Source: an uncultured Pelagibacteraceae bacterium (GTDB lineage: Bacteria; Pseudomonadota; Alphaproteobacteria; Pelagibacterales; Pelagibacteraceae). From it: a stretch of 64,000 bases of DNA. The stretch lies in NCBI GenBank assembly GCA_902590915.1, contig CACIYQ010000001.1:124001-188000 (forward strand), in the 5' to 3' direction. Positions 1 to 64,000 of the stretch are shown in pieces (position 1 is the first letter of the stretch; each line of letters starts with the position of its first letter). A program made the position numbers and the translations under genes. The notes beneath the pieces are model-generated. The model saw nothing but the letters and a program-made list of their open reading frames with translations, made no database searches and was not told the origin of the DNA.

Positions 1-151
1 TGGTTATGTATGGCCGAAAAGAGGTCAAAAAAATAGCCATAAAACAATAACTGTTTCAATATTAACACCTATAAACGCTGGAATGGATAAAGAAAAATTT
101 TTACAAAATTTAGAAAATAAAATTTATAACGAATTAAACTTCTTAAACTAA
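1..151 (+). CDS. plsC: 1-acyl-sn-glycerol-3-phosphate acyltransferase, C-terminal fragment
   Basis: Only the last 49 codons are inside the window (frame starts at base 2, stop TAA 149-151). The fragment opens with GYVWPKRGQ and ends in a short charged helix. This resembles the end of PlsC-type acyltransferases, where a Gly-x-x-Trp stretch follows the core domain. PlsC acylates lysophosphatidic acid to phosphatidic acid at the inner membrane. The gene is convergent with dnaN and the two overlap by four bases. The catalytic HX4D and EGTR motifs lie off the edge, so the identification rests on the tail alone. Confidence 0.5.
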   Translation, partial: GYVWPKRGQKNSHKTITVSILTPINAGMDKEKFLQNLENKIYNELNFLN

Positions 152-1260
152 CCCTTCATAGGCATAACAACATATATACTATCGAAATCGCCTGGATCTT
201 TTATTAACGCTGGAGAGCCAGTATCATTAAAAAATATTTCTATTTTCTCTCCATCTAGCTGAGAGGCCACATCTATTAAATATCTTGAATTAAAACTAAT
301 TTCTAAATCATGATCAAATTTTGCACTTAATGTTTCTTTTCCATCGCCACTGTTAGCATTATTAACTGATAGATTTAGAGTATCTTTAGATAAACTAAAT
401 TTAACTCCATCTTTTTTATCTAATGATACAGATGCTACTCTATCAACAGAGTTAAGAAATAATTTTAAACCTATCTCTAGTTTTTTTTGATTATTTTTAG
501 GAATTACCTGAATATAATTAGGAAATTTACCATCTATAAGTTTAGATATTAAAATACTATTGTTCAGTTCAAATTTAATTTTAGATTTAGCATTTGAAAC
601 TTTGACATCACCATCGTAGCTATCCAAGAGAGAACATAATTGAAATATTGTTTTTTTTGGTAATATTATAGGATCAAAATCAATTTTTTCAACTAATCTA
701 ATTTTGGAAATAGACATACGATGACTGTCAGTAGCTGCAGCAGTAAGAAAATTTTTGTCCTCTACCTCTGTTTGATGAAAATATATTCCACTTAAGTAAT
801 GTCTGGTCTCATCATTAGAAACTGAAAATTTACATTTATTTAATAATTTTAGAAGTTGTTTAGATTTAATAACAAATTCATTTTCACTAAAATTTTCGTC
901 GGTAAGAGGAAATTCTGAAGGGCTTATACAATTTAAATTAAAAATAGATTTATCTGACTCCAAATGAAGTTTACTTGTATCATTCAAAGTTAAATTTATT
1001 TTTTTTCCATGTGATAGTTTTCTCACAATATCATAAATGGTTGATGATACTGTTGTAGTTTTTCCCTCCTCTATTACCTCTACATTACTTATTTTGTGTA
1101 TGAAAATTAAATCTAAGTCTGTAGCGGTTATTATTAGGTTTGAATTATTTGCATCTATTAAAATATTCGATAAAATTGGAAGTGTACTTCTTTTTTCTAT
1201 CACTCCTTGACAATAATTAAGTGCTTGCTGGAGGTCCTGTTGATTAACATTAAATTTCAT
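148..1260 (-). CDS. dnaN: DNA polymerase III sliding clamp (beta subunit)
   Basis: 370 residues, the normal length for a beta clamp, with three successive clamp-like domains of about 120 residues. It starts MKFNVNQQDL, ends in the family tail YVVMPMKG, and carries the conserved TDSHRMS segment near the middle. The protein forms a ring dimer around DNA and tethers the replicative polymerase. It lies directly downstream of dnaA and overlaps its 3' end by 11 bases, so the two are very likely one transcript. The stop codon overlaps the convergent plsC end. Confidence 0.97.
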   Translation of the reverse strand: MKFNVNQQDLQQALNYCQGVIEKRSTLPILSNILIDANNSNLIITATDLDLIFIHKISNVEVIEEGKTTTVSSTIYDIVRKLSHGKKINLTLNDTSKLHLESDKSIFNLNCISPSEFPLTDENFSENEFVIKSKQLLKLLNKCKFSVSNDETRHYLSGIYFHQTEVEDKNFLTAAATDSHRMSISKIRLVEKIDFDPIILPKKTIFQLCSLLDSYDGDVKVSNAKSKIKFELNNSILISKLIDGKFPNYIQVIPKNNQKKLEIGLKLFLNSVDRVASVSLDKKDGVKFSLSKDTLNLSVNNANSGDGKETLSAKFDHDLEISFNSRYLIDVASQLDGEKIEIFFNDTGSPALIKDPGDFDSIYVVMPMKG

Positions 1261-2665
1261 TTTCTTTATAACTATGTAATATTTGATTTTTTAAATTATT
1301 AATATTGTCAACCATCTCTGGATTCTTTTCTTTAATTTTTTCAATAGTTTTAACTGAATGGATTATTGTAGTATGATCTCTGTTTGAAAACTCTCTACCA
1401 ATTTCAGGTAGTGATTTTGAAGTAAGAATTTTAGTTAAATATATAGCTGTTTGTCTAGGTCTTACCAGATACCGTGATCTCCTTGAAGATAACATCTCAT
1501 TTTTACTAATTTTGAAAAATTTACATACGACTGTTTGAATTAAATCAATAGTCACCTTATTTTCAGATAGGTTTAATAGATCCTTAAGGACTGTTTTTGT
1601 TTCGGATAAATTTGGAATTTTTTCATAAATTCTTGAAAATGAAATCACTCTATTTATTGCACCAACTAGCTCTCTTATACTACCTTTTATTTCGGTGCTG
1701 ATAAAATCTTGTATATCTTTTGGAATTTTGAGTTTGTCAGAGTATAAACTATTTAATTCTTCTGTTTTTTTTTGAACAATTTTTTTTCTTAGTTCTATAT
1801 CTGGTTTTTGTATATCAACTACCAATCCACCTGAAAATCTGGATTTAATTCTTTCTTGAATTCTTGATAATTTATTCGGAGATCTATCTGCAGAAACGAT
1901 TATCTGTGAACCTTTATCTAACAAAGTATTAAAGGTATGAAAAAATTCTTCTTGCATAGCATCTTTACCGCTTATGAATTGAATGTCATCAATCAATAAA
2001 ATATCAGTATTTCTAAAATATTCCTTAAACTTCAACATGTCGTTTGATTTAATAGATTTTACAAATTGATACATAAATCTCTCAGCAGAAATAAACATAA
2101 CTTTATTATTTTCTTTTAACTCTAAACCTATTGAATTTAATAAATGTGTTTTGCCCATTCCAACCCCACCATAAATATAAAGCGGGTTGTAATGCGAAAT
2201 ATTTTCTGAAACCTTTAGTGATGCCTCATAAGCCAGTTTATTGCTTGAACCAGTGATAAAGTTATCGAACCGTTTATTGGGATCGATACGATTATATTGC
2301 AAATAAGAGTCTTTTATAAATGAAACATTCTCTTTTAAATTAGCTTCTTCTAGAGCATCATTAGTTTTAACAGAATGATCTGGTTCAACTATTCTAAATT
2401 CAATTCTGAATATATCTTTTTTATAAATTTTTATAATTTGTAATATTTGATCTAAATATCTTGATGTTATCCAGTCTCTAATAAATCTAGTAGGAACAGA
2501 TAATAATATATAATTATTAAATTCTTCTATGAAAGAAATTTTTTTTAACCAGCTTTCATAAACTTCGGATCCTAATTTATCTTTCATGTCAGCTTGGACC
2601 AGTCTCCATTCAAAGCTATTCGACTTAAAATTTTCTATATTTTGATTATTAGTAAGTTTATTCAT
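1250..2665 (-). CDS. dnaA: Chromosomal replication initiator DnaA
   Basis: 471 residues. Domain I covers roughly residues 15-95. The AAA+ core has Walker A GGVGMGKT at 166-173, Walker B DILLIDDIQF and a sensor region. The C-terminal DNA-binding domain carries the DnaA signature around SNRDHTTIIHSV. It binds DnaA boxes and opens the origin. The gene heads a dnaA-dnaN pair. Upstream is a 308-base gap, the longest non-coding stretch in the window, with iteron-like repeats. No clear Shine-Dalgarno precedes the ATG. Confidence 0.98.
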   Translation of the reverse strand: MNKLTNNQNIENFKSNSFEWRLVQADMKDKLGSEVYESWLKKISFIEEFNNYILLSVPTRFIRDWITSRYLDQILQIIKIYKKDIFRIEFRIVEPDHSVKTNDALEEANLKENVSFIKDSYLQYNRIDPNKRFDNFITGSSNKLAYEASLKVSENISHYNPLYIYGGVGMGKTHLLNSIGLELKENNKVMFISAERFMYQFVKSIKSNDMLKFKEYFRNTDILLIDDIQFISGKDAMQEEFFHTFNTLLDKGSQIIVSADRSPNKLSRIQERIKSRFSGGLVVDIQKPDIELRKKIVQKKTEELNSLYSDKLKIPKDIQDFISTEIKGSIRELVGAINRVISFSRIYEKIPNLSETKTVLKDLLNLSENKVTIDLIQTVVCKFFKISKNEMLSSRRSRYLVRPRQTAIYLTKILTSKSLPEIGREFSNRDHTTIIHSVKTIEKIKEKNPEMVDNINNLKNQILHSYKENEI

Positions 2666-2973
2666 AAGTTAGGAAGAAACTTAGTTAGAACTGATTTAAA
2701 AAAATTTGCAACAAGTTAATAAAAAATTTAAAAGAAAAATAAAATCTAGGATTGTGGATTTAGATGACGCATAGTAAAAGTTGAAATTTATCTTGTTTCA
2801 AAAAATTAGAAATTAAAATTATAAATTGAATCAAACAATGATTGAATCAAATATAGATTGAATTTATATAGAAGAAAAATTTACTAAATCTAAATATAGT
2901 AAAACAAGATGATGTTTATACAGATAGTGTACTTACTGAGAGTTGTTTAACAAAATAAAATTTTTTTTAACGC
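2666..2973. other. Intergenic region between rpsT and dnaA
   Basis: This 308-base, very AT-rich gap has no ORF I can support. It holds three 16-base direct repeats (2825-2872) and two poor DnaA-box-like sites: a TGTGGAT core near 2755 and TTATACAGA near 2917 (one mismatch to TTATNCACA). It must contain the dnaA promoter, transcribed leftward, but no convincing -35/-10 pair stands out. It could be a DnaA-responsive regulatory region or part of an origin. Alphaproteobacterial synteny instead places oriC near hemE, at the other end of the window. Confidence 0.6.
2825..2872. repeat. Three 16-base iteron-like direct repeats upstream of dnaA
   Basis: Copies start at 2825, 2841 and 2857, exactly 16 bases apart. 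Each begins ATTGAAT. The first two share ATTGAATCAAA, and the third diverges after seven bases. A constant period close to 1.5 helical turns is typical of protein-binding iterons rather than random AT-rich sequence. The binding protein is unknown. Confidence 0.6.
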
Positions 2974-3234
2974 TTAGATTGTAGAAATCTTTTTTGTAAT
3001 CCTGGAAACATTTCTAGAAGCATTTTGTTTCTTGATAATTCCTGTCTTGGCAATCTTCATTAGCTCTGAATTAAGCTTAGGCAAAAATTTTAAAGCTTCG
3101 TCTTTCTTTTTTTCTTCAATTAAAAGGTTCATTTTCTTTAAAGCGTTACGAAATCTACTTTTTCTAGCCTTATTAACTATTGTTTGCTTTGAAATTCTCC
3201 GGATTCTCTTAATTGCTGATTTTGTGTTTGCCAT
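2974..3234 (-). CDS. rpsT: 30S ribosomal protein S20
   Basis: 86 residues, highly basic, starting MANTKSAIKRIRRI, a typical S20 N-terminus. S20 binds 16S rRNA early in 30S assembly. It sits between mutM and dnaA on the minus strand, an arrangement common in alphaproteobacteria. A promoter with both boxes lies in the 50-base gap to mutM and would give an almost leaderless transcript. No Shine-Dalgarno is present. Confidence 0.97.
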   Translation of the reverse strand: MANTKSAIKRIRRISKQTIVNKARKSRFRNALKKMNLLIEEKKKDEALKFLPKLNSELMKIAKTGIIKKQNASRNVSRITKKISTI

Positions 3235-3243
3235 CTGCGCAGG

Positions 3244-3272
3244 GGTATAACTTGAGAATTTATAGTAGTCAA
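3244..3272 (-). promoter_or_regulatory. Sigma-70-type promoter of rpsT
   Basis: Reading the minus strand, TTGACT (3267-3272), a 17-base spacer and TATACC (3244-3249). Only nine bases separate the -10 box from the rpsT ATG at 3234, so the transcript would start about at the start codon. Confidence 0.6.
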
Positions 3273-3284
3273 CATAATATTTTA

Positions 3285-4148
3285 CTATTTTTGGCAGGAA
3301 TCACAAAAAAAAGTTGATCTATTTGATACAATTTTTTTTTTAATAATATCTAAACATCCAATTGCTTTGCATGTGTTTCCCTCTTGCTGATAAACGTTAA
3401 ACTCTTTTTGATAACCTCCCAATGTTCCAGATATATCTTGAAAATTTCTAATACTGGACCCTCCTTTAATTATTGCTCTATGTAAAATTTTTTTAGAATT
3501 CAAAATAATTTTTTTACATTCATTTTTATTTAATAATTTTGCCTGTTTAAATGGATCAATTTTGGATAAAAATAATATTTCACTAGCATATATATTGCCA
3601 ATTCCTGAAACAAATCTTTGATCCAATAAAAAACTTTTAATTTCTTTATTTTTGTCTTTGAAAAAACTCATCACATAATTTAAATTAAATTTTTTATCAA
3701 ATGGCTCTGGACCCAAATGTTTAAATCTTTCATTTAAAGCATTTTTATTTTCAATTAATTGAAAAAAACCGAAACGTCTTGGGTCATTATAAATTACTTT
3801 AAAATTGTCAAATTCAAATACAACATGATTATGTTTTTTAGGAAGTGTTGGTGAGTGATAAAAACTAGTGTTTGTAAATTTTGATATTTTAAATCTATCA
3901 ACAATATGAATTGTTCCTGACATGCCTAGATGAACTAAACAATAATCCCCTTCTAAAAAATGTATTATTAAATATTTTGAAAATCGATCTACTTTAACTA
4001 TCTTTTTATTTTTAATATGACTTTTAAAATTATTTGGTATTAAAAATCTTAAGTTTCTATTTCTTATTATTACTTTTTTTACCCTTTTTTGATTAATTTT
4101 TTTATTTAAAGATTGTCGAACAATTTCTACTTCTGGTAATTCTGGCAT
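3285..4148 (-). CDS. mutM: Formamidopyrimidine-DNA glycosylase (Fpg/MutM)
   Basis: 287 residues. It begins MPELPEVEIVRQSL: the catalytic N-terminal proline (after Met removal) and the following Glu are present. HLGMSG and a helix-two-turn-helix region follow. The C-terminal zinc finger has Cys260, Cys265, Cys282 and Cys285. The enzyme excises 8-oxoguanine and nicks the abasic site. It is divergent from ubiE across only 29 bases, and a TATAGT hexamer sits five bases before its ATG. Confidence 0.96.
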   Translation of the reverse strand: MPELPEVEIVRQSLNKKINQKRVKKVIIRNRNLRFLIPNNFKSHIKNKKIVKVDRFSKYLIIHFLEGDYCLVHLGMSGTIHIVDRFKISKFTNTSFYHSPTLPKKHNHVVFEFDNFKVIYNDPRRFGFFQLIENKNALNERFKHLGPEPFDKKFNLNYVMSFFKDKNKEIKSFLLDQRFVSGIGNIYASEILFLSKIDPFKQAKLLNKNECKKIILNSKKILHRAIIKGGSSIRNFQDISGTLGGYQKEFNVYQQEGNTCKAIGCLDIIKKKIVSNRSTFFCDSCQK

Positions 4149-4153
4149 TTCAC

Positions 4154-4172
4154 ACTATATTCAATATATAAT
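4154..4172. promoter_or_regulatory. Back-to-back -10 boxes of mutM and ubiE
   Basis: The 29-base divergent gap holds TATAGT on the minus strand (4154-4159), five bases before the mutM ATG, and TATAAT on the plus strand (4167-4172), five bases before the ubiE ATG. The -35 elements would lie inside the opposing genes and are weak. Both transcripts would begin at or near the start codon. Confidence 0.45.
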
Positions 4173-4177
4173 TTTTT

Positions 4178-4882
4178 ATGCAACAATATCTTCAAAATAA
4201 AAAAGGGCTAGTAGAAGGTGTATTCGATCAAGTCTATGACCGTTATGATTTGATGAATGACTTTATGTCATTAGGCATACATAGACTTTGGAAAAAAAGT
4301 CTAATTAACATGATGGGTCCATCTGTTAACAAAAAGCTAGTAGATGTTGCTTGTGGCACCGGTGATATTGGTAAACTTTTTTTAGACAAAAATGATAAAA
4401 AATCTTACGTAACATCTGTAGATCCTAACAAAAAAATGATTAGCCAAGGTAAAAATAAATTATCTAAATATGCAAATATTGAGTGGATTACAGCTCCAGC
4501 TGAAAAATTGCCATTAACTGACAACTCATTTGACTACTATACAATCAGTTTTGGTTTGAGAAATACAAAAAATTTAGATCTGGCACTTTCTGAAGCTTAT
4601 AGAGTTTTAAAGCCTGGTGGTCGGTATCTTTGCTTAGAATTCTCTAAAATCCAAAACACAAATATAAATTTAATTTACAAAAATTACTCAAAGTTAATCC
4701 CCATAATTGGTCAATTTATAGTAGGGGAAAAAGAACCCTATGAATATTTAGTTAAAAGTATTGAACAGTTCATTAATCAAGAAGAGCTAATTGATTTGAT
4801 GCAAAAACATAAATTTCAAAAATGTTCTTATAGGAATTTTTCAAACGGTATTGTTTCAATTCATAGTGGGTGGAAAATTTAA
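4178..4882 (+). CDS. ubiE: Ubiquinone/menaquinone biosynthesis C-methyltransferase UbiE
   Basis: 234 residues. SAM-binding motif I is VDVACGTGD (55-63). Family hallmarks include YDLMNDFMSLGIHRLWK near the N-terminus, a PLTDNSFD segment, RVLKPGG and a GIVSIHSGWK tail. It C-methylates the benzoquinone ring in ubiquinone synthesis. The stop codon overlaps the ubiB ATG as TAATG, so the two are translationally coupled, and ubiB acts in the same pathway. Confidence 0.96.
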   Translation: MQQYLQNKKGLVEGVFDQVYDRYDLMNDFMSLGIHRLWKKSLINMMGPSVNKKLVDVACGTGDIGKLFLDKNDKKSYVTSVDPNKKMISQGKNKLSKYANIEWITAPAEKLPLTDNSFDYYTISFGLRNTKNLDLALSEAYRVLKPGGRYLCLEFSKIQNTNINLIYKNYSKLIPIIGQFIVGEKEPYEYLVKSIEQFINQEELIDLMQKHKFQKCSYRNFSNGIVSIHSGWKI

Positions 4883-6450
4883 TGATTAGAAAGTTAATTA
4901 CCTTGTTTAAATTAGGAAGAAAAATTGCAAAATCAGATATACTCTCAATTGCATCAAAGTTTAAAAAACCCCCACTGATTTTAATTGTTTTATTTAAAAT
5001 ATTATCTTTTTCATTTCAAAAAAAAGAAGAGTATAATTTGGATAAAGACGAAGGAGAAAAACTTTCTAGATCGCTAGAGTCAATGGGTACTACTTTTATA
5101 AAGCTGGGCCAATTTCTAGCTACCAGACCTGATATCATTGGGGAAGAATTATCAAAAAAACTTGAAAATCTTCAAGATCGTTTACCTCCATTTTCTTTAA
5201 GCGAGGCAAAACAAATCATTAAAGATGATCTTGGAGAAGAGTCTTTTAATTCTATAATTGATTTAAGTGAACCTGTTGCAGCAGCATCAATCGCTCAAGT
5301 ACATAAAGCAAAAATTAATGACAACGGAACAATTAAAGATGTTGCGATAAAGATTTTAAGACCAGATATAAAAAAAATATTTAATGAAGAAATTGATGCA
5401 ATGATGTTATTTGCATTCATTGTTGAGTCATTCGTAAAAAAAACAAAAAGATTAAAACTGATAGAAGTTGTTTTTTTATTAAAAGAAATAACAAATCTTG
5501 AGATGGATTTAAGGTTTGAGGCTGCAGCTGCTAATGAATATGCAGAGAATACAAAGAATGATGCTGGATTTAAAGTTCCTGAAATTTATTGGAATTTTAC
5601 CAGTGAAAATGTAATGACTCTAGATTGGATCGATGGTGTTTCAATAAGAGAAACTGAAGAATTAAAAAGGAGAAATTTAGACACTCGTAAATTAGCAGAG
5701 GATATTATTCAGCATTTTTTAAGACATGCTGTAAGAGACGGTTTTTTTCATGCAGATATGCATCAAGGTAATATTTTCATTGATAATAGTGGTCAAATAG
5801 CGCCTATCGATTTTGGTATAATGGGTAGACTAGATAAAGTAAGTAAGAGATTTCTGGCAGAAATTTTATTTGGTTTTATTCAGAGGGATTACCGTAAGGT
5901 TGCTGAAGTACATTTAACGGCTGGGTTAGTTCCAAAAGATGTTCCAATAGATGACTTAGCTCAAGCTTTAAGATCAATAGGAGAACCAATTTTTGGTCAA
6001 GAAGTAAAAGATATCTCAGGTGGAAGATTATTAAAACAACTCTTTGACGTTACAGAAAAATTCAATATGCAAACCCAACCACAGTTATTAATGTTACAAA
6101 AAACAATGGTGGTTGTTGAGGGAGTTGCAAGAAAATTAAATCCAAATACAAATATATGGACCACATCTAAGCCAGTGCTAGAAGGTTGGTTAAGAGAAAC
6201 AAAAGATCCAATAACCAATTTAAATGAAACTTTAAAAAGTACTTCTGAAGTAATTAAAAGACTGCCAGAATTTCCTGAAATTATGGACAAAGCAAATCAA
6301 GCTTTAACGTTTTTAGCTAGTGGACAAATTCCTCAGAATTCTAACTCCTATACAGCTTTAAATGATAAAAAAGCAGAAATGAACACTTTTAAAAACCAAT
6401 CTATTATTGGTTTATTACTACTTGTAATTTTTGGACTAATAGTATTTTAA
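4882..6450 (+). CDS. ubiB: Ubiquinone biosynthesis ABC1-family protein UbiB
   Basis: 522 residues from the ATG at 4882. An in-frame GTG at 4870 would add four residues, but the TAATG junction with ubiE favours the ATG. Atypical-kinase motifs are visible: KLGQFLATRPD (KxGQ), the Ala-rich loop AAASIAQVHKA, FFHADMHQGN and PIDFGIMGR. A hydrophobic C-terminal segment (IIGLLLLVIFGLIVF) probably anchors it in the membrane. The family supports ubiquinone synthesis through an ATPase-like activity. Confidence 0.95.
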   Translation: MIRKLITLFKLGRKIAKSDILSIASKFKKPPLILIVLFKILSFSFQKKEEYNLDKDEGEKLSRSLESMGTTFIKLGQFLATRPDIIGEELSKKLENLQDRLPPFSLSEAKQIIKDDLGEESFNSIIDLSEPVAAASIAQVHKAKINDNGTIKDVAIKILRPDIKKIFNEEIDAMMLFAFIVESFVKKTKRLKLIEVVFLLKEITNLEMDLRFEAAAANEYAENTKNDAGFKVPEIYWNFTSENVMTLDWIDGVSIRETEELKRRNLDTRKLAEDIIQHFLRHAVRDGFFHADMHQGNIFIDNSGQIAPIDFGIMGRLDKVSKRFLAEILFGFIQRDYRKVAEVHLTAGLVPKDVPIDDLAQALRSIGEPIFGQEVKDISGGRLLKQLFDVTEKFNMQTQPQLLMLQKTMVVVEGVARKLNPNTNIWTTSKPVLEGWLRETKDPITNLNETLKSTSEVIKRLPEFPEIMDKANQALTFLASGQIPQNSNSYTALNDKKAEMNTFKNQSIIGLLLLVIFGLIVF

Positions 6451-6458
6451 TTCTGCAA

Positions 6459-7664
6459 ATGGAAAATCTGTTAAACAAAAAAATTTTATTTATCATATGT
6501 GGTGGAATTTCTGCCTACAAAAGTCTTGAGACAATTAGACTTTTCAAAAAAAGTGGTGCAGAAATCAAAACTGTACTTACTACAAGTGCTAAAGAATTTG
6601 TAACACCTCTTTCAGTTACTGCGCTATCTCAAGGCAAAGTTTACAGTGAATTATTCAGTGTCGAAAACGAAAGCGAAATAGACCATATTTCGCTTTCCAG
6701 ATGGGCTGATGTAATTGTTATTGCTCCTGCAACAGCAAATACTATTTCAAAGCTGGCTCAGGGCACTACTGACGATCTTGCTTCAACTGTTGTTCTCGCT
6801 TCAGATAAAAGTATTTATTTAGTTCCAGCAATGAACGTTAGGATGTGGGAACATTTAACTACCAAAGCAAATTTAAAAATATTAAAAAATTGTGGTTACA
6901 AATTCATTGGACCTGAAATTGGGGACATGGCTTGTGGAGAATATGGTGAGGGCAAAATGTCTGATCCAAGAAAAATTGCAGAAGAAATCGATCAATTTTT
7001 TTTAAAGAGGAAAAAAAATAAAAAATTAAAAGCCTTAGTTACAGCAGGACCTACTAATGAATATATTGATCCTGTAAGGTTTATAACTAATAAGTCTAGT
7101 GGCAAACAAGGTTATGAGATTGCAAAATCTCTCTCTAAAAAAGGTTTTGATACAACGCTCATTTCTGGTCCCACCAACTTAGAAATTGACGATGATATTA
7201 ATCTAGTTAAGGTTGAAACTGCAGAAGAAATGTTTCTTGCAACTCAAAAAAGTTTACCAACTGATGTAGCAATTTTTGCAGCAGCTGTAGCTGATTTTAA
7301 ATTAGAAAAAAAGTACACAAATAAAATTAAAAAAAAAGAGACATTAAATTTACATCTTGAAAAAAATGTTGATATTTTAAATTACGTTTCTAACCATAAT
7401 TCAATGAGGCCAAGTCTTGTTGTTGGTTTTGCAGCTGAAACTAATAACCACGAAAATAATGCAGAAGAAAAGTTAAATAAAAAAAATTGTGACTGGATAA
7501 TTTCAAATGATGTTGCAAATAAAAATATAGGATTTAATTCTGATTTTAATGAAGTAACTATTCACTACAAAAATAAAAAAAAAAATAACGAAAAACTCTT
7601 TTATAAAAAAAAGTCTGAAATATCTGATGAAATAGTTGATAGAATTATTGATCAATTAAATTAA
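6459..7664 (+). CDS. coaBC: Bifunctional phosphopantothenoylcysteine decarboxylase / phosphopantothenate-cysteine ligase
   Basis: 401 residues. The N-terminal flavoprotein half (about 1-185) carries IDHISLSRWAD with the active His, PAMNVRMW, and GDMACGEYGEGKM with the catalytic Cys. The C-terminal ligase half starts around VTAGPTNEYIDPVRFITN. Together they convert 4'-phosphopantothenate to 4'-phosphopantetheine for CoA. The stop codon TAA (7662-7664) shares its last A with the dut ATG. The coaBC-dut pairing is widespread in bacteria. Confidence 0.97.
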   Translation: MENLLNKKILFIICGGISAYKSLETIRLFKKSGAEIKTVLTTSAKEFVTPLSVTALSQGKVYSELFSVENESEIDHISLSRWADVIVIAPATANTISKLAQGTTDDLASTVVLASDKSIYLVPAMNVRMWEHLTTKANLKILKNCGYKFIGPEIGDMACGEYGEGKMSDPRKIAEEIDQFFLKRKKNKKLKALVTAGPTNEYIDPVRFITNKSSGKQGYEIAKSLSKKGFDTTLISGPTNLEIDDDINLVKVETAEEMFLATQKSLPTDVAIFAAAVADFKLEKKYTNKIKKKETLNLHLEKNVDILNYVSNHNSMRPSLVVGFAAETNNHENNAEEKLNKKNCDWIISNDVANKNIGFNSDFNEVTIHYKNKKKNNEKLFYKKKSEISDEIVDRIIDQLN

Positions 7665-8101
7665 TGACAAAAGTTCTAATCAAAAAATTAGCTTCATCTG
7701 TTCAATTACCTGCTTATAAAACTAATGGAGCTTCAGGGATGGATTTGATGGCTTTTATTACTGAGTCAATAATTCTCAAACCACAATCTTCTTGTTTAGT
7801 ACCAACTGGAATTTCTATTGCATTTTCAGAGGAATTCGAAATACAAATAAGACCAAGATCTGGTTTAGCAGCTAAAAATAATATTAGTGTATTAAATACT
7901 CCTGGCACAATTGATAGTGATTATAGGGGTGAAATAAAAGTTATTCTCTTTAACCATGGGAATGATGAATTTATAATTAATAACAATGATAGAATAGCAC
8001 AAATGATTTTGACACCAGTTGTTAAAATGGAACTAGAAGAAACAGAAACTTTGCCAGAAACAATTCGAGGAGAGGGTGGATTTGGCTCAACAGGAAAATG
8101 A
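7664..8101 (+). CDS. dut: Deoxyuridine 5'-triphosphate nucleotidohydrolase (dUTPase)
   Basis: 145 residues with all five trimeric dUTPase motifs in order: GASGMDLMA, IRPRSGLAAKN, NTPGTIDSDYRGEI, DRIAQMIL, and RGEGGFGSTGK at the C-terminus. It hydrolyses dUTP to dUMP, limiting uracil in DNA and feeding dTMP synthesis. It overlaps coaBC by one base at its start and the next gene by four (ATGA). Confidence 0.97.
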   Translation: MTKVLIKKLASSVQLPAYKTNGASGMDLMAFITESIILKPQSSCLVPTGISIAFSEEFEIQIRPRSGLAAKNNISVLNTPGTIDSDYRGEIKVILFNHGNDEFIINNNDRIAQMILTPVVKMELEETETLPETIRGEGGFGSTGK

Positions 8102-8838
8102 GCACAAAATTAAGTAAAATAGAAATAGAAAAGTTTTCTCGTCAAATTATTTTAAAAAATATCGGTGCACTAGGTCAAAGAAAGATACAAGATGCAAAAG
8201 TTTTAATTATTGGAATGGGTGGTTTGGGGTGTCCTGCTGCTGAATTTTTAACACGCTCAGGAATTGGAACACTAGGTATTGTAGACCACGATAGGGTTAG
8301 TTTGTCAAATATCCATAGACAAACTTTATATACTGAGAAAGATGTTAATAAATCAAAAGTTAAAATTGCAAAAAAAAAATTGAATGAAATTAATTCAAAA
8401 ACCAAAATAAATATTTTTAATTATAAATTAAATAAAATCAAATTTAATAAAATTATTAAAAATTATGATTACATTGTTGATGGCACAGACAACTTTGAAA
8501 GTAAATTTTTAATTAATGATATAAGCTTAGATTATAAAAAATTTCTTGTAGTTGGTGCTATAAGTAAGTTGGATGGTCACATTTTTAGCTTTAATTTTAA
8601 AAATAAAAATAATCCTAGTTTAAGAGATTTTTATCAAGAAGAAGTTGTCACAGATGATATTTTAAATTGTGAGTATGACGGTATTTTGGGAACTGTAGCA
8701 GGAATTGTTGGTACAATGCAAGCAAACGAAATTTTAAAAAAAATTCTTAATATTGGTCAAAATTTAAATGGATATGTTTTGATTCTAGATTTATTAAATT
8801 TAAGTATGAGAAGAGTAAAATTAAAAATAAGAAAATAG
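8098..8838 (+). CDS. ThiF/MoeB-family E1-like adenylyltransferase
   Basis: 246 residues. The Rossmann ATP-binding segment is GMGGLGCPAAEFLTRSGIG, followed by DHDRVSLSNIHRQTLY and the conserved VDGTDNF. This family adenylates the C-terminal Gly-Gly of small sulfur carriers such as MoaD or ThiS. The region that holds the first structural zinc CxxC in MoeB has no cysteines here; only one Cys remains (ILNCEYDGILG). There is no rhodanese domain. Whether it serves molybdopterin or thiamine synthesis cannot be told from the neighbours (dut, SH3 protein). Confidence 0.85.
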   Translation: MSTKLSKIEIEKFSRQIILKNIGALGQRKIQDAKVLIIGMGGLGCPAAEFLTRSGIGTLGIVDHDRVSLSNIHRQTLYTEKDVNKSKVKIAKKKLNEINSKTKINIFNYKLNKIKFNKIIKNYDYIVDGTDNFESKFLINDISLDYKKFLVVGAISKLDGHIFSFNFKNKNNPSLRDFYQEEVVTDDILNCEYDGILGTVAGIVGTMQANEILKKILNIGQNLNGYVLILDLLNLSMRRVKLKIRK

Positions 8839-9296
8839 TGACCTTCAAAGTAAAAATTAAAGAAATTTCTATATTGTTTTGTTTATTTTTTTTCTGCTCA
8901 ATGAGCTCAGCAAATGAAATATTTTTATCCCTAAAGAAAAGCAAAGTTAATGTTCGTTATGGTCCAAGCTTTGGCTCTGATATTAAGTATGTCTATAAAA
9001 AAATAAATCTTCCCATAAAACAAATAGATAAAAAAGAAAACTTTAGAAGAATAATTGACTTAAAAAATAATAGCGGTTGGATACACGTTTCACAATTAAA
9101 AAGAAGTAATTCAGTTATTGTTACTAAAGATAAAGTTTTATTCAAAAAACCAACATCATTTGCAAGGCCGATTGCATTAATTAAAAAAGGAAGATTACTA
9201 ATTGTTCAAAAATGTCAAAAAAAATGGTGCGAAATTGAAACTGATAATTTTAATGGATGGATTAAAACAGATGATCTTTGGGGTTTAACTAACTAA
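8838..9296 (+). CDS. Secreted bacterial SH3-domain protein
   Basis: 152 residues from a GTG at 8838 that overlaps the previous stop codon. This start gives a proper signal peptide (ISILFCLFFFCSMSSANE). Later ATGs would remove it. Two SH3-like repeats follow: VNVRYGPSFGSDI...GWIHVSQLK, and a second ending NGWIKTDDLWG. Similar periplasmic proteins bind peptidoglycan or act in envelope stress. The last eight bases overlap the convergent DUF3501 gene. The exact role is unknown. Confidence 0.8.
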   Translation: MTFKVKIKEISILFCLFFFCSMSSANEIFLSLKKSKVNVRYGPSFGSDIKYVYKKINLPIKQIDKKENFRRIIDLKNNSGWIHVSQLKRSNSVIVTKDKVLFKKPTSFARPIALIKKGRLLIVQKCQKKWCEIETDNFNGWIKTDDLWGLTN

Positions 9297-9882
9297 AATC
9301 CGCAGACAAAGAAGCTATATTTTCTTTGCTTAATTTAGTAGTGTGAGAGTATTCACTATGATCCACTCCAAGTTCAATATTAACATCACTCGATTTGAAT
9401 TTTTGGATTTGTTCATCTGTAAAATTAAAATGTATAAATTGAACTGAAGAAGCCTTACCCTCAGTAGAAGTTCTGTCAACGTCCTCTTCAGGAATAGCTT
9501 TAACAGTCTCACCGTTTATCTTCATAAACACCATTTCTTCAATTCCACCAACCTTACCTAAAAAAGCCGCTCTAGATATAGGGTTATCTATTTCAAACAT
9601 AAGAGTAGCTGTTAACTCTTTTCCATTTGGAATTAATGGATTGTATGCAATTAACTCGTCATGCAGCTGTTCATCTCCACCTTTTTCAATATAAAGCATT
9701 TCTTGAACTTGAGCTAACATAGTCTCATAGCTTTCAAAATAAAATGTAGCGTAAGGTCCTAGTGGAACTCTTCGATTTTTTTTAAAGTTAACAATATTTT
9801 TTCTTAATTCTTTTCTATTTTTTATATATGCATCAAGTGGCATTATATCAGATTTTTGTATCTTTCTTTTTTCTTTTGGCAC
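9289..9882 (-). CDS. DUF3501 family protein
   Basis: 197 residues starting MPKEKRKIQKSDIMPLDAYI. It matches my recollection of DUF3501, a family usually encoded next to rubrerythrin and a CCG-domain iron-sulfur protein, as it is here. No cofactor-binding Cys is visible; there are acidic and histidine residues such as VDHSEYSHTTKLS near the C-terminus. It starts two bases after the iron-sulfur gene stops, so the three genes form an operon. Its biochemical role is unknown; context points to peroxide or iron handling. Confidence 0.8.
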   Translation of the reverse strand: MPKEKRKIQKSDIMPLDAYIKNRKELRKNIVNFKKNRRVPLGPYATFYFESYETMLAQVQEMLYIEKGGDEQLHDELIAYNPLIPNGKELTATLMFEIDNPISRAAFLGKVGGIEEMVFMKINGETVKAIPEEDVDRTSTEGKASSVQFIHFNFTDEQIQKFKSSDVNIELGVDHSEYSHTTKLSKENIASLSADFS

Positions 9883-9884
9883 AA

Positions 9885-11216
9885 TTACAATTTATAACTT
9901 TTTGCCATAAGTTCTATAGGGTGTAGTGCCTCATCATTAGAAATGTTTGTGTCTGCTTCTAATTGTTTTAAGTGCTTACCAGCTAAAGGACAATCAGATG
10001 CCATATACTTATTATTTTTGTTTTTTATTTGTCTTGCCGTTGGCCTTCCAACTTTATTGGCTAAATCATGTGTTTCCTTCATCACTCCAAAAGTTCCGCC
10101 GTGGCCAGCACATCTTTCAACAACATCGATTTTCACATTAGGAATATTTTTTAACATATCTCTAGCCTTGATACCCATGTTCTGAGCTCTTGCATGACAC
10201 GCATGATGAACTGTAACACCACCGTCAATTTCCTCTAAACCTTCAGCTAAACCCTCATTATTAGCTATATCAACAACATACTCATCAATATCCATAACGT
10301 TTGAAGATAATTTTTTTATATTTTCATCTGCGGGTAATAATAGTGGCCATTCAAATTTTAACATTAGCCCACAGCTAGCTGTTAAAGTTATCACTTTGTA
10401 ACCTTTATCAATCCAATTAATCAAATCGCCTGATACTTTTTTAGCTTGTTCAACTACTTTTGGAAGATCTGCCTGTTCTAAAAATGGCATACCACAACAA
10501 CCTGGATAAGCCTCCTGAACTTCAACACCATTTTTTTTTAAAACTTTTAAGGCTGCTACACCTGTATTTTTTTTATTAAAGTTCACAAAGCATGTAGAAT
10601 AAATAACCACTTTTCTATCTTTAGTGATCGTATCATATTTAATTTTTTCATTATTCTTTTTAAAAAAATTAGAAAATGTCTCTGAATTATATTTTGGTAG
10701 CTGAACTCTTTTATCTATTCCAGATATAATTTCTAAAATCTTTCTTATAAATTTATTTTTTATATTAGATGCCCAATTCACAAATTTAGAAAACATCACA
10801 CCGAATTTAGCATTTCTGTCAATCTTTGCTAATTGTGTTGGCACACTCGGTAATTTTCCTAATTTTTTCTGTGCAGTTCTATATCTTAACATCAAGTGAG
10901 GAAAATCTAGGTCAAAATCATGAGGCGGTACATACGGACATTTGGTCATAAAACACATATCACATAAAGTACAAGCATCTACCACAGGAGCAAATTGATC
11001 ACTGGATAAACTTTCAACATCCTCATTTTTAGACTCATCAATCATATCGAATAATTTTGGAAATGAGTCACAAAGATTAAAACATCTTCTACAACCATGA
11101 CAAATATCGAATACTCTTCTCATTTCTGAGTCCAATTTTTCAGGATTTAAAAAATCAGGGTGCTCAAAATCAATTGGGTGCCTTGTTGGGGCGTCTAGAC
11201 TGCCTTCTTTACTCAT
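9885..11216 (-). CDS. Iron-sulfur (4Fe-4S) and cysteine-rich CCG-domain oxidoreductase, GlpC/HdrD-like
   Basis: 443 residues. Two N-terminal 4Fe-4S motifs are complete: CHGCRRCFNLC and CTLCDMCFMTKCP. The C-terminal half resembles heterodisulfide-reductase cysteine-rich domains, with GCCGMPFLEQAD in the first. In the second, the usual CCG is CAG (ERCAGHGGTFG), so one cluster ligand set may be incomplete. The protein probably passes electrons within the rubrerythrin/DUF3501 module, perhaps to the di-iron site of rubrerythrin. It follows rubrerythrin after a strong hairpin. Confidence 0.85.
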   Translation of the reverse strand: MSKEGSLDAPTRHPIDFEHPDFLNPEKLDSEMRRVFDICHGCRRCFNLCDSFPKLFDMIDESKNEDVESLSSDQFAPVVDACTLCDMCFMTKCPYVPPHDFDLDFPHLMLRYRTAQKKLGKLPSVPTQLAKIDRNAKFGVMFSKFVNWASNIKNKFIRKILEIISGIDKRVQLPKYNSETFSNFFKKNNEKIKYDTITKDRKVVIYSTCFVNFNKKNTGVAALKVLKKNGVEVQEAYPGCCGMPFLEQADLPKVVEQAKKVSGDLINWIDKGYKVITLTASCGLMLKFEWPLLLPADENIKKLSSNVMDIDEYVVDIANNEGLAEGLEEIDGGVTVHHACHARAQNMGIKARDMLKNIPNVKIDVVERCAGHGGTFGVMKETHDLANKVGRPTARQIKNKNNKYMASDCPLAGKHLKQLEADTNISNDEALHPIELMAKSYKL

Positions 11217-11240
11217 ATAAATTTGAAATTTTATTGGATG

Positions 11241-11270
11241 TTTTAGTGGGCAATTTAATGCCCACTAAAA
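11241..11270. other. Perfect 12-base-pair hairpin between rubrerythrin and the iron-sulfur gene
   Basis: Arms 11241-11252 (TTTTAGTGGGCA) and 11259-11270 (its exact reverse complement) enclose a six-base loop. No T-tract follows on the minus strand, so it is not a classical intrinsic terminator. It may be an mRNA-stabilising or partial-termination element that lets rubrerythrin be made in excess of its downstream partners. Confidence 0.6.
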
Positions 11271-11278
11271 AAAATGTA

Positions 11279-11695
11279 TTAACTAATCGATTCTAAAGTT
11301 TTTTGAAATTTACCAGCATGAGATTTTTCAGCTTTCGCTAAAGTTTCAAACCAGTCAGCAATTTCTTCAAAACCTTCTTCTCTAGCTGTTTTGGCCATAC
11401 CTGGGTACATATCAGTGTACTCATGTGTTTCGCCTTGAACAGCTGATGCTAAATTTGCTTTAGTTTCACCAATCGGCATACCAGTTCCAGGATCTCCAAC
11501 TTCCTCTAAATACTCTAGATGACCATGTGCGTGACCTGTCTCACCTTCAGCAGTTGATCTAAAAACTGTAGCTACATCGTTGTATCCTTCGATGTCAGCC
11601 TTTTGTGCGAAGTAAAGATATCTTCTGTTTGCTTGACTTTCGCCAGCAAATGCTTCTTTTAAGTTCTCTTCTGTTTTACTTCCTTTTAATGACAT
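11279..11695 (-). CDS. Rubrerythrin lacking the rubredoxin domain
   Basis: 138 residues forming a four-helix di-iron bundle. Metal-ligand motifs are [23 protein letters not shown] and EKSHAG. Classical rubrerythrins are about 190 residues with a C-terminal rubredoxin domain containing two CxxC pairs; this protein ends before it and has no Cys at all. The family reduces hydrogen peroxide, so an external electron donor is needed, and the adjacent iron-sulfur protein is the obvious candidate. A strong AAGGAG Shine-Dalgarno lies six bases before the ATG. Confidence 0.92.
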
Positions 11696-11725
11696 TATGT
11701 ACTCCTTAATTTAATAATTACTTAC

Positions 11726-11764
11726 GATATAATGCATTTAAATTTATTGTCAACAGTTTAGAAT
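11726..11764 (-). promoter_or_regulatory. Rubrerythrin promoter with candidate Irr/Fur-type box
   Basis: Minus strand: consensus -35 TTGACA (11748-11753), a 16-base spacer, and -10 TATATC (11726-11731). Immediately upstream of the -35 is ATTCTAAACT (11755-11764), an exact copy of a 10-mer in the irr-fabA gap. TTCTAAA is the half-site of the alphaproteobacterial iron control element bound by Irr. Confidence 0.55.
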
Positions 11765-11802
11765 AATTATAATATATAATTTAAGTTATTGATAATATTC
11801 AA

Positions 11803-12231
11803 TTAATTTTGATTATGATTATTACTCGCAACTCTAACCAGAACTTCTACTGAATTAATTTTTTTTCCAGTTATATTTTTTTTTACATTGACTGTTTCTA
11901 TCTCGTTTTCATCACAGTCGATTAGTTGCTGAGTATCTTCATCGTAAAAATGGTGATGAACAGAAGTATTTGTGTCAAAATAACTTTTATCAGAGTTAAT
12001 TGATATTTCTTTCAAATATCCTTTATTTTTTAATGCGTGAACAGTGTTATAAATTGTCGCGAGAGATATTTTTTCGTTTAGCTCTTCAGATATTTTTTTC
12101 GCAAGATCATTAATTGTAAAATGAAATGTTTTGTCTCTATTAAACAAAATCTCACAGATTTTTACCCGTTGCTTTGTAGGTCTAAGCCCAGTTTCTCTTA
12201 ATTTTTCAATAAAATTCATGTTTTTTAACAT
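11803..12231 (-). CDS. irr: Fur-family iron response regulator, Irr-like
   Basis: 142 residues. The winged-helix N-terminal half ([16 protein letters not shown]) and the dimerisation half with [10 protein letters not shown] are typical of Fur proteins. The HHH stretch is the haem/metal site seen in Irr. Placement divergent from fabA-fabB and beside a rubrerythrin module fits Irr of alphaproteobacteria, a haem-sensitive repressor/activator of iron genes. A second Fur-family gene is at 27384. TATAAA lies five bases before the chosen ATG; an internal Met four residues in is also possible. Confidence 0.8.
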
Positions 12232-12236
12232 AGTTA

Positions 12237-12260
12237 TTTATAACAATTCTAAACTAAGAA
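12237..12260. promoter_or_regulatory. irr -10 box and overlapping imperfect palindrome (candidate Irr box)
   Basis: On the minus strand TATAAA (12237-12242) precedes irr by five bases. Just upstream is TTCTAAACTAAGAA (12247-12260), an imperfect palindrome (TTCT...AGAA ends) in the position of the irr core-promoter spacer. This would allow autoregulation and control of fabA on the other strand. Confidence 0.45.
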
Positions 12261-12325
12261 CAATATATACTGTTTTATTATATTATATTATCATTAAATC
12301 AAGTAATAAGGGAATTCAATTTTTT

Positions 12326-12826
12326 ATGAAAAAAAACTCCTATAGCTACGATGACCTAATTAATTGTGGAAATGGTCAGCTTTTTGGACCAGGTAATGCT
12401 AAATTACCCCTTCCTCCAATGCTCATGTTTGATAGAATAACGGAGATTAACGACGAAAATGGAACTTATAATAAGGGATCTTTAAAGGCTGAACTGGATA
12501 TTAAAGAAGATCTTTGGTTTTTTGATTGTCATTTTAAATCTGACCCTGTTATGCCTGGTTGCTTAGGGTTAGACGCTATGTGGCAGCTGGTAGGTTTTTA
12601 CCTTGGTTGGTTAGGAAATCCTGGAAAGGGAAGGGCACTAGGTGTTGGAACAGTAAAATTTACTGGTGAAGTTTTACAAAGTGTAAAAAATGTAAGGTAC
12701 GAGATAGATATGAAAAAAATTATGTCGCCTGGAGGTGCAACTGTAGGACTTGCTAATGGGGTAGTTTTCGCAGATGATAAAAAAATATATTCAGCAGATA
12801 GCTTAAAAGTAGGATTATTTAAATAA
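12326..12826 (+). CDS. fabA: 3-hydroxydecanoyl-ACP dehydratase/isomerase FabA
   Basis: 166 residues from the ATG at 12326. The frame is open 65 codons further upstream, but that part runs into the irr coding region and has no family resemblance. Active-site features are [22 protein letters not shown] (catalytic His) and the following Asp region. The enzyme introduces the cis double bond at C10 for unsaturated fatty acids. Its stop codon overlaps the fabB start (TAATG). Confidence 0.95.
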
Positions 12827-14037
12827 TGAGAAGAGTAGTTATTACAGGTTTAGGAGTTGTTTCGTGTTTAGGTAATAATCAAGAAGAAGTACATCAATCT
12901 TTAGTAAATTCTAAATCAGGAATTTCTTATGCAAAAGAATATAAAGAACATAATCTTAAATGCCATGTTCACGGAAAACCAAATATAAAACTTGAAGATC
13001 ATATTGATCGAAAAACAATTAGGTTTATGGGTTCAGGCTCAGCTTATAACTATATAGCAATGAAAGAGGCAATAAAAGACTCTGGATTGGAAGAAAGTGA
13101 AGTAAGTAATTTTAAAACTGGGATAGTGATGGGTTCTGGTGGACCCTCAATTGAAAACGTTATCTTAGCAGCTGATAAAACTAGAGCCAAAACTCCAAAA
13201 TTAATGGGACCGTTTATTGTTCCAAGAACAATGGCCAGTACAGCTTCAGCTACTCTTGCCGTTCCGTTTAAAATTAAAGGTACTAATTACACAATGAGTT
13301 CGGCTTGTTCAACAAGTGGACACTGTATTGGAAACTCGATGGAACTAATTCAAATGGGTAAGCAAGATATTGTTTTTGCAGGTGGTAGTGAAGAGGTTCA
13401 CTGGGCAATGACTGCAATGTTTGATGCCATGACTGCTTTAACATCGAAATATAATGATACACCAGAGACCGCATCAAGAGCTTATGACAAAACTAGAGAT
13501 GGTTTTGTAATTGCAGGTGGTGGTGGGGTGTTAGTGCTTGAAGAATACGAACATGCTAAAGCAAGAGGGGCTAAAATATACGCGGAATTAAGTGGTTATG
13601 GAGCAACTTCAGATGGATACGATATGGTAGCTCCATCAGGAGAAGGGGCGGTCAGATGTATGAAGATGGCTATGGCAACTTCTAAAAATAAAATTGATTA
13701 TATTAATACTCATGGAACTTCTACTCCAGTTGGAGATATCACAGAGCTAAATGCAATTAAAAATACTTTTGGAGATGATATTCCAAAAATTAGTTCAACC
13801 AAATCACTATCAGGACATCCTTTAGGAGCTGCATCAGTTCATGAAGCGATCTATTGTTTGATTATGATGAAAAATAATTTCATAGCAGGTTCTGCTAACA
13901 TTAGTGAAATGGATGAAGAGGCTAAAAAGTTTCCTATAGTTGCTAAAAATGAGACAGGAGCAACTTTAAACACAGTGATGTCTAATAGTTTTGGTTTCGG
14001 TGGAACTAATGCTGCTCTAATTTTTGAGAAAGTATAA
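12826..14037 (+). CDS. fabB: 3-oxoacyl-ACP synthase I FabB
   Basis: 403 residues, KAS I length. The catalytic Cys lies in [10 protein letters not shown], and the two His in [10 protein letters not shown] and [12 protein letters not shown]. The end [17 protein letters not shown] is the standard KAS tail. It elongates unsaturated acyl-ACP made by FabA. It is coupled to fabA by one base of overlap and followed by fabI after two bases. Confidence 0.96.
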
Positions 14038-14039
14038 TC

Positions 14040-14825
14040 ATGAGTTTAATGAAAGGAAAAAAAGGATTGGTGATGGGAGTTGCCAATGAAAGATCTATTG
14101 CTTGGGGTATTTCACAAAAACTTGCAGAAGCTGGTGCAGAGCTTGCATTTACTTATTTAGGTGATGCTCTAAAAAAAAGAGTAATTCCACTAGCTGAAAA
14201 ATTAAATTCAAAAGTTACATTTAGCTGTGATGTAGAAAAAAAAGAAGATGTAACAAAGTTATTTGAAGATATTAAATCGCAATGGGGGGAAATTGATTTT
14301 GTAGTTCATGCAATTGCATTTTCTGATAAATCAGAATTGTCTGGTGAATATTTAAATACGACTAGAGAAAACTTTTTAAGAAGTATGTTAATTTCATGTT
14401 TTTCATTTACGGAAGTTGCAAAAGAGGCAACTAAAGTAATGAAGGAGGGTGGAAGCTTAATCACATTAAGTTATGAGGCGAATAAAGCTATTCCAAATTA
14501 TAATGTAATGGGTGTTTGCAAAGCTGCACTAGAATCTAGTGTTAAGTATTTAGCAAGAGATTTAGGTGCTAAAGGCATGAGAGTTAATGCAATAAGTGCA
14601 GGACCTATTAAAACTTTAGCAGCTTCAGCCATTGGTGATGCAAAATTCTTATATAAATGGAATGAAGACCATTCTTTGCTTAAAAGAAATGTAGATATTC
14701 ATGATGTTGGAAATTCAGCACTATATCTACTAAGTGATCTTGCAAACGGTGTCACTGGTGAAATTCACTATGTAGATGCTGGATATAATAAGGTTGGGAT
14801 GCCAGATCCAAAGAATATTAGCTAA
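14040..14825 (+). CDS. fabI: Enoyl-ACP reductase (NADH) FabI
   Basis: 261 residues, a short-chain dehydrogenase fold. It has GVANERSIAWGIS at the nucleotide-binding end and the FabI catalytic arrangement YNVMGVCK (Tyr-x6-Lys), then AGPIKTLAAS. It performs the last reduction of each fatty acid elongation cycle, completing a fabA-fabB-fabI operon. A palindromic T-rich element after the stop may terminate transcription. Confidence 0.96.
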   Translation: MSLMKGKKGLVMGVANERSIAWGISQKLAEAGAELAFTYLGDALKKRVIPLAEKLNSKVTFSCDVEKKEDVTKLFEDIKSQWGEIDFVVHAIAFSDKSELSGEYLNTTRENFLRSMLISCFSFTEVAKEATKVMKEGGSLITLSYEANKAIPNYNVMGVCKAALESSVKYLARDLGAKGMRVNAISAGPIKTLAASAIGDAKFLYKWNEDHSLLKRNVDIHDVGNSALYLLSDLANGVTGEIHYVDAGYNKVGMPDPKNIS

Positions 14826-14853
14826 AATATAGTTAAATTTAGTTAAAAATATT

Positions 14854-14880
14854 AGGGGCGTTCTGTTGCCAGGTGCCCCT
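14854..14880. terminator. Palindromic element, copy 1; probable bidirectional terminator after fabI
   Basis: Stem AGGGGC (14854-14859) pairs with GCCCCT (14875-14880) over a 15-base loop, followed on the plus strand by a T-rich run (14885-14893) and on the minus strand by ATATTTTT. The sequence is nearly repeated at 15167-15193 in the same orientation, so it is more than a generic terminator. Confidence 0.6.
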
Positions 14881-14893
14881 TAATTCTTTTTTA

Positions 14894-15100
14894 TTAACTT
14901 TTAATTAACTCTAAAGCTTTATTCAATAATTCTTCAGATTTTGCATGATCTCCAGCTTCATGAGCCTTCATTCCCGCATCTCGCATTTTTTGAATTTCTT
15001 CGATTTTGCTATCCAAATTTTTGACCATCATTGGACATGAACCGGCGTATGCTGAGTTAGAAAAAAGTATTAACATTGATAAAATTAAAAATTTTTTCAT
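14894..15100 (-). CDS. Small secreted protein, unknown function
   Basis: 68 residues from the ATG at 15100, chosen because AAGGA sits just upstream and the product then begins with a clean signal peptide (MKKFLILSMLILFSNSAYA). The frame is open 22 codons further up, but that stretch has no signal or RBS. The mature part of about 49 residues is helical and charged, beginning GSCPMMVKNLDSKI, with one Cys. I do not recognise a family. It lies between fabI and pnp, with copies of a 27-base palindromic element on both sides. Confidence 0.7.
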   Translation of the reverse strand: MKKFLILSMLILFSNSAYAGSCPMMVKNLDSKIEEIQKMRDAGMKAHEAGDHAKSEELLNKALELIKS

Positions 15101-15166
15101 ATTTTTCCTTTTGTTGTAATTGTAATTAGCACTCGTTGAAAAATTTAACTTATAAATGATTGTCAC

Positions 15167-15193
15167 AGAGGCGTTCTGTTACCGAGTGCCCCA
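15167..15193. repeat. Palindromic element, copy 2
   Basis: Direct-repeat partner of 14854-14880. Shared core is GGCGTTCTGTT, then RCC and GTGCCCC, about 22 of 27 bases identical. The outer stem has one mismatch here. It lies directly beyond the pnp terminator and about 67 bases before the small secreted protein start, so on the minus strand it could be in that gene's leader. Confidence 0.6.
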
Positions 15194-15194
15194 C

Positions 15195-15224
15195 AAAAAA
15201 CCCCCGGAACTTTCATTCCAGGGG
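15195..15224 (-). terminator. Rho-independent terminator of the nusA-pnp operon
   Basis: Minus strand: a stem of about nine pairs with one mismatch (arms 15201-15209 and 15216-15224, GGGG/CCCC plus GGAA/TTCC), a six-base loop, then six Ts (15195-15200). It begins 25 bases after the pnp stop codon. Confidence 0.85.
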
Positions 15225-15249
15225 TAAGAATTTTAATTTAAATTATTAA

Positions 15250-17322
15250 TTATTCAGCAGCTTGTTTCATAGAAAGCTTAACTTTACCTCTATCGAAACC
15301 AATTACTTTAACTTTTACTTCGTCGCCTTCTTTGACAACGTCAGTAACTTTAGCAACTCTTTTATCTGCTAGTTCTGAAATATGAACTAGTCCATCTTGC
15401 TTTCCTAAGAAATTTACAAATGCACCAAACTCCATAATTTTCATAACTTTTCCTGAATAGATTTTATTCATTTCAGCCTTTGCAGTGATGTCTTTAATCA
15501 TTTGCATGGCAGTATTTCTTGACTCTTCATCTGGAGCAGCGACCGTTACAACTCCTTCATCATTTACATCAACCTTAGAACCTGATTTTTCAACAATCTC
15601 TCTGATCGTTGCACCACCTTTTCCGATTACAGCAGCAATATCTTTTTTATCAACAGTCACTTGTTCCATCTTTGGAGTATGTTTTCCAACATCAGATCTT
15701 GACTTACCTAAAGCTTTATTCATTTCAGCTAAGATATGAATTCTCCCGTCTTTAGCCTGCTTTAAAGCCTGCTCCATGATTTCAAATGTAATACCAGTAA
15801 TTTTGATATCCATTTGAAGTGAAGTAATTCCATCTTTAGTTCCAGCAACTTTAAAGTCCATGTCTCCTAAGTGATCTTCATCACCTAAAATATCTGATAG
15901 GACACTAAAATCATCACCTTCTTTAATTAATCCCATTGCAATACCTGCAACTGGCTCTTTTATCGGAACACCTGCATCCATTAATGCTAAAGATGCTCCA
16001 CAAACAGTAGCCATTGAAGAAGAACCATTAGACTCAGTAATCTCTGATACTATTCTAAAAGTGTATGGAAATGCCTCTTTTGAAGGTAGTGAAGAGTTAA
16101 TTGCTCTCCATGCTAGTTTACCATGGCCAATTTCACGTCTACCAGTTCCAATTCTTCCAGTTTCTCCAACTGAAAAAGGAGGAAAATTGTAATGAAGCAT
16201 AAATCGTTCTCTCTGAAGCCCATCTAAACTTTCAATTCTTTGTTCATCATCTGAAGTTCCTAGAGTTGTAACAACAATTGCTTGAGTTTCACCTCTTGTA
16301 AACAACGCAGAACCATGTGCTCTTGGTAAAACACTCACTTCACATTCGATAGGTCTTACATCAGATAAACCTCTGCCATCAATTCTATTTTTGTTTTTTA
16401 GAATATCAGTTCTTACAATTGATTTTTCTAGATTTTTTAGCTGACTATTAACATCAAGATCTGTGTAGTTTTCATCTTCCTCATAAAGTTTTTTAGCTTT
16501 ATCTGTTATTACAGAAATTTGATTTGATCTATCTTGTTTATCTCTAGTTGCAAAAGCTTTTTTAAGATCATCTGTAAAAGTTTCTTCTAGTTTTTTCTTA
16601 ACTTCAGATAGGTCTTTTTTCTCCATAATCCACTCTGGTTTTCTGCATTCCTTTGCGAGTTCCTCAATCATTTCAATCACTGGAACAAAACCCTCATGAC
16701 CAAATTTAACTGCATTTAACATTTCTTCTTCTGTTAAACCATTAGCCTCTGACTCAACCATAAGAACTGCGTCTTTCGTACCTGCCACAACCAAATCTAA
16801 GCTTGAATTTTCCAATTCAGCTTTTGATGGGTTAAGAATATATTTACCATCAACAAATCCAACTCTTGAAGCTCCTACTGGTCCCATAAAAGGCATTCCT
16901 GAAATTGCTAATACAGCTGAAGAAGCTGTAATTGATAAAATATCAGCCTCATTTTCTTTATCATATGAAATTACTGTTGGTAATAATTGAACTTCATTTT
17001 TAAATTCATCAGGAAACAAAGGTCTGATAGGTCTATCAATTAATCTAGAGATTAATGTTTCACTTTCAGTTGGTCTTGCTTCTCTTTTAAAATACCCACC
17101 TGGAATTTTTCCAGCTGCATAATACTTTTCTTGGTAATTTACAGATAATGGAAAGTAATCCATATCTGGATTTACTTTTTTTGAACCCACTACTGTTGCT
17201 AGTACGACTGTCTCTCCACATGTTGCGATTATTGCACCATCTGCCTGTCTTGCTACTTTACCTGTTTCTAAACTTATCTTCTTTCCTGCTACTTCAATTT
17301 CCTTCTTATATACTTTAAACAT
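15250..17322 (-). CDS. pnp: Polyribonucleotide nucleotidyltransferase (PNPase)
   Basis: 690 residues with the full architecture: two RNase PH-like domains around an alpha-helical linker, a KH domain ([12 protein letters not shown], about residues 550-610) and a C-terminal S1 domain ([20 protein letters not shown]). The catalytic region with [19 protein letters not shown] is intact. It degrades RNA 3' to 5' by phosphorolysis. It is the last gene of the nusA-infB-rbfA-rpsO-pnp run and has a strong terminator. The leader carries a purine-rich ACGAA repeat. Confidence 0.97.
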
Positions 17323-17332
17323 TTCATTTCCA

Positions 17333-17355
17333 TTTCGTTTCGTTCGTTTCGTTCC
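17333..17355 (-). repeat. Purine-rich ACGAA repeat in the pnp leader
   Basis: Read on the minus strand, the leader contains four successive ACGAA/CGAA units ending about ten bases before the pnp ATG. No ordinary Shine-Dalgarno is present, so this tract may serve in ribosome or S1 binding. Two further ATGs out of frame with pnp lie between the repeat and the start. Confidence 0.5.
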
Positions 17356-17379
17356 ATTTTGTTCTATCTATCTTGACTT

Positions 17380-17628
17380 CTATTTTCTTAAATTCAATTT
17401 CGACAGTACATTTTTGTAAGAATCCATTTTTGTTTTCTTTAGGTATTCCAACAATTTTTTTCTTCTATTTACTGCTCTCAACAATCCAACTGACGAATGT
17501 TTATCTTTTTTGAATTGCTTAATATGTTTAGAGAGATTTTCAATTTTCTCTGTTAACAAAGCAATCTGTATCTCAGAAGATCCAGTATCTTTATCATGCA
17601 TTGCTAATTCTTGTGCTTTTTTGTTCAT
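17380..17628 (-). CDS. rpsO: 30S ribosomal protein S15
   Basis: 82 residues against the usual 88-89; the N-terminal helix is shortened (MNKKAQELAMHDKDTGS). The core is conserved: DTGSSEIQIALLTEKI, LLRAVNRRKKLLEYL. S15 is a primary 16S rRNA binder and a bridge to the 50S. It lies 12 bases after rbfA, where most proteobacteria have truB in between. Confidence 0.97.
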   Translation of the reverse strand: MNKKAQELAMHDKDTGSSEIQIALLTEKIENLSKHIKQFKKDKHSSVGLLRAVNRRKKLLEYLKKTKMDSYKNVLSKLNLRK

Positions 17629-17640
17629 GCCTCGATTTTC

Positions 17641-18009
17641 CTATTTATTTGTTTGTTTTATTAAGTTTTCTATTTTTTCCGCATACTCAAAAGACTCGTC
17701 TTTTCTAAAAAGTAATTTCGGTAAAAATTTCATGACCACTTTCTGTGATAAAATTTTTCTTATTAAAAATGAGTATTCTTTTAACGTATTTATTGTCTCC
17801 TCAGCATTTTTTCCCCCTAATGGAAGTACGTATGCTTTAGCGATTTTTAAATCTGGACTCATCCTAACCTCAGTAACTGTTATTGTGTTTGTTTCTAAAT
17901 TTGGAACCTTAGCCTCATTTCTTATGAAAATCATGCTTAAAGACTGTTTGATCATTTCACCTACTCTAAGCTGTCTTTGTGATATTGGTTTTCCTATTCT
18001 ATCTGCCAT
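17641..18009 (-). CDS. rbfA: Ribosome-binding factor A
   Basis: 122 residues, single KH-like fold. It starts with the typical S-x-RQLRVGEMI segment and has the ITVTEVRMSPDLKIAKAYV core strand. It assists maturation of the 16S rRNA 5' end and cold adaptation. The start overlaps the infB stop by one base. Confidence 0.94.
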   Translation of the reverse strand: MADRIGKPISQRQLRVGEMIKQSLSMIFIRNEAKVPNLETNTITVTEVRMSPDLKIAKAYVLPLGGKNAEETINTLKEYSFLIRKILSQKVVMKFLPKLLFRKDESFEYAEKIENLIKQTNK

Positions 18010-20228
18010 TAAATTGACCTTTCGGTAGATGTAACACTAAAAGCTTCTATGATGTCATTTTTTTGGAAATCCATGTAATCTTTAACTGTTATTCCACACT
18101 CTTGTCCGTCACTGACCTGTTTTACTTGGTTTTTTTCTCTGAAAATAGTTCCAACTTTTCCAGTATAAATGATTGCTCCATCTCTTATTATTCGAACATC
18201 TGAGGCGCTTGTAATTTCACCTTCAGTAATTTTTGAACCTGCGACTTTACCAGCTCCAGAGACTTTAAAAATTTCTAAAATTTGGGCTGATCCAGTTATT
18301 GTTTCTTGAACATCGGGCGTTAGGAGTCCTGACATTTTTTGTTTAATATAATCTAATACTTCATAAATTATATTGTAAGAGGAAATCTTTATTTTTTCAT
18401 TTTCTGCAAGTTTTTTTGCTTCTTTGCTTGGTTTAACATTGAAAGCTATTAATACAGCATTGGATGCTTTTGCTAAGGTAACATCAGTCTCTGTAACCAT
18501 TCCAATGTCTGCTAAAATAATTTTAGGTTTAACTTCATCATGTTTAATTTGACCAATTGCATTTTTAATTGCTTCTGATGATCCATGAACATCAGATTTA
18601 ATAATTAAATTTAACTCCTCTGAGGATTTATCTGAAAACGCTGACTCTTGGGTAGCAAATGTTAAAGGATTTTTTCCATCCTTGGTTTCTTGTGCTCTGT
18701 TTTGACTTAGCGTTTTAGCTTCTTTTTCACTATCTAAAACAATAAAGTCATCTCCTGCTTTTGCAGCTCCATTGATGCCTAAAATTTCAACTGGAGTAGA
18801 AGGAAAGGCTTCATCTATATTTTTACCTTTATCATTTATTATTGCTCTTATCTTTCCCCACTTCAATCCACTAACAAAAAAATCTCCCTTTTTTAAAGTT
18901 CCTGTGGTCACAATAATTGTTGCAACTGGCCCTCGACCTACATCAATTTTAGACTCTAAAACAATTCCTGTAGCTTTTGACTCATAATCAGTTTTTAAAT
19001 CTAAAATTTCAGCTTGAAGGATTATAGACTCAACTAGTTTATCTAAATTTAGTTTTGTCTTTGCTGAAATCTCTACCATTAAAGTATCCCCTGATAAATC
19101 TTCAGCCACTAATTCATATTCTAACAGTTGATTTTTAATTTTTTGTGGATCTGCGTCTGGAAGGTCACATTTATTGATTGCTACTACTATTGGAACATCG
19201 GCTGCTTTTGCGTGTTTAATTGACTCAATTGTTTGAGGTTTAACTCCATCATCTGCAGCAACCACTAATACAACCACATCAGTTAACTTTGATCCTCTTG
19301 CTCGCATTTCAGTAAACGCAGCATGACCCGGTGTATCGATAAATGTAATTTTGTTATCGTGGCTTTCAATTTGATAAGCACCTATGTGTTGTGTTATTCC
19401 TCCAAACTCACCTGAAACTACATTTGCACTTCTTAGTACGTCTAGAACTGAAGTTTTACCGTGATCTACGTGACCCATTACTGTAACTATTGGTGGTCTA
19501 TTTTTTAAATTTTCTACTCTTGTTGCTTTTATTTTCTGAATTATTTCCTCTGCTTTTTCTTCCCTAATAGGGTTGTGCCCAAATTCCTTAACTAAAAATT
19601 CGGCAGTATCTGCAGCAAGTGTCTGATTAATAGTAACTGTTACACCCATGCCGAATAGATATTTTATTACATTACTTGATTGCTCAGCCATTCTATTTGC
19701 TAATTCTCTAACAGTAATTGCTTCTGGAATATTAATATCTCTTTTAACTGGTTTTAGATTTTCATGATTTTGATTTTTGGATAGATTTTTATTCTCTTTT
19801 TGTCTTGCTCGTTTTACAGAAGCTAAACTTCTCTCTCTTGCTTCTATTTCATCACTAAGAGCTCTGGAGACTGTTAACTTTAATTCCCTTTTTTTTGTTC
19901 CTAGCTTTAAAGTTTTTTTATCCTTTCCATCGTTCTCTCCCTTTAGTCTTTTTGTTGCTCTTTGCTCAGCCAGCTTACGTCTCTCGAAATCATTAGTTAT
20001 AGGGGATGATTTAGGGACAAAGGATGGTTTAATGGTAGTTCCTTTATTAAATGATGATATTGGTTTTGATTTGTCAGTATTGGGTCTAAAAGATGCTCCT
20101 CTATTCGTAAACTTTCCAGTTTGCTTTTCTATGACAACTGCATTTTTACCTTGAGTTTTAGCAAGCTCAATATTTTTAATCGATTTTTTGGCTGAGCCAG
20201 ATATTGATAATTTTGTTTTTTTCTCCAT
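18009..20228 (-). CDS. infB: Translation initiation factor IF-2
   Basis: 739 residues. After a basic, low-complexity N-terminal region (about 1-165) comes the IF2_N helix bundle (VRELANRMAEQSSNVIKYLF). The GTPase domain has G1 GHVDHGKT (252-259), DTPGH at about 298 and NKCD. Domains II-IV follow. The factor delivers fMet-tRNA to the 30S. The N-terminal extension is short compared with most alphaproteobacterial IF-2, as expected for a reduced genome. It starts ten bases after nusA ends; ylxR, usually between them, is absent. Confidence 0.97.
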   Translation of the reverse strand: MEKKTKLSISGSAKKSIKNIELAKTQGKNAVVIEKQTGKFTNRGASFRPNTDKSKPISSFNKGTTIKPSFVPKSSPITNDFERRKLAEQRATKRLKGENDGKDKKTLKLGTKKRELKLTVSRALSDEIEARERSLASVKRARQKENKNLSKNQNHENLKPVKRDINIPEAITVRELANRMAEQSSNVIKYLFGMGVTVTINQTLAADTAEFLVKEFGHNPIREEKAEEIIQKIKATRVENLKNRPPIVTVMGHVDHGKTSVLDVLRSANVVSGEFGGITQHIGAYQIESHDNKITFIDTPGHAAFTEMRARGSKLTDVVVLVVAADDGVKPQTIESIKHAKAADVPIVVAINKCDLPDADPQKIKNQLLEYELVAEDLSGDTLMVEISAKTKLNLDKLVESIILQAEILDLKTDYESKATGIVLESKIDVGRGPVATIIVTTGTLKKGDFFVSGLKWGKIRAIINDKGKNIDEAFPSTPVEILGINGAAKAGDDFIVLDSEKEAKTLSQNRAQETKDGKNPLTFATQESAFSDKSSEELNLIIKSDVHGSSEAIKNAIGQIKHDEVKPKIILADIGMVTETDVTLAKASNAVLIAFNVKPSKEAKKLAENEKIKISSYNIIYEVLDYIKQKMSGLLTPDVQETITGSAQILEIFKVSGAGKVAGSKITEGEITSASDVRIIRDGAIIYTGKVGTIFREKNQVKQVSDGQECGITVKDYMDFQKNDIIEAFSVTSTERSI

Positions 20229-20238
20229 AGCTCATCAC

Positions 20239-21792
20239 TCAATCTTTATAAACAATGTTTCGGGCAGACATAATTAATTCATCTGCCTCTTCTTTTGATA
20301 AAGCAAAATCTTCAAGGTAACCCTGAATTTTTACTCTCTCTCCTTTTACTACATCAAAACTACCAGTTAATTCATCAGATGCCAGATCTGCAAAATCTTC
20401 TAATGTTAAAATTTTTTGTTCTCCTAATGTAACCAACATTCCTGGCGTTAGACCTTTCAAATTAATTAATAGGTCTTCAAGACCCAATTCTTTAATTCTT
20501 GTGGAAATGTCCTCTTGGTCTTTTTGATGAAATTCTTGAGCTCTCTCTATAAGTGCTTTTGCAGTATCCTCCTCAATGCCTTCAATTTTTGCAAGATTTT
20601 CTGCAGAACTGTCTTTAATATCATCGATTGTTGAGAAACCTTCTGCTACTAAAAGCTGACCGAGGGTTTCATCTAATTCTAAATTTTTTACAAAGTTTTC
20701 CGTTTTTTCTTTAAATTCTAACTGTCTTCTTTCAGAGTCCTCTGCATCTGTCATTATATTTATCTCATAATTTAATAGCTTTGTTGCTAGTCTTACGTTT
20801 TGACCTCTTCTTCCAATTGCTTTACTTAAATTTTCCTCTGTTAATATTACATCAAGTTTTTTTCTTTCAGTATCAACATTAACTCTTTGAACTTCAGCCG
20901 GAGACAGTGCATTTGATACTAAAATTGCTGGATCTTCCGACCAGTTTACAATATCAATTTTTTCACCTTGCAATTCGTTTACTACCGCCTGAACTCTGGA
21001 ACCTCTCATTCCAACACAAGCTCCAACGGGATCTAATGAAGTATCAACAGCCTTAACACATATTTTAGCTCTGCTTCCTGGGTCTCTTGAAGAAGATTTA
21101 ATTTCAATTAATCCATCATAAATTTCAGGTACTTCTTGAACAAAAAGTTTTTCCATAAATTTAGGATGAGCTCTTGATAAAAAGATTTGTTGACCTCTTG
21201 GTTCTCGTCTTACGTCATAGCAATATGCTTTTATTCGATCACCCGCCTTAATATTTTCTCTTGGAATTAACTCATTTTTTTGTATAATTGCTTCAGTTCT
21301 TCCTAAATCTGCAATAACGTTTCCAAATTCTAATCTTTTAACAATACCGCTTAGGATTGTATCCTTCTTGTCTATAAAATCATTGAATTGTCTTTCTCTT
21401 TCAGCTTCTCTAACATTGAAACTAATGACTTGTTTTGCAGTCTGTGCAGCTATTCTTCCAAAATCAAAAGATGGTAAGGGTTGTAGAACTTCATCCCCAA
21501 CAGACTTATCCTTATTAATTTCGTTTAAATTAATTGCATCCTCTAATTTAATTTCTGTATTTGCATTTTCTGGATTTTCAGTGATTATTAATTTCCTAAA
21601 AAGTTCTATGTCTCCATTATCTCTATTTATTAAAACTTTAATTTCATTTTCTTGACCAAACTTAGATTTTGCCGCTTTGGCAATACCTGTCTCCATTGAA
21701 CTAATAATTAACTCTTTATCGATTGATTTTTCTAAGGCTACAGCTTCTGCAATTCTTAATAATTCTAATTTATCTGCTCTTTTATTTAACAT
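20239..21792 (-). CDS. nusA: Transcription termination/antitermination factor NusA
   Basis: 517 residues from the ATG at 21792, giving the family start MLNKRADKLELLRIAEAVA. The frame extends ten codons up to 21822, but those codons lie in the metK terminator stem and T-tract, so I reject that start. The order is N-terminal RNAP-binding domain, S1 (ILSGIVKRLEFGNVIADLG), two KH domains (VGACVGMRGSRVQAV; AIGRRGQNVRLATKL) and C-terminal helix-hairpin-helix-like repeats. It heads the translation operon; rimP, its usual upstream neighbour, is missing. Confidence 0.96.
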   Translation of the reverse strand: MLNKRADKLELLRIAEAVALEKSIDKELIISSMETGIAKAAKSKFGQENEIKVLINRDNGDIELFRKLIITENPENANTEIKLEDAINLNEINKDKSVGDEVLQPLPSFDFGRIAAQTAKQVISFNVREAERERQFNDFIDKKDTILSGIVKRLEFGNVIADLGRTEAIIQKNELIPRENIKAGDRIKAYCYDVRREPRGQQIFLSRAHPKFMEKLFVQEVPEIYDGLIEIKSSSRDPGSRAKICVKAVDTSLDPVGACVGMRGSRVQAVVNELQGEKIDIVNWSEDPAILVSNALSPAEVQRVNVDTERKKLDVILTEENLSKAIGRRGQNVRLATKLLNYEINIMTDAEDSERRQLEFKEKTENFVKNLELDETLGQLLVAEGFSTIDDIKDSSAENLAKIEGIEEDTAKALIERAQEFHQKDQEDISTRIKELGLEDLLINLKGLTPGMLVTLGEQKILTLEDFADLASDELTGSFDVVKGERVKIQGYLEDFALSKEEADELIMSARNIVYKD

Positions 21793-21805
21793 TTTTATCC
21801 AATCC

Positions 21806-21830
21806 AAAAAAAAAATGGGCATAAGCCCAT
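21806..21830 (-). terminator. Rho-independent terminator after metK
   Basis: Minus strand: ATGGGC, loop TTAT, GCCCAT (21815-21830), followed by ten Ts (21806-21815). It separates metK from nusA and implies that nusA has its own transcript or depends on read-through. Confidence 0.9.
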
Positions 21831-21889
21831 TCTGATGCTACAGTGATTTATTTGGAATATAGTAAAGTTTTTCTTTAATTCAACACAAA

Positions 21890-23059
21890 CTATTTAAAAA
21901 AAGTTTTTATTTTATCTGTTTTTTCCCAAGAAAAAGAGCCATTTTCCTCTGGACTTCTCCCAAAATGTCCATAAGCAGCTGTTTTTTCATATATAGGTTT
22001 GTTTAAATTTAACATTTCTCTTATTCCTCTAGGACTTAAATCAAAATTTTCATTTATTTTTTCTACTACAAATTTATTTTTTTCAACATCACCATCAAAT
22101 AAATCAACATAGATTGATAGAGGTTTTGATACACCTATCGCATAAGCTAATTGGATCAGACATTTATCTGAAATTTTCGACGCAACTACGTTTTTTGCAA
22201 TATATCTTGCTGCGTAAGCTGCTGATCTGTCAACTTTGGTGGGATCTTTGCCTGAGAAAGCTCCACCACCATGAGGCGCTGCTCCTCCATAAGTATCAAC
22301 AATAATTTTTCTTCCAGTTAATCCTGTGTCGCCATCAGGTCCACCTATTACAAAATTACCGGTTGGATTAACATAAAGTTCACTTTCATCAAAACCCTCA
22401 AGAAATTTTTTTGGGATAGATTTAATCATATAAGGTTTCAACAACTCTCTTACTTCCAATTGATTAATATCAGGTGAGTGTTGTGAAGAAATTACAACAG
22501 ATTTAACTTTAGTAGGTTTTCCATTAACATATTTGAAAGTGATTTGGCTTTTATTATCAGGTTCTATATTTTTTAATTTTCCAGATTTTCTATCCTCTGC
22601 CATCAATCTTAGGATTTTGTGAGAATAATGAATAGGTGCCGGCATAAATTCATCTGTTTCATTACAAGCATAGCCAAACATAAGACCTTGATCACCAGCT
22701 CCTTCATCTTTATTGCCTGATGAATCAACTCCCATAGCAATATCAGAGGACTGAGAATGAAGATAACTTTCTATCTTTGTGGCTTCTTTCCAGGTAAACC
22801 CTTCTTGGTCATAACCAATATCTTTTATACATCCTCTAACTTTTTCAATTAACTCATCTTGTTTTATTTCAGGTCCCCTTATTTCACCTGCTAATACAAC
22901 TCTATTGGTAGTTGTCAATGTTTCGCATGCAACCCTTGAAAATGGATCTTGTGAAAGATAGCTATCTAAGACCATATCTGAAATTCTATCAGAGACCTTA
23001 TCTGGATGTCCTTCGGACACTGACTCACTTGTAAAAAGAAAATTTTTTTGGTTACTCAT
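21890..23059 (-). CDS. metK: S-adenosylmethionine synthetase
   Basis: 389 residues. Starting with the [17 protein letters not shown] signature, it contains [12 protein letters not shown] (methionine/ATP loop) and [19 protein letters not shown]. It makes SAM from methionine and ATP. Its start overlaps the lnt 3' end by eight bases, so it is the promoter-distal gene of the tsaB-fur-miaB-phoH-ybeY-lnt-metK run; there is no room for a SAM riboswitch. A terminator follows. Confidence 0.98.
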
Positions 23060-24596
23060 ATCTAGTTTTATTAAATGAAAAGAATAAAAAAATATACAAT
23101 AAAATTATTAATCCAAAAATTTTATTCCCATGTTTAGAAAATATTGTCGGGCTAATTTTCTTTAATTGAGTTAAATCTATATAACCAATATCATCAAAGC
23201 TAACTTCTTGTTCAACAACACCCACTGGATTTACTATAGCTGATATCCCATTATTTGCAGACCGCAATACATATTTACCGCTTTCAATAGCTCTATATTT
23301 ACTATGGATAAAATGTTGTTTGGGTCCAACAGATTGGCCAAACCATCCATCTTCTGAAATATTTATGATAAAATCAAAATCTGAATCTTCAAAAATTTTT
23401 CCAGAATAAATTATTTCGTAGCAGATAAGGGGTAAAAATTTTAATGACGAATTGTTGTTATTTATTTTCATAATTTTCCTCTCTTTACCCTTTGAATAAG
23501 ATTGATAATTATTAGCTAGAGTTTTTAAACCAATATTTTTAAGTATATTTTCTAGTGGTAAAAACTCTCCAAATGGCACAAGGTTAATTTTATTGTACGA
23601 ATTTAATAAATTTAAACTGTGATCGTATACTGAAAGTGAATTAAAATATTTTACAACACCTTTATCAACAGATTTGCTATTTATACCAAGGACTAACAAG
23701 TGATTTTCATTAAAATGGTTTTCAAATAACCATTTGTAATTAACTATTTTTTCTTGAGATATTCCTGGTATTATTCCTTCTGGCCATACAAAAATAGTTT
23801 TTTCTTTCTTATCAGGTTCACTGAGCTCAATTAAATCTTTAATAGCAGTTATTGGATCAATATTGGAATAAAATCTGTCTAATTTAATTTTAGAACCAAT
23901 AACTCTAACCTTGTAGTCAATAGAATTTATTTTAGTCTCTGTAAAATTCTTTTTAGACTGAGATCCATAAAGATAAAAAATAATTGTGAGTAAAAAAAAA
24001 AATACACATACCCATATATCGGCTCTTGAGTCTCTTAAAATGAATACTGCTGGACTTATAAATAATGAAATGCAAAATAAATTAAATCCATAGGTACCAA
24101 TAATTGAAGTAATATTTAGAATTTCTAAATGATTTGAGAAACTGTAAGCAATTAAATTCCAAGGAAATCCCGTTAAGATAGAACCTCTAATATATTCTGT
24201 TAAACCAAAAATTAGAGAAAAAAGGAAGAAAGATGAAATTATTTTTTTACTTTTAAAAATAAAAAATAAAAAAGAAATAAGTCCATAAAATAAAGCTAAA
24301 AAAGCAGGAATAAGAATAAATGTTAATGGTATTAAAAACTTAAAGCTTTCATCGAAACTTAGTGAGATTGATATCCAGTAAAGATTTGTAATGAAATAAC
24401 CGAAACCAAAAAGCCATCCATAAAAGAAGAATATTTTTTTATTTTTGATTTTTTCTGACCTCTTTATTAAAAAAGCAAACAATAAACTTAAAGTAACAAA
24501 ATTAATAATTATATAGTCAAAAGGTGGTAGGCTCAGCGATGTCGCGGCTCCTAGAAATATTAAGAATATAAATTCAATGTATAATTTTTTAGTCAA
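23052..24596 (-). CDS. lnt: Apolipoprotein N-acyltransferase
   Basis: 514 residues. The first roughly 210 residues are a series of hydrophobic segments (about six to seven TM helices). The periplasmic nitrilase-like domain follows, with catalytic Glu in [10 protein letters not shown], Lys in [10 protein letters not shown] and Cys in [11 protein letters not shown] final TM helix closes the protein. It adds the third acyl chain to lipoproteins; candidates in the window are the lipoproteins at 35734, 50402 and 53524. It begins one base after ybeY; corC, often between them, is absent. Confidence 0.95.
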
Positions 24597-24597
24597 T

Positions 24598-25059
24598 TTA
24601 TTTTGTTTTAGAAATTACGGACTTATATATTTGCTCCTCTTCTTTTAACATTTTTATATAATCTTTATTTTTCTTGTGATCAAAACCTAACAGATGGAGG
24701 AACCCATGGATAAATATTTTTATCACTTTTTTCTTAAAAAGCTTAGCGTTTAATGATTTAGGATTGTTTATAAAATTATAACTAATTATTATATCTCCTA
24801 AATAAGCTTGTTTAGAAATTCTTACTTTTTTAGTTGATGGAAATGATAAAATATCTGTAGGCTTATTTTTTTTTCTAAAAAGTTTATTTAGTTTTTGAAT
24901 ATTTTTATTGTTAGAAAGAAGTAAAGTAAAACTTACTTTTTTACATAAAAATTTATATTTTTTTGGGAATGCATTACAGATTTTTTGGAAAAAAAGATCT
25001 TTATTTCTTATCCTTTTTGACCAGGCCTTCTCTTCTGAGAAGACATTTATACTAATCAT
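24598..25059 (-). CDS. ybeY: Endoribonuclease YbeY (rRNA maturation factor)
   Basis: 153 residues ending in the zinc motif HGFLHLLGFDHKKN (H-x3-H-x5-H). Upstream is the conserved NKLFRKKNKPTDILSFP. YbeY acts in 16S rRNA 3' processing and ribosome quality control. It overlaps phoH by eight bases, the usual partner arrangement. Confidence 0.95.
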   Translation of the reverse strand: MISINVFSEEKAWSKRIRNKDLFFQKICNAFPKKYKFLCKKVSFTLLLSNNKNIQKLNKLFRKKNKPTDILSFPSTKKVRISKQAYLGDIIISYNFINNPKSLNAKLFKKKVIKIFIHGFLHLLGFDHKKNKDYIKMLKEEEQIYKSVISKTK

Positions 25060-26047
25060 TCTTTGAGTAAGCTTTTACAATTTTAGAAACAAGTGGATGC
25101 CTTACGACGTCTGAGTGATCAAAATCAATAACGGATATTTCATTCAAATGTCCTAATAATTGTTTTGAACGCACTAATCCTGAAATACTTTTATTTGGTA
25201 AATCTATCTGAGTAGGATCCCCATTAACCACTATTTTTGAATTTTCTCCAATTCTGGTCAAAAACATTTTGATTTGTGTATCTGTAGCATTTTGGGCTTC
25301 ATCCAAGATTGCAAAAGAATTTTTAAGTGTTCGTCCTCTCATAAAAGCTAATGGTGCAATTTCAATGTCGCCTATTTCAATCATTCTTTGAATTTTCTCA
25401 AAATCAAAAAGATCATAAAGTGAGTCGTACAAAGGCCTTAGGTATGGGTCAACTTTCTCTTTCATGTCTCCGGGTAAAAATCCTAAACGCTCACCAGCCT
25501 CGACTGCTGGTCTCGATAATATTATTCTTTCAATTTTTTTCTCTAATAACATAGTCAATCCTACAGCTACCGCCAAAAAAGTTTTCCCTGTTCCTGCGGG
25601 ACCAGCAGAAATTACAATATCACTTTGTCTAAGTGCTCTTACATAATTTTTTTGTTTTTCTGATCTTGGAATTATAGATTTTTTTGGAGTTTTAATTATA
25701 TCGGTAATATTATTATTTTTTACTTTTTCATTAATCATAAATTTATCTATTGAGGAAACTATATCTTTAATTTCAATGCTTCCATTGTTAATATACTGGC
25801 TTGCTAAAAATTGAATTGCATTTTTTAATACTTCATTCTTTTCTGGATTTGATTTAATTAATATTGAGTTTCCTCTAGAATACAAACTACAATTTGTAAT
25901 TTTCTCTAATTCTTGTAAATTTTTATTAAATTCACCTACAACACCCATTAATAAATCATTATCGTGAAATATAACGCTTAAGGAATCATTGTCTGAATAA
26001 ACAAACTTAAGAGATGTATCAATATTTTTGTTAGTTATGCCCCTCAA
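25052..26047 (-). CDS. ybeZ: PhoH-family ATPase YbeZ
   Basis: 331 residues. An N-terminal KH-like region precedes the ATPase core with Walker A SAGPAGTGKTFLA, the RPAVEAGERLGFLPGD segment and Walker B FAILDEAQNAT. It is thought to act with YbeY in rRNA processing, and the two overlap here. It begins three bases after miaB ends. Confidence 0.95.
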   Translation of the reverse strand: MRGITNKNIDTSLKFVYSDNDSLSVIFHDNDLLMGVVGEFNKNLQELEKITNCSLYSRGNSILIKSNPEKNEVLKNAIQFLASQYINNGSIEIKDIVSSIDKFMINEKVKNNNITDIIKTPKKSIIPRSEKQKNYVRALRQSDIVISAGPAGTGKTFLAVAVGLTMLLEKKIERIILSRPAVEAGERLGFLPGDMKEKVDPYLRPLYDSLYDLFDFEKIQRMIEIGDIEIAPLAFMRGRTLKNSFAILDEAQNATDTQIKMFLTRIGENSKIVVNGDPTQIDLPNKSISGLVRSKQLLGHLNEISVIDFDHSDVVRHPLVSKIVKAYSKND

Positions 26048-26050
26048 ATA

Positions 26051-27379
26051 TTATGCAACCTTTTTATTTGTATATTTAACAAGCTCACCAAATAAAGTAG
26101 TTCTATTAAATTCTTTTATCTTTACTAGAACAACTTTTCCAATATGATCTTTATTACCATTAAATATTACTGATGTCATGTGCTCAGATCTACCAAATGT
26201 TTTGGTTTTGTCATCAGTAAAATTTTCAACTAAAACTTCAATTGTTTGATTTTTAAATAATTTATTTCTATTTATCTGATTTTCATACAATCTGTCCTGA
26301 ATTTTTTCCAACCTTTGCGTAGTAATATTTTTATCAATTAATTTTAAATCATAAGCAACTGTTCCTGGTCTAGGACTAAATATAAACGAATATGAATTGA
26401 TAAAATTAATTTTTTCGATCAAACTTAATGTATTTTGGAAATCATTTTCTGTCTCTCCTGGATAGCCAATAATAAAATCGCTTGAAAATTCTATTTTACT
26501 ATTAATCTTTTTTAATTTTTCGAATATATACAAATAATCTTTAACAGTGTGTTTCCTGTTCATCAATTTTAAAATATTGTCAGATCCACTTTGTATAGGA
26601 AGGTGCACAAGCGGCATCAATTTTTTAGAGTTTTTGTAAACGTCTATTAAATCTTCTGTCATATCTTTGGGATGGGATGTAGTATATCTAATTCTTTCAA
26701 TAGCAGAAATCTTCTCTATTTCTAAAATTAGATCAGACAATCTTTTTTTACCATCAGTGTAGGCATTAACATTTTGACCAAGTAAAATTATCTCCTTTGT
26801 GCCCTTCTCCGACAAGTACTTCGACTCATCTATAATTTGTTTAGACGGTCTTGAATATTCAGGTCCTCTTGTATATGGCACTACACAAAAATGACAAAAC
26901 TTGTCACAACCCTCTTGAATAGTTAAGAATGAGGATACTTTGCCAGTTTCATTTTTAATTTTACTAAAATATTTAAACTTAGACATGGCTTCAAACTCAG
27001 TTGCTTCTATTTTCTTTTTTTTTTCAAAGTGACTCAAAATTAAGTCGTTTATCTTATGATAAGATTGCGGACCAATTACCAAATCAATATAGGGCTCACG
27101 CCTTAACATTTCCTGATTTTCAGCTTGCGCAACACAACCTGTGATAATTATTAATGGTTTTTTTTTTGATCTAAAAATTTTTTTAACTCTGCCTATTTCT
27201 GAGTAAACTTTTTCTTTAGCTTTGTCTCTTATATGACAAGTGTTAAGAAGATAACAATTTGCATCCTCATAATTTTCAGTTTTTTCGTAACCTATTTTTT
27301 TTACTGACTCATATATTCTATTTGAATCATACTCATTCATTTGACAACCAAAAGTTTTAATAAATATCTTTTGTGACAT
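26051..27379 (-). CDS. miaB: tRNA-2-methylthio-N6-dimethylallyladenosine synthase MiaB
   Basis: 442 residues from the ATG at 27379, four bases beyond the fur stop; the nine-codon extension to 27406 would overlap fur and is not family-like. The MTTase N-terminal domain has Cys in FGCQMNEYDS, NTCHIRDKA and TGCVAQAE. The radical SAM motif is EGCDKFCHFCVVPYTRG (Cx3Cx2C), and a C-terminal TRAM domain follows. It methylthiolates i6A37 in tRNAs, needing two 4Fe-4S clusters. Confidence 0.96.
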   Translation of the reverse strand: MSQKIFIKTFGCQMNEYDSNRIYESVKKIGYEKTENYEDANCYLLNTCHIRDKAKEKVYSEIGRVKKIFRSKKKPLIIITGCVAQAENQEMLRREPYIDLVIGPQSYHKINDLILSHFEKKKKIEATEFEAMSKFKYFSKIKNETGKVSSFLTIQEGCDKFCHFCVVPYTRGPEYSRPSKQIIDESKYLSEKGTKEIILLGQNVNAYTDGKKRLSDLILEIEKISAIERIRYTTSHPKDMTEDLIDVYKNSKKLMPLVHLPIQSGSDNILKLMNRKHTVKDYLYIFEKLKKINSKIEFSSDFIIGYPGETENDFQNTLSLIEKINFINSYSFIFSPRPGTVAYDLKLIDKNITTQRLEKIQDRLYENQINRNKLFKNQTIEVLVENFTDDKTKTFGRSEHMTSVIFNGNKDHIGKVVLVKIKEFNRTTLFGELVKYTNKKVA

Positions 27380-27383
27380 TTTG

Positions 27384-27794
27384 CTAAGATTTTTTCTTAA
27401 CCCCATAAAGTTCTAATTTATGGTCTACTAAAGTATATCCATATTTGTCTGCAACTTTCTTTTGAAGTTTCTCAATTTCTTCATCAACAAATTCTATAAT
27501 CTCTCCAGATTTTATATCGATTAAATGATCATGATGCCCTTCATTTAACTCTTCATATCTAGCTTTCCCACCCTTGAATTCGTGCTTTGTTAAAATTCCA
27601 GACTCCTCAAATAATTTTACTGTTCTATAAACTGTGGCGATACTAATTTTTGAATCAATTTTTGAAACTCTGTTGTATAATTCATCCACATCTGGATGAT
27701 CAGACGACTCAGACATAACTTGAGCGATTATTCTTCTTTGGTCAGTTAATTTGACCCCTTTAGACAAACATTTTTGCTCAATTGTTTCTGACAT
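27384..27794 (-). CDS. fur: Fur-family metal-responsive repressor (Fur/Mur)
   Basis: 136 residues with winged-helix SIATVYRTVKLFEESGIL and the metal-site region EGHHDHLIDIKSGEIIEF. The C-terminal CxxC pair of zinc-bound Fur is absent. Alphaproteobacterial orthologues in this position, between tsaB/rimI and miaB, are often manganese-sensing Mur. It is distinct from the Irr-like gene at 11803. Confidence 0.92.
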   Translation of the reverse strand: MSETIEQKCLSKGVKLTDQRRIIAQVMSESSDHPDVDELYNRVSKIDSKISIATVYRTVKLFEESGILTKHEFKGGKARYEELNEGHHDHLIDIKSGEIIEFVDEEIEKLQKKVADKYGYTLVDHKLELYGVKKKS

Positions 27795-27802
27795 AGTTAA
27801 TT

Positions 27803-28189
27803 TTAACTTAAATAAATAGGTTTAATCAAATTTTTTTTAGTTTTAAATTTGTCACATAAATTGGGTATATCTTCGTATTTTACATCTTTTTGATCTTGGA
27901 AATCATCAAAACTATAACAATAATAATCAATTTTTCTTGTAACATATAATGCTTTTACAAATGACAAAGAATTTCTTATGGCTGCAAAACTGCCGGGCCC
28001 TCTATTAACATAAATTGTATTAATATCCTCTAATTTCAAACTATTATAATTTAAAAACTCCTTAATAATTATAGTTAATTTCTCATAATTAATTTTAGTA
28101 TTCTCTTTAGTAATATTATAAATATCATCTTTAGTGATGACCATTAAAAATATTTTTTTGCTTACGAGATCTATTAGTAGCTTATTCAT
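27803..28189 (-). CDS. tsaB: tRNA threonylcarbamoyladenosine biosynthesis protein TsaB, reduced
   Basis: 128 residues from the ATG at 28189, which places LLIDLVSKKIFLMVI at the ASKHA phosphate-loop position. The diagnostic NRGPGSFAAIRNSLSFVKAL is intact, and the tail KPIYLS matches the family end. Typical TsaB has about 220 residues, so most of the second lobe is missing. TsaB is the platform partner of TsaD in t6A37 synthesis. rimI, usually next, is absent. Its 5' end overlaps the divergent deacetylase frame. Confidence 0.85.
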   Translation of the reverse strand: MNKLLIDLVSKKIFLMVITKDDIYNITKENTKINYEKLTIIIKEFLNYNSLKLEDINTIYVNRGPGSFAAIRNSLSFVKALYVTRKIDYYCYSFDDFQDQKDVKYEDIPNLCDKFKTKKNLIKPIYLS

Positions 28190-29198
28190 AATTCTTTTTT
28201 TTTTTAATAATGGTTCTAAAGCAGATGAAAATAATATCAAATACTATTCTAAAGATGAAGGAATTCTATCAATCATGTATCATCGTTTCAATGAATCTAA
28301 ATATCCTTCAACAAATATTCAAATGGAAATTTTTAAAAAACATATTGAGATGATTAGAAGCTCAAGATTTCAATTTCAAAATCCAAATAAATTTAGAGAA
28401 CAATTCAGCGCTATAAAATTAAAAAAAAAGATACTCATTACTATAGATGATGCATTTGAGTCTTTTTATGTTGAAGCTTGGCCGTACTTAAAAAAAAATG
28501 AAGTTCCTTTTATCTTGTTTGTTTCAACTGAGCCTGTTGGAAAAAAAGGTTATATGACTTGGGATCAAATTAGAGAAATTAAAAAAGAGCCTTTTGCTTT
28601 AATTGGACATCACTCACATAGCCATGATTATCTTATTGATAAGACTTACGATGAATTTATTTCAGATATTGAGAAAGCGAATAAAATTTTTTTAAAAGAA
28701 CTGGGATCTAATCCCCGTTTATTTTCTTATCCATTTGGTGAATATTCTAAATCTATGAGAGATTATATTTCTAAAAATTTTGAGTTTGCTTTTGGTCAAC
28801 ATTCTGGGGTAATTGATGTAAATAAAGATAAATTTGAATTACCGAGATTCCCAATTAATGAAAAGTACGGTGAATTAAAAAGATTTAGTTCAATCATAAA
28901 TTATTTTCCATTAGAATATAAAAAATTATTACCGGTTGAAAAACAATTAACAAAATCAACAAATCCACCTAAATTTATAGTGGAATTTTTCGACGAACAG
29001 AGAAATTTAAAAAATATCAATTGCTATTCAAATGAAGCCAACAATTGGAAAAAATCAAATACTGCGATTTCAGGTTCTAAACTATCAATTAAATTTAGAG
29101 CACCATTTGAGCCAAGGAGAGGAAGGGTAAATTGTTCTCTTAATGATAATGGTAAGTGGAGATGGTTTGGAATTCAATTTCCAATTAAACCAAATTAA
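28137..29198 (+). CDS. Exported polysaccharide deacetylase
   Basis: About 353 residues. A signal-peptide-like N-terminus (SISSLFIILFFFNNGSKA) is followed by a NodB-type domain: metal/catalytic motif ITIDDAFES and metal-binding IGHHSHSHDYL, then LFSYPFGEYS. It probably deacetylates a cell-envelope or extracellular polysaccharide in the periplasm. The start is uncertain: ATG 28137 or TTG 28158 both lie within the opposing tsaB reading frame, and no RBS decides. The last four bases overlap the next gene convergently. Confidence 0.82.
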   Translation: MTIKNIFLLTRSISSLFIILFFFNNGSKADENNIKYYSKDEGILSIMYHRFNESKYPSTNIQMEIFKKHIEMIRSSRFQFQNPNKFREQFSAIKLKKKILITIDDAFESFYVEAWPYLKKNEVPFILFVSTEPVGKKGYMTWDQIREIKKEPFALIGHHSHSHDYLIDKTYDEFISDIEKANKIFLKELGSNPRLFSYPFGEYSKSMRDYISKNFEFAFGQHSGVIDVNKDKFELPRFPINEKYGELKRFSSIINYFPLEYKKLLPVEKQLTKSTNPPKFIVEFFDEQRNLKNINCYSNEANNWKKSNTAISGSKLSIKFRAPFEPRRGRVNCSLNDNGKWRWFGIQFPIKPN

Positions 29199-30268
29199 AT
29201 TAAACTTAGTAAATCTTTGCTTGATGGGAGCAATCGCGCTTCGTCAAAATCTTTTAAGTTATTTTGCTTTATTATTTTTTGGAGTACTTTTATATATTCA
29301 GTTCCTGTTTCTGCATACTTATCAAGGTGATTAGATAACACTATACTATCTAATGGTTTATTTTTGTTTCTAAGCTCTATTCTTGCTTTTCTTAAATCTC
29401 TATAAGATGAGTGTGTGTTAAGATTTCTTAAATAAGCTCTTACAGATAACTGCAAGCTATGAAATTTCATAACTTTATGTTCCTCACCTTTCTCGGCATT
29501 TTTAGGCCTCAATCCTTCACCAGACCACGTCCACTGTCCAAATAAAGCATTACCTTTTAGTGCAAATCTTGATGTTCCCCATCCTGTTTCTTTAGCCGCC
29601 TGCGCTATTGCTAGTGAAACTGGGATCTCATCCATTCTAATTTTTAAAGTTGAAAGATCGTTTAGTCTTACACCATATTGTTTATATTTTTTTTCTAACC
29701 ACTTCTTTTCTATATCTGTATTACTATTTTTAGCTAAAATTGTGAAAAGTCTTTTTCTATCAATTCTAATTTTATTATTTTCTTTAACAATTAAAGGTAA
29801 AACAATTTTAATAAATAGTTCTTTTCTTTTTTTTGCGTTATCTATATTCTTTATTTCATTGGGAAGTAAACCAATGTCAATTGGCTTAACTAATTTCGTA
29901 TCTCTTACTTCTTCCAAATTATATTTTACTTCTTTAAATAAAGCTTTGATCTCTGAGGTGGTGTACCTTACTAGATTTATTTCAGAGTTATTTTCCTCTA
30001 AAATATCATACAAAAGATCCATTTCATCGCTTTCTACCTTTAGATTGTCATTTCTAGGTTTTTTGGCTCTTTTTAAGGTATTTTCTAAAATATTTTTAGA
30101 GTTATTTGTAAATTCTTTATTGTTAAAATTTTTGTCTGCAAAATTTATAAAAATTGGTGCAGCATAGAAAAAAAATATCATAGCAAAAGCGCTTATCGAA
30201 AATTTTATCAATATATTATTGATTTTACTTTTTATACTATTTTGTTTTAGTTTTATTTTTGATCTCAT
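29195..30268 (-). CDS. Bax-like glucosaminidase domain protein
   Basis: 357 residues. A single N-terminal TM segment (ISAFAMIFFFYAAPIF) anchors it, followed by about 130 linker residues and a glucosaminidase domain with the catalytic Glu in SLAIAQAAKETGWGTSRFA and NALFGQWTW. It resembles COG2992/Bax proteins that cleave peptidoglycan N-acetylglucosamine bonds. It is convergent with the deacetylase, another envelope-sugar enzyme, and ends a leftward run beginning with murJ. Confidence 0.85.
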   Translation of the reverse strand: MRSKIKLKQNSIKSKINNILIKFSISAFAMIFFFYAAPIFINFADKNFNNKEFTNNSKNILENTLKRAKKPRNDNLKVESDEMDLLYDILEENNSEINLVRYTTSEIKALFKEVKYNLEEVRDTKLVKPIDIGLLPNEIKNIDNAKKRKELFIKIVLPLIVKENNKIRIDRKRLFTILAKNSNTDIEKKWLEKKYKQYGVRLNDLSTLKIRMDEIPVSLAIAQAAKETGWGTSRFALKGNALFGQWTWSGEGLRPKNAEKGEEHKVMKFHSLQLSVRAYLRNLNTHSSYRDLRKARIELRNKNKPLDSIVLSNHLDKYAETGTEYIKVLQKIIKQNNLKDFDEARLLPSSKDLLSLI

Positions 30269-30271
30269 GAT

Positions 30272-30811
30272 TTAAATAGCAATTACCTCTTTAACCTCAG
30301 GTAAATAATGACGTAGTAAGTTTTGTACACCCTGTTTTAAAGTCATAGTGGAGCTTGGGCATCCAGAGCAACTACCCTGAAGTTGTACTTTTACAACACC
30401 ATCTTTATATTCTTTAAACTTAATATCTCCACCGTCTTTTGCAACAGCAGGCCTTATTTTTTGATTTAAGATTTTTACTATTTTTTGTTCTATTTCATCT
30501 AGGTCAATTTGTTCTGGTTTTATATTTTCGTCAATTACAAACTCTTTCCCATCAATATAAAAATCATTTATGAAAGAAATCACAATATGTTTTATTTCAT
30601 CCCATTTAGTTTGGTCGCTCTTATTTACTGATATAAAATCTTTTCCTAAAAAAACACCTTGAACACCTTTTAATGATAAAATATTTCTAACTAATTCATT
30701 ATTAATTTGATCCTTACTGGTAATTTCATAAGGTCCACTGTTTGAAACTTTCTTCCCGGGAAGAAATTTTAATGAATTTGGATTTGGGGTTATTTCAGTC
30801 TGTACAAACAT
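30272..30811 (-). CDS. Iron-sulfur scaffold/carrier protein of the Nfu family
   Basis: 179 residues. The N-terminal Nfu domain starts MFVQTEITPNPNSLKFLPG. The C-terminal NifU-like domain carries the cluster-binding CSGCPSSTMTLKQG (CxxC). These proteins deliver 4Fe-4S clusters to target enzymes; MiaB and the CCG protein in the window are potential clients. It starts 52 bases after trpS. Confidence 0.93.
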   Translation of the reverse strand: MFVQTEITPNPNSLKFLPGKKVSNSGPYEITSKDQINNELVRNILSLKGVQGVFLGKDFISVNKSDQTKWDEIKHIVISFINDFYIDGKEFVIDENIKPEQIDLDEIEQKIVKILNQKIRPAVAKDGGDIKFKEYKDGVVKVQLQGSCSGCPSSTMTLKQGVQNLLRHYLPEVKEVIAI

Positions 30812-30863
30812 AAAATATATATAGTTTATATTTTGGAAATTAAAACTTGATATTAATTTTTTA

Positions 30864-31865
30864 TTAAAAACCTACGATTTCTTTTATATTTTTCACCTTT
30901 TTTGATGCAATTTCTTCAGCTTTTTCAACTCCATCTAGAAGGACAGAATCAAGATAGGATTGTTCATTTAATAACTTTTTTATCTCATCAGATATTGGAA
31001 TAATTTTATCAACTAACAGTTCGGATAGCGCTTTTTTAAATTCTGAAAAATTCTTAGCTGCAAATTTTTTTAAAGAATTATCTAAGGTTGAATTACTTAG
31101 GTTTGAATATATTCTTAACAAATTTTGTGTCTCTGGCCTTCCCTCAAGCTCTTTAATATCATTTGGCATTGGTAAGAGATCAGTTTTTGCCTTTTTAATT
31201 TTATTGATAATTTGATCTTTATTATCTGATAAATTTATTCTGCTTAAATCCGATAAATCTGATTTACTCATTTTTTTTGATCCATCCTTTAAACTCATTA
31301 TCCTAGAAAACTCTTTTTGAATTAAAGGTTCAGGAACTTTTAAAAAATCGTCAATGCCAAAGTCATTATTAAATTTTTGAGCTATGTCCCTGCATAACTC
31401 GAGATGTTGTTTTTGGTCATCTCCTACAGGAACATGTGAAGCGTCATATAATAAGATATCGGCTGCCATAAGAATTGGATAAGAATATAATCCAACACTG
31501 GCTTTTTCCTTATCTTTTCCAGCTTTTTCTTTAAATTGTGTCATTCTATTTAACCATCCCATACGAGCTACACAACTTAAAATCCAAGCACCTTCAGAAT
31601 GAGCTGCTACACCTGATTGATTAAAAATTATACTTTTCTTCGGATCTATCCCGCTAGCTATAAATGTTGCTACTGTTTCGTTAATGTTTTTTTTTAATTC
31701 TTTAGGGTCTTGCTTGACTGTAATTGCGTGCAAATCCACTACACAAAAAATACAGTCATTTGTATTGTCATTATTCAATTTAACAAAATTTTTAATTGCT
31801 CCTAAATAGTTACCAAGATGAAGGTTACCAGTAGGCTGGACACCAGAAAATATTTTTTTTCCCAT
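30864..31865 (-). CDS. trpS: Tryptophanyl-tRNA synthetase
   Basis: 333 residues, class Ic synthetase. The start [18 protein letters not shown] carries the HIGH-type signature (LHLG), and KKMSKSD the KMSKS loop. It charges tRNA-Trp. It lies four bases after murJ, an order seen in other alphaproteobacteria. Confidence 0.97.
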
Positions 31866-31869
31866 AGAA

Positions 31870-33399
31870 TTAATACTTTAGTTGAATATCACTTATTTTA
31901 AAAGCTTTGATGAAGTAAGAAATAACAAGATAAGACACTAGGCCTAATAGTGCTGATAATATTAAATAAAGAGATTTATATTGTTGTTCAAATGCAAGTT
32001 CATTTTGAAATAAATTAAGGAAGAATTGAAACACAAAACCCATTAAAATAGAAGCAACAACTATTTTAACAAACTTAATGAGAAATATTTGATTGAAAGA
32101 AAAAAGGTTTCTATTTTTTAAAAATAAAAACAATAGTATACCGTTAAACCAGGATGAAATTGTTGTTGCAATAGGAATTATTATAAATCCAATTTCATTA
32201 AAATAATATACACTTATCAAAATGTTTAAAATGACAGAAATTAAAGAAATATAAAAAGGAGTTTTAGTATTGTGACTGGCAAAAAAGAAACTAGAAAAAA
32301 CTTTTATTAAAGCAAATGCAGGTAAACCTAATGCAAAATAATACAAGGCTAAACTTGAATTTAAAACAGAAGCCTCATTAAAAGATCCATAACCAAATAA
32401 TGCTGAAATTATTTGTTCTGAACCAAGAATTAGCGCAATAGATGCTGGTAAACTTAGAAATAGACTTAGCTCAAGCGCTTTGTTTTGAATCTGTGAAATT
32501 TTATCTTTTTTCTTAGATTGAATATGTTTTGATAATTGTGGAAGAACTACTACTCCGATTGCAATTCCAGCTATTGCTAAATTAATTTGATATATTCTAT
32601 CTGCATAATAAAGATATGACACTGCACTTGTCTGAAATGAAGCAATAATAGTTCCAACCAATATGTTTATTTGAGTAACTCCTGAAGAAAAAATACTTGG
32701 TACTAATTTTTTAAAAAAAATCTTAACTTTTTTGGTAGTTTTAACTTTAAAATGAAATTTAAGTGAAAAATATTTTTTTACAAATTGGTGCAAAAAAATC
32801 AATTGTAATAATCCTGCTAAAGAAACACCATAGGCCAAATAATATACTAAATTATCCCCTAAAGAACTCGAAAATAACAAAATAAAAACTAATACAATAT
32901 TTAATATTATTGGAGCACCTGATGCAGCTGCAAATTTATTATGGGAGTTCAAAATTGCAGCAAAAAAAGATGCTAAACAAATAAATAATAAAAATGGAAA
33001 AGTGATACGGGTTAATGTAATAGCTACTTCCATTTTATTAATATCTCCTACAAACCCGGGAGCGATAAGTGATACAAATGCAGGCATAAATAATTGAACA
33101 AGCAATGTTAATGATAACAAACTTAAAAATAACAAATTAAAGATATCGTTAGCAAAATTGTTGGACCGCTTTTTACCCTTAATTACTTCTGATGCATAGC
33201 TTGGAACGAAAGCAGAATTAAAAGTTCCCTCTGAAAATAATCTTCTAAATGTATTTGGAATTCTAAATGCAACAAAAAAAGCATCTGCTAATATTCCTGT
33301 ACCAAGAAATATTGCAATCAATATATCTCTCAAATATCCGATTAATCTACTTATGATCGTATAAAAACCAAATGTGCCTGTTGACTTAAGTAAGTTCAT
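31870..33399 (-). CDS. murJ: Lipid II flippase MurJ
   Basis: 509 residues, almost entirely hydrophobic with about 13-14 TM helices. The MATE-like N-terminal signature [18 protein letters not shown]-type segment (here [20 protein letters not shown]) is present. It moves lipid II across the inner membrane for peptidoglycan synthesis. It is divergent from maeB across 48 bases. Confidence 0.95.
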
Positions 33400-33447
33400 A
33401 AATCATATTAGTCTGAAATTTACCTAATTGTACACATATTATAACAA

Positions 33448-35733
33448 ATGAAAAAAACAAAGATTGATCATTACACCGATAAAGAAGCATTAGACTTTCA
33501 TAAAGAAAAAAAACCTGGCAAGATTGAGATCATATCTTCAAAAAATATGATTACTAAAAGAGATCTTGCACTTGCATATTCTCCTGGGGTAGCGGCTCCA
33601 GTTAAAGAAATCAGCGGAAATCCAGAAGCAGCTTATGATTATACAAGTAAAGGAAATTTAGTAGCAGTTATCAGTAATGGTTCAGCAATTCTGGGGATGG
33701 GAAATTTAGGGGCACTGGCTTCTAAACCCGTAATGGAAGGAAAAGCCGTATTATTTAAAAGATTTGCTGATATAGACTCTATTGATCTAGAAATAGATTC
33801 TAAAGACGCTAAAGAAATAATTAATTCAATTAAAAATTTTGCTCCCAGCTTTGGTGGAATTAATTTGGAAGATATAGCGGCTCCAGATTGTTTTATAATT
33901 GAACAAAAATTGAGAGAAATTTTAGACATCCCAGTATTTCATGATGATCAGCATGGGACCGCAATAATTACAACCGCTGCACTAATCAACGCTCTAGATA
34001 TAAGCGGTAAATCAATAAAAAAAATAAAAGTTGTCGTTAATGGTGCTGGAGCATCTGCCCAAGCCTGCACAGAATTATTTAAAAACTCAGGAGTATTATC
34101 TGAAAATGTAATCATGCTTGATAGAAAAGGAGTAATTTATAAAGGACGAACAGAGGGTATTGATCAGTGGAAATCAAAATATGCAATTGAAACTAAACTA
34201 AGAAATCTTGAGGAGGCAATAAAAGGGGCTGATGTGTTTTTGGGTTTATCAGCAAAGGGAGTCCTCAAAAAAGAAATGGTCAAGAGTATGGCAAAAAATC
34301 CGATTATATTTGCATGTGCTAACCCAGACCCTGAAATTTTACCTGAAGAAATAAATGAAGTAAGAGATGACGCAATTATTGCAACTGGAAGATCAGATTA
34401 TCCCAACCAAGTTAACAACTTAATAGGATTTCCTTATATTTTTAGAGGTGCATTAGATGTTAGATCCAAAACTATCAATGAAGAGATGAAAGTTGCAGCC
34501 TCAAAAGCTATAGCAAAACTTGCAAGAGAAGATGTCCCTGATGAAGTGGTGGCCGCTATGGGAGGTGCAAGACCACATTACGGAAAAGATTATATTATTC
34601 CATCTACATTTGATCCAAGATTAATCAGTGTTATTCCAGCCGCTGTTGCAAAAGCTGCTATGGAAAGTGGAGTGGCTAGAAAAAATATTGAAGATTTTGA
34701 GATTTATAAAGAACAACTTAAACAAAGATTAGATCCTACTGTTACTATAATGCAGGGGATAAATACTTTTATCAAAAATAATCAAAAAAAAATTGTGTTT
34801 GCTGATGGTGAAGATGAAAATACTTTAAAAGCAGCGATTGCATTTAAGAATTCTAAGTTAGGAATTCCTATTTTAATTGGTAAAGAAAGTAAAATTAAAG
34901 AACAAATAAAAAATATTGGATATAATGAAAACTTTGATATCCAAATAGTAAATTCAAGAGATGAAGAAAAAAGAAATAAATATGTTAAACACCTTTTTAA
35001 AAAATTACAAAGAGAACAAGGTTTACTCGAACGAGATTGTGACAGATTAGTAAGAAATGATAGAGTGATATGGGCCACAAGTATGGTTGCTTGTGGAGAT
35101 GCAGACGGCGCAGTAACCGGTAACACAAGACGTTTTGGTGCCTCTCTTGAAAAAATAAAACAAGTTGTGAATGTACGTAGAGGTGAAATTATGTTTGGTT
35201 TAAATATGATTGTTCATAAAGGAAAAACCATATTTATTGGGGACACTAGTGTCCACGAGTATCCAACATCAGAACAAATGGCAGAAATTGCAATGTCCAC
35301 GGCAAGGGTAGTAAGACTATTTGGATTTGACCCTAAAGTTGCATTTGTTTCTCATTCAACTTTTGGTCAGCCTTTAACAAGTAGAACTAAACATATAAGA
35401 GATGCTGTTGAAATTTTAAAAGAGAAAAAAGTAGACTTTGAATTTGATGGGGATATGCAACCAGATGTTGCCTTAAGCTCTGAATACGAAGAGCTATATC
35501 CTTTCGCAAAAATTGTTGGAAAGGCCAACATTTTAATAATGCCTGGTCAACATAGTGCAGCAATATCATATAAGCTAATGAAAACAATTGGAGATACAAA
35601 AGTTATTGGACCTTTACTTATTGGACTTGGCCTTCCAATTGAGATTGCACCTCTAAGATCTTCAACTTCAGAAATAATTAATCTAGCCTCAATAGCTGCT
35701 TACTCTTCTGAGGTTATAGATTATAAAAAATAA
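33448..35733 (+). CDS. maeB: NADP-dependent malic enzyme with phosphotransacetylase-like domain
   Basis: 761 residues. The N-terminal malic domain (about 1-430) has LALAYSPGVAAPV, FHDDQHGTA and the Rossmann GAGASAQAC. The C-terminal third resembles phosphotransacetylase (TSRTKHIRDAVEIL), thought to be regulatory rather than catalytic. It decarboxylates malate to pyruvate with NADP reduction. TATTAT lies five bases before the ATG. Its stop codon abuts the convergent BON gene with no spacer. Confidence 0.96.
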   Translation: MKKTKIDHYTDKEALDFHKEKKPGKIEIISSKNMITKRDLALAYSPGVAAPVKEISGNPEAAYDYTSKGNLVAVISNGSAILGMGNLGALASKPVMEGKAVLFKRFADIDSIDLEIDSKDAKEIINSIKNFAPSFGGINLEDIAAPDCFIIEQKLREILDIPVFHDDQHGTAIITTAALINALDISGKSIKKIKVVVNGAGASAQACTELFKNSGVLSENVIMLDRKGVIYKGRTEGIDQWKSKYAIETKLRNLEEAIKGADVFLGLSAKGVLKKEMVKSMAKNPIIFACANPDPEILPEEINEVRDDAIIATGRSDYPNQVNNLIGFPYIFRGALDVRSKTINEEMKVAASKAIAKLAREDVPDEVVAAMGGARPHYGKDYIIPSTFDPRLISVIPAAVAKAAMESGVARKNIEDFEIYKEQLKQRLDPTVTIMQGINTFIKNNQKKIVFADGEDENTLKAAIAFKNSKLGIPILIGKESKIKEQIKNIGYNENFDIQIVNSRDEEKRNKYVKHLFKKLQREQGLLERDCDRLVRNDRVIWATSMVACGDADGAVTGNTRRFGASLEKIKQVVNVRRGEIMFGLNMIVHKGKTIFIGDTSVHEYPTSEQMAEIAMSTARVVRLFGFDPKVAFVSHSTFGQPLTSRTKHIRDAVEILKEKKVDFEFDGDMQPDVALSSEYEELYPFAKIVGKANILIMPGQHSAAISYKLMKTIGDTKVIGPLLIGLGLPIEIAPLRSSTSEIINLASIAAYSSEVIDYKK

Positions 35734-36327
35734 TTAATCTTTTTGAATTCTTAAATCTTCAACAAGTATTATGCTTGCTATTACATTCTCCACATCAAGA
35801 ATTTCTTTAGCCTCACTAATCACTAAATCTTTTTCCTCAGAGGTTTGGGCAATTCCATAAACGTATATTTTTTTTTTATAGGTATCTATTTGATAATTTG
35901 TAGCTTTAATATTTTTATTTACAATCAAAGCTGTTCTAAGTTGTGTTGTAATTAAAATATCTTTGGCTGATTGTTTAAAATTAAATTCTTCTTTTATTTT
36001 AATATCATTACGCACTGATCGAGTGCCTTTAGTCTCCCAGGCGATTTTTGTTATATGTAATTTCTCCTCAGGGCCATCAACTTTTCCTGTTAAAAAAATT
36101 CTTCCATCGATTACTTTAGATTTTACTGACAAAAAATACTTTTTATCTTTGGCTAAAATTCTTGCTGTCAAACTTTTTTGCATAATGGAGTCGTCTATCT
36201 GAGTTCCTAAAGTTCTAGGATCTAGCGCAATGGAAACCCCTGTACCAAATAATCCTTTGGAGCCAACACCGACACATCCTGACAAAATAAATCCAACTAA
36301 GAGTATTAATAGAAATTTAATTTTCAT
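35734..36327 (-). CDS. BON-domain outer-membrane lipoprotein
   Basis: 197 residues. A lipoprotein signal with lipobox LSGC (Cys18) is followed by two BON domains of about 65 residues (around 50-115 and 125-190), each with the GRIFLTGKV / KIYVYGIAQ glycine strand. DolP/OsmY-type proteins bind membranes or peptidoglycan and maintain outer-membrane integrity. It overlaps rsmI by 11 bases, the context expected for DolP-like proteins beside rsmI and LpoA. Confidence 0.88.
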   Translation of the reverse strand: MKIKFLLILLVGFILSGCVGVGSKGLFGTGVSIALDPRTLGTQIDDSIMQKSLTARILAKDKKYFLSVKSKVIDGRIFLTGKVDGPEEKLHITKIAWETKGTRSVRNDIKIKEEFNFKQSAKDILITTQLRTALIVNKNIKATNYQIDTYKKKIYVYGIAQTSEEKDLVISEAKEILDVENVIASIILVEDLRIQKD

Positions 36328-37180
36328 TTTTTAGCTTTAAACAATAATTGTAAACTAGTTTTTTTGAAACCTCGCTATTTTGGCAAATTAGATCAGTAAT
36401 TTCTTTTATTGTAAATTTATTAATCATTTTATTGATAATATTGATATCAGATTCACTCAAATTTTTAGAATTACTTTCTACAATTTTTTTTTCTGAAATA
36501 ACAACTGTTATCTCACCTTTTGGTTCCTTTTGAAATTCTTTTAATTCATTTACGTTTACTCTTAAAAATTCTTCGTAAAACTTAGTAATTTCTCTACAAA
36601 TGACAATTTTTCTCTCGCTAAAATATTTTTTAATTTCAGGTATAATTTTGTTGATTTTTTTAGGTGATACAAAAAAAACAACTGTTGAACCAAATACTGA
36701 TAATCTTTTTAACTCATTTATTATTTGTTGCTTTTTATCTGGTAAAAATCCATAAAAAAAAAACTGGTCAGAAAATCCACTTATGGATACAGCAGTTGCG
36801 ACTGCTGACGGTCCAGGTATTGGAACAATCTTAATATTATTTTTAACACACTCATTGACTAAAACTGAGCCTGGATCAGAGATAGCAGGCGTTCCAGCAT
36901 CAGAAATTAGGGATATTATTTTTCCAGATTTTAAATACTCAATTATCTTTAAAGTATTTTTTTTTTCATTAAATTTATGATTTGCAATCAAATTTGATGT
37001 TATTTCATGTTTGCTTAATAAGTTTTTTGAAATACGGGTATCTTCGCACAAAATAAAATCAGATTGTTTTAATATTTCTAATGCTCTTATAGTGATGTCT
37101 TTCAAATTACCAATTGGCGTTGAAACTATATAAAGACCATTTTCATTATCTTTTATTTTAGATTGTGTTTTAATGATCAT
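36317..37180 (-). CDS. rsmI: 16S rRNA (cytidine-1402-2'-O)-methyltransferase
   Basis: 287 residues, tetrapyrrole-methylase fold. It has LYIVSTPIGNLKDIT, ILCEDTRISKNLL, SLISDAGTPAISDPG and PGPSAVATAVSISGF. It methylates the 2'-O of C1402 in 16S rRNA. It is divergent from the LpoA-like gene over 34 bases, with overlapping -10-like hexamers on the two strands. yraN, the usual downstream gene, is absent. Confidence 0.96.
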   Translation of the reverse strand: MIIKTQSKIKDNENGLYIVSTPIGNLKDITIRALEILKQSDFILCEDTRISKNLLSKHEITSNLIANHKFNEKKNTLKIIEYLKSGKIISLISDAGTPAISDPGSVLVNECVKNNIKIVPIPGPSAVATAVSISGFSDQFFFYGFLPDKKQQIINELKRLSVFGSTVVFFVSPKKINKIIPEIKKYFSERKIVICREITKFYEEFLRVNVNELKEFQKEPKGEITVVISEKKIVESNSKNLSESDINIINKMINKFTIKEITDLICQNSEVSKKLVYNYCLKLKNEN

Positions 37181-37214
37181 AATTTAGCTAAAAAAATATT
37201 ATACTAGCATCAAA

Positions 37215-38369
37215 ATGATTAAATTAATTAAAATTCTTTTTACTATTAAATTCGGATTATTTTTACTATTTTTTCAAACAGTAAGTGCAAACGAAAAAAT
37301 TAAAATTGGTTTGTTGGTACCAATGACTGGTTCAAATAAACAAATTGGTCAGTCAATTATAAAAGCTGTAAGTTTAGCTGTAAAAAATATAGATAATAAT
37401 TCAATTGAAATTTACCCTAAAGATACAGCATCTAAACCTAATCAAACTCTTAAATCAGCGTTTGAATTAAAACAGATGGGTATAAAGGTAGTCATAGGCC
37501 CAGTCTTCTATGAAAGTTTAACATATTTAGATGAAATGAAAGATTTGACATTTTTATCTTTAACAAACAAAACTTTAGATCTTCCTAAAAATGTTATTTC
37601 AGCAGGTATAAATTCTACCTCCCAGTACAATACCATTAAAAAATTTTTAGAAAAAAACAATATCAAAAAAACTATTTTTTTGACGCCTATTCGAGAATAT
37701 GAATTTGAAATTAAAAAAGGAATTAAAGATTCAAAAATAAAAATCTTTAAAAAATATGATTATAATACTGATCCAACAAAACTTACAAAACAGATTGAAG
37801 AAATTACAAAATATAAAATTAGAAGACAAAATTTAGAAGATGAAATTACAAGAATCAGAAGGTCAAATGAGGCTAACAAAGAAAAAAAAATAAAAAACTT
37901 AGAAAAAAGATATACTATTGGAAATTTAAATTTTGATGCAGTTGTTATTGCTGATTTTGATGAAAGTTTAAAAAGTGTAACTACATCACTTTTATACACT
38001 GATGTGCAACCTAAAAAAAAATATTTTATAACACTTAATCAATGGTTTGATGAAAGTTTATTAAATCAAACAGATATTCAACCGATATATTATCCCTCAA
38101 TAAATAAAGAAAATTTTGATGATTATAAAATAAAATATTTTAATGCCTTCAAAGAAGATCCGTCATATTTATCATTGTTGAGTTACGATTTAGTGGGTTT
38201 AGTTTATTATCTATCTTTCAAGTCAGACCTTTCAAATTTAAGTAAACTATTTAAAAAGCAAAACTCTTTTAAAGGCAAAATAGGAATATTTGACGTAAAA
38301 AATAATAAAATTAATCACAGATTAAATTTTTATAAAATTGAGAACAAGGAACTCATAAAAATTTTCTAA
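37215..38369 (+). CDS. LpoA-like periplasmic penicillin-binding-protein activator
   Basis: 384 residues. A signal peptide (IKFGLFLLFFQTVSANE) is followed by a type I periplasmic-binding fold starting IKIGLLVPMTGSNKQIGQSI. The fold plus location next to rsmI and a BON lipoprotein matches the C-terminal domain of LpoA (COG3107), the outer-membrane activator of PBP1a. It lacks a lipobox Cys and the N-terminal TPR half, so it would be soluble in the periplasm. A Leu/Ile/Val-type binding protein is the alternative. The tail overlaps rdgB by 17 bases. Confidence 0.72.
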   Translation: MIKLIKILFTIKFGLFLLFFQTVSANEKIKIGLLVPMTGSNKQIGQSIIKAVSLAVKNIDNNSIEIYPKDTASKPNQTLKSAFELKQMGIKVVIGPVFYESLTYLDEMKDLTFLSLTNKTLDLPKNVISAGINSTSQYNTIKKFLEKNNIKKTIFLTPIREYEFEIKKGIKDSKIKIFKKYDYNTDPTKLTKQIEEITKYKIRRQNLEDEITRIRRSNEANKEKKIKNLEKRYTIGNLNFDAVVIADFDESLKSVTTSLLYTDVQPKKKYFITLNQWFDESLLNQTDIQPIYYPSINKENFDDYKIKYFNAFKEDPSYLSLLSYDLVGLVYYLSFKSDLSNLSKLFKKQNSFKGKIGIFDVKNNKINHRLNFYKIENKELIKIF

Positions 38370-38955
38370 GTTTTTTAAAAGCAAAATATCTATGGTCTGT
38401 TTTATATTTTATTGCAGGTCTCATTTGTCCAAATGTTTTTATTTTATTTTTGGGAATAAAAATAGGGTCATAGCCAAAGCCATTTGTTCCTTTGGGTTTA
38501 TTTGAGATATACCCCTCAACTTTAGCTTGAACACAAGCAATTTTTTTTTCTAAGTATGAAATAGATAAAGCACACACAAACCGAGCTCTAATTTTTTTAT
38601 GTTTCCAGTATTTATTTTTTTTATTAAGCTCTCTATAAACTTTTTCAATAGCCTTATTAAAGTCTCCCTTCTTTCCACCCCATCTAGCAGAATAAATACC
38701 AGGATTCTTGTTTAACAAATCTATTTCTAAACCAGAGTCGTCAGCCAAACATAACAGTCCTGTTTTTTTTGAAAAATGTTTAGATTTTATCATAGAGTTT
38801 TCTTTAAATGTTTTCCCATTTTCTATAGGACTTTTAAGATTAAATTCAGATGTCGAGTGAATTTCTATGTATTTTGGCAATAAATTCTTGATTTCTTGTA
38901 GTTTACCCTTGTTGTTTGTTCCAATAAGTAATTTTTTTATTTTTTGTTTTGGCAT
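38353..38955 (-). CDS. rdgB: XTP/dITP diphosphatase (Ham1/RdgB)
   Basis: 200 residues. N-terminal motif IGTNNKGKLQEIK, then CLADDSGLEIDLL, PGIYSARWGG and GTNGFGYDPIFIP; the end has the conserved His region KTDHRYFAFKKL. It removes deaminated purine nucleotides. It is divergent from grpE over 36 bases and has GATAAT six bases before its ATG. Confidence 0.96.
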   Translation of the reverse strand: MPKQKIKKLLIGTNNKGKLQEIKNLLPKYIEIHSTSEFNLKSPIENGKTFKENSMIKSKHFSKKTGLLCLADDSGLEIDLLNKNPGIYSARWGGKKGDFNKAIEKVYRELNKKNKYWKHKKIRARFVCALSISYLEKKIACVQAKVEGYISNKPKGTNGFGYDPIFIPKNKIKTFGQMRPAIKYKTDHRYFAFKKLRKFL

Positions 38956-38991
38956 CTAGAAATTATCAAAATGCTTACCATATAAGGCATA

Positions 38992-39642
38992 ATGGAAAAA
39001 GAAGAAAACCAAAACACAACTACAAAAGACTATCAGGAGCCAAACCAAGAAACAGCTAAACCTGGAGAAAATATAGATAGTGAGAAAACACTAGATACAA
39101 ATCAGGAAGCTAAAGAAGAAGTTAAGGAGCCAACTCCAGAAGAAAAAATTGCTGAACTCGAAGACAAGGTTGCAAGAACTTTTGCTGAGATGGAAAATCA
39201 AAGAAGAAGATTTGAAAAAGAAAAAGAGGAAGCATTTGAATATGGTGGTTACAGTTTTGCTAAAGAGGCTTTAAATTTAATTGATAATTTAGAACGTTCG
39301 AGACAAATTTTAGAAACAGACGAACAATTAAAGAATACCGAGGCTCTCAAAAAATCCTTGGAACATTTAGACATTATTAAAAAAGACTCAATTTCGATTT
39401 TTGAAAAAAATAATATTAAACCAATAGAGAGTTTGAATAAAAAATTAGATCCTAACTTGCATCAAGCAATGATGGAAATAGAGGATGATACTAAAGAACC
39501 TGGAACTATTATTCAGGAAATTCAAAAAGGATTCACAATCAAAGATCGGCTGCTTAGACCTTCTTTAGTTGGAGTTTCTAAGAAAGTTTCTAAAAAAGAG
39601 GAAAAAACCGAAGAAAACAAAGAAAATACGGGAGATAAATAA
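38992..39642 (+). CDS. grpE: Nucleotide exchange factor GrpE
   Basis: 216 residues. An acidic, disordered first 45 residues and a long coiled coil (RTFAEMENQRRRFEKEKEEA) precede the beta-wing with LDPNLHQAMMEIED and GFTIKDRLLRPSLVGVSK. It promotes ADP release from DnaK. TATAAG lies five bases before the ATG. hrcA, a frequent upstream partner, is absent. Confidence 0.96.
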   Translation: MEKEENQNTTTKDYQEPNQETAKPGENIDSEKTLDTNQEAKEEVKEPTPEEKIAELEDKVARTFAEMENQRRRFEKEKEEAFEYGGYSFAKEALNLIDNLERSRQILETDEQLKNTEALKKSLEHLDIIKKDSISIFEKNNIKPIESLNKKLDPNLHQAMMEIEDDTKEPGTIIQEIQKGFTIKDRLLRPSLVGVSKKVSKKEEKTEENKENTGDK

Positions 39643-39644
39643 TT

Positions 39645-39677
39645 CTACAATTAACTTGTAGATCAAAATTTAGATCT
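39645..39677 (+). promoter_or_regulatory. Two mutually exclusive small hairpins between grpE and dnaK
   Basis: CTACAA(39645-39650)/TTGTAG(39656-39661) and AGATC(39660-39664)/GATCT(39673-39677) share two bases, so only one can form at a time. They precede the dnaK AAGGA site (about 39688). This may be a weak leader structure; no T-tract follows. Confidence 0.3.
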
Positions 39678-39702
39678 TATATGACGAAAAGGATATTAAA
39701 TT

Positions 39703-41628
39703 ATGAGTAAAATTATTGGAATAGATTTAGGTACAACTAACTCATGCGTTGCGATAATGGAAGGGACGGTAGCGAAGGTATTAGAAAATGCAGAAGGTGC
39801 GAGAACAACTCCTTCAGTTGTAGCCTTTACAGATGAAAATGAAAAATTAATTGGTCAACCAGCCAAAAGACAGGCGGTAACAAACCCAGAAAATACAATC
39901 TTTGCAGTTAAAAGATTAATTGGACGAAACTTTGATGACCCTACAGTTAAAAAAGATGTCGATGCTGCACCTTTTAAAATAGTAAATTCTGAAAAAGGTG
40001 ATGCTTGGATTGAAGCTAAGAGCGAAAAATATTCACCATCTCAAATATCAGCATTTATTTTACAAAAAATGAAAGAAACTGCTGAAAAATATTTAGGTCA
40101 AGCAGTAACTAAGGCAGTAATTACTGTGCCAGCATATTTTAATGATGCCCAAAGACAAGCAACCAAAGATGCAGGAAAAATTGCTGGATTAGATGTTTTA
40201 AGAATTATAAATGAACCTACTGCTGCATCGCTTGCATATGGATTAGATAAAAAACAAAATAAAAAAATAGCAGTTTATGATTTGGGCGGAGGAACATTTG
40301 ATGTTTCTATTTTAGAATTAGGTGACGGTGTTTTTGAAGTAAAATCAACTAATGGAGACACTTTTTTAGGTGGTGAAGATTTTGATAATGCGATTGTTGA
40401 TTATTTAGTTTCTGAATTTAAAAAAGATAACGGTATCGATCTTAAATCTGACAAGCTTGCTTTACAGAGATTAAAAGAAGCTGCAGAAAAAGCAAAAATC
40501 GAATTATCATCTGCAGAACAAACTGATATCAATTTACCTTTTATTACTGCAGACAAGACAGGTCCTAAACATATCAACTTAAAAATGACTAGAGCAAAAC
40601 TTGAAGCCCTAGTTGAAGACTTTATTGCCAGAACTATTCCTCCTTGCAAAACTGCTTTAAAAGATGCAGGAATTAATGCTAGTGAAATTGATGAAGTAGT
40701 CATGGTAGGTGGTATGACTAGAATGCCAAAAGTCATAGATGAAGTAAAGAATTTCTTCGGCAAAGATCCAAACAAGAGTGTTAATCCAGATGAAGTAGTA
40801 GCAATGGGTGCTGCGATTCAAGCTGGTGTGTTGCAAGGTGATGTTAAAGATGTTCTATTATTAGACGTAACACCTTTATCTCTTGGTATTGAGACACTTG
40901 GAGGAGTTTCAACTAAATTAATCGATAAAAACACAACCATACCAACTAAAAAGAGCCAAGTATTTTCAACGGCTGAAGATAATCAGCCAGCTGTATCCAT
41001 AAGAGTTTTACAAGGTGAAAGAGAAATGGCTACTGACAATAAAGCACTAGGTAATTTTGAGCTTGTTGGTATCGCACCTGCACCAAGAGGTGTTCCTCAG
41101 ATTGAAGTAACTTTCGATATTGATGCGAATGGTATTGTAAATGTTTCTGCTAAAGACAAAGGAACTGGAAAAGAACAAAAAATTCAAATTCAAGCTTCTG
41201 GTGGACTGAGCGATGAAGAGATTGAAAAAATGGTTAAAGATGCAGAAGCTAATAAAGAAGCAGACAAGAAAAAAAGGGAGTCTGTTGATGTTAGAAATCA
41301 AGCTGATACTTTAATTCACTCTACAGAAAAAAACTTAAAGGAACATGGAACAAAAATTTCTGATGCAGAAAAAAAAGCAATTGAGGATGCTTCATCGGCT
41401 GTAAAAGAAGCTTTAAAAGGTGAAGATATTGAAGATATCAAGAAAAAAACAGAGGCTTTAGTTCAAGCTTCAATGAAACTTGGAGAAGCAATCTACAAAT
41501 CACAACAAAGTGCAAAACCTGAGTCTGGAAAAGATGAAGGTGGAGATGATGCAGGTAAAAAAGACGAAAATGTTGTTGATGCTGATTTCGAAGAAGTAAA
41601 AGACGAAAATAAAGAAAAAAGCGCATAA
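39703..41628 (+). CDS. dnaK: Chaperone DnaK (Hsp70)
   Basis: 641 residues. ATPase domain begins [16 protein letters not shown], with [15 protein letters not shown] and [14 protein letters not shown]. The linker [15 protein letters not shown] and substrate-binding domain follow, then an acidic lid ending [10 protein letters not shown]. It refolds client proteins with DnaJ and GrpE. AAGGA about ten bases before the ATG is a usable Shine-Dalgarno, in contrast to most neighbours. Confidence 0.98.
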
Positions 41629-41656
41629 ACTGACATTTAATGTCTGGGGTAATTAA

Positions 41657-42784
41657 ATGGCTAAAAGAGACTATTATGATGTCCTAGGCGTTAGTAAAAA
41701 TGCTAGTCCAGATGATTTAAAATCAGCTTACCGAAAATTAGCAGTAAAATATCATCCAGACAAAAATCCTGGTGATACTAAAGCAGAAGATAAATTTAAG
41801 GAAGCAAGCGAAGCCTACGGTATTCTATCCGATAAAGAAAAAAAACAAAACTACGATAACTTTGGTCATGCTGCATTTGAAAATGGGGGTGGGCGATCTG
41901 GTGGTGGTTTTGGTGGATTTAGTGGTGCTGATTTTTCTGATATTTTTGAGGATTTTTTTGGTGATTTTAGTGGAGGTGGAAGATCAAGAAGTAGACGAAC
42001 TAATAATAGAGGATCAGATTTAAGATATGATTTATCTATTTCACTTGAAGAGGCTTATCACGGAAAAAAACAAGATATTAAATTTTCAACAACCGAAAAA
42101 TGCGGCACTTGCAAAGGGAATGGTTCAAAACCTGGTACTTCTCCAGATACTTGCTCATATTGTGGTGGAAATGGTCGAGTAAGATCTAATCAAGGTTTTT
42201 TTACGGTTCAACAAACCTGTCCACAATGTAATGGGAATGGTGAAGAAATAACAAACCCTTGCAGTGATTGTAATGGTCAAGGAAAAACACAGGCGTCCAA
42301 GAAAATAGCCGTTACTATTCCAAAAGGTGTTGATGATGGCACAAGAATTAGATTAGCTGGTAAGGGTGAAGCTGGAAGTAGAGGTGGTTCCACCGGAGAC
42401 TTATATTTATTTATAAATGTAAATTCTCATAACCTATTTAAGCGATCAGATGAAAATTTGTTTTTTGAATTTCCTATTTCTCTTGCTGATGCAGCTCTTG
42501 GTACAACGATAGAAATCCCAACTATTGACGGAGGTAGAGCTAAAATAAAGATACCAGATGGTACTCAAAACGGTAAGCAATTCAGATTAAAGGGTAAAGG
42601 GATGCCTTTTATGCGCAGAGGTGATTATGGAGATCTATATGTTCAAGTTAAAACTGAAGTACCAGTATACTTAAATAAAAAGCAAAAAGAATTACTTGAG
42701 CAATTTAGAGAAATTGAAAACGAAAAGTCTAATCCAAGTATTAAAAAATTCTTTCAAAAAGCTAAAGATTTTTGGAAAAACTAA
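41657..42784 (+). CDS. dnaJ: Chaperone DnaJ (Hsp40)
   Basis: 375 residues with all class A modules: J domain with YHPDKN (HPD), a Gly/Phe-rich region (residues 77-115), four CxxCxGxG-type zinc repeats starting [32 protein letters not shown], and the C-terminal substrate domains. It delivers substrates to DnaK and stimulates its ATPase. It starts 28 bases after dnaK. Confidence 0.98.
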
Positions 42785-42839
42785 CCTTTAATTAAATACA
42801 ATAACATTTATAGTATCCCTAAAAGAATGGTGGTTATCT

Positions 42840-43742
42840 TTGGATTCATGGTTTTCAGGTTTCAAAAAAGAAAAAATTAGTTTATCAAATAATGGTTTTG
42901 GTGAAGTAAATATAACCTGTAGACACGGAGGAGAAGGTGAACCTTTACTGCTATTACATGGTAACCCCATGTCTCATGTAACATGGCATAAAATCATAGA
43001 CGACTTAAAAAATCAATTTTATATAGTTGCATCTGACCTTAGAGGTTATGGTGAAAGCGTCGGGCCAGAGGAAGGAGGACAAAATCATATAAACTATTCA
43101 TTCAGAGCAATGGCAGATGATCAAGTAAGACTTATGGATAAACTTGGCTTTAAAGAATTCAAAGTTGTTGGTCATGATAGAGGTGCAAGGACTGCTCACC
43201 GTATGTGTCTTGATTTTCCAACAAAAATTAAAAAAGTTGCGATCTTCGATATTATGCCAAATAGACATATTTGGACTGTTCAAAAAAAAAATTGGGCCAT
43301 GTCTAAATGGCATTGGTTATTGATGATGCAACCATATGATTTACCTGAAAAATTATTATCATCAGTACCTGCTGAATATTATATGAAAAAGAAGTTATCT
43401 AAAAGAGGTGCTAGTTTAGACTTTTGTAAAGAAACTTTTGATGAATATGTGAAATGTTTTAATTACAAAACCATCAGAGCTTCGTGCGAAGATTACAGAG
43501 CTTCCCCAAGTTGTGATCTAGATCTAGATAACGAAGATTTTAAAAAAAATAATAAAATTCAGTGTCCTGCATTAATCCTTTGGGGCGAGAGGAGCGATAC
43601 TGGAAAAGTTTGGGGCGATGTCTTAAATGTTTGGCAAGAATACTGTGAAATAAAAGTTACCGGCAAAGGAATAGATTGTGGACATTACTTACAGGAAGAA
43701 AAGCCTGAAAACGTTTTGAGTACTCTTAAGAGTTTTTTATAA
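42840..43742 (+). CDS. Fluoroacetate/haloacetate dehalogenase-like alpha/beta hydrolase
   Basis: 300 residues from a TTG start; no in-frame ATG fits, and the resulting SWFSGFKKEKI matches the usual family N-terminus. The fold has LLLLHGNP and SDLRGYGES. Predicted triad: nucleophile Asp113 (GHDRGAR), Asp137 and His282 (CGHYLQEE). Arg114 and Arg117 match the carboxylate binders, and His158, Trp159 and Tyr219 (CEDYRA) the fluoride pocket of fluoroacetate dehalogenase. Epoxide hydrolases lack this set, so haloacid hydrolysis is the better guess, but substrate is inferred. It lies alone between dnaJ and dapB. Confidence 0.78.
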   Translation: MDSWFSGFKKEKISLSNNGFGEVNITCRHGGEGEPLLLLHGNPMSHVTWHKIIDDLKNQFYIVASDLRGYGESVGPEEGGQNHINYSFRAMADDQVRLMDKLGFKEFKVVGHDRGARTAHRMCLDFPTKIKKVAIFDIMPNRHIWTVQKKNWAMSKWHWLLMMQPYDLPEKLLSSVPAEYYMKKKLSKRGASLDFCKETFDEYVKCFNYKTIRASCEDYRASPSCDLDLDNEDFKKNNKIQCPALILWGERSDTGKVWGDVLNVWQEYCEIKVTGKGIDCGHYLQEEKPENVLSTLKSFL

Positions 43743-43780
43743 TGTTTTCATTTATAACAAAATTGTAATAAAATAATTTA

Positions 43781-44557
43781 GTGAGCAAAGTGAATTTAGC
43801 AATAACCGGTTGTATGGGAAGAATGGGCCAACAACTAATAAAATCCTCTAAAGCTGACAAAAATATCAAATTAACTACACTTACAGAAAATAGATTAATT
43901 AAGAAAAAAATTTTAGGAATAAAAGTTAATTTAAATGACGATAAAGCTTTTAAAAATGTTGATTTAATTATCGATTTTACCGTTCCTGAATGCACTTTTG
44001 AGGTTCTAAAGATTGCATCAAAATTGAAAAAAAGATTGGTCATTGGAACAACTGGATTTACTCAAAAAGAGGAAAATTTAATTAAAAAATTTTCAAAAAA
44101 AATTCCAATACTAAAAGCTGGTAATATGAGTTTAGGGGTAAATTTATTGATGTATTTGACAGAAATTACATCCAAATCTCTAAATGATAATTATTTAAGC
44201 AAAATATTCGAAATACATCATAAACACAAAAAAGACTATCCGTCTGGAACTGCCCTGATGCTTGGAAAAGGAATTGCAGATGGAAAAGGTAAAAATTTAT
44301 ACAATTTGATTGGAAAAAAATTTTTAAATAAAAAATCTTTTCCTTATGGAAAAAAAATAAACTTCAATTCAATTCGAAAAGGAGAAATTATTGGAGAACA
44401 CGAGGTAAAGTTTTCAAGTGGCAAGGAAATAATTACCTTAAACCATGAAGCATTTGATAGAGCATTATACGCTGATGGTGCTTTAACAGCAGCTAAATGG
44501 TTAATGAAAAAAAAACCTGGCTTATATTCGATGAGAGACATGCTTAATTTTTCATAA
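43781..44557 (+). CDS. dapB: 4-hydroxy-tetrahydrodipicolinate reductase
   Basis: 258 residues from GTG. Nucleotide-binding TGCMGRMGQ at the N-terminus, GTTGF, and the catalytic/substrate motif EIHHKHKKDYPSGTAL. It catalyses the second committed step to meso-diaminopimelate and lysine. Its stop codon shares a base with the nth ATG (TAATG). Confidence 0.96.
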   Translation: MSKVNLAITGCMGRMGQQLIKSSKADKNIKLTTLTENRLIKKKILGIKVNLNDDKAFKNVDLIIDFTVPECTFEVLKIASKLKKRLVIGTTGFTQKEENLIKKFSKKIPILKAGNMSLGVNLLMYLTEITSKSLNDNYLSKIFEIHHKHKKDYPSGTALMLGKGIADGKGKNLYNLIGKKFLNKKSFPYGKKINFNSIRKGEIIGEHEVKFSSGKEIITLNHEAFDRALYADGALTAAKWLMKKKPGLYSMRDMLNFS

Positions 44558-45210
44558 TGAATGAAAAAGAAAAAGCAAAAAAAATAACAAAAATTTTAAA
44601 TAAGATTTATCCTAAAGCACCTATACCTTTAAAACACAAAAATACTTTTACACTTTTAGTGTCTGTTTTATTATCAGCACAATGTACCGATGTTAATGTT
44701 AACAACGTGACAAAAGATATCTATCCTAAATATTATAAGCCAGAACACTTTGTGAAATTAGGCAGAAAAAGAATTGAAAAACTAATCAAAAAAATTGGAA
44801 TTTTTAGAATTAAAGCAAAAAGTATTTATCTAATGTCAAAACAAATCATAGAAAAACATTCGGGAAAAGTGCCAAAAACATTTGAGGAATTAGAGCAATT
44901 ACCGGGTGTTGGACACAAAACCGCAAGTGTGGTGATGTCCCAAGGGTTTGGTTACCCAGCTTTTGCGGTTGACACTCATATACATAGACTTGCACAACGG
45001 TGGGGTTTAACCAATGGTAAAAATGTAGTTCAAACAGAAAATGATTTAAAACGAATATTTCCAAAAAAAACTTGGTCTAAACTTCATCTTCAAATAATAT
45101 TTTATGGACGAGAGTATTGTAAAGCAAGAGAATGTTATGGTTTAACTTGTAAAATATGTAACACTTGTTATCCTAACAGGAAAAAACCCGTAACCACAAA
45201 AAAAGCTTAA
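44557..45210 (+). CDS. nth: Endonuclease III
   Basis: 217 residues. Helix-hairpin-helix with catalytic Lys in EQLPGVGHKTASVV and catalytic Asp in FAVDTHIHRLAQRWGL. The C-terminus has five cysteines in CKARECYGLTCKICNTC. Classical endonuclease III has C-x6-C-x2-C-x5-C, so the cluster loop spacing here differs. It removes oxidised pyrimidines. It is translationally coupled to dapB; nth-dapB pairing occurs in other alphaproteobacteria. Confidence 0.94.
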   Translation: MNEKEKAKKITKILNKIYPKAPIPLKHKNTFTLLVSVLLSAQCTDVNVNNVTKDIYPKYYKPEHFVKLGRKRIEKLIKKIGIFRIKAKSIYLMSKQIIEKHSGKVPKTFEELEQLPGVGHKTASVVMSQGFGYPAFAVDTHIHRLAQRWGLTNGKNVVQTENDLKRIFPKKTWSKLHLQIIFYGREYCKARECYGLTCKICNTCYPNRKKPVTTKKA

Positions 45211-45212
45211 AT

Positions 45213-46142
45213 ATGAAAATTTTAGGGATTGGTAATGCAATCGTTGATGTTCTTTGTAAAGTTGATGATGAATTTTTAAATAAACATTCACTAACTAAAA
45301 GCACAATGAAACTTATAGATGAAATTGAGTTTAAAAATTTAATTAACGAAGTAAAAATTGAAGAAACTATTTCTGGAGGATCGGTTGCTAATTCAATTGT
45401 GGGGTTATCTCAATTGGGAAATGATGTTGGCTTTATTGGCAAAGTTAAAAATGATGATCTAGGTAAAAAATATGAAGAGGGTTTAAAAAAAGAAAATGTA
45501 AAATATTTATATTCAAAAAAGGATGAACCTTTGCCAACTGGCAGTTGCTTAATATTGATTACACCCGACTCTGAGAGAACAATGTGCACATTCTTAGGGA
45601 CTGCTGGAAAAATTAATGATAAAGATGTAAATTCAGAAGAGGTCAAAAAATCAGACATCACCTTTCTTGAAGGTTATTTGTGGGATGAAGGTGAGCCCAA
45701 AAAAGCCTTTGATAAAGCCATAAACAACTCGAATAAAGTTGCAATGTCATTATCAGATCTTTTTTGTGTCGAAAGGCATAAGTCACAATTTTTAGAAATG
45801 GTAAAAAATAGATTAGATATTACTTTTTGTAATGAACAAGAAATTAGCTCGTTAACAAATACCACAAAATTTAATGAAGTTATTTCATTTTGCAAAACTA
45901 CTAAAAGACTAATAGTGGTTACCCGAAGTGAAAAAGGTAGTGTCGCAATAAATGGAAATGATGTAGTGTACTGTGAAAGTAAAAAAAACTTAAATATTCA
46001 AGATTTAACTGGGGCAGGTGATCTTTTTGCTGCAGGTTTTCTTCATGGGTATATTAAAAATTTATCTTTAAAAGAAAGTCTTGAACTGGGTACAGACATG
46101 TCATCAAAAATTATTCAAAAAATTGGAGCTAGACTTAATTAA
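45213..46142 (+). CDS. PfkB-family sugar/nucleoside kinase (adenosine kinase-like)
   Basis: 309 residues. The N-terminal GNAIVDVLCKVDD, the substrate motif GGSVANSIVGLSQLG and the C-terminal PfkB signature DLTGAGDLFAAGFLHG with catalytic Asp are clear. This subfamily is often annotated as adenosine kinase-like or ribokinase-like; substrate cannot be decided. It starts two bases after nth, and its stop overlaps the convergent ArfA-like gene. Confidence 0.88.
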   Translation: MKILGIGNAIVDVLCKVDDEFLNKHSLTKSTMKLIDEIEFKNLINEVKIEETISGGSVANSIVGLSQLGNDVGFIGKVKNDDLGKKYEEGLKKENVKYLYSKKDEPLPTGSCLILITPDSERTMCTFLGTAGKINDKDVNSEEVKKSDITFLEGYLWDEGEPKKAFDKAINNSNKVAMSLSDLFCVERHKSQFLEMVKNRLDITFCNEQEISSLTNTTKFNEVISFCKTTKRLIVVTRSEKGSVAINGNDVVYCESKKNLNIQDLTGAGDLFAAGFLHGYIKNLSLKESLELGTDMSSKIIQKIGARLN

Positions 46143-46255
46143 GTTTTTTTACGCTTGAAGCTACCTTTCCCTTTTTTTGGTTTCACAATTTTTGGTTTAT
46201 ATTTTTTTGTATATAGTGATGATAAATAAGGGTTTTTTTTGTTTAATTTCTTCAT
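46139..46255 (-). CDS. arfA: Alternative ribosome-rescue factor ArfA-like microprotein
   Basis: A 38-codon gene on the minus strand, ATG at 46255, stop TAA at 46139-46141. The product is very basic: MKKLNKKNPYLSS..., then KPKIVKPKKGKGSFKRKKT. KKGKGS(Y/F)xRK is the hallmark of ArfA, preceded by the expected NP...(R/K)xxVxxx segment. ArfA enters the empty mRNA channel of stalled ribosomes and recruits RF2. E. coli ArfA is 72 residues (about 55 mature), so this is a minimal form lacking the C-terminal tail. It overlaps the PfkB gene by four bases and is divergent from the 2OG oxygenase. Confidence 0.72.
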   Translation of the reverse strand: MKKLNKKNPYLSSLYTKKYKPKIVKPKKGKGSFKRKKT

Positions 46256-46304
46256 TGTAAAGTTAATAATTATGATTAGCTTACAAAAATAACAAGATAT
46301 TTAA

Positions 46305-46934
46305 ATGATAACAAATAGAAAAATTTTAACATATTTTCCTCAGCCTATATTTAGGTACAAAGTTGATAATTATAAAACTTTTAATAAAGAATTAGAGGAA
46401 TATATTTACAAACTTAAGGAAGAGGATAGTGAAGGAGTAGTTAGATCTAACCGTGGGGGTTGGCACTCAAAATCTTTTAAAGTTAGAGAAAAAGGCACCA
46501 TACAAAATAGATTTACACAAGAACTATCTAAATACATTTTTGATGTTATACAAACTTATGGCTGGAAATGTGTGCCAGAGAGAGTGGTGGTTTCAGAAAT
46601 GTGGGCAATTATAAATAAACCAAGAGATTTTAATGTAATACATACCCATCCAAATGCATATTTAAGTGCAGCTTATTATGTAAAAGCCCCAGAAAGAGCA
46701 GGAAGATTTGTGATTGAAAACCCACTATCAGTAGCAAGGCACAGTTATCCAGCGTATGCAACAAAAACAGAATATAACATTAAAGCAGCGGCCTTAGATA
46801 TCGAGGAAGGAGATTTATTACTATTTCCTGCTTATCTTCCTCACAAAGTGAATGAAAATAAGTCTGATAAGGACCGAATTGTAATAAGTTTTAATGTCAA
46901 TATAAATAATTTTGACAATACTAATTTAGATTAA
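46305..46934 (+). CDS. Putative 2OG-Fe(II) oxygenase (TIGR02466-type)
   Basis: 209 residues. N-terminal YFPQPIFRYKVDN and the double-stranded beta-helix core: HTHPNAYLSAAYYVKAPERAG with the proximal His and the distal His-Arg pair LPHKV...DRIVISFNV. These fit a phytanoyl/prolyl-hydroxylase-like family found in marine bacteria and phages. The substrate is unknown. The 3' end overlaps the convergent regulator by 14 bases. Confidence 0.8.
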   Translation: MITNRKILTYFPQPIFRYKVDNYKTFNKELEEYIYKLKEEDSEGVVRSNRGGWHSKSFKVREKGTIQNRFTQELSKYIFDVIQTYGWKCVPERVVVSEMWAIINKPRDFNVIHTHPNAYLSAAYYVKAPERAGRFVIENPLSVARHSYPAYATKTEYNIKAAALDIEEGDLLLFPAYLPHKVNENKSDKDRIVISFNVNINNFDNTNLD

Positions 46935-47490
46935 TTTGATATCCATCTTTTTTACTTATTATAAAATTCTCTTTGTTAAATTTTTTTAAAATTTTTTTTC
47001 TCAAACGATAAATGTGTGTTTCAACAGTGTGCGTTTCAAGTTTGGAGTGATATCCCCACACCTCTAATTGTAGTTCATCAATGCCAACTGGTTTACTTAA
47101 TTTTTCTAAATAGTTAATAATTTTAATTTCTTTCTCAGTGAGTTTTAAAACCTCCTCATTTAATTTTAGTTCTCTTGAGTTTATATTTATTTGATATTTC
47201 CCTATGTTAATTTCCGATTTATGTTGATATTGATTTTTAAGAAACTGAATATTTACTTTTTCAATGAATTTAAAAATTTTAATTGGAAATTTTTCTAAAT
47301 TAAGGGTTTGTGAAATATTTTGATTTTTTTGAGTGGTTACAACAATGCAATTATCTATTTTATTTTGGAGTTCTTTGCATTGTTTGTCATTTGAAGCTTC
47401 AAACACATTTATATTTGTAATTATTTCAAGCTCTTTTAAAATATTATAAAAAGTTTTAAGTTTAAATATGATTAAGTTTTGTTTATTCAT
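46921..47490 (-). CDS. Orphan winged-helix regulator with a degenerate receiver domain
   Basis: 189 residues. The last roughly 95 residues are an OmpR/PhoB-type DNA-binding domain: LTEKEIKIINYLE, DELQLEVWGY, VETHIYRLRKKI and the wing ISKKDGYQIN. The first roughly 85 residues resemble a receiver fold, but where the phospho-acceptor Asp should be there is CIVVTTQ. No histidine kinase is adjacent. It therefore probably acts without phosphorylation. It is divergent from the L,D-transpeptidase across 13 bases, which may be its target. Confidence 0.75.
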   Translation of the reverse strand: MNKQNLIIFKLKTFYNILKELEIITNINVFEASNDKQCKELQNKIDNCIVVTTQKNQNISQTLNLEKFPIKIFKFIEKVNIQFLKNQYQHKSEINIGKYQININSRELKLNEEVLKLTEKEIKIINYLEKLSKPVGIDELQLEVWGYHSKLETHTVETHIYRLRKKILKKFNKENFIISKKDGYQINLN

Positions 47491-47503
47491 TTATACTTAA
47501 AAT

Positions 47504-47998
47504 ATGTTAATTTTATTAAAAAACAAACATACTCTTCAAGTCGATGATTTTTATTTCAAGTGTAGTATAGGCAAAAATGGGACTAGTAAAAAAAAGATTG
47601 AAGGAGATCTAAAAACACCTGTTGGAACGTTTTACCTTGAATATCTCTATTATAGAAAAGACAGAATAAAAAAGCCTGAAACAAAATTGAAATGTATTCC
47701 CATTCAAAAATATATGGTTTGGTGTAATGACATTAATTATCCTAAAAAATATAACAAATTGATTACTCATGGTAAAAAAGTCTCTCATGAAAAGCTTTTT
47801 CGCAAAGATCACAAATATGACTTATTAATCCCAATTAAATTTAATTTCCAAAAAAAAATAGTAGGTATGGGAAGTTGTATTTTTTTACATCTAACACAAA
47901 ACTACACGCCAACAGCTGGATGTATAGCATTGAGTAAAAAAAATTTTTTAATTTTATTAAAATTAATAAACAAAAATTCAAAAATAAAAATTAATTAA
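47504..47998 (+). CDS. L,D-transpeptidase (YkuD domain) family protein
   Basis: 164 residues. The catalytic segment FLHLTQNYTPTAGCIALSK keeps the His...(S/T)xGC Cys nucleophile of YkuD enzymes, and the N-terminal GKNGTSKKKIEGDLKTPVGTF is typical of the COG3786 branch. No signal peptide is evident. The family makes 3-3 peptidoglycan cross-links or lipoprotein attachments. TATACT lies six bases before its ATG; the stop overlaps yggS by four bases. Confidence 0.82.
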   Translation: MLILLKNKHTLQVDDFYFKCSIGKNGTSKKKIEGDLKTPVGTFYLEYLYYRKDRIKKPETKLKCIPIQKYMVWCNDINYPKKYNKLITHGKKVSHEKLFRKDHKYDLLIPIKFNFQKKIVGMGSCIFLHLTQNYTPTAGCIALSKKNFLILLKLINKNSKIKIN

Positions 47999-48651
47999 TT
48001 TCTATTTCCAAAAATACTTGACCCTATTCTTAAATAAGTAGCAGAATAATTTAAGGCTTCCAGATAATCAGAGGACATACCCATGCTCAAATCATTTAAA
48101 TTTAAGATTTTATTTAGCGTGCTCATTTCTTCAAAGTATTTCTTTGGATCTTGGTCAAAGGGTGGAATACACATCAAACCAACAACATTTAGTTTTAGTG
48201 TTTTGCAAAATTGATAAAAATCAGAAAGCTGATTTTTATTGATACCCGATTTTTGATTTTCATCCCCAATATTGACCTGGATAAATATTTTTATTTTTTT
48301 GCCTTGTTTATTCTGTTCATCTGCTATTTTTTTTGCAAGCTTTTCACTGTCAACAGAATGAATATAGTCAAATATTTTAATTGCTTGTTTTACTTTATTA
48401 GTTTGCAATTTACCGATCAGATGTAATTTTAAATCTTTTTTAGTTGACCTAATATTAGTCCATTTTTCAATTGCTTCTTGAACTTTGTTTTCTCCATAAT
48501 CTAAATGACCATAATTTATCAAGGGTAAAATTTTGTCTAAGCTGAAAGTTTTTGATACTGCAATTACTTTTGGTTGTTTAATATTTTGATCTTTTAATCT
48601 ATGCTCAATTGCATTAATTATTTCCTCATAACTTTTAATTACATCATGCAT
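47995..48651 (-). CDS. yggS: Pyridoxal phosphate homeostasis protein (YggS/PROSC)
   Basis: 218 residues, alanine-racemase-like barrel without the second domain. PLP Lys in KVIAVSKTF; HLIGKLQTNKVKQA, SVDSEKLA, and MGMSSDYLEA...YLRIGSSIFG at the phosphate-binding end. It buffers intracellular PLP. Its ATG (48649-48651) and that of the next gene interlock in ATGCAT. Confidence 0.95.
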   Translation of the reverse strand: MHDVIKSYEEIINAIEHRLKDQNIKQPKVIAVSKTFSLDKILPLINYGHLDYGENKVQEAIEKWTNIRSTKKDLKLHLIGKLQTNKVKQAIKIFDYIHSVDSEKLAKKIADEQNKQGKKIKIFIQVNIGDENQKSGINKNQLSDFYQFCKTLKLNVVGLMCIPPFDQDPKKYFEEMSTLNKILNLNDLSMGMSSDYLEALNYSATYLRIGSSIFGNRN

Positions 48652-49170
48652 AAATTTTTAAAAAAATATTACTTTATAAATAAATTTGATACAAAATATA
48701 TCGAGAAACAAGACAAAAACACTATTATTATTTATCGAAACTACAACGCCAGTTCAGAAATTGCTACTATTCAAAAATTTAAAAACTATTGTAAAAAAAG
48801 AGGACTTATATTTATTTTAGCTAACAACATAAAATTAGCAATAAATCTTAATTTAGATGGGGCATATATCCCTTCTTTTAATAAAAGTTTCAGTCATCTA
48901 TCTTATAACTTAAAAAAAAATTTTCTAGTTATTGGTTCAAGTCATAATTTAAAAGAAATAAGACACAAGGAAATTCAAAAAATAAAATTAATTTTTTTAT
49001 CCTCAATCTTTAAAAAAAATAATAATTATTTAGGTATCAATAAATTTAAAAATCTGTCAAATAACACCAAGCTTAAAACAGTTGCTTTAGGTGGTATTAA
49101 TAAAAAAAACTTAAAAAAACTTAAACTCGTAAACTGTATTGGCTTTGCAGGAATATCTTATTTTGAATAA
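48646..49170 (+). CDS. Thiamine-phosphate-synthase-like (TenI/ThiE-fold) protein, degenerate
   Basis: 174 residues from the ATG at 48646; the frame is open 15 codons upstream, but inside yggS. Barrel elements of the TMP-synthase family are recognisable: FILANNIKLAINLNLDGAYIP, LVIGSSHNLKEI and the phosphate loop VALGGINKKNLKKL...GFAGISYF. Several catalytic and pyrophosphate-binding positions look altered (for example LDGAYIP for ADGVHLG), and lysine content is very high. It may be a divergent thiE or have lost activity. Confidence 0.65.
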   Translation: MHKFLKKYYFINKFDTKYIEKQDKNTIIIYRNYNASSEIATIQKFKNYCKKRGLIFILANNIKLAINLNLDGAYIPSFNKSFSHLSYNLKKNFLVIGSSHNLKEIRHKEIQKIKLIFLSSIFKKNNNYLGINKFKNLSNNTKLKTVALGGINKKNLKKLKLVNCIGFAGISYFE

Positions 49171-49200
49171 AAAAAAGGCCCCACAAGTGAGGCCTTTTTA
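49171..49200. terminator. Bidirectional terminator between thiE-like and porin genes
   Basis: AAAAAGGCC (49172-49180) pairs with GGCCTTTTT (49191-49199), with two further inner pairs, one mismatch and a short loop. The A and T runs serve both strands. The two convergent genes end at 49170 and 49222. Confidence 0.85.
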
Positions 49201-49221
49201 AATAATTTGTTTCTAAATTAA

Positions 49222-50187
49222 TTAGAATGCAAATGAGAAGTTTATTTCATAACCTTCTGTGTCATTAGCAGCTTCAAAACTAGCATTATCAACTGTGTTG
49301 ATCATACCAGCTATTGTCATTCCACCTGTTGTGAAAGACGCTGAAATACCACTTGCTTCTTGATCGTTTGCACTTCCTGATAGTTCAGACTCTGAAGTAG
49401 TGTATGCAACAGAGATATCATCAGTTACTGCAAAAGAAATACCGAATGAAGTAAAGTCAATTGTATCAGTTTCGTTTACATTCATACCAGCTGTAATTGA
49501 ACCCATAGTGTATTTCGCATAGATTGCTTGTTCATCAACAGTTGTACCAGTAGTTTCTTCAGTTTCACCGAATGCAACACCAACTTCAAGACCTTCTACA
49601 GCCTCTGGTTTTGCAACTACACCAAAGTCAATGTAAGAACCGTTTGGAGTTTTAGATGTAGCACTATCTTGTGGCACATAAGCTACAGAAAAAGTCATTC
49701 CGCCCATACTTGGAGCTGTGTAGAAGAACGAATTATTTCCAGTGATACCATTTGGTATAGTTTCTTCATCTGCTTCTGCAACACCATCCCATGATTCTTC
49801 ATAAGCATTTGGAGTTTTATCATCCATGTTGTCCATGTTAGTTGCACCACCATGACCAGCGAATGTTAAAGATCCCATTTCATCTGAAGATAATGTGACT
49901 GAGTGTGAGTCTAACACATTTGCGTTAGCATCACCTTCATCATCATCAAGCTCGTACTTAACAGCAACTGTCATACCATTATCTAGTTCTCCACCACCAG
50001 AAAAAGTTAGACTGTCACCCATTGACCATTGGTTATCCTCTGCAGCACTTCCACTAGCATTGTCTGTATCGCTATCTGAAAAAGATATTGATGCAGAACC
50101 TGACACTGACATAGAGCCAGCGTGCGCAGATACCGCTATAAGAGAACCGGCTAATGCTGAGAACCCTATTTTAGTTAATTTGTTCAT
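49222..50187 (-). CDS. Outer-membrane porin
   Basis: 321 residues. Signal peptide IGFSALAGSLIAVSAHAG, then an acidic mature chain with alternating beta strands such as MTVAVKYELDD and ITAGMNVNETD, ending NFSFAF with the terminal Phe of Omp assembly signals. It resembles the Gram-negative porin_4 group. GC and amino-acid usage are less extreme than neighbours (Gly, Ser, Thr, Asp rich), as expected for a highly expressed porin. AAGGAG stands about ten bases before the ATG. A 214-base divergent gap to the next gene holds its promoter. Confidence 0.9.
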   Translation of the reverse strand: MNKLTKIGFSALAGSLIAVSAHAGSMSVSGSASISFSDSDTDNASGSAAEDNQWSMGDSLTFSGGGELDNGMTVAVKYELDDDEGDANANVLDSHSVTLSSDEMGSLTFAGHGGATNMDNMDDKTPNAYEESWDGVAEADEETIPNGITGNNSFFYTAPSMGGMTFSVAYVPQDSATSKTPNGSYIDFGVVAKPEAVEGLEVGVAFGETEETTGTTVDEQAIYAKYTMGSITAGMNVNETDTIDFTSFGISFAVTDDISVAYTTSESELSGSANDQEASGISASFTTGGMTIAGMINTVDNASFEAANDTEGYEINFSFAF

Positions 50188-50401
50188 ATCAATTACTCCT
50201 TATATTTAATGTTAATTATTAATAATAAACATGATCCTTTTATCAGATAGATTGTTTTGAGATTAAATTTAGACTAAAATATCTTTAAAATTAGAAATAT
50301 GTGATATTTTTACCACAGTAAAAAAGCTTAATAAAACGAGAAATTTTCAATATTTATTAGAAATAATATATAAAAACCATATTTTTACAAAAATAGAATT
50401 T

Positions 50402-50956
50402 ATGAAGCTTTTAAAAATAATAACAATTTTCGCAATATCATCAATTCTAGCATCTTGTCAGTTGTCTAAATTAGGGGGAGATGCAAGAGAAAATCCACCA
50501 GATCCAAGAGAGCGAGTTAAAAAAAATTTAGAAGAGGGAAAAGGTTTTAGATTAAATAATATGGTCAAAAGAGGTGGTAGTGGGAATTTTGAATTTGCAA
50601 GTTCAAACGAGTTGTGGAGAGCATCGTTAGATACAATTGATTTTATACCTCTTGCTTCGGTAAATTACAGTGGGGGTATAATAGTAACTGATTGGTACTC
50701 AAGTGATGAAAACTCAGATGAAACTTTAAAAATTTCTATCAGATTTTTAACAAATGAAATTAGGTCTGACGCTCTAGATATAAAAATTTTTACTAAGTCA
50801 TGTGATAACCAAAATAAATGTGTTACATCTGAAAAAAGTGGAAATTTAATTGCTGAACTTAAAAGAGAAATTTTAAAAAGAGCAGTACAATACGAGAAAG
50901 AAAATCCAGATAAAAAAAAAGTACCTTACGAACTTTCTGGAAAATTGAAAGATTAA
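50402..50956 (+). CDS. DUF3576 family lipoprotein
   Basis: 184 residues with lipobox ASC (Cys19) after [12 protein letters not shown]. The conserved core [24 protein letters not shown] and IVTDWY fits my recollection of DUF3576, which is regularly found just upstream of leuS in alphaproteobacteria. Function is unknown; presumably outer-membrane associated. Confidence 0.82.
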
Positions 50957-50981
50957 TTTTAATTTAAAAATAAATATTTTT

Positions 50982-53519
50982 GTGGAAAGATATAACTTTA
51001 AATTTGTAGAAGATAAATGGCAAAAATATTGGGAACAAAACAAAACCTTTAAAGCTACCAAAAAAAAAAATCAAAAAAAATTTTACTGTTTAGAAATGTT
51101 TCCATATCCATCAGGGAAAATTCATATGGGTCATGTAAGAAATTATACAATAGGTGATGTCCTTGCTCGATATAAAACCTTACAAGGGTACAACGTTTTG
51201 CATCCTATGGGATGGGATTCATTTGGTATGCCTGCAGAAAATGCTGCACGACAAAATAATTTAGATCCAAAGACTTGGACAGAATCTAACATTGAGAATA
51301 TGAAAGCTCAGTTAAAAAAATTAGGTTTATCTATTGATTGGGATAGAGAAATATCAACCTGCACTCCAGAATATTACCGACATCAACAAGAATTTTTTTT
51401 AGAGCTATACGATAAAGGACTGGTTTATAGAAAAAAGCAATATGTTAATTGGGATCCTGTAGATGAAACAGTTTTAGCAAACGAACAAGTAATCGATGGT
51501 AAGGGATGGAGATCAGGAGCGATGGTTGAAAGAAAGAAGCTAAATCAATGGTTTTTTAATATCACCCAATTTTCAACTGAACTCTTGGAAGGTCTGGAAG
51601 AATTAGATGAATGGCCAAATAAAGTTAAAGTAATGCAAAAAAATTGGATTGGTAAATCCTTTGGATGTGAAATAAATTTCAGAATAGACTCTTCAGATAA
51701 AATAGATCAAATTAAATGTTTTACTACCAGGCCAGACACATTATTTGGTATGTCTTTTTTGGCTTTATCCGTTGATCATCCGCTATCTAAATTTTATCAG
51801 AGAGATCCAGAATTTTTAAAATTTAAAGTGCAATGTTCAAGAACTGGCACTACAGAGGAATCTATTGCAAATGCTGAAAAAATTGGTTTTAAAACTGAAC
51901 TCAAGGCCATAAACCCTTTGAATGAAGAGGTCAAAGTTCCAGTATATTTTGCAAATTTTGTTTTAATGGATTATGGTCATGGCGCAGTTTTTGGGTGTCC
52001 CGGACATGATCAACGAGATTACGATTTTGCTACTAAATATAATCTAGCCATCAATACAGTTGTAACTCCTGATAATGAAAATCAAAATTATAAAGTAAAA
52101 AATCAAGCTTATGCTGGTCCGGGCTACATAATTAATTCTTCTTTTTTAAATGGTTTAAAATGTCCTGAAGTTTCAGTTGTAAAAGCAATTGAGCATATTG
52201 AAAAAAATAATTTAGGAAAAAAAAAAATCAACTTTAGATTAAAAGATTGGGGTGTTTCAAGACAAAGGTATTGGGGGTGTCCTATACCAATTATGTACGA
52301 TGAAAATAATCAACCTCACAAAGTACCAAAAGAATTGTTACCAGTCGAGCTCCCAAAGATTGACAAACTAGATCCTTCAGGTAATCCACTTGATCATGAT
52401 AATGACTGGAAAAATGTTACAATTGCTGGCAAAAAATACACTAGGGAAACCGATACTCTTGACACTTTTGTAGACTCTTCCTGGTATTTTTTGAGATTTT
52501 GTTCTCCAGATAAAGATCATTACGGATTTGAAATTGAGGATTTAAAATATTGGATGCCAGTCGATCAGTATATTGGGGGTGTAGAACATGCAATACTTCA
52601 TTTGTTATATTCTCGATTTTTTATGCAGGCTCTATCTCACCAAAGTAATAAATTCAAAATAACAGAACCTTTTAAAGGTTTGTTCACGCAAGGAATGGTC
52701 TGTCATGAAACTTATAAGGATGAAAATAATAATTGGCTAAGTCCAGATGAAATAGTTTCTATTAATGGAAAAAAATTTCTCAAAAAAAACCAATCTAAAA
52801 AAGTAATTACTGGTTCATCAGAATCTATGTCAAAATCAAAGAAAAACACTATTGATCCTGAACAAATGATTAAAAACTACGGGGCTGATGCTGTTCGATT
52901 ATTTATTTTGTCAGATAGTCCTCCCGAAAAAGATGTTCAGTGGTCTGAGGAAGGAATGATTTCTTCATATAAATTTATTCAAAAATTATGGAACTTAAAT
53001 GAAAAATTTTTAGATGAGATGGGCAAAAACCACAAACAAGACAAAGAAAACAAATTAACCATAGAAACAAATAAGTTCGTAAAAAAAATAACACACAACT
53101 TAGAAAATTTTAGTTATAATATCATTATTGCTAATATTCACGAGCTTCATACTTTTTATTCAAAAGAATTGAAAAATTCTTATACAAAAAAAACACTTTT
53201 AGAAAACTATCAAAAAATTTTAATTCTTCTTTTGCCTGTTTTACCTCATTTAGCAAATGAATGTTTAGAAAATCTAAAACTAAAAGGGAACTTTATATGG
53301 CCTAAATTTGACTCAAAACTTACAACTGACGAGGATATAGCTTATGTAATTCAGATTAATGGAAAAAAAAGAGGGCTTATTTTCAGTAAAAGAGATACCG
53401 ATGAAAAAAATTTATTTGAAAAAATACTGAAAGAGAAAAATATTTCTAAATATATAAATGAAAAAAAGATACAAAAGAAAATATTTGTACCCAATAAGCT
53501 AATAAACATATTAATATGA
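50982..53519 (+). CDS. leuS: Leucyl-tRNA synthetase
   Basis: 845 residues from GTG ([17 protein letters not shown]). HIGH signature as HMGH in [16 protein letters not shown]1 editing domain with [12 protein letters not shown], and MSKSKKN as KMSKS. It charges tRNA-Leu. lptE starts four bases after it, and holA overlaps lptE, giving the conserved leuS-lptE-holA operon. Confidence 0.98.
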
Positions 53520-53523
53520 AGCT

Positions 53524-53979
53524 ATGTTAAAAAAAATATTTCTATCACTCACTTTATTTTTATTTGTAACTAGTTGTGGTTTTACTCCTTTATATTCTGT
53601 AAATGAAATCAATGATGCTAATTTTGAAATATTAAGCTATGAAGGAGATAGAGAAATAAATTTAAGTTTAATTTCAAAATTAAAATCAAATTCCAATCCT
53701 AAAGGTAAAACTTATAAAGTTAATATTATAACTAGTTATCAAAAAAAGGCTTTAACAAACAATTTAGCAGGTGAACCTGAAGAATACCAACTCCAGTCAA
53801 ATGTACAATTTGCTATTCTTAGAGATAATTCAGAGATAAAATTATATATAAACGAAAAATTTGTAATGAATAATTTTAGTGATGATTTTGAAGAAAGAAA
53901 TTATGAAACAAACATAAAAAAAAATATGACAAATTTAATTTATAATAAATTTTTAATGCAGATTAAAAAATTAAAATGA
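53524..53979 (+). CDS. lptE: LPS-assembly lipoprotein LptE
   Basis: 151 residues. Signal with lipobox TSC and the characteristic SCGFTPLY start. The rest is weakly conserved, as usual in LptE. It plugs LptD in the outer membrane. Position between leuS and holA supports the call. It overlaps holA by four bases. Confidence 0.9.
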   Translation: MLKKIFLSLTLFLFVTSCGFTPLYSVNEINDANFEILSYEGDREINLSLISKLKSNSNPKGKTYKVNIITSYQKKALTNNLAGEPEEYQLQSNVQFAILRDNSEIKLYINEKFVMNNFSDDFEERNYETNIKKNMTNLIYNKFLMQIKKLK

Positions 53980-54974
53980 TTTATAAACATTTCGAAACCA
54001 ATAAAATTGATTTAACAGCAGGTAAAATAATTTTATTTTATGGCAAAAATAATGGATTAAAAAACGAAACTTTAAAAAACTTAATTGGCAAAAAATATAA
54101 AAAAACCCTTTATGAGGAAAAAGAAATACTTGAAAATTCAAGTCAATTTTTAGATAAAATATTAAACAGATCCTTATTTGATGCTGAAGAAGCTATAATC
54201 ATAAAAAGAGCGTCAGATAAAATCTTTGATTTAGTAAATGAAATAGCTTCAAAAAGTATAGAAGATTTAATTATTATAATTAATTCTGAAAATTTAGAAA
54301 AAAGATCGAAGCTAAGATCTTTTTTTGAAAGGAGTAAAAAAGAAGTATGTATGGCCTTTTATCCAGACAACGAGCAAACTTTAATAAAAATTGCTTCAAA
54401 TTTTTTTAAAGAAAGAAATATCCCAGTATCATTTTCAGACATCAATCTTTTGGTAAATAAAAGTGGAGGTGATCGGGGAAACTTACTAAATGAACTAGAA
54501 AAAATTGAAACATACACTAAAAATGGAAAAAAATTATGCTCTGAAACAATTCTAAAGTTAACAAATCTTTTTGAAAACCATGACATCTCAATATTAGTTG
54601 ATAACTGTTTATCTAAAAATAAAAATAAGATTATAAAGATTCTAAACGAAAATAACTTTACTGGTGAAGACAGTATAGCAATAGTTAAAATATTTTTATC
54701 CAAGTCTAAGAGAATTCTGAACCTGATAAATCAATTTGAAAAAAATAATAATATTAATTTAACAATTGCGTCCGCACAACCACCCATATTTTGGAAAGAT
54801 AAAGACATTACCAAACAACAAATTTATAAATGGAATTCTAAGGAAATTAAAAAAATATTATATAAATTAAGCGAAATCGAATTTTTAATCAAAAAAGACA
54901 GTAAAAACTCTCTTAATATAATTTGTGATTTTATTTTGAATCTTACACATGAAAAAATTAATAATTACGCTTAA
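53976..54974 (+). CDS. holA: DNA polymerase III delta subunit
   Basis: 332 residues. AAA+ fold of the clamp-loader delta subunit, opening KIILFYGKNNGLKNETLKNL (degenerate P-loop as expected), followed by the SLFDAEEAIIIKRAS and GGDRGNLLNELEKIETY segments. It opens the beta clamp encoded at 148. The 3' end overlaps parB convergently by 17 bases. Confidence 0.92.
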   Translation: MIYKHFETNKIDLTAGKIILFYGKNNGLKNETLKNLIGKKYKKTLYEEKEILENSSQFLDKILNRSLFDAEEAIIIKRASDKIFDLVNEIASKSIEDLIIIINSENLEKRSKLRSFFERSKKEVCMAFYPDNEQTLIKIASNFFKERNIPVSFSDINLLVNKSGGDRGNLLNELEKIETYTKNGKKLCSETILKLTNLFENHDISILVDNCLSKNKNKIIKILNENNFTGEDSIAIVKIFLSKSKRILNLINQFEKNNNINLTIASAQPPIFWKDKDITKQQIYKWNSKEIKKILYKLSEIEFLIKKDSKNSLNIICDFILNLTHEKINNYA

Positions 54975-55806
54975 CTATATCTATAATTTTATTTAATTGA
55001 TCTAGATCCTTATACTCAAAAGTAATTTTACCTTTATTATTTTTTTTATTTTTGATTTCTACATTTAAACCAATTTTATTAACTATAGACATTTCTAAGT
55101 GCATTATATTAGAGTCTTTAGTGTTACTTGACTTTTGCTTTCTATTCTTGAAGATTTTTACAAAGTTTTCGGATTGTCTTACTGATAATTTTTTTTCGAT
55201 TATTTTATTAGCTATAAAGTTAGCATTTTCTAATCCTACCAAAATCTTAGCATGACCAGGTGACAATTTTTGATTTTCGATGAGTTTAATAACTTCATCT
55301 GGAAGTGACAAAAGTCTGAGAGCATTAGAAATGTAACTTCTACTCTTTCCAATGAATCTTGAAACCTTTTCCTGGTCATATGAAAATTCCTCTATTAATT
55401 TTTTATATCCATGTGCTTCTTCCAAAGGATTTAAATCGTGTCTTTGAACATTTTCTACAATTGCAAATTCTAGAGATTTTAAATCATCTGCCTCTGTGAT
55501 CACCACTGGTACGTCGTGAAGGCCTGCTTTTTGCGCAGCAAGCCACCTTCTCTCCCCTGCTATAATTTCAAATTTTTTTTGCTTATCATTGGATTTTCTA
55601 ACAATAATTGGCTGCAAGATACCTATCTCTTTAATTGAATTTGTAAGCTCATTTAAGCTATTTTCATCAAATGTTTTTCTAGGTTGATATTTATTAGGTA
55701 TAAGATCACTAACACCTAGCCTATTTTTTTGAGGCTCAATTTTAGTTTCTCCTATTAATGATGATAACCCTCTTCCAAGTCCTTTTTTTATTTTATTAGA
55801 ATCCAT
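54958..55806 (-). CDS. parB: Chromosome-partitioning protein ParB
   Basis: 282 residues. N-terminal KKGLGRGLSSLIGE binds ParA. The CTP-binding/ParB core has NKYQPRKTFDE, AGERRWLAAQKAG and ENVQRHDLNPLEEA. HTH follows (SRFIGKSRSYISNALRLLSLP). It loads at parS and slides. One parS lies 1.4 kb away in rsmG. The start codon shares a base with the parA stop. Confidence 0.97.
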   Translation of the reverse strand: MDSNKIKKGLGRGLSSLIGETKIEPQKNRLGVSDLIPNKYQPRKTFDENSLNELTNSIKEIGILQPIIVRKSNDKQKKFEIIAGERRWLAAQKAGLHDVPVVITEADDLKSLEFAIVENVQRHDLNPLEEAHGYKKLIEEFSYDQEKVSRFIGKSRSYISNALRLLSLPDEVIKLIENQKLSPGHAKILVGLENANFIANKIIEKKLSVRQSENFVKIFKNRKQKSSNTKDSNIMHLEMSIVNKIGLNVEIKNKKNNKGKITFEYKDLDQLNKIIDIVKRNY

Positions 55807-56600
55807 TAAGCTGCACTTCCAATTCTTTTCTCTTGAACCAAAAATTCTTCTGCAAAATTAAAATATGCTACGCTACCAGGACAGTTTTTATCATAAATTA
55901 GAACCGGCATACCATGTGAGGGTGCCTCTGACAGTCTGACGTTTCTAGGAATTACTGTTGTATAAACTTTTTCTTTAAAATAATCTCTAGCCTCCTGCTC
56001 AACTTGCGAAGATAGCTTATTTCTTTTATCATACATCGTTAATAGTATTCCTCTAATGCTCAACTCAGGGTTAAGGCTTACCTTTATTCTTTCAATTGTT
56101 TTCATTAACTGAGTTAAACCCTCTAAAGCAAAAAATTCCGTTTGGAGTGGGACTAGAAGTGAGTTTGAACTTACAAGTGCCATTACAGTCAAAAGGCTTA
56201 GAGATGGTGGACAATCTATCAAAATATAATCATATATACCTCCAGAATTGTTTAAATATGAGGTTAATTTTACTTTTAATAAGAAAGCTCTGTTGTTGTC
56301 GTCAGCAGTCTCAACCTCAAGACCTGATAAATCTACGTTAGATGTTATTATATCAAGATTATCAAACTTCGTTTTTTTAATTACATCGTTTATTTCTTTA
56401 GTGCCATTTAGAACTCCGTAAATTGTCTCTGAAGAATTTTCCATGTTGGATAATCCAAGACCAGTAGTTGCATTTCCCTGTGGGTCTAAGTCTAAAACTA
56501 GAATTTTCTTATTCTTTTGGGATAAACCTGCTGCTAAGTTAATTGCTGAAGTTGTTTTACCAACCCCACCCTTTTGATTTATGACTGAAATAATTTGCAT
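55806..56600 (-). CDS. parA: Chromosome-partitioning ATPase ParA
   Basis: 264 residues. Deviant Walker A QKGGVGKTTSAINLA, LDLDPQGNATTGLG, and DCPPSLSLLT. It forms the nucleoid-bound gradient that moves ParB-parS complexes. Gene order rsmG-parA-parB is conserved near origins. Confidence 0.98.
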   Translation of the reverse strand: MQIISVINQKGGVGKTTSAINLAAGLSQKNKKILVLDLDPQGNATTGLGLSNMENSSETIYGVLNGTKEINDVIKKTKFDNLDIITSNVDLSGLEVETADDNNRAFLLKVKLTSYLNNSGGIYDYILIDCPPSLSLLTVMALVSSNSLLVPLQTEFFALEGLTQLMKTIERIKVSLNPELSIRGILLTMYDKRNKLSSQVEQEARDYFKEKVYTTVIPRNVRLSEAPSHGMPVLIYDKNCPGSVAYFNFAEEFLVQEKRIGSAA

Positions 56601-56611
56601 TTAGTTTTTTT

Positions 56612-57253
56612 TTATTTTTTTTTAATTTTTTTCACATTTACTAAAAAAGATTCTTCACTGGTTAAACTTTTTTTTTCAGAATAATCTAACTCCCAATTCT
56701 TTAAAGTATTTTGAAAAGTTTCTCTTCCACTCTTGCCCATAAAAAAAATTATATTTGAAAAATTAGAAAAATTTTCATTCACTAAATCTAAAATTACTGG
56801 CATCGGTTTAAATGCTCTAGACATTATTGTTCCTGTTTCTAATTTTTTTTCTTCAAAAATATTTTTTTGTATTATTTCTGTTTTTAGATTTAATTTTGTA
56901 GAGACATCTCTAAGAAAATGGCTTTTATGGTAGCTTTTTTCATAAAGCTTGACCTTTATATTTTTTTTTAGGCTTTTAAGTAAAATTGCTATGATTATGC
57001 CTGGCATTCCACTCCCTGAGCCTATATCTATAGTAGTATTGCTATTAAAATCAACAATATCAATAATTTGTGCAGAATCAATAATATGACGCTCGATTAT
57101 GTCATTTTTTTCACTAAATTTTTCGCTAATTAAATTGATTTTTTGGTTTTTTTCTAAGATCATTGATATATAGCTTTCGAAGTCTAAAAATGTTTCACGT
57201 GAAACATTTAGCCCTGAAAGTTTTAAGTAAGAATTTATAATTTCTTGATCCAT
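56612..57253 (-). CDS. rsmG: 16S rRNA (guanine-527-N7)-methyltransferase (GidB)
   Basis: 213 residues. SAM motif TIDIGSGSGMPGIIIAILL and TIMSRAFKPMPVIL are diagnostic. The N-terminal LNVSRETFLDFE is encoded across the parS site, so the protein sequence and the centromere are superimposed. It overlaps mnmG by one base. Confidence 0.96.
   Translation of the reverse strand: MDQEIINSYLKLSGLNVSRETFLDFESYISMILEKNQKINLISEKFSEKNDIIERHIIDSAQIIDIVDFNSNTTIDIGSGSGMPGIIIAILLKSLKKNIKVKLYEKSYHKSHFLRDVSTKLNLKTEIIQKNIFEEKKLETGTIMSRAFKPMPVILDLVNENFSNFSNIIFFMGKSGRETFQNTLKNWELDYSEKKSLTSEESFLVNVKKIKKK
57188..57209. promoter_or_regulatory. parS centromere-like site
   Basis: TGTTTCACGTGAAACA at 57191-57206 is a perfect bacterial parS; symmetry extends three bases on each side to a 22-base palindrome. 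It lies inside rsmG, 600 bases from parA. I found no second copy. Confidence 0.97.
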
Positions 57254-59124
57254 TAAGCTATATGCTTAATAGACTTTCTTTTTACATGTGACAACAAAAT
57301 ATATACAGCAGCAGGAGTAATTCCATCAATTCTTAAGGCCTGACCCATAGTTTTAGGCTTAATTTGATTAAATTTTGCCTTTACCTCATTTGAAAGTCCT
57401 GAAAGCTTATCATAATCAATTTTTTCAGGGATTATTAGGTTTTCATCTCTTTTAAATGCAAGGATGTCAGCTTTTTGCTTTTTTAAATAACCTCTGTAAT
57501 GAGCATTTATTTCTATCTGCTCGTCAATTTCGTTGTCATAATAAGGTATATCGCTCCAAATTTCTCTAATTTTATGCATATCAACACCTTTTTGTGTTAG
57601 AATTTCATTTGAGGACCTAAGAATTCCATCTTTAGATATCTTTATACCATAGCTTTCAGCTTTATTTGGAGAGATGTGAGATTTAAACATTTTATTGGAA
57701 ATATTCTTTAGTTTTTGAGATTTATATAAATATATTTCCTTTCTTTGATCTCCAATTAATCCAATTTCAATGCCTTTATCAGTTAATCTTTGATCAGCAT
57801 TATCTGCTCTTAAACTTAATCTATACTCTGCTCGAGAAGTAAACATTCTATAAGGTTCAGCAACACCTTTGGTTACTAAATCATCAATCATTACCCCTAT
57901 ATATGCGTCAGATCTATCTAATATAAATGGTTCTTGCCCCTTAACAGATAACGCAGCATTAATTCCGGCGATAAGACCTTGTGATGCAGCTTCTTCATAA
58001 CCGGTAGTTCCATTTATTTGTCCAGCAAGATAAAGATTATTAATTTTTTTAGTCTCAAGAGTTAAGAAAAGCTCCCTAGGATCGACAAAATCATATTCAA
58101 TAGCATATCCAGGTCTAATAATTGTTGCATTCTCTAAACCATTGATATTGTTACATATTTCTTGCTGCACGTCACTTGGTAGTGATGTCGAGATACCATT
58201 TGGGTAAATTGTATGGTCATTTAGTCCTTCTGGTTCCAAAAATATCTGGTGTCGTCCTTTATCTGAAAATTTTACTATTTTATCCTCTATAGATGGACAG
58301 TATCTTGGTCCAACACCTTTTATGCTACCGGAGTACATCGCGCTCTTGGATAGATTTTTTTCTATAATCTTATGTACCTTGTAATTTGTGTATGTCATCC
58401 TACACGATACTTGTTTGTTTATATTTTTTTTAGTTAGAAATGAAAAAAAATAAGGATCATCATCTGCAAACTGTTCTTCTAAATTTTTATAATTAATAGT
58501 TCTTGAATCTAATCGAGGAGGAGTTCCAGTTTTTAATCTTCCAATTTTGAATTCATATTTTTGTAATTGTTCACTTAAACCCGTGGAAGGTTTCTCATCA
58601 TATCTTCCAGCTGGTGTTCTTTCATCACCTATATGTATCAAACCATTTAAAAAAGTGCCTGTTGTTAGTATTAACTTACTACATGTAACTTTTTTACCTT
58701 TTTTTGTTTCAAAACCACTTATAGTGTTTTTATTAAAAATAAACTTAATAACAGGATCAGAAAAAATGCTTAAATTACAATAGTTTACAAGTTTTTCTTG
58801 CATATATTTTCGATATAGAGATCTATCTGACTGTGTTCTTGGTCCACGAACAGCAGGGCCTCTACTTCTGTTTAACAACCTAAATTGAATTCCTGACTTG
58901 TCAGCAATCTCTCCCATAACGCCATCTAGGGCATCTATTTCTCTAACTAAATGACCTTTACCTAACCCACCAATAGCAGGATTACACGACATCTCACCAA
59001 TTGTTTCAATCTTATGGGTAAATAAAGCAGTGTTAACTCCTAAGCGTGCAGAAGCTGCTGCAGCTTCACAGCCAGCATGTCCACCACCAATTACTACCAC
59101 ATCAAATGATAAAACATTTTTCAT
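57253..59124 (-). CDS. mnmG: tRNA uridine-5-carboxymethylaminomethyl modification enzyme MnmG (GidA)
   Basis: 623 residues. FAD-binding [15 protein letters not shown] at the N-terminus, [27 protein letters not shown] and the [14 protein letters not shown] region. It works with MnmE to modify U34 of tRNAs. TATAAG lies eight bases before the ATG in a 117-base gap after mnmE. Confidence 0.97.
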
Positions 59125-59241
59125 TAGCTAAACTTATAGCTGATTAATTTATTTACAAGATACCTCTTAGTATTTGCGAATAAATATTAAATACCAGCGA
59201 TTTCTTGAAAAAAATGACTAAAAACCTTGATAAATATGTTG

Positions 59242-60573
59242 TTATTTGCCTATGCAAAAATCGTTGAAAATACTGCCTAATATCTCCTCAACATCAACTT
59301 TTCCAACTATCATACCTAAATGTCTCGTAGCTAATCTTAAATCCTCAGCTGCTTTATCGAAATCCTCAATTTCGTTTCTTTGATTAAAGTTTTTTAAATG
59401 GTCCAAACATTGTTGAAGGTGTTGTCTGTGCCGTTCTCTGGTAATTAGAATATCATCGTTTGTTAAAAATTTATTTTTTAAATTTTTTTTTATTTTCAAA
59501 ATTAGATTATCAATATTTAAATTGTCTTTGATTGAAATTAAAACATGATTAATTTTTTTAATTTCAGGATCAATATCTTTTTTTAAAAGATCTGATTTAT
59601 TAATCACTAAAATTGCATTATCATCTAATAGTCTCCTCAAAACATCAGTAAAATCTAGGTTTTTAGCTTCTACTACTACTAGCTTAAGATCTGCTTCTTC
59701 CGCTCTACTAAAAGATAATTTAATACCTTTTTTTTCTATTTCGTTTTTGGAGTCTCTTATACCAGCAGTATCAGAAACAATCACCGGATAACCATCGATA
59801 TTGAGATGAGTTTCTATTACATCTCTTGTTGTTCCTGCAATTTCAGAAACTATTGCAACATCTCTCTTGGATAAATAATTTAACAAACTAGACTTACCTG
59901 CATTAGTTGGTCCAATTATTGCAATTTTAAATCCTTCTCTAATTCTTTCTCCAACTTTTTGGTCATCCAAAATTTTTTCTAAATTTTTTAAAACATCTTG
60001 TGAGCTTTTTTTAATTTCTTTTAAAATATCTTTAGGTAAATCTTCGTCAGGAAAATCTATTTTAGCTTCCACATGGGATAAGATTTTTAATAATTCTTCT
60101 CTTAAAAAATTAAATTGATCTGCCGAACGACCATTCATGATTTTGATTGCTTGTTGTCTTTGAATTTCAGTTTCGGATGAAATTAAATCAGCTACGCTCT
60201 CCGCTTTAAGTAAATTTATTTTGCCATTTTGAAAAGCAAGCTTAGTAAATTCTCCAGGTTCAGCTAAACGACAATTTTCAATTTTTGAGATATTCGAGTG
60301 CAAGGCGTCTATTACAGCTTTACTTCCATGTACTTGTATTTCAGCCATATCCTCACCTGTGTAGCTCTCAGGGCCAGGAAACCATAAAATAATACCTTCA
60401 TCTATAAGCTCAGAAGTATTGATTTTATTGATTTTTCGAAGCGTTGCTACCCTAGGCTTTGGAACGCTCTTACCAGTCATGAGCTTAATGGCTTTAGATG
60501 TATCTTGGCCTGAAATTCTTATAACAGCGATACCTGAAATTCCTGGTCCACTCGATAAGGCATAAATTGTCAT
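59242..60573 (-). CDS. mnmE: tRNA modification GTPase MnmE (TrmE)
   Basis: 443 residues. N-terminal tetrahydrofolate-binding domain (IYALSSGPGISGIAVIRISG), helical domain, inserted G domain (GPTNAGKSSLLN, SDTAGIRDS, NKSD) and the C-terminal C-IGK motif (FNDFCIGK). It partners MnmG in cmnm5U34 synthesis. Its promoter has good -35 and -10 boxes with the -10 six bases from the ATG. Confidence 0.97.
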   Translation of the reverse strand: MTIYALSSGPGISGIAVIRISGQDTSKAIKLMTGKSVPKPRVATLRKINKINTSELIDEGIILWFPGPESYTGEDMAEIQVHGSKAVIDALHSNISKIENCRLAEPGEFTKLAFQNGKINLLKAESVADLISSETEIQRQQAIKIMNGRSADQFNFLREELLKILSHVEAKIDFPDEDLPKDILKEIKKSSQDVLKNLEKILDDQKVGERIREGFKIAIIGPTNAGKSSLLNYLSKRDVAIVSEIAGTTRDVIETHLNIDGYPVIVSDTAGIRDSKNEIEKKGIKLSFSRAEEADLKLVVVEAKNLDFTDVLRRLLDDNAILVINKSDLLKKDIDPEIKKINHVLISIKDNLNIDNLILKIKKNLKNKFLTNDDILITRERHRQHLQQCLDHLKNFNQRNEIEDFDKAAEDLRLATRHLGMIVGKVDVEEILGSIFNDFCIGK

Positions 60574-60609
60574 TTGAAGATTATAACTTCAAATTTACGT
60601 TAGTGTAAA
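60573..60609 (-). promoter_or_regulatory. mnmE promoter with inverted repeat around the -10
   Basis: Minus strand: TTTACA (60604-60609), 18-base spacer, TATAAT (60580-60585), six bases, ATG. TTTGAAG (60573-60579) and CTTCAAA (60587-60593) form a perfect seven-base inverted repeat enclosing the -10. The transcript would be leaderless; the repeat may be an operator. Confidence 0.65.
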
Positions 60610-60625
60610 ACCTAAATTAAATTTA

Positions 60626-61894
60626 TTAGGCAGGTTTATTCATTGAATTAAAAAACTCTGAGTTATTTTTAGTGTCTTTTAATTTTGAATTAATGAACTC
60701 TATAGCATCCATTGTTCCCATCGGAGCTATAATTCTTCTTAGAACATTCATTTTTTGAAGATCACTTTTATCAAATAATAATTCTTCTCTCCTAGTTCCT
60801 GACTTCGTTATATCTATTGCGGGGTAAATTCTTTTATCTGCAATTTTTCGATCTAAAACGGTTTCGCTATTACCAGTACCTTTAAACTCCTCAAAAATTA
60901 CTTCATCCATCCTACTTCCTGTATCAATCAAAGCAGTTGAAATTATTGTTAAAGATCCACCTTCTTCAATATTTCTGGCTGCTCCAAAAAATCTTTTTGG
61001 TCTTTGAAGTGCATTTGCATCAACACCGCCTGTTAAAACTTTTCCTGAGCTTGGTATTACCGCATTATATGCTCTTCCTAGTCTAGTGATTGAGTCTAAT
61101 AAAATAACAACATCTTTTTTATGCTCGGTTAGTCTCTTTGCTTTTTCAATAACCATTTCTGCAACAGCTACGTGCCTTTGAGCAGGTTCGTCAAAAGTTG
61201 AGCTAATAACTTCACCTTTAACTGTTCTTTGCATGTCGGTTACTTCCTCGGGACGTTCATCTATCAATAATACAATCAAATAACATTCTGGATAATTTTT
61301 TGCGATTGAATTTGCAATACTCTGTAAAATCATTGTTTTACCAGCTTTGGGTGGTGAGATAATAATTGATCTTTGTCCTTTCCCAATTGGGCTTACCAAA
61401 TCAATTAATCTTGGTGTTAAGTCTGTTTTTTTCTCAATTTTAGTTGTTTCGACTTCCATCACTAATTGTTTATCAGGATATAATGGCGTTAAGTTATCAA
61501 ATGCTATTTTGTGTCTAGTTTTTTCTGGTTCTTCAAAATTAATTTTACTCACTTGAAGTAAAGCAAAATATCTTTCACCTTCCTTAGGTGCCCTAACAGG
61601 TCCCTCGACTGTATCTCCAGTTCTTAATCCAAACTTTCTTATTTGACTAGGGCTAACATAGATATCATCAGGACCTGGCAAATAATTAGATTCCATTGCT
61701 CTTAAAAATCCAAAACCATCTTGTAATAACTGCAGAACACCCACGCCAGTTATTTCCTCTTTTTCAGCAACTTTTTTTAAAATAGCAAAAAGTATTTCTT
61801 GCTTTCTTAAGGTGCTTGCATTTTCAATACCAAGTTCTTCAGCTTGAGTAATGAGCTGTTCAGATGATTTTAATTTTAATTCTTGAATGTTCAT
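60626..61894 (-). CDS. rho: Transcription termination factor Rho
   Basis: 422 residues. N-terminal helical domain, cold-shock RNA-binding domain ([29 protein letters not shown]), Walker [26 protein letters not shown] and the Q/R loops. The hexamer terminates transcripts. Few intrinsic terminators are seen in the window, so Rho may do much of the work. A 16-base palindrome stands before the start. Confidence 0.98.
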
Positions 61895-61905
61895 GATTTA
61901 ATTTT

Positions 61906-61921
61906 TGATAAGGCCTTATCA
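61906..61921. promoter_or_regulatory. Perfect 16-base palindrome upstream of rho
   Basis: TGATAAGGCCTTATCA, fully symmetric, 11 bases before the rho ATG. With no loop it is more likely a dimer-binding operator than an RNA hairpin. It could allow regulation or autoregulation of rho. The binding factor is unknown; spacing does not fit FNR (TTGAT-N4-ATCAA). Confidence 0.55.
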
Positions 61922-61960
61922 GAGTAATTTAATATATATCTTATAACTTTTTTTTCAACC

Positions 61961-62395
61961 CTAGATTGGTTTAAAAATAACAACAAATATAATCAAAATT
62001 AGCAGTATTGTGGGTATTTCGTTTATGTAACGATAAAACTTATGGGAATGCTCATTTCTGTCTAGCTTAAATTGGCTAAGTAATTTGCCCAAATAAAAAT
62101 GATAGATGGTTAGGATAACTACAAACAACAGTTTTAATATCATCCAAGTTTGACCCAACTGTTGAAACCCAATGCTATGAATAAGTAAAAGTCCGAATAA
62201 CCAAGACAAAGTCATTGCAGGGGTCATTATGTAAAAGTACAATTTTTTCTCCATAACTTTAAAAACTTCAGAAACTTTCGCTTCAACATTATTTTCTGCA
62301 TGGTAAACAAAAATTCTTGGAAGATATAAAAGACCGGCCATCCATGAAATAACTGCTATCAAGTGTAAAGATTTAAACAGCAGATAAGTATTCAT
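61961..62395 (-). CDS. hemJ: Protoporphyrinogen IX oxidase HemJ
   Basis: 144 residues with four TM segments. It starts with the HemJ signature LFKSLHLIAVISWMAGLLYL (conserved His10-type haem/substrate ligand) and RIFVYH, and ends with FYRYINEIPTILL (RxxNExP). It oxidises protoporphyrinogen at the inner membrane. Location beside hemH and hemE completes a late haem pathway cluster. Confidence 0.93.
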   Translation of the reverse strand: MNTYLLFKSLHLIAVISWMAGLLYLPRIFVYHAENNVEAKVSEVFKVMEKKLYFYIMTPAMTLSWLFGLLLIHSIGFQQLGQTWMILKLLFVVILTIYHFYLGKLLSQFKLDRNEHSHKFYRYINEIPTILLILIIFVVIFKPI

Positions 62396-62398
62396 CTT

Positions 62399-63394
62399 TT
62401 AAATATTTTTTTCAATTAAAGATTTAAGCAAGACTATATGATCATCGTTATCGTTTAAACACGGAATCATATCAAAATTTTCGCCTCCGGAATTTAAGAA
62501 ACTTTCTTTCCCTTGAATTAAAATTTCTTCTAAGGTTTCTACACAATCAGATGCAAAACCTGGACAAATTGCGAGAATATTTTTTTTTCCCTCTTTTGGC
62601 AAACTCTCTAACGTTTTATCAGTATAAGGCTGTAACCATTCTTGAGGACCAAATCTAGACTGAAAAGTAGTTTTTATTTCAACAGAATTAAATTTCTCCG
62701 AAATTAACCGGGTCGTTTTATGACAATAACAGTGATATGGATCACCTTTGTCAAAATATTTTTGGGGTATACCATGATAAGAGGCAATTATTAAATCTGG
62801 TTTCCAATTTATTTCGTTTATTTTTTTATTAATAGATTTGGCCAAAGCATCTATATAAAGAGGATCAGACTCATAATGAGGTATAATTTTTAAAGATGGT
62901 TGCCATCTCATTTTCATCAGAGTTCTATAAACTTCATCACATACGGTTGCGGTTGTCGCCGCCGCGTATTGAGGATAAAGTGGAAGTATTATTAAATTTT
63001 CACAACCTTGCTCCTGTAATTTATGTATCTTACTTTTAATACTAGGGTTTCCGTATCGCATAGCAAAATCAATTATTAATTGATCTTTTGTTATTAATTT
63101 TGAAACTTTTTCACTTTGTCTTTGGGTGTAGTATAAAAGAGGAGACATATTTTTATCTTCCATCCAAATTTTTTTATACGCTTTAGCTGTTTTAGATGGT
63201 CTAAAAGTTAAAATAAATATATTTAGAATTAATTGCCATATTATGGGATTAACTTCTATTACTCTCCTATCAGATAAAAATTCTTTTAGATAACGTCTAA
63301 TATCTAACCAGTTTGTTGAATCTGGTGTGCCTAAATTAACAATAAGAACACCAGTTTTTCCAAATTTAATAGTTGGGTGATCTTTATTTTCCAT
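62399..63394 (-). CDS. hemH: Ferrochelatase
   Basis: 331 residues. VLIVNLGTPDS at the start, FAMRYGNPSI, IILPLYPQYAA, and the active-site His in IASYHGIPQKYFDKGDPYHCYC, then SRFGPQEWLQPYT and the Glu-rich FASDCVETLEEI. It inserts Fe2+ into protoporphyrin IX. It follows hemE with no gap. Confidence 0.97.
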   Translation of the reverse strand: MENKDHPTIKFGKTGVLIVNLGTPDSTNWLDIRRYLKEFLSDRRVIEVNPIIWQLILNIFILTFRPSKTAKAYKKIWMEDKNMSPLLYYTQRQSEKVSKLITKDQLIIDFAMRYGNPSIKSKIHKLQEQGCENLIILPLYPQYAAATTATVCDEVYRTLMKMRWQPSLKIIPHYESDPLYIDALAKSINKKINEINWKPDLIIASYHGIPQKYFDKGDPYHCYCHKTTRLISEKFNSVEIKTTFQSRFGPQEWLQPYTDKTLESLPKEGKKNILAICPGFASDCVETLEEILIQGKESFLNSGGENFDMIPCLNDNDDHIVLLKSLIEKNI

Positions 63395-64000
63395 CTAGTG
63401 GTCTCTTACAATGTTTATTAAAAATTTAACCATTTCCGGATCAGTTTCGGGTAAAATTCCATGACCAAGATTAAATACATATGGATGATCTTTAAATATA
63501 TCTAAATATTTTAAAATCTCTTTCTTTAGATTTTCTTTATCCGTTAATAAGATTTTTGGGTCTAATCCACCTTGAACAGGAATTTTCAAATTTTTGCTAA
63601 TCATGAACGGGTCAACATTATAATCAATATTAACAGCATCAGGCTTAACTATTTCACAAAACTCTTTATAATTTTTAATTTCTCTTGGAAAACAAATTAC
63701 AGGAACATTTAATGATCTCACATAATCTACCAAATTTAAAGTAGGTGTATAAATATAATTTGGATAATCTCTTTCTTCTAACAATCCTGCCCAACTGTCA
63801 AATATTTGTATAACATTAGCACCGTTCTCAATTTGATTTTTAATATGTATCTTTAAAAATTTTTCAATTAATAACAAAACTCTATTGATTAAATATTCGT
63901 CTTTAAAAAAATCTTTTTTAATATTTTTCTTAGGAGATTGCTGATTAATCATATAAACAAGTAATGTCCATGGCGCCCCAACAAATCCAATTGTATTTTT
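63395..64000 (-). CDS. hemE: Uroporphyrinogen decarboxylase, C-terminal part
   Basis: The last 201 codons; the N-terminal 40% lies past the right edge. The fragment enters with IGFVGAPWTLLVYM, then IQIFDSWAGLL and the C-terminal VQGGLDP and FNLGHGILPETDPE. It converts uroporphyrinogen III to coproporphyrinogen III. In many alphaproteobacteria oriC is immediately upstream of hemE, i.e. just outside this window. Confidence 0.96.
   Translation of the reverse strand, partial: KNTIGFVGAPWTLLVYMINQQSPKKNIKKDFFKDEYLINRVLLLIEKFLKIHIKNQIENGANVIQIFDSWAGLLEERDYPNYIYTPTLNLVDYVRSLNVPVICFPREIKNYKEFCEIVKPDAVNIDYNVDPFMISKNLKIPVQGGLDPKILLTDKENLKKEILKYLDIFKDHPYVFNLGHGILPETDPEMVKFLINIVRDH

Follow-up and report, generated by a model that had tools for sequence, protein, structure and literature searches.

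Does a minus-strand ORF of 38 codons, lying between the genes for a PfkB-type sugar kinase and a 2OG-Fe(II) oxygenase in a SAR11 genome, encode a ribosome-rescue factor related to ArfA? SAR11 bacteria are among the most abundant in the sea, and the ORF was picked out in a sequence-only reading of the window (the whole stretch of 64,000 nucleotides analysed here, from an uncultured Pelagibacteraceae bacterium), which took its KKGKGSYxRK-like segment to be the core of ArfA. We found the ORF between those two genes, on that strand and at that length, at the exact coordinates given in Table 1, and we regard it as very probably encoding a minimal ArfA-type, release-factor-dependent ribosome-rescue peptide.

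Table 1. Positions in the window of the arfA-like ORF, its segments and its neighbouring genes.
Feature	Position	Strand	Basis
arfA-like ORF, 38 codons, ATG..TAA	46139..46255	-	PF03889 match, conserved
K27-R35 core, KKGKGSFKR	46151..46177	-	aligned with E. coli ArfA 33-41; dN/dS
N8-Y19, expected RF-facing segment, alignment A1 majority NPIAKDLFTKKY	46199..46234	-	Y19 opposite E. coli ArfA F25
4-nt overlap of the stop codons of the arfA-like ORF and pfkB (convergent)	46139..46142		coordinates
pfkB, PfkB-type sugar kinase, convergent neighbour	45213..46142	+	directly convergent in 23/29 relatives
2OG-Fe(II) oxygenase gene, between winged-helix gene and ORF	46305..46934	+	PF13759, 81.7 bits
Winged-helix gene (Trans_reg_C)	46921..47490	-	PF00486, 43.8 bits (window copy)

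Probable membership of the ArfA family

In the six frames of the window there is a single K[KR]GKGS[FY]x[RK] motif, and 200 first-order simulated windows contain none; across those 200 the shorter KGKGS occurred 12 times. When the window ORF was searched against Pfam with hmmscan, ArfA (PF03889) was the sole family retrieved at E ≤ 10, with an E-value of 5.8e-6. The score of this match, which covers only residues 19-37 of the ORF, lies narrowly above the family cut-off (26.1 bits vs 25.5, a margin of 0.6 bit), and this is the outcome of the family-model search that the sequence-only reading had proposed; in a six-frame search of the ORF's own genome the same model reached 24.7 bits, just below the cut-off. 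All 22 SAR11 homologues in our alignment A1 match PF03889 and no other Pfam family, a count of matches at E ≤ 10, whether above or below the cut-off. The profile of these 22 rows retrieved only ArfA from among PDB chains at E ≤ 10 (best E-value 0.0023, with 32 residues aligned without gaps), and its comparison by hhalign with 14 gamma-proteobacterial ArfA sequences gave a probability of 95.3 and an E-value of 2e-8. Set directly against residues 7-44 of E. coli ArfA, the window ORF is identical at 13 of 38 positions without a gap. A search of NCBIfam with the window ORF found nothing, PHROGs returned only weak matches to families of unknown function, and a fragment of E. coli ArfA, used as a tblastn query, retrieved three Salmonella records. 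The identification of the motif as the ArfA core is supported by the Pfam model, by the profile-profile comparison (95%) and by the conservation and purifying selection described below, and these comparisons strongly suggest a conserved minimal ArfA variant in SAR11 that has rescue activity.

The SAR11 peptide shares with E. coli ArfA the KKGKGS(F/Y)xRK core, the asparagine and the aromatic residue of the N-terminal part, and an ungapped register over 31-38 residues. The genes also end alike, as E. coli arfA and mscL have a 4-nt convergent overlap of their stop codons like that of the SAR11 ORF and pfkB; an antisense RNA effect of arfA on MscL has been reported in E. coli (PMC10070815). The two differ in genomic place, in host (the SAR11 ORF belongs to an alphaproteobacterium) and in length, with E. 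coli ArfA having 72 aa vs 38, and the SAR11 peptide is without E. coli residues 1-6 and all residues after 44. They also differ in control: the E. coli gene has a hairpin and a nonstop message and is controlled by tmRNA, whereas the SAR11 ORF has its own stop codon and no hairpin was found in it (the ORF plus 79 nt downstream folds no better than shuffled sequences, z 0.06). The lack of a C-terminal tail and of a hairpin, both noted from the sequence beforehand, was thus borne out, with residue 38 followed directly by the stop codon. A search of positions 45900-47600 for terminator-like sites returned a single one, at 46699-46686 on the minus strand, upstream of the arfA-like ORF, and none at the gene; with the ORF having its own stop codon and no better fold than the shuffles, we reject a hairpin-controlled nonstop gene.

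Hairpin and nonstop control is a mode of regulation and not the defining activity of ArfA. Because it has its own stop codon and no internal hairpin, the SAR11 peptide is, unlike E. coli ArfA, probably not silenced by trans-translation, and a putative constitutive activity of the peptide fits the absent hairpin. The peptide would work much like BrfA of Bacillus, which has been described as a small peptide acting in RF2-dependent rescue (PMC6881298). No BrfA chain was among the PDB matches at E ≤ 10, in a library that may not include BrfA.

Conservation, selection and gene neighbourhood

A very short ORF in A+T-rich DNA might be a chance or decaying frame, a reading with which the 20 near-complete genomes of the same genus that have no match (to the window ORF at E ≤ 1 or to the profile at E ≤ 0.01) would agree. 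We regard it as vanishingly unlikely, as the ORF is widespread, under selection and conserved in its place and start overlap. With tblastn, the window ORF matches 247/297 genomes of the family at E ≤ 1, including 106 of the 127 that are near-complete, and 237/297 at E ≤ 0.01 (ten of the 247 rows lie above 0.01). The 22-row profile matches 212/297 genomes of the order at E ≤ 0.01, a count that includes 14 weak matches in the sister family f2. Nor is the ORF unusually short, as had been thought: 39 sampled SAR11 copies are 34-45 codons long (median 36, taking the start codon nearest N8), and ArfT of Francisella has 40 residues, so an anomalous size is rejected.

For the selection analysis, 40 loci were picked by hand, and not at random, among the tblastn matches, and one (L197) was dropped for a mis-anchored frame. 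Over 18 disjoint nearest pairs, formed without a tree, the Jukes-Cantor dN/dS of the whole ORF is 0.137, and differences at codon positions 1, 2 and 3 number 79, 49 and 158 in the same 39-locus sample; on these two results the chance ORF was rejected. By segment, dN/dS is 0.174 for N8-P26 and 0.042 for K27-R35 (0.03-0.04 for the KKGKGS core), a core value that is partly conditioned, as the 39 loci were anchored on KGKG and all contain it. Relaxed selection on the KKGKGS segment, which would have spoken against the sequence-only reading, was therefore not what we found. We rely here on this KGKG-anchored run, made after an earlier one on loci with the KKGKG pattern from which 2 of 60 (L047 and L059) were dropped. 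Across 69 loci, R35 is present in 69 and K27 and S32 in 68 each, with K28-G31, the locus anchor, in 69; further toward the N-terminus, N8 and L14 occur at 69/69 loci, and position 19 is aromatic at 69/69 (Y at 67, F at 2).

The place of the ORF is also kept. In 26 of 29 relatives (L002-L030), a winged-helix look-alike directly abuts or overlaps the ORF on its upstream side, and pfkB, directly convergent in 23, is separated from the ORF by one gene in four (L017, L024, L025 and L029) and absent there in two (L021 and L022). In the window and in three of the 29 relatives (L003, L004 and L024), a 2OG-oxygenase-like gene separates the winged-helix gene from the ORF; in the relatives, winged-helix and oxygenase genes were identified by resemblance, with Pfam run on the window copies only. 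At the junction of the winged-helix, arfA-like and pfkB genes, the 2OG oxygenase gene is an insert that varies. By eye, oxygenase look-alikes were also seen on the opposite flank of the ORF in L017, L024 and L029. In the winged-helix protein of the window, Trans_reg_C covers residues 113-185, and no receiver domain was listed for the N-terminal half at E ≤ 0.1.

At 38 of the 39 sampled loci, the ORF starts within 25 bases of the stop codon of an upstream same-strand frame of at least 70 codons, and at 22 of the 39 the two overlap by exactly four bases (ATGA or TTGA type), the start codon being chosen in these counts as the one nearest to N8. These start/stop overlaps suggest translational coupling, and the ORF may be translated in concert with the upstream gene in most of the 39 sampled relatives. 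Such coupling would be lost in the window, L003, L004 and L024, because an oxygenase-like gene stands between the winged-helix gene and the ORF.

Among the 20 near-complete genomes without the ORF, pfkB was located in 17, and in 17/17 of these the locus is closed, with the winged-helix look-alike reaching pfkB so that its last codon lies 2-41 bases from the pfkB stop (L113 is cut by a contig end). The gene is thus not indispensable. Two of the 20, G003 and G017, appear in a search with a broad profile that includes both KGKGS and non-KGKGS forms; G017 gave no match, and G003 has a divergent ORF elsewhere, MSKKRKKVKKKNPMAKLLSSPMLRNKIVKNKKKIYNRKKFKLGNE, with an E-value of 4e-4. This divergent ORF, at L488 (G003:C1:28680-28787), has 45 codons and is of the NPMAKLL...KKKIYNRKK type; it had no ArfA match in Pfam and is perhaps a substitute for the missing arfA-like gene.

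Predicted action and partners in ribosome rescue

ArfA is largely unstructured off the ribosome. In the mechanism that we propose, a ribosome has stalled at the broken end of an mRNA and its mRNA tunnel is empty; the basic C-terminal part of the SAR11 peptide, K25-T38, in which 8 of 14 residues are K or R, would thread into this tunnel. N8-V24 would occupy the decoding centre and bring in a release factor, of which RF2 is the likeliest, and the GGQ loop of the recruited RF2 would then release the peptide. In E. coli, ArfA residues 31-48 have been placed in the mRNA tunnel and His21-Glu30 in the A site, with Leu19, Leu24 and Phe25 lying against W319, V198 and F217 of RF2 (PMC5378476). The same source reports that truncation of ArfA at Asn47 is tolerated and shorter forms are not, that truncation after Met40 abolishes release, and that A18T is inactive (PMC5378476). 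The last residue of the SAR11 peptide lies opposite E. coli Lys44, short of the tolerated Asn47 limit, which counts against our reading. Its residues 25-38 hold as many K and R as residues 31-48 of E. coli ArfA, so that the charge is packed into a shorter tail. Toward the release factor, E. coli A18, L19 and L24 are replaced by S12, S13 and K18 in the window ORF, and F25 by Y19. We expect the peptide to occupy the site that ArfA does and to act through RF2 with the same result, by way of a modified contact. We infer that the peptide is expressed, binds the ribosome, has RF2 rather than RF1 as its partner and acts in rescue; since it retains just a part of the hydrophobic patch that faces RF2, a strict dependence on RF2 is putative.

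A variant of this reading, overlapping the main one in its probability and in our view fairly unlikely, is that the peptide uses RF1, or either of the two release factors, in the manner of Francisella ArfT, with the KKGKGS tail reading the empty tunnel and the N-terminal part making a release-factor contact of its own. ArfT is an experimentally shown rescue factor of 40 residues that uses RF1 or RF2 (PMC6299226), so a peptide of that size can do the rescue job, also with RF1, and the loss of A18, L19 and L24 makes the RF-facing part of the SAR11 peptide unlike that of E. coli ArfA. Besides size, ArfT shares with the SAR11 ORF a basic tail (KKGGSTNKK in ArfT) and a regulation unlike that of ArfA; by its published description (PMC6299226), it differs in lacking KGKGS and in having nothing hydrophobic opposite F25. 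Against this variant stand the aromatic residue that all 69 SAR11 loci carry at the F25 position, where ArfT is without a hydrophobic one, and the release factors themselves. The RF2 of the ORF's own genome (P0003) keeps the V198/F217/W319 pocket of E. coli RF2 as I/F/W, along with SPF and GGQ, and SAR11 RF1 has HTSA at the place of the HTSF of RF2. RF2 remains the preferred partner in our reading. The SAR11 prfB gene (L043 about 500-520, G000:C11) has an apparent programmed frameshift site, AGGAGTATCTTTGA, as in E. coli prfB.

The peptide might also be a basic ribosome- or RNA-binding microprotein whose KKGKGS tail serves some other job, such as hibernation or assembly. It is short and strongly basic, it exceeds the Pfam cut-off only narrowly, and SAR11 sister groups contain related ORFs without the KGKGS tail. 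We consider this quite improbable in view of the 31-32 residues that align with ArfA without a gap, a viral homologue that scores 39.7 bits with PF03889 (over model positions 10-42 of 44), and a rescue machinery in which ArfB was not found. ArfB is recognised by a GGQ catalytic domain (a PF00472 feature), and the window ORF contains no GGQ. In a chosen set of 49 SAR11-family genomes (the 20 without the ORF and 29 others), the RF-1 domain model PF00472 gave no ArfB-sized match, with two matches in 45 genomes and one in four (G232, G258, G270 and G294). The same search returned a third match in two of three other Alphaproteobacteria (G683, 76 bits in 144 codons; G737, 75 bits in 157 codons), and E. 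coli ArfB scores 91 bits with this model. A further search of 26 genomes (the ORF's own, 15 of its genus and 10 of the sister family f2) gave no ArfB-like third match. One genome, G302, has in addition to one full match a 155-bit match in a 151-codon frame and a partial match of 92 bits in a 267-codon frame, and these two extra matches are read as pieces of a release-factor gene.

The alphaproteobacterial form of tmRNA was detected in the ORF's own genome (223.7 bits), in 13/13 near-complete relatives and in 21/26 genomes overall, one of these below the gathering score. Because ArfB was not found in SAR11, the arfA-like peptide is probably a backup to tmRNA. If so, and barring other factors, SAR11 strains with the gene should be able to dispense with tmRNA, which should be essential in strains that lack the gene. 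In a survey of 15,259 genomes, ArfA is reported in 0 and ArfB in 2,022 of 2,376 Alphaproteobacteria (PMC11633108), and SAR11, with an ArfA-like gene and no ArfB found, appears to be the reverse of this. As described, the survey used nhmmer on DNA (PMC11633108), and such a search could miss a 38-codon A+T-rich gene. Should the reading as a minimal ArfA hold, an ArfA that occurs in nature with 34-45 residues and has neither tail nor hairpin would be the smallest working unit of release-factor-dependent rescue.

Relatives in other Alphaproteobacteria and on marine viruses

PF03889 scores above its cut-off in 19/249 genomes of the phylum, in E. coli alone among 14 control genomes, and in 8/385 genomes of the class, namely G009 and G022 (SAR11), G580, G683, G538, G569, G614 and G790. 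The peptides behind these eight matches were read for all but G790; contamination is 7% in G614 and 10% in G683, and the match in G538 lies inside a 588-codon open frame. The broad profile, built in part from the window ORF and from several of the genomes that it matches, finds 25/318 genomes of the class at E ≤ 0.01. In the sister family f2 and the genus g5 (L080, L083-L085, L088 and L090-L092), we observed short basic ORFs with an NPxARxLRT-like N-terminus and no KGKGS tail. These non-KGKGS ORFs match the SAR11 profile in register (95.6%), and their direct profile link to gamma-proteobacterial ArfA is weak (18%).

Two of five tested sister-group ORFs (of the NPVARxLRTxKF...KK type) match DUF7230 (PF23876), a family of unknown function without a KGKGS tail, and do so weakly (19.9 and 16.8 bits vs a cut-off of 27); the window ORF, for which PF03889 was the only family at E ≤ 10, does not match it. 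DUF7230 was found above cut-off in 3/289 genomes of the class and in 0/14 controls, and we reject it as a general alphaproteobacterial ArfA on that class count. Our literature search found no paper mentioning DUF7230. Among the matches listed in searches for ArfA together with SAR11, Alphaproteobacteria or phage, only one paper joins ArfA and SAR11 (PMC12753301).

That paper concerns the pelagiphage HTVC027P, whose gp30 is described as called ArfA by Pfam and as highly expressed 3 h and 12-15 h after infection (PMC12753301). The gp30 protein contains NPVAKEVRTPKYKSQIIKPKKGRGSFKR, with the same core and register as the SAR11 ORF; it differs in being 58 aa long with an N-terminal extension, and in lying on a phage, where its gene adjoins the small terminase gene. 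It scores 20.2 bits with PF03889, below the cut-off. A tblastn search of phage records with the window ORF returned nothing, even though these records include HTVC027P and its gp30; the probable reason is that the lysine-rich peptide is masked by the low-complexity filter.

ArfA-like microgenes were seen on many marine virus contigs (L354-L466). A degenerate DNA pattern for KPKKG(x)GS(F/Y)K found 113 stretches in IMG/VR, with the viral nature of the contigs taken from the collection and not contig by contig. Open frames of fewer than 140 codons, resembling short ORFs of the SAR11 type, contain 112 of the 113, and in 109 of these 112 ORFs the residue six places ahead of the K that opens KPKKG is aromatic, like Y19. 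When a genome collection was scanned for KPKKGKGSFKR, at least 120 stretches came up, and the 80 among the matches listed are all titled Pelagibacter or Pelagibacteraceae; the patterns used on both collections require KPKKG and are blind to other tails. The presence of copies on viruses suggests that marine phages benefit from bringing ribosome rescue with them into an infection. It is possible, if somewhat short of an even bet, that the SAR11 ORF, the marine-virus ORFs and the alphaproteobacterial ORFs of the NPxAxxL(R)..K(Y/F)..K..KK type, with and without KGKGS and including those resembling DUF7230, form one large, largely unrecognised superfamily of release-factor-dependent rescue microproteins, which would have replaced ArfB as the backup to tmRNA in SAR11 and whose phage copies would keep host ribosomes recycling during the breakdown of host mRNA.

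On one viral contig (L407:2888-2995), the arfA-like ORF follows a clamp-loader gene; after it come two ORFs, then another clamp-loader gene and then a gene for a translation repressor. We take this gene order to be T4-like. The PHROGs matches of these neighbours have E-values, in gene order, of 6e-123 (clamp-loader), 1e-41 (second clamp-loader) and 5e-61 (translation-repressor). By eye, the ORF order on L374 and L422 is similar to that on L407, and the contigs look like the same phage.
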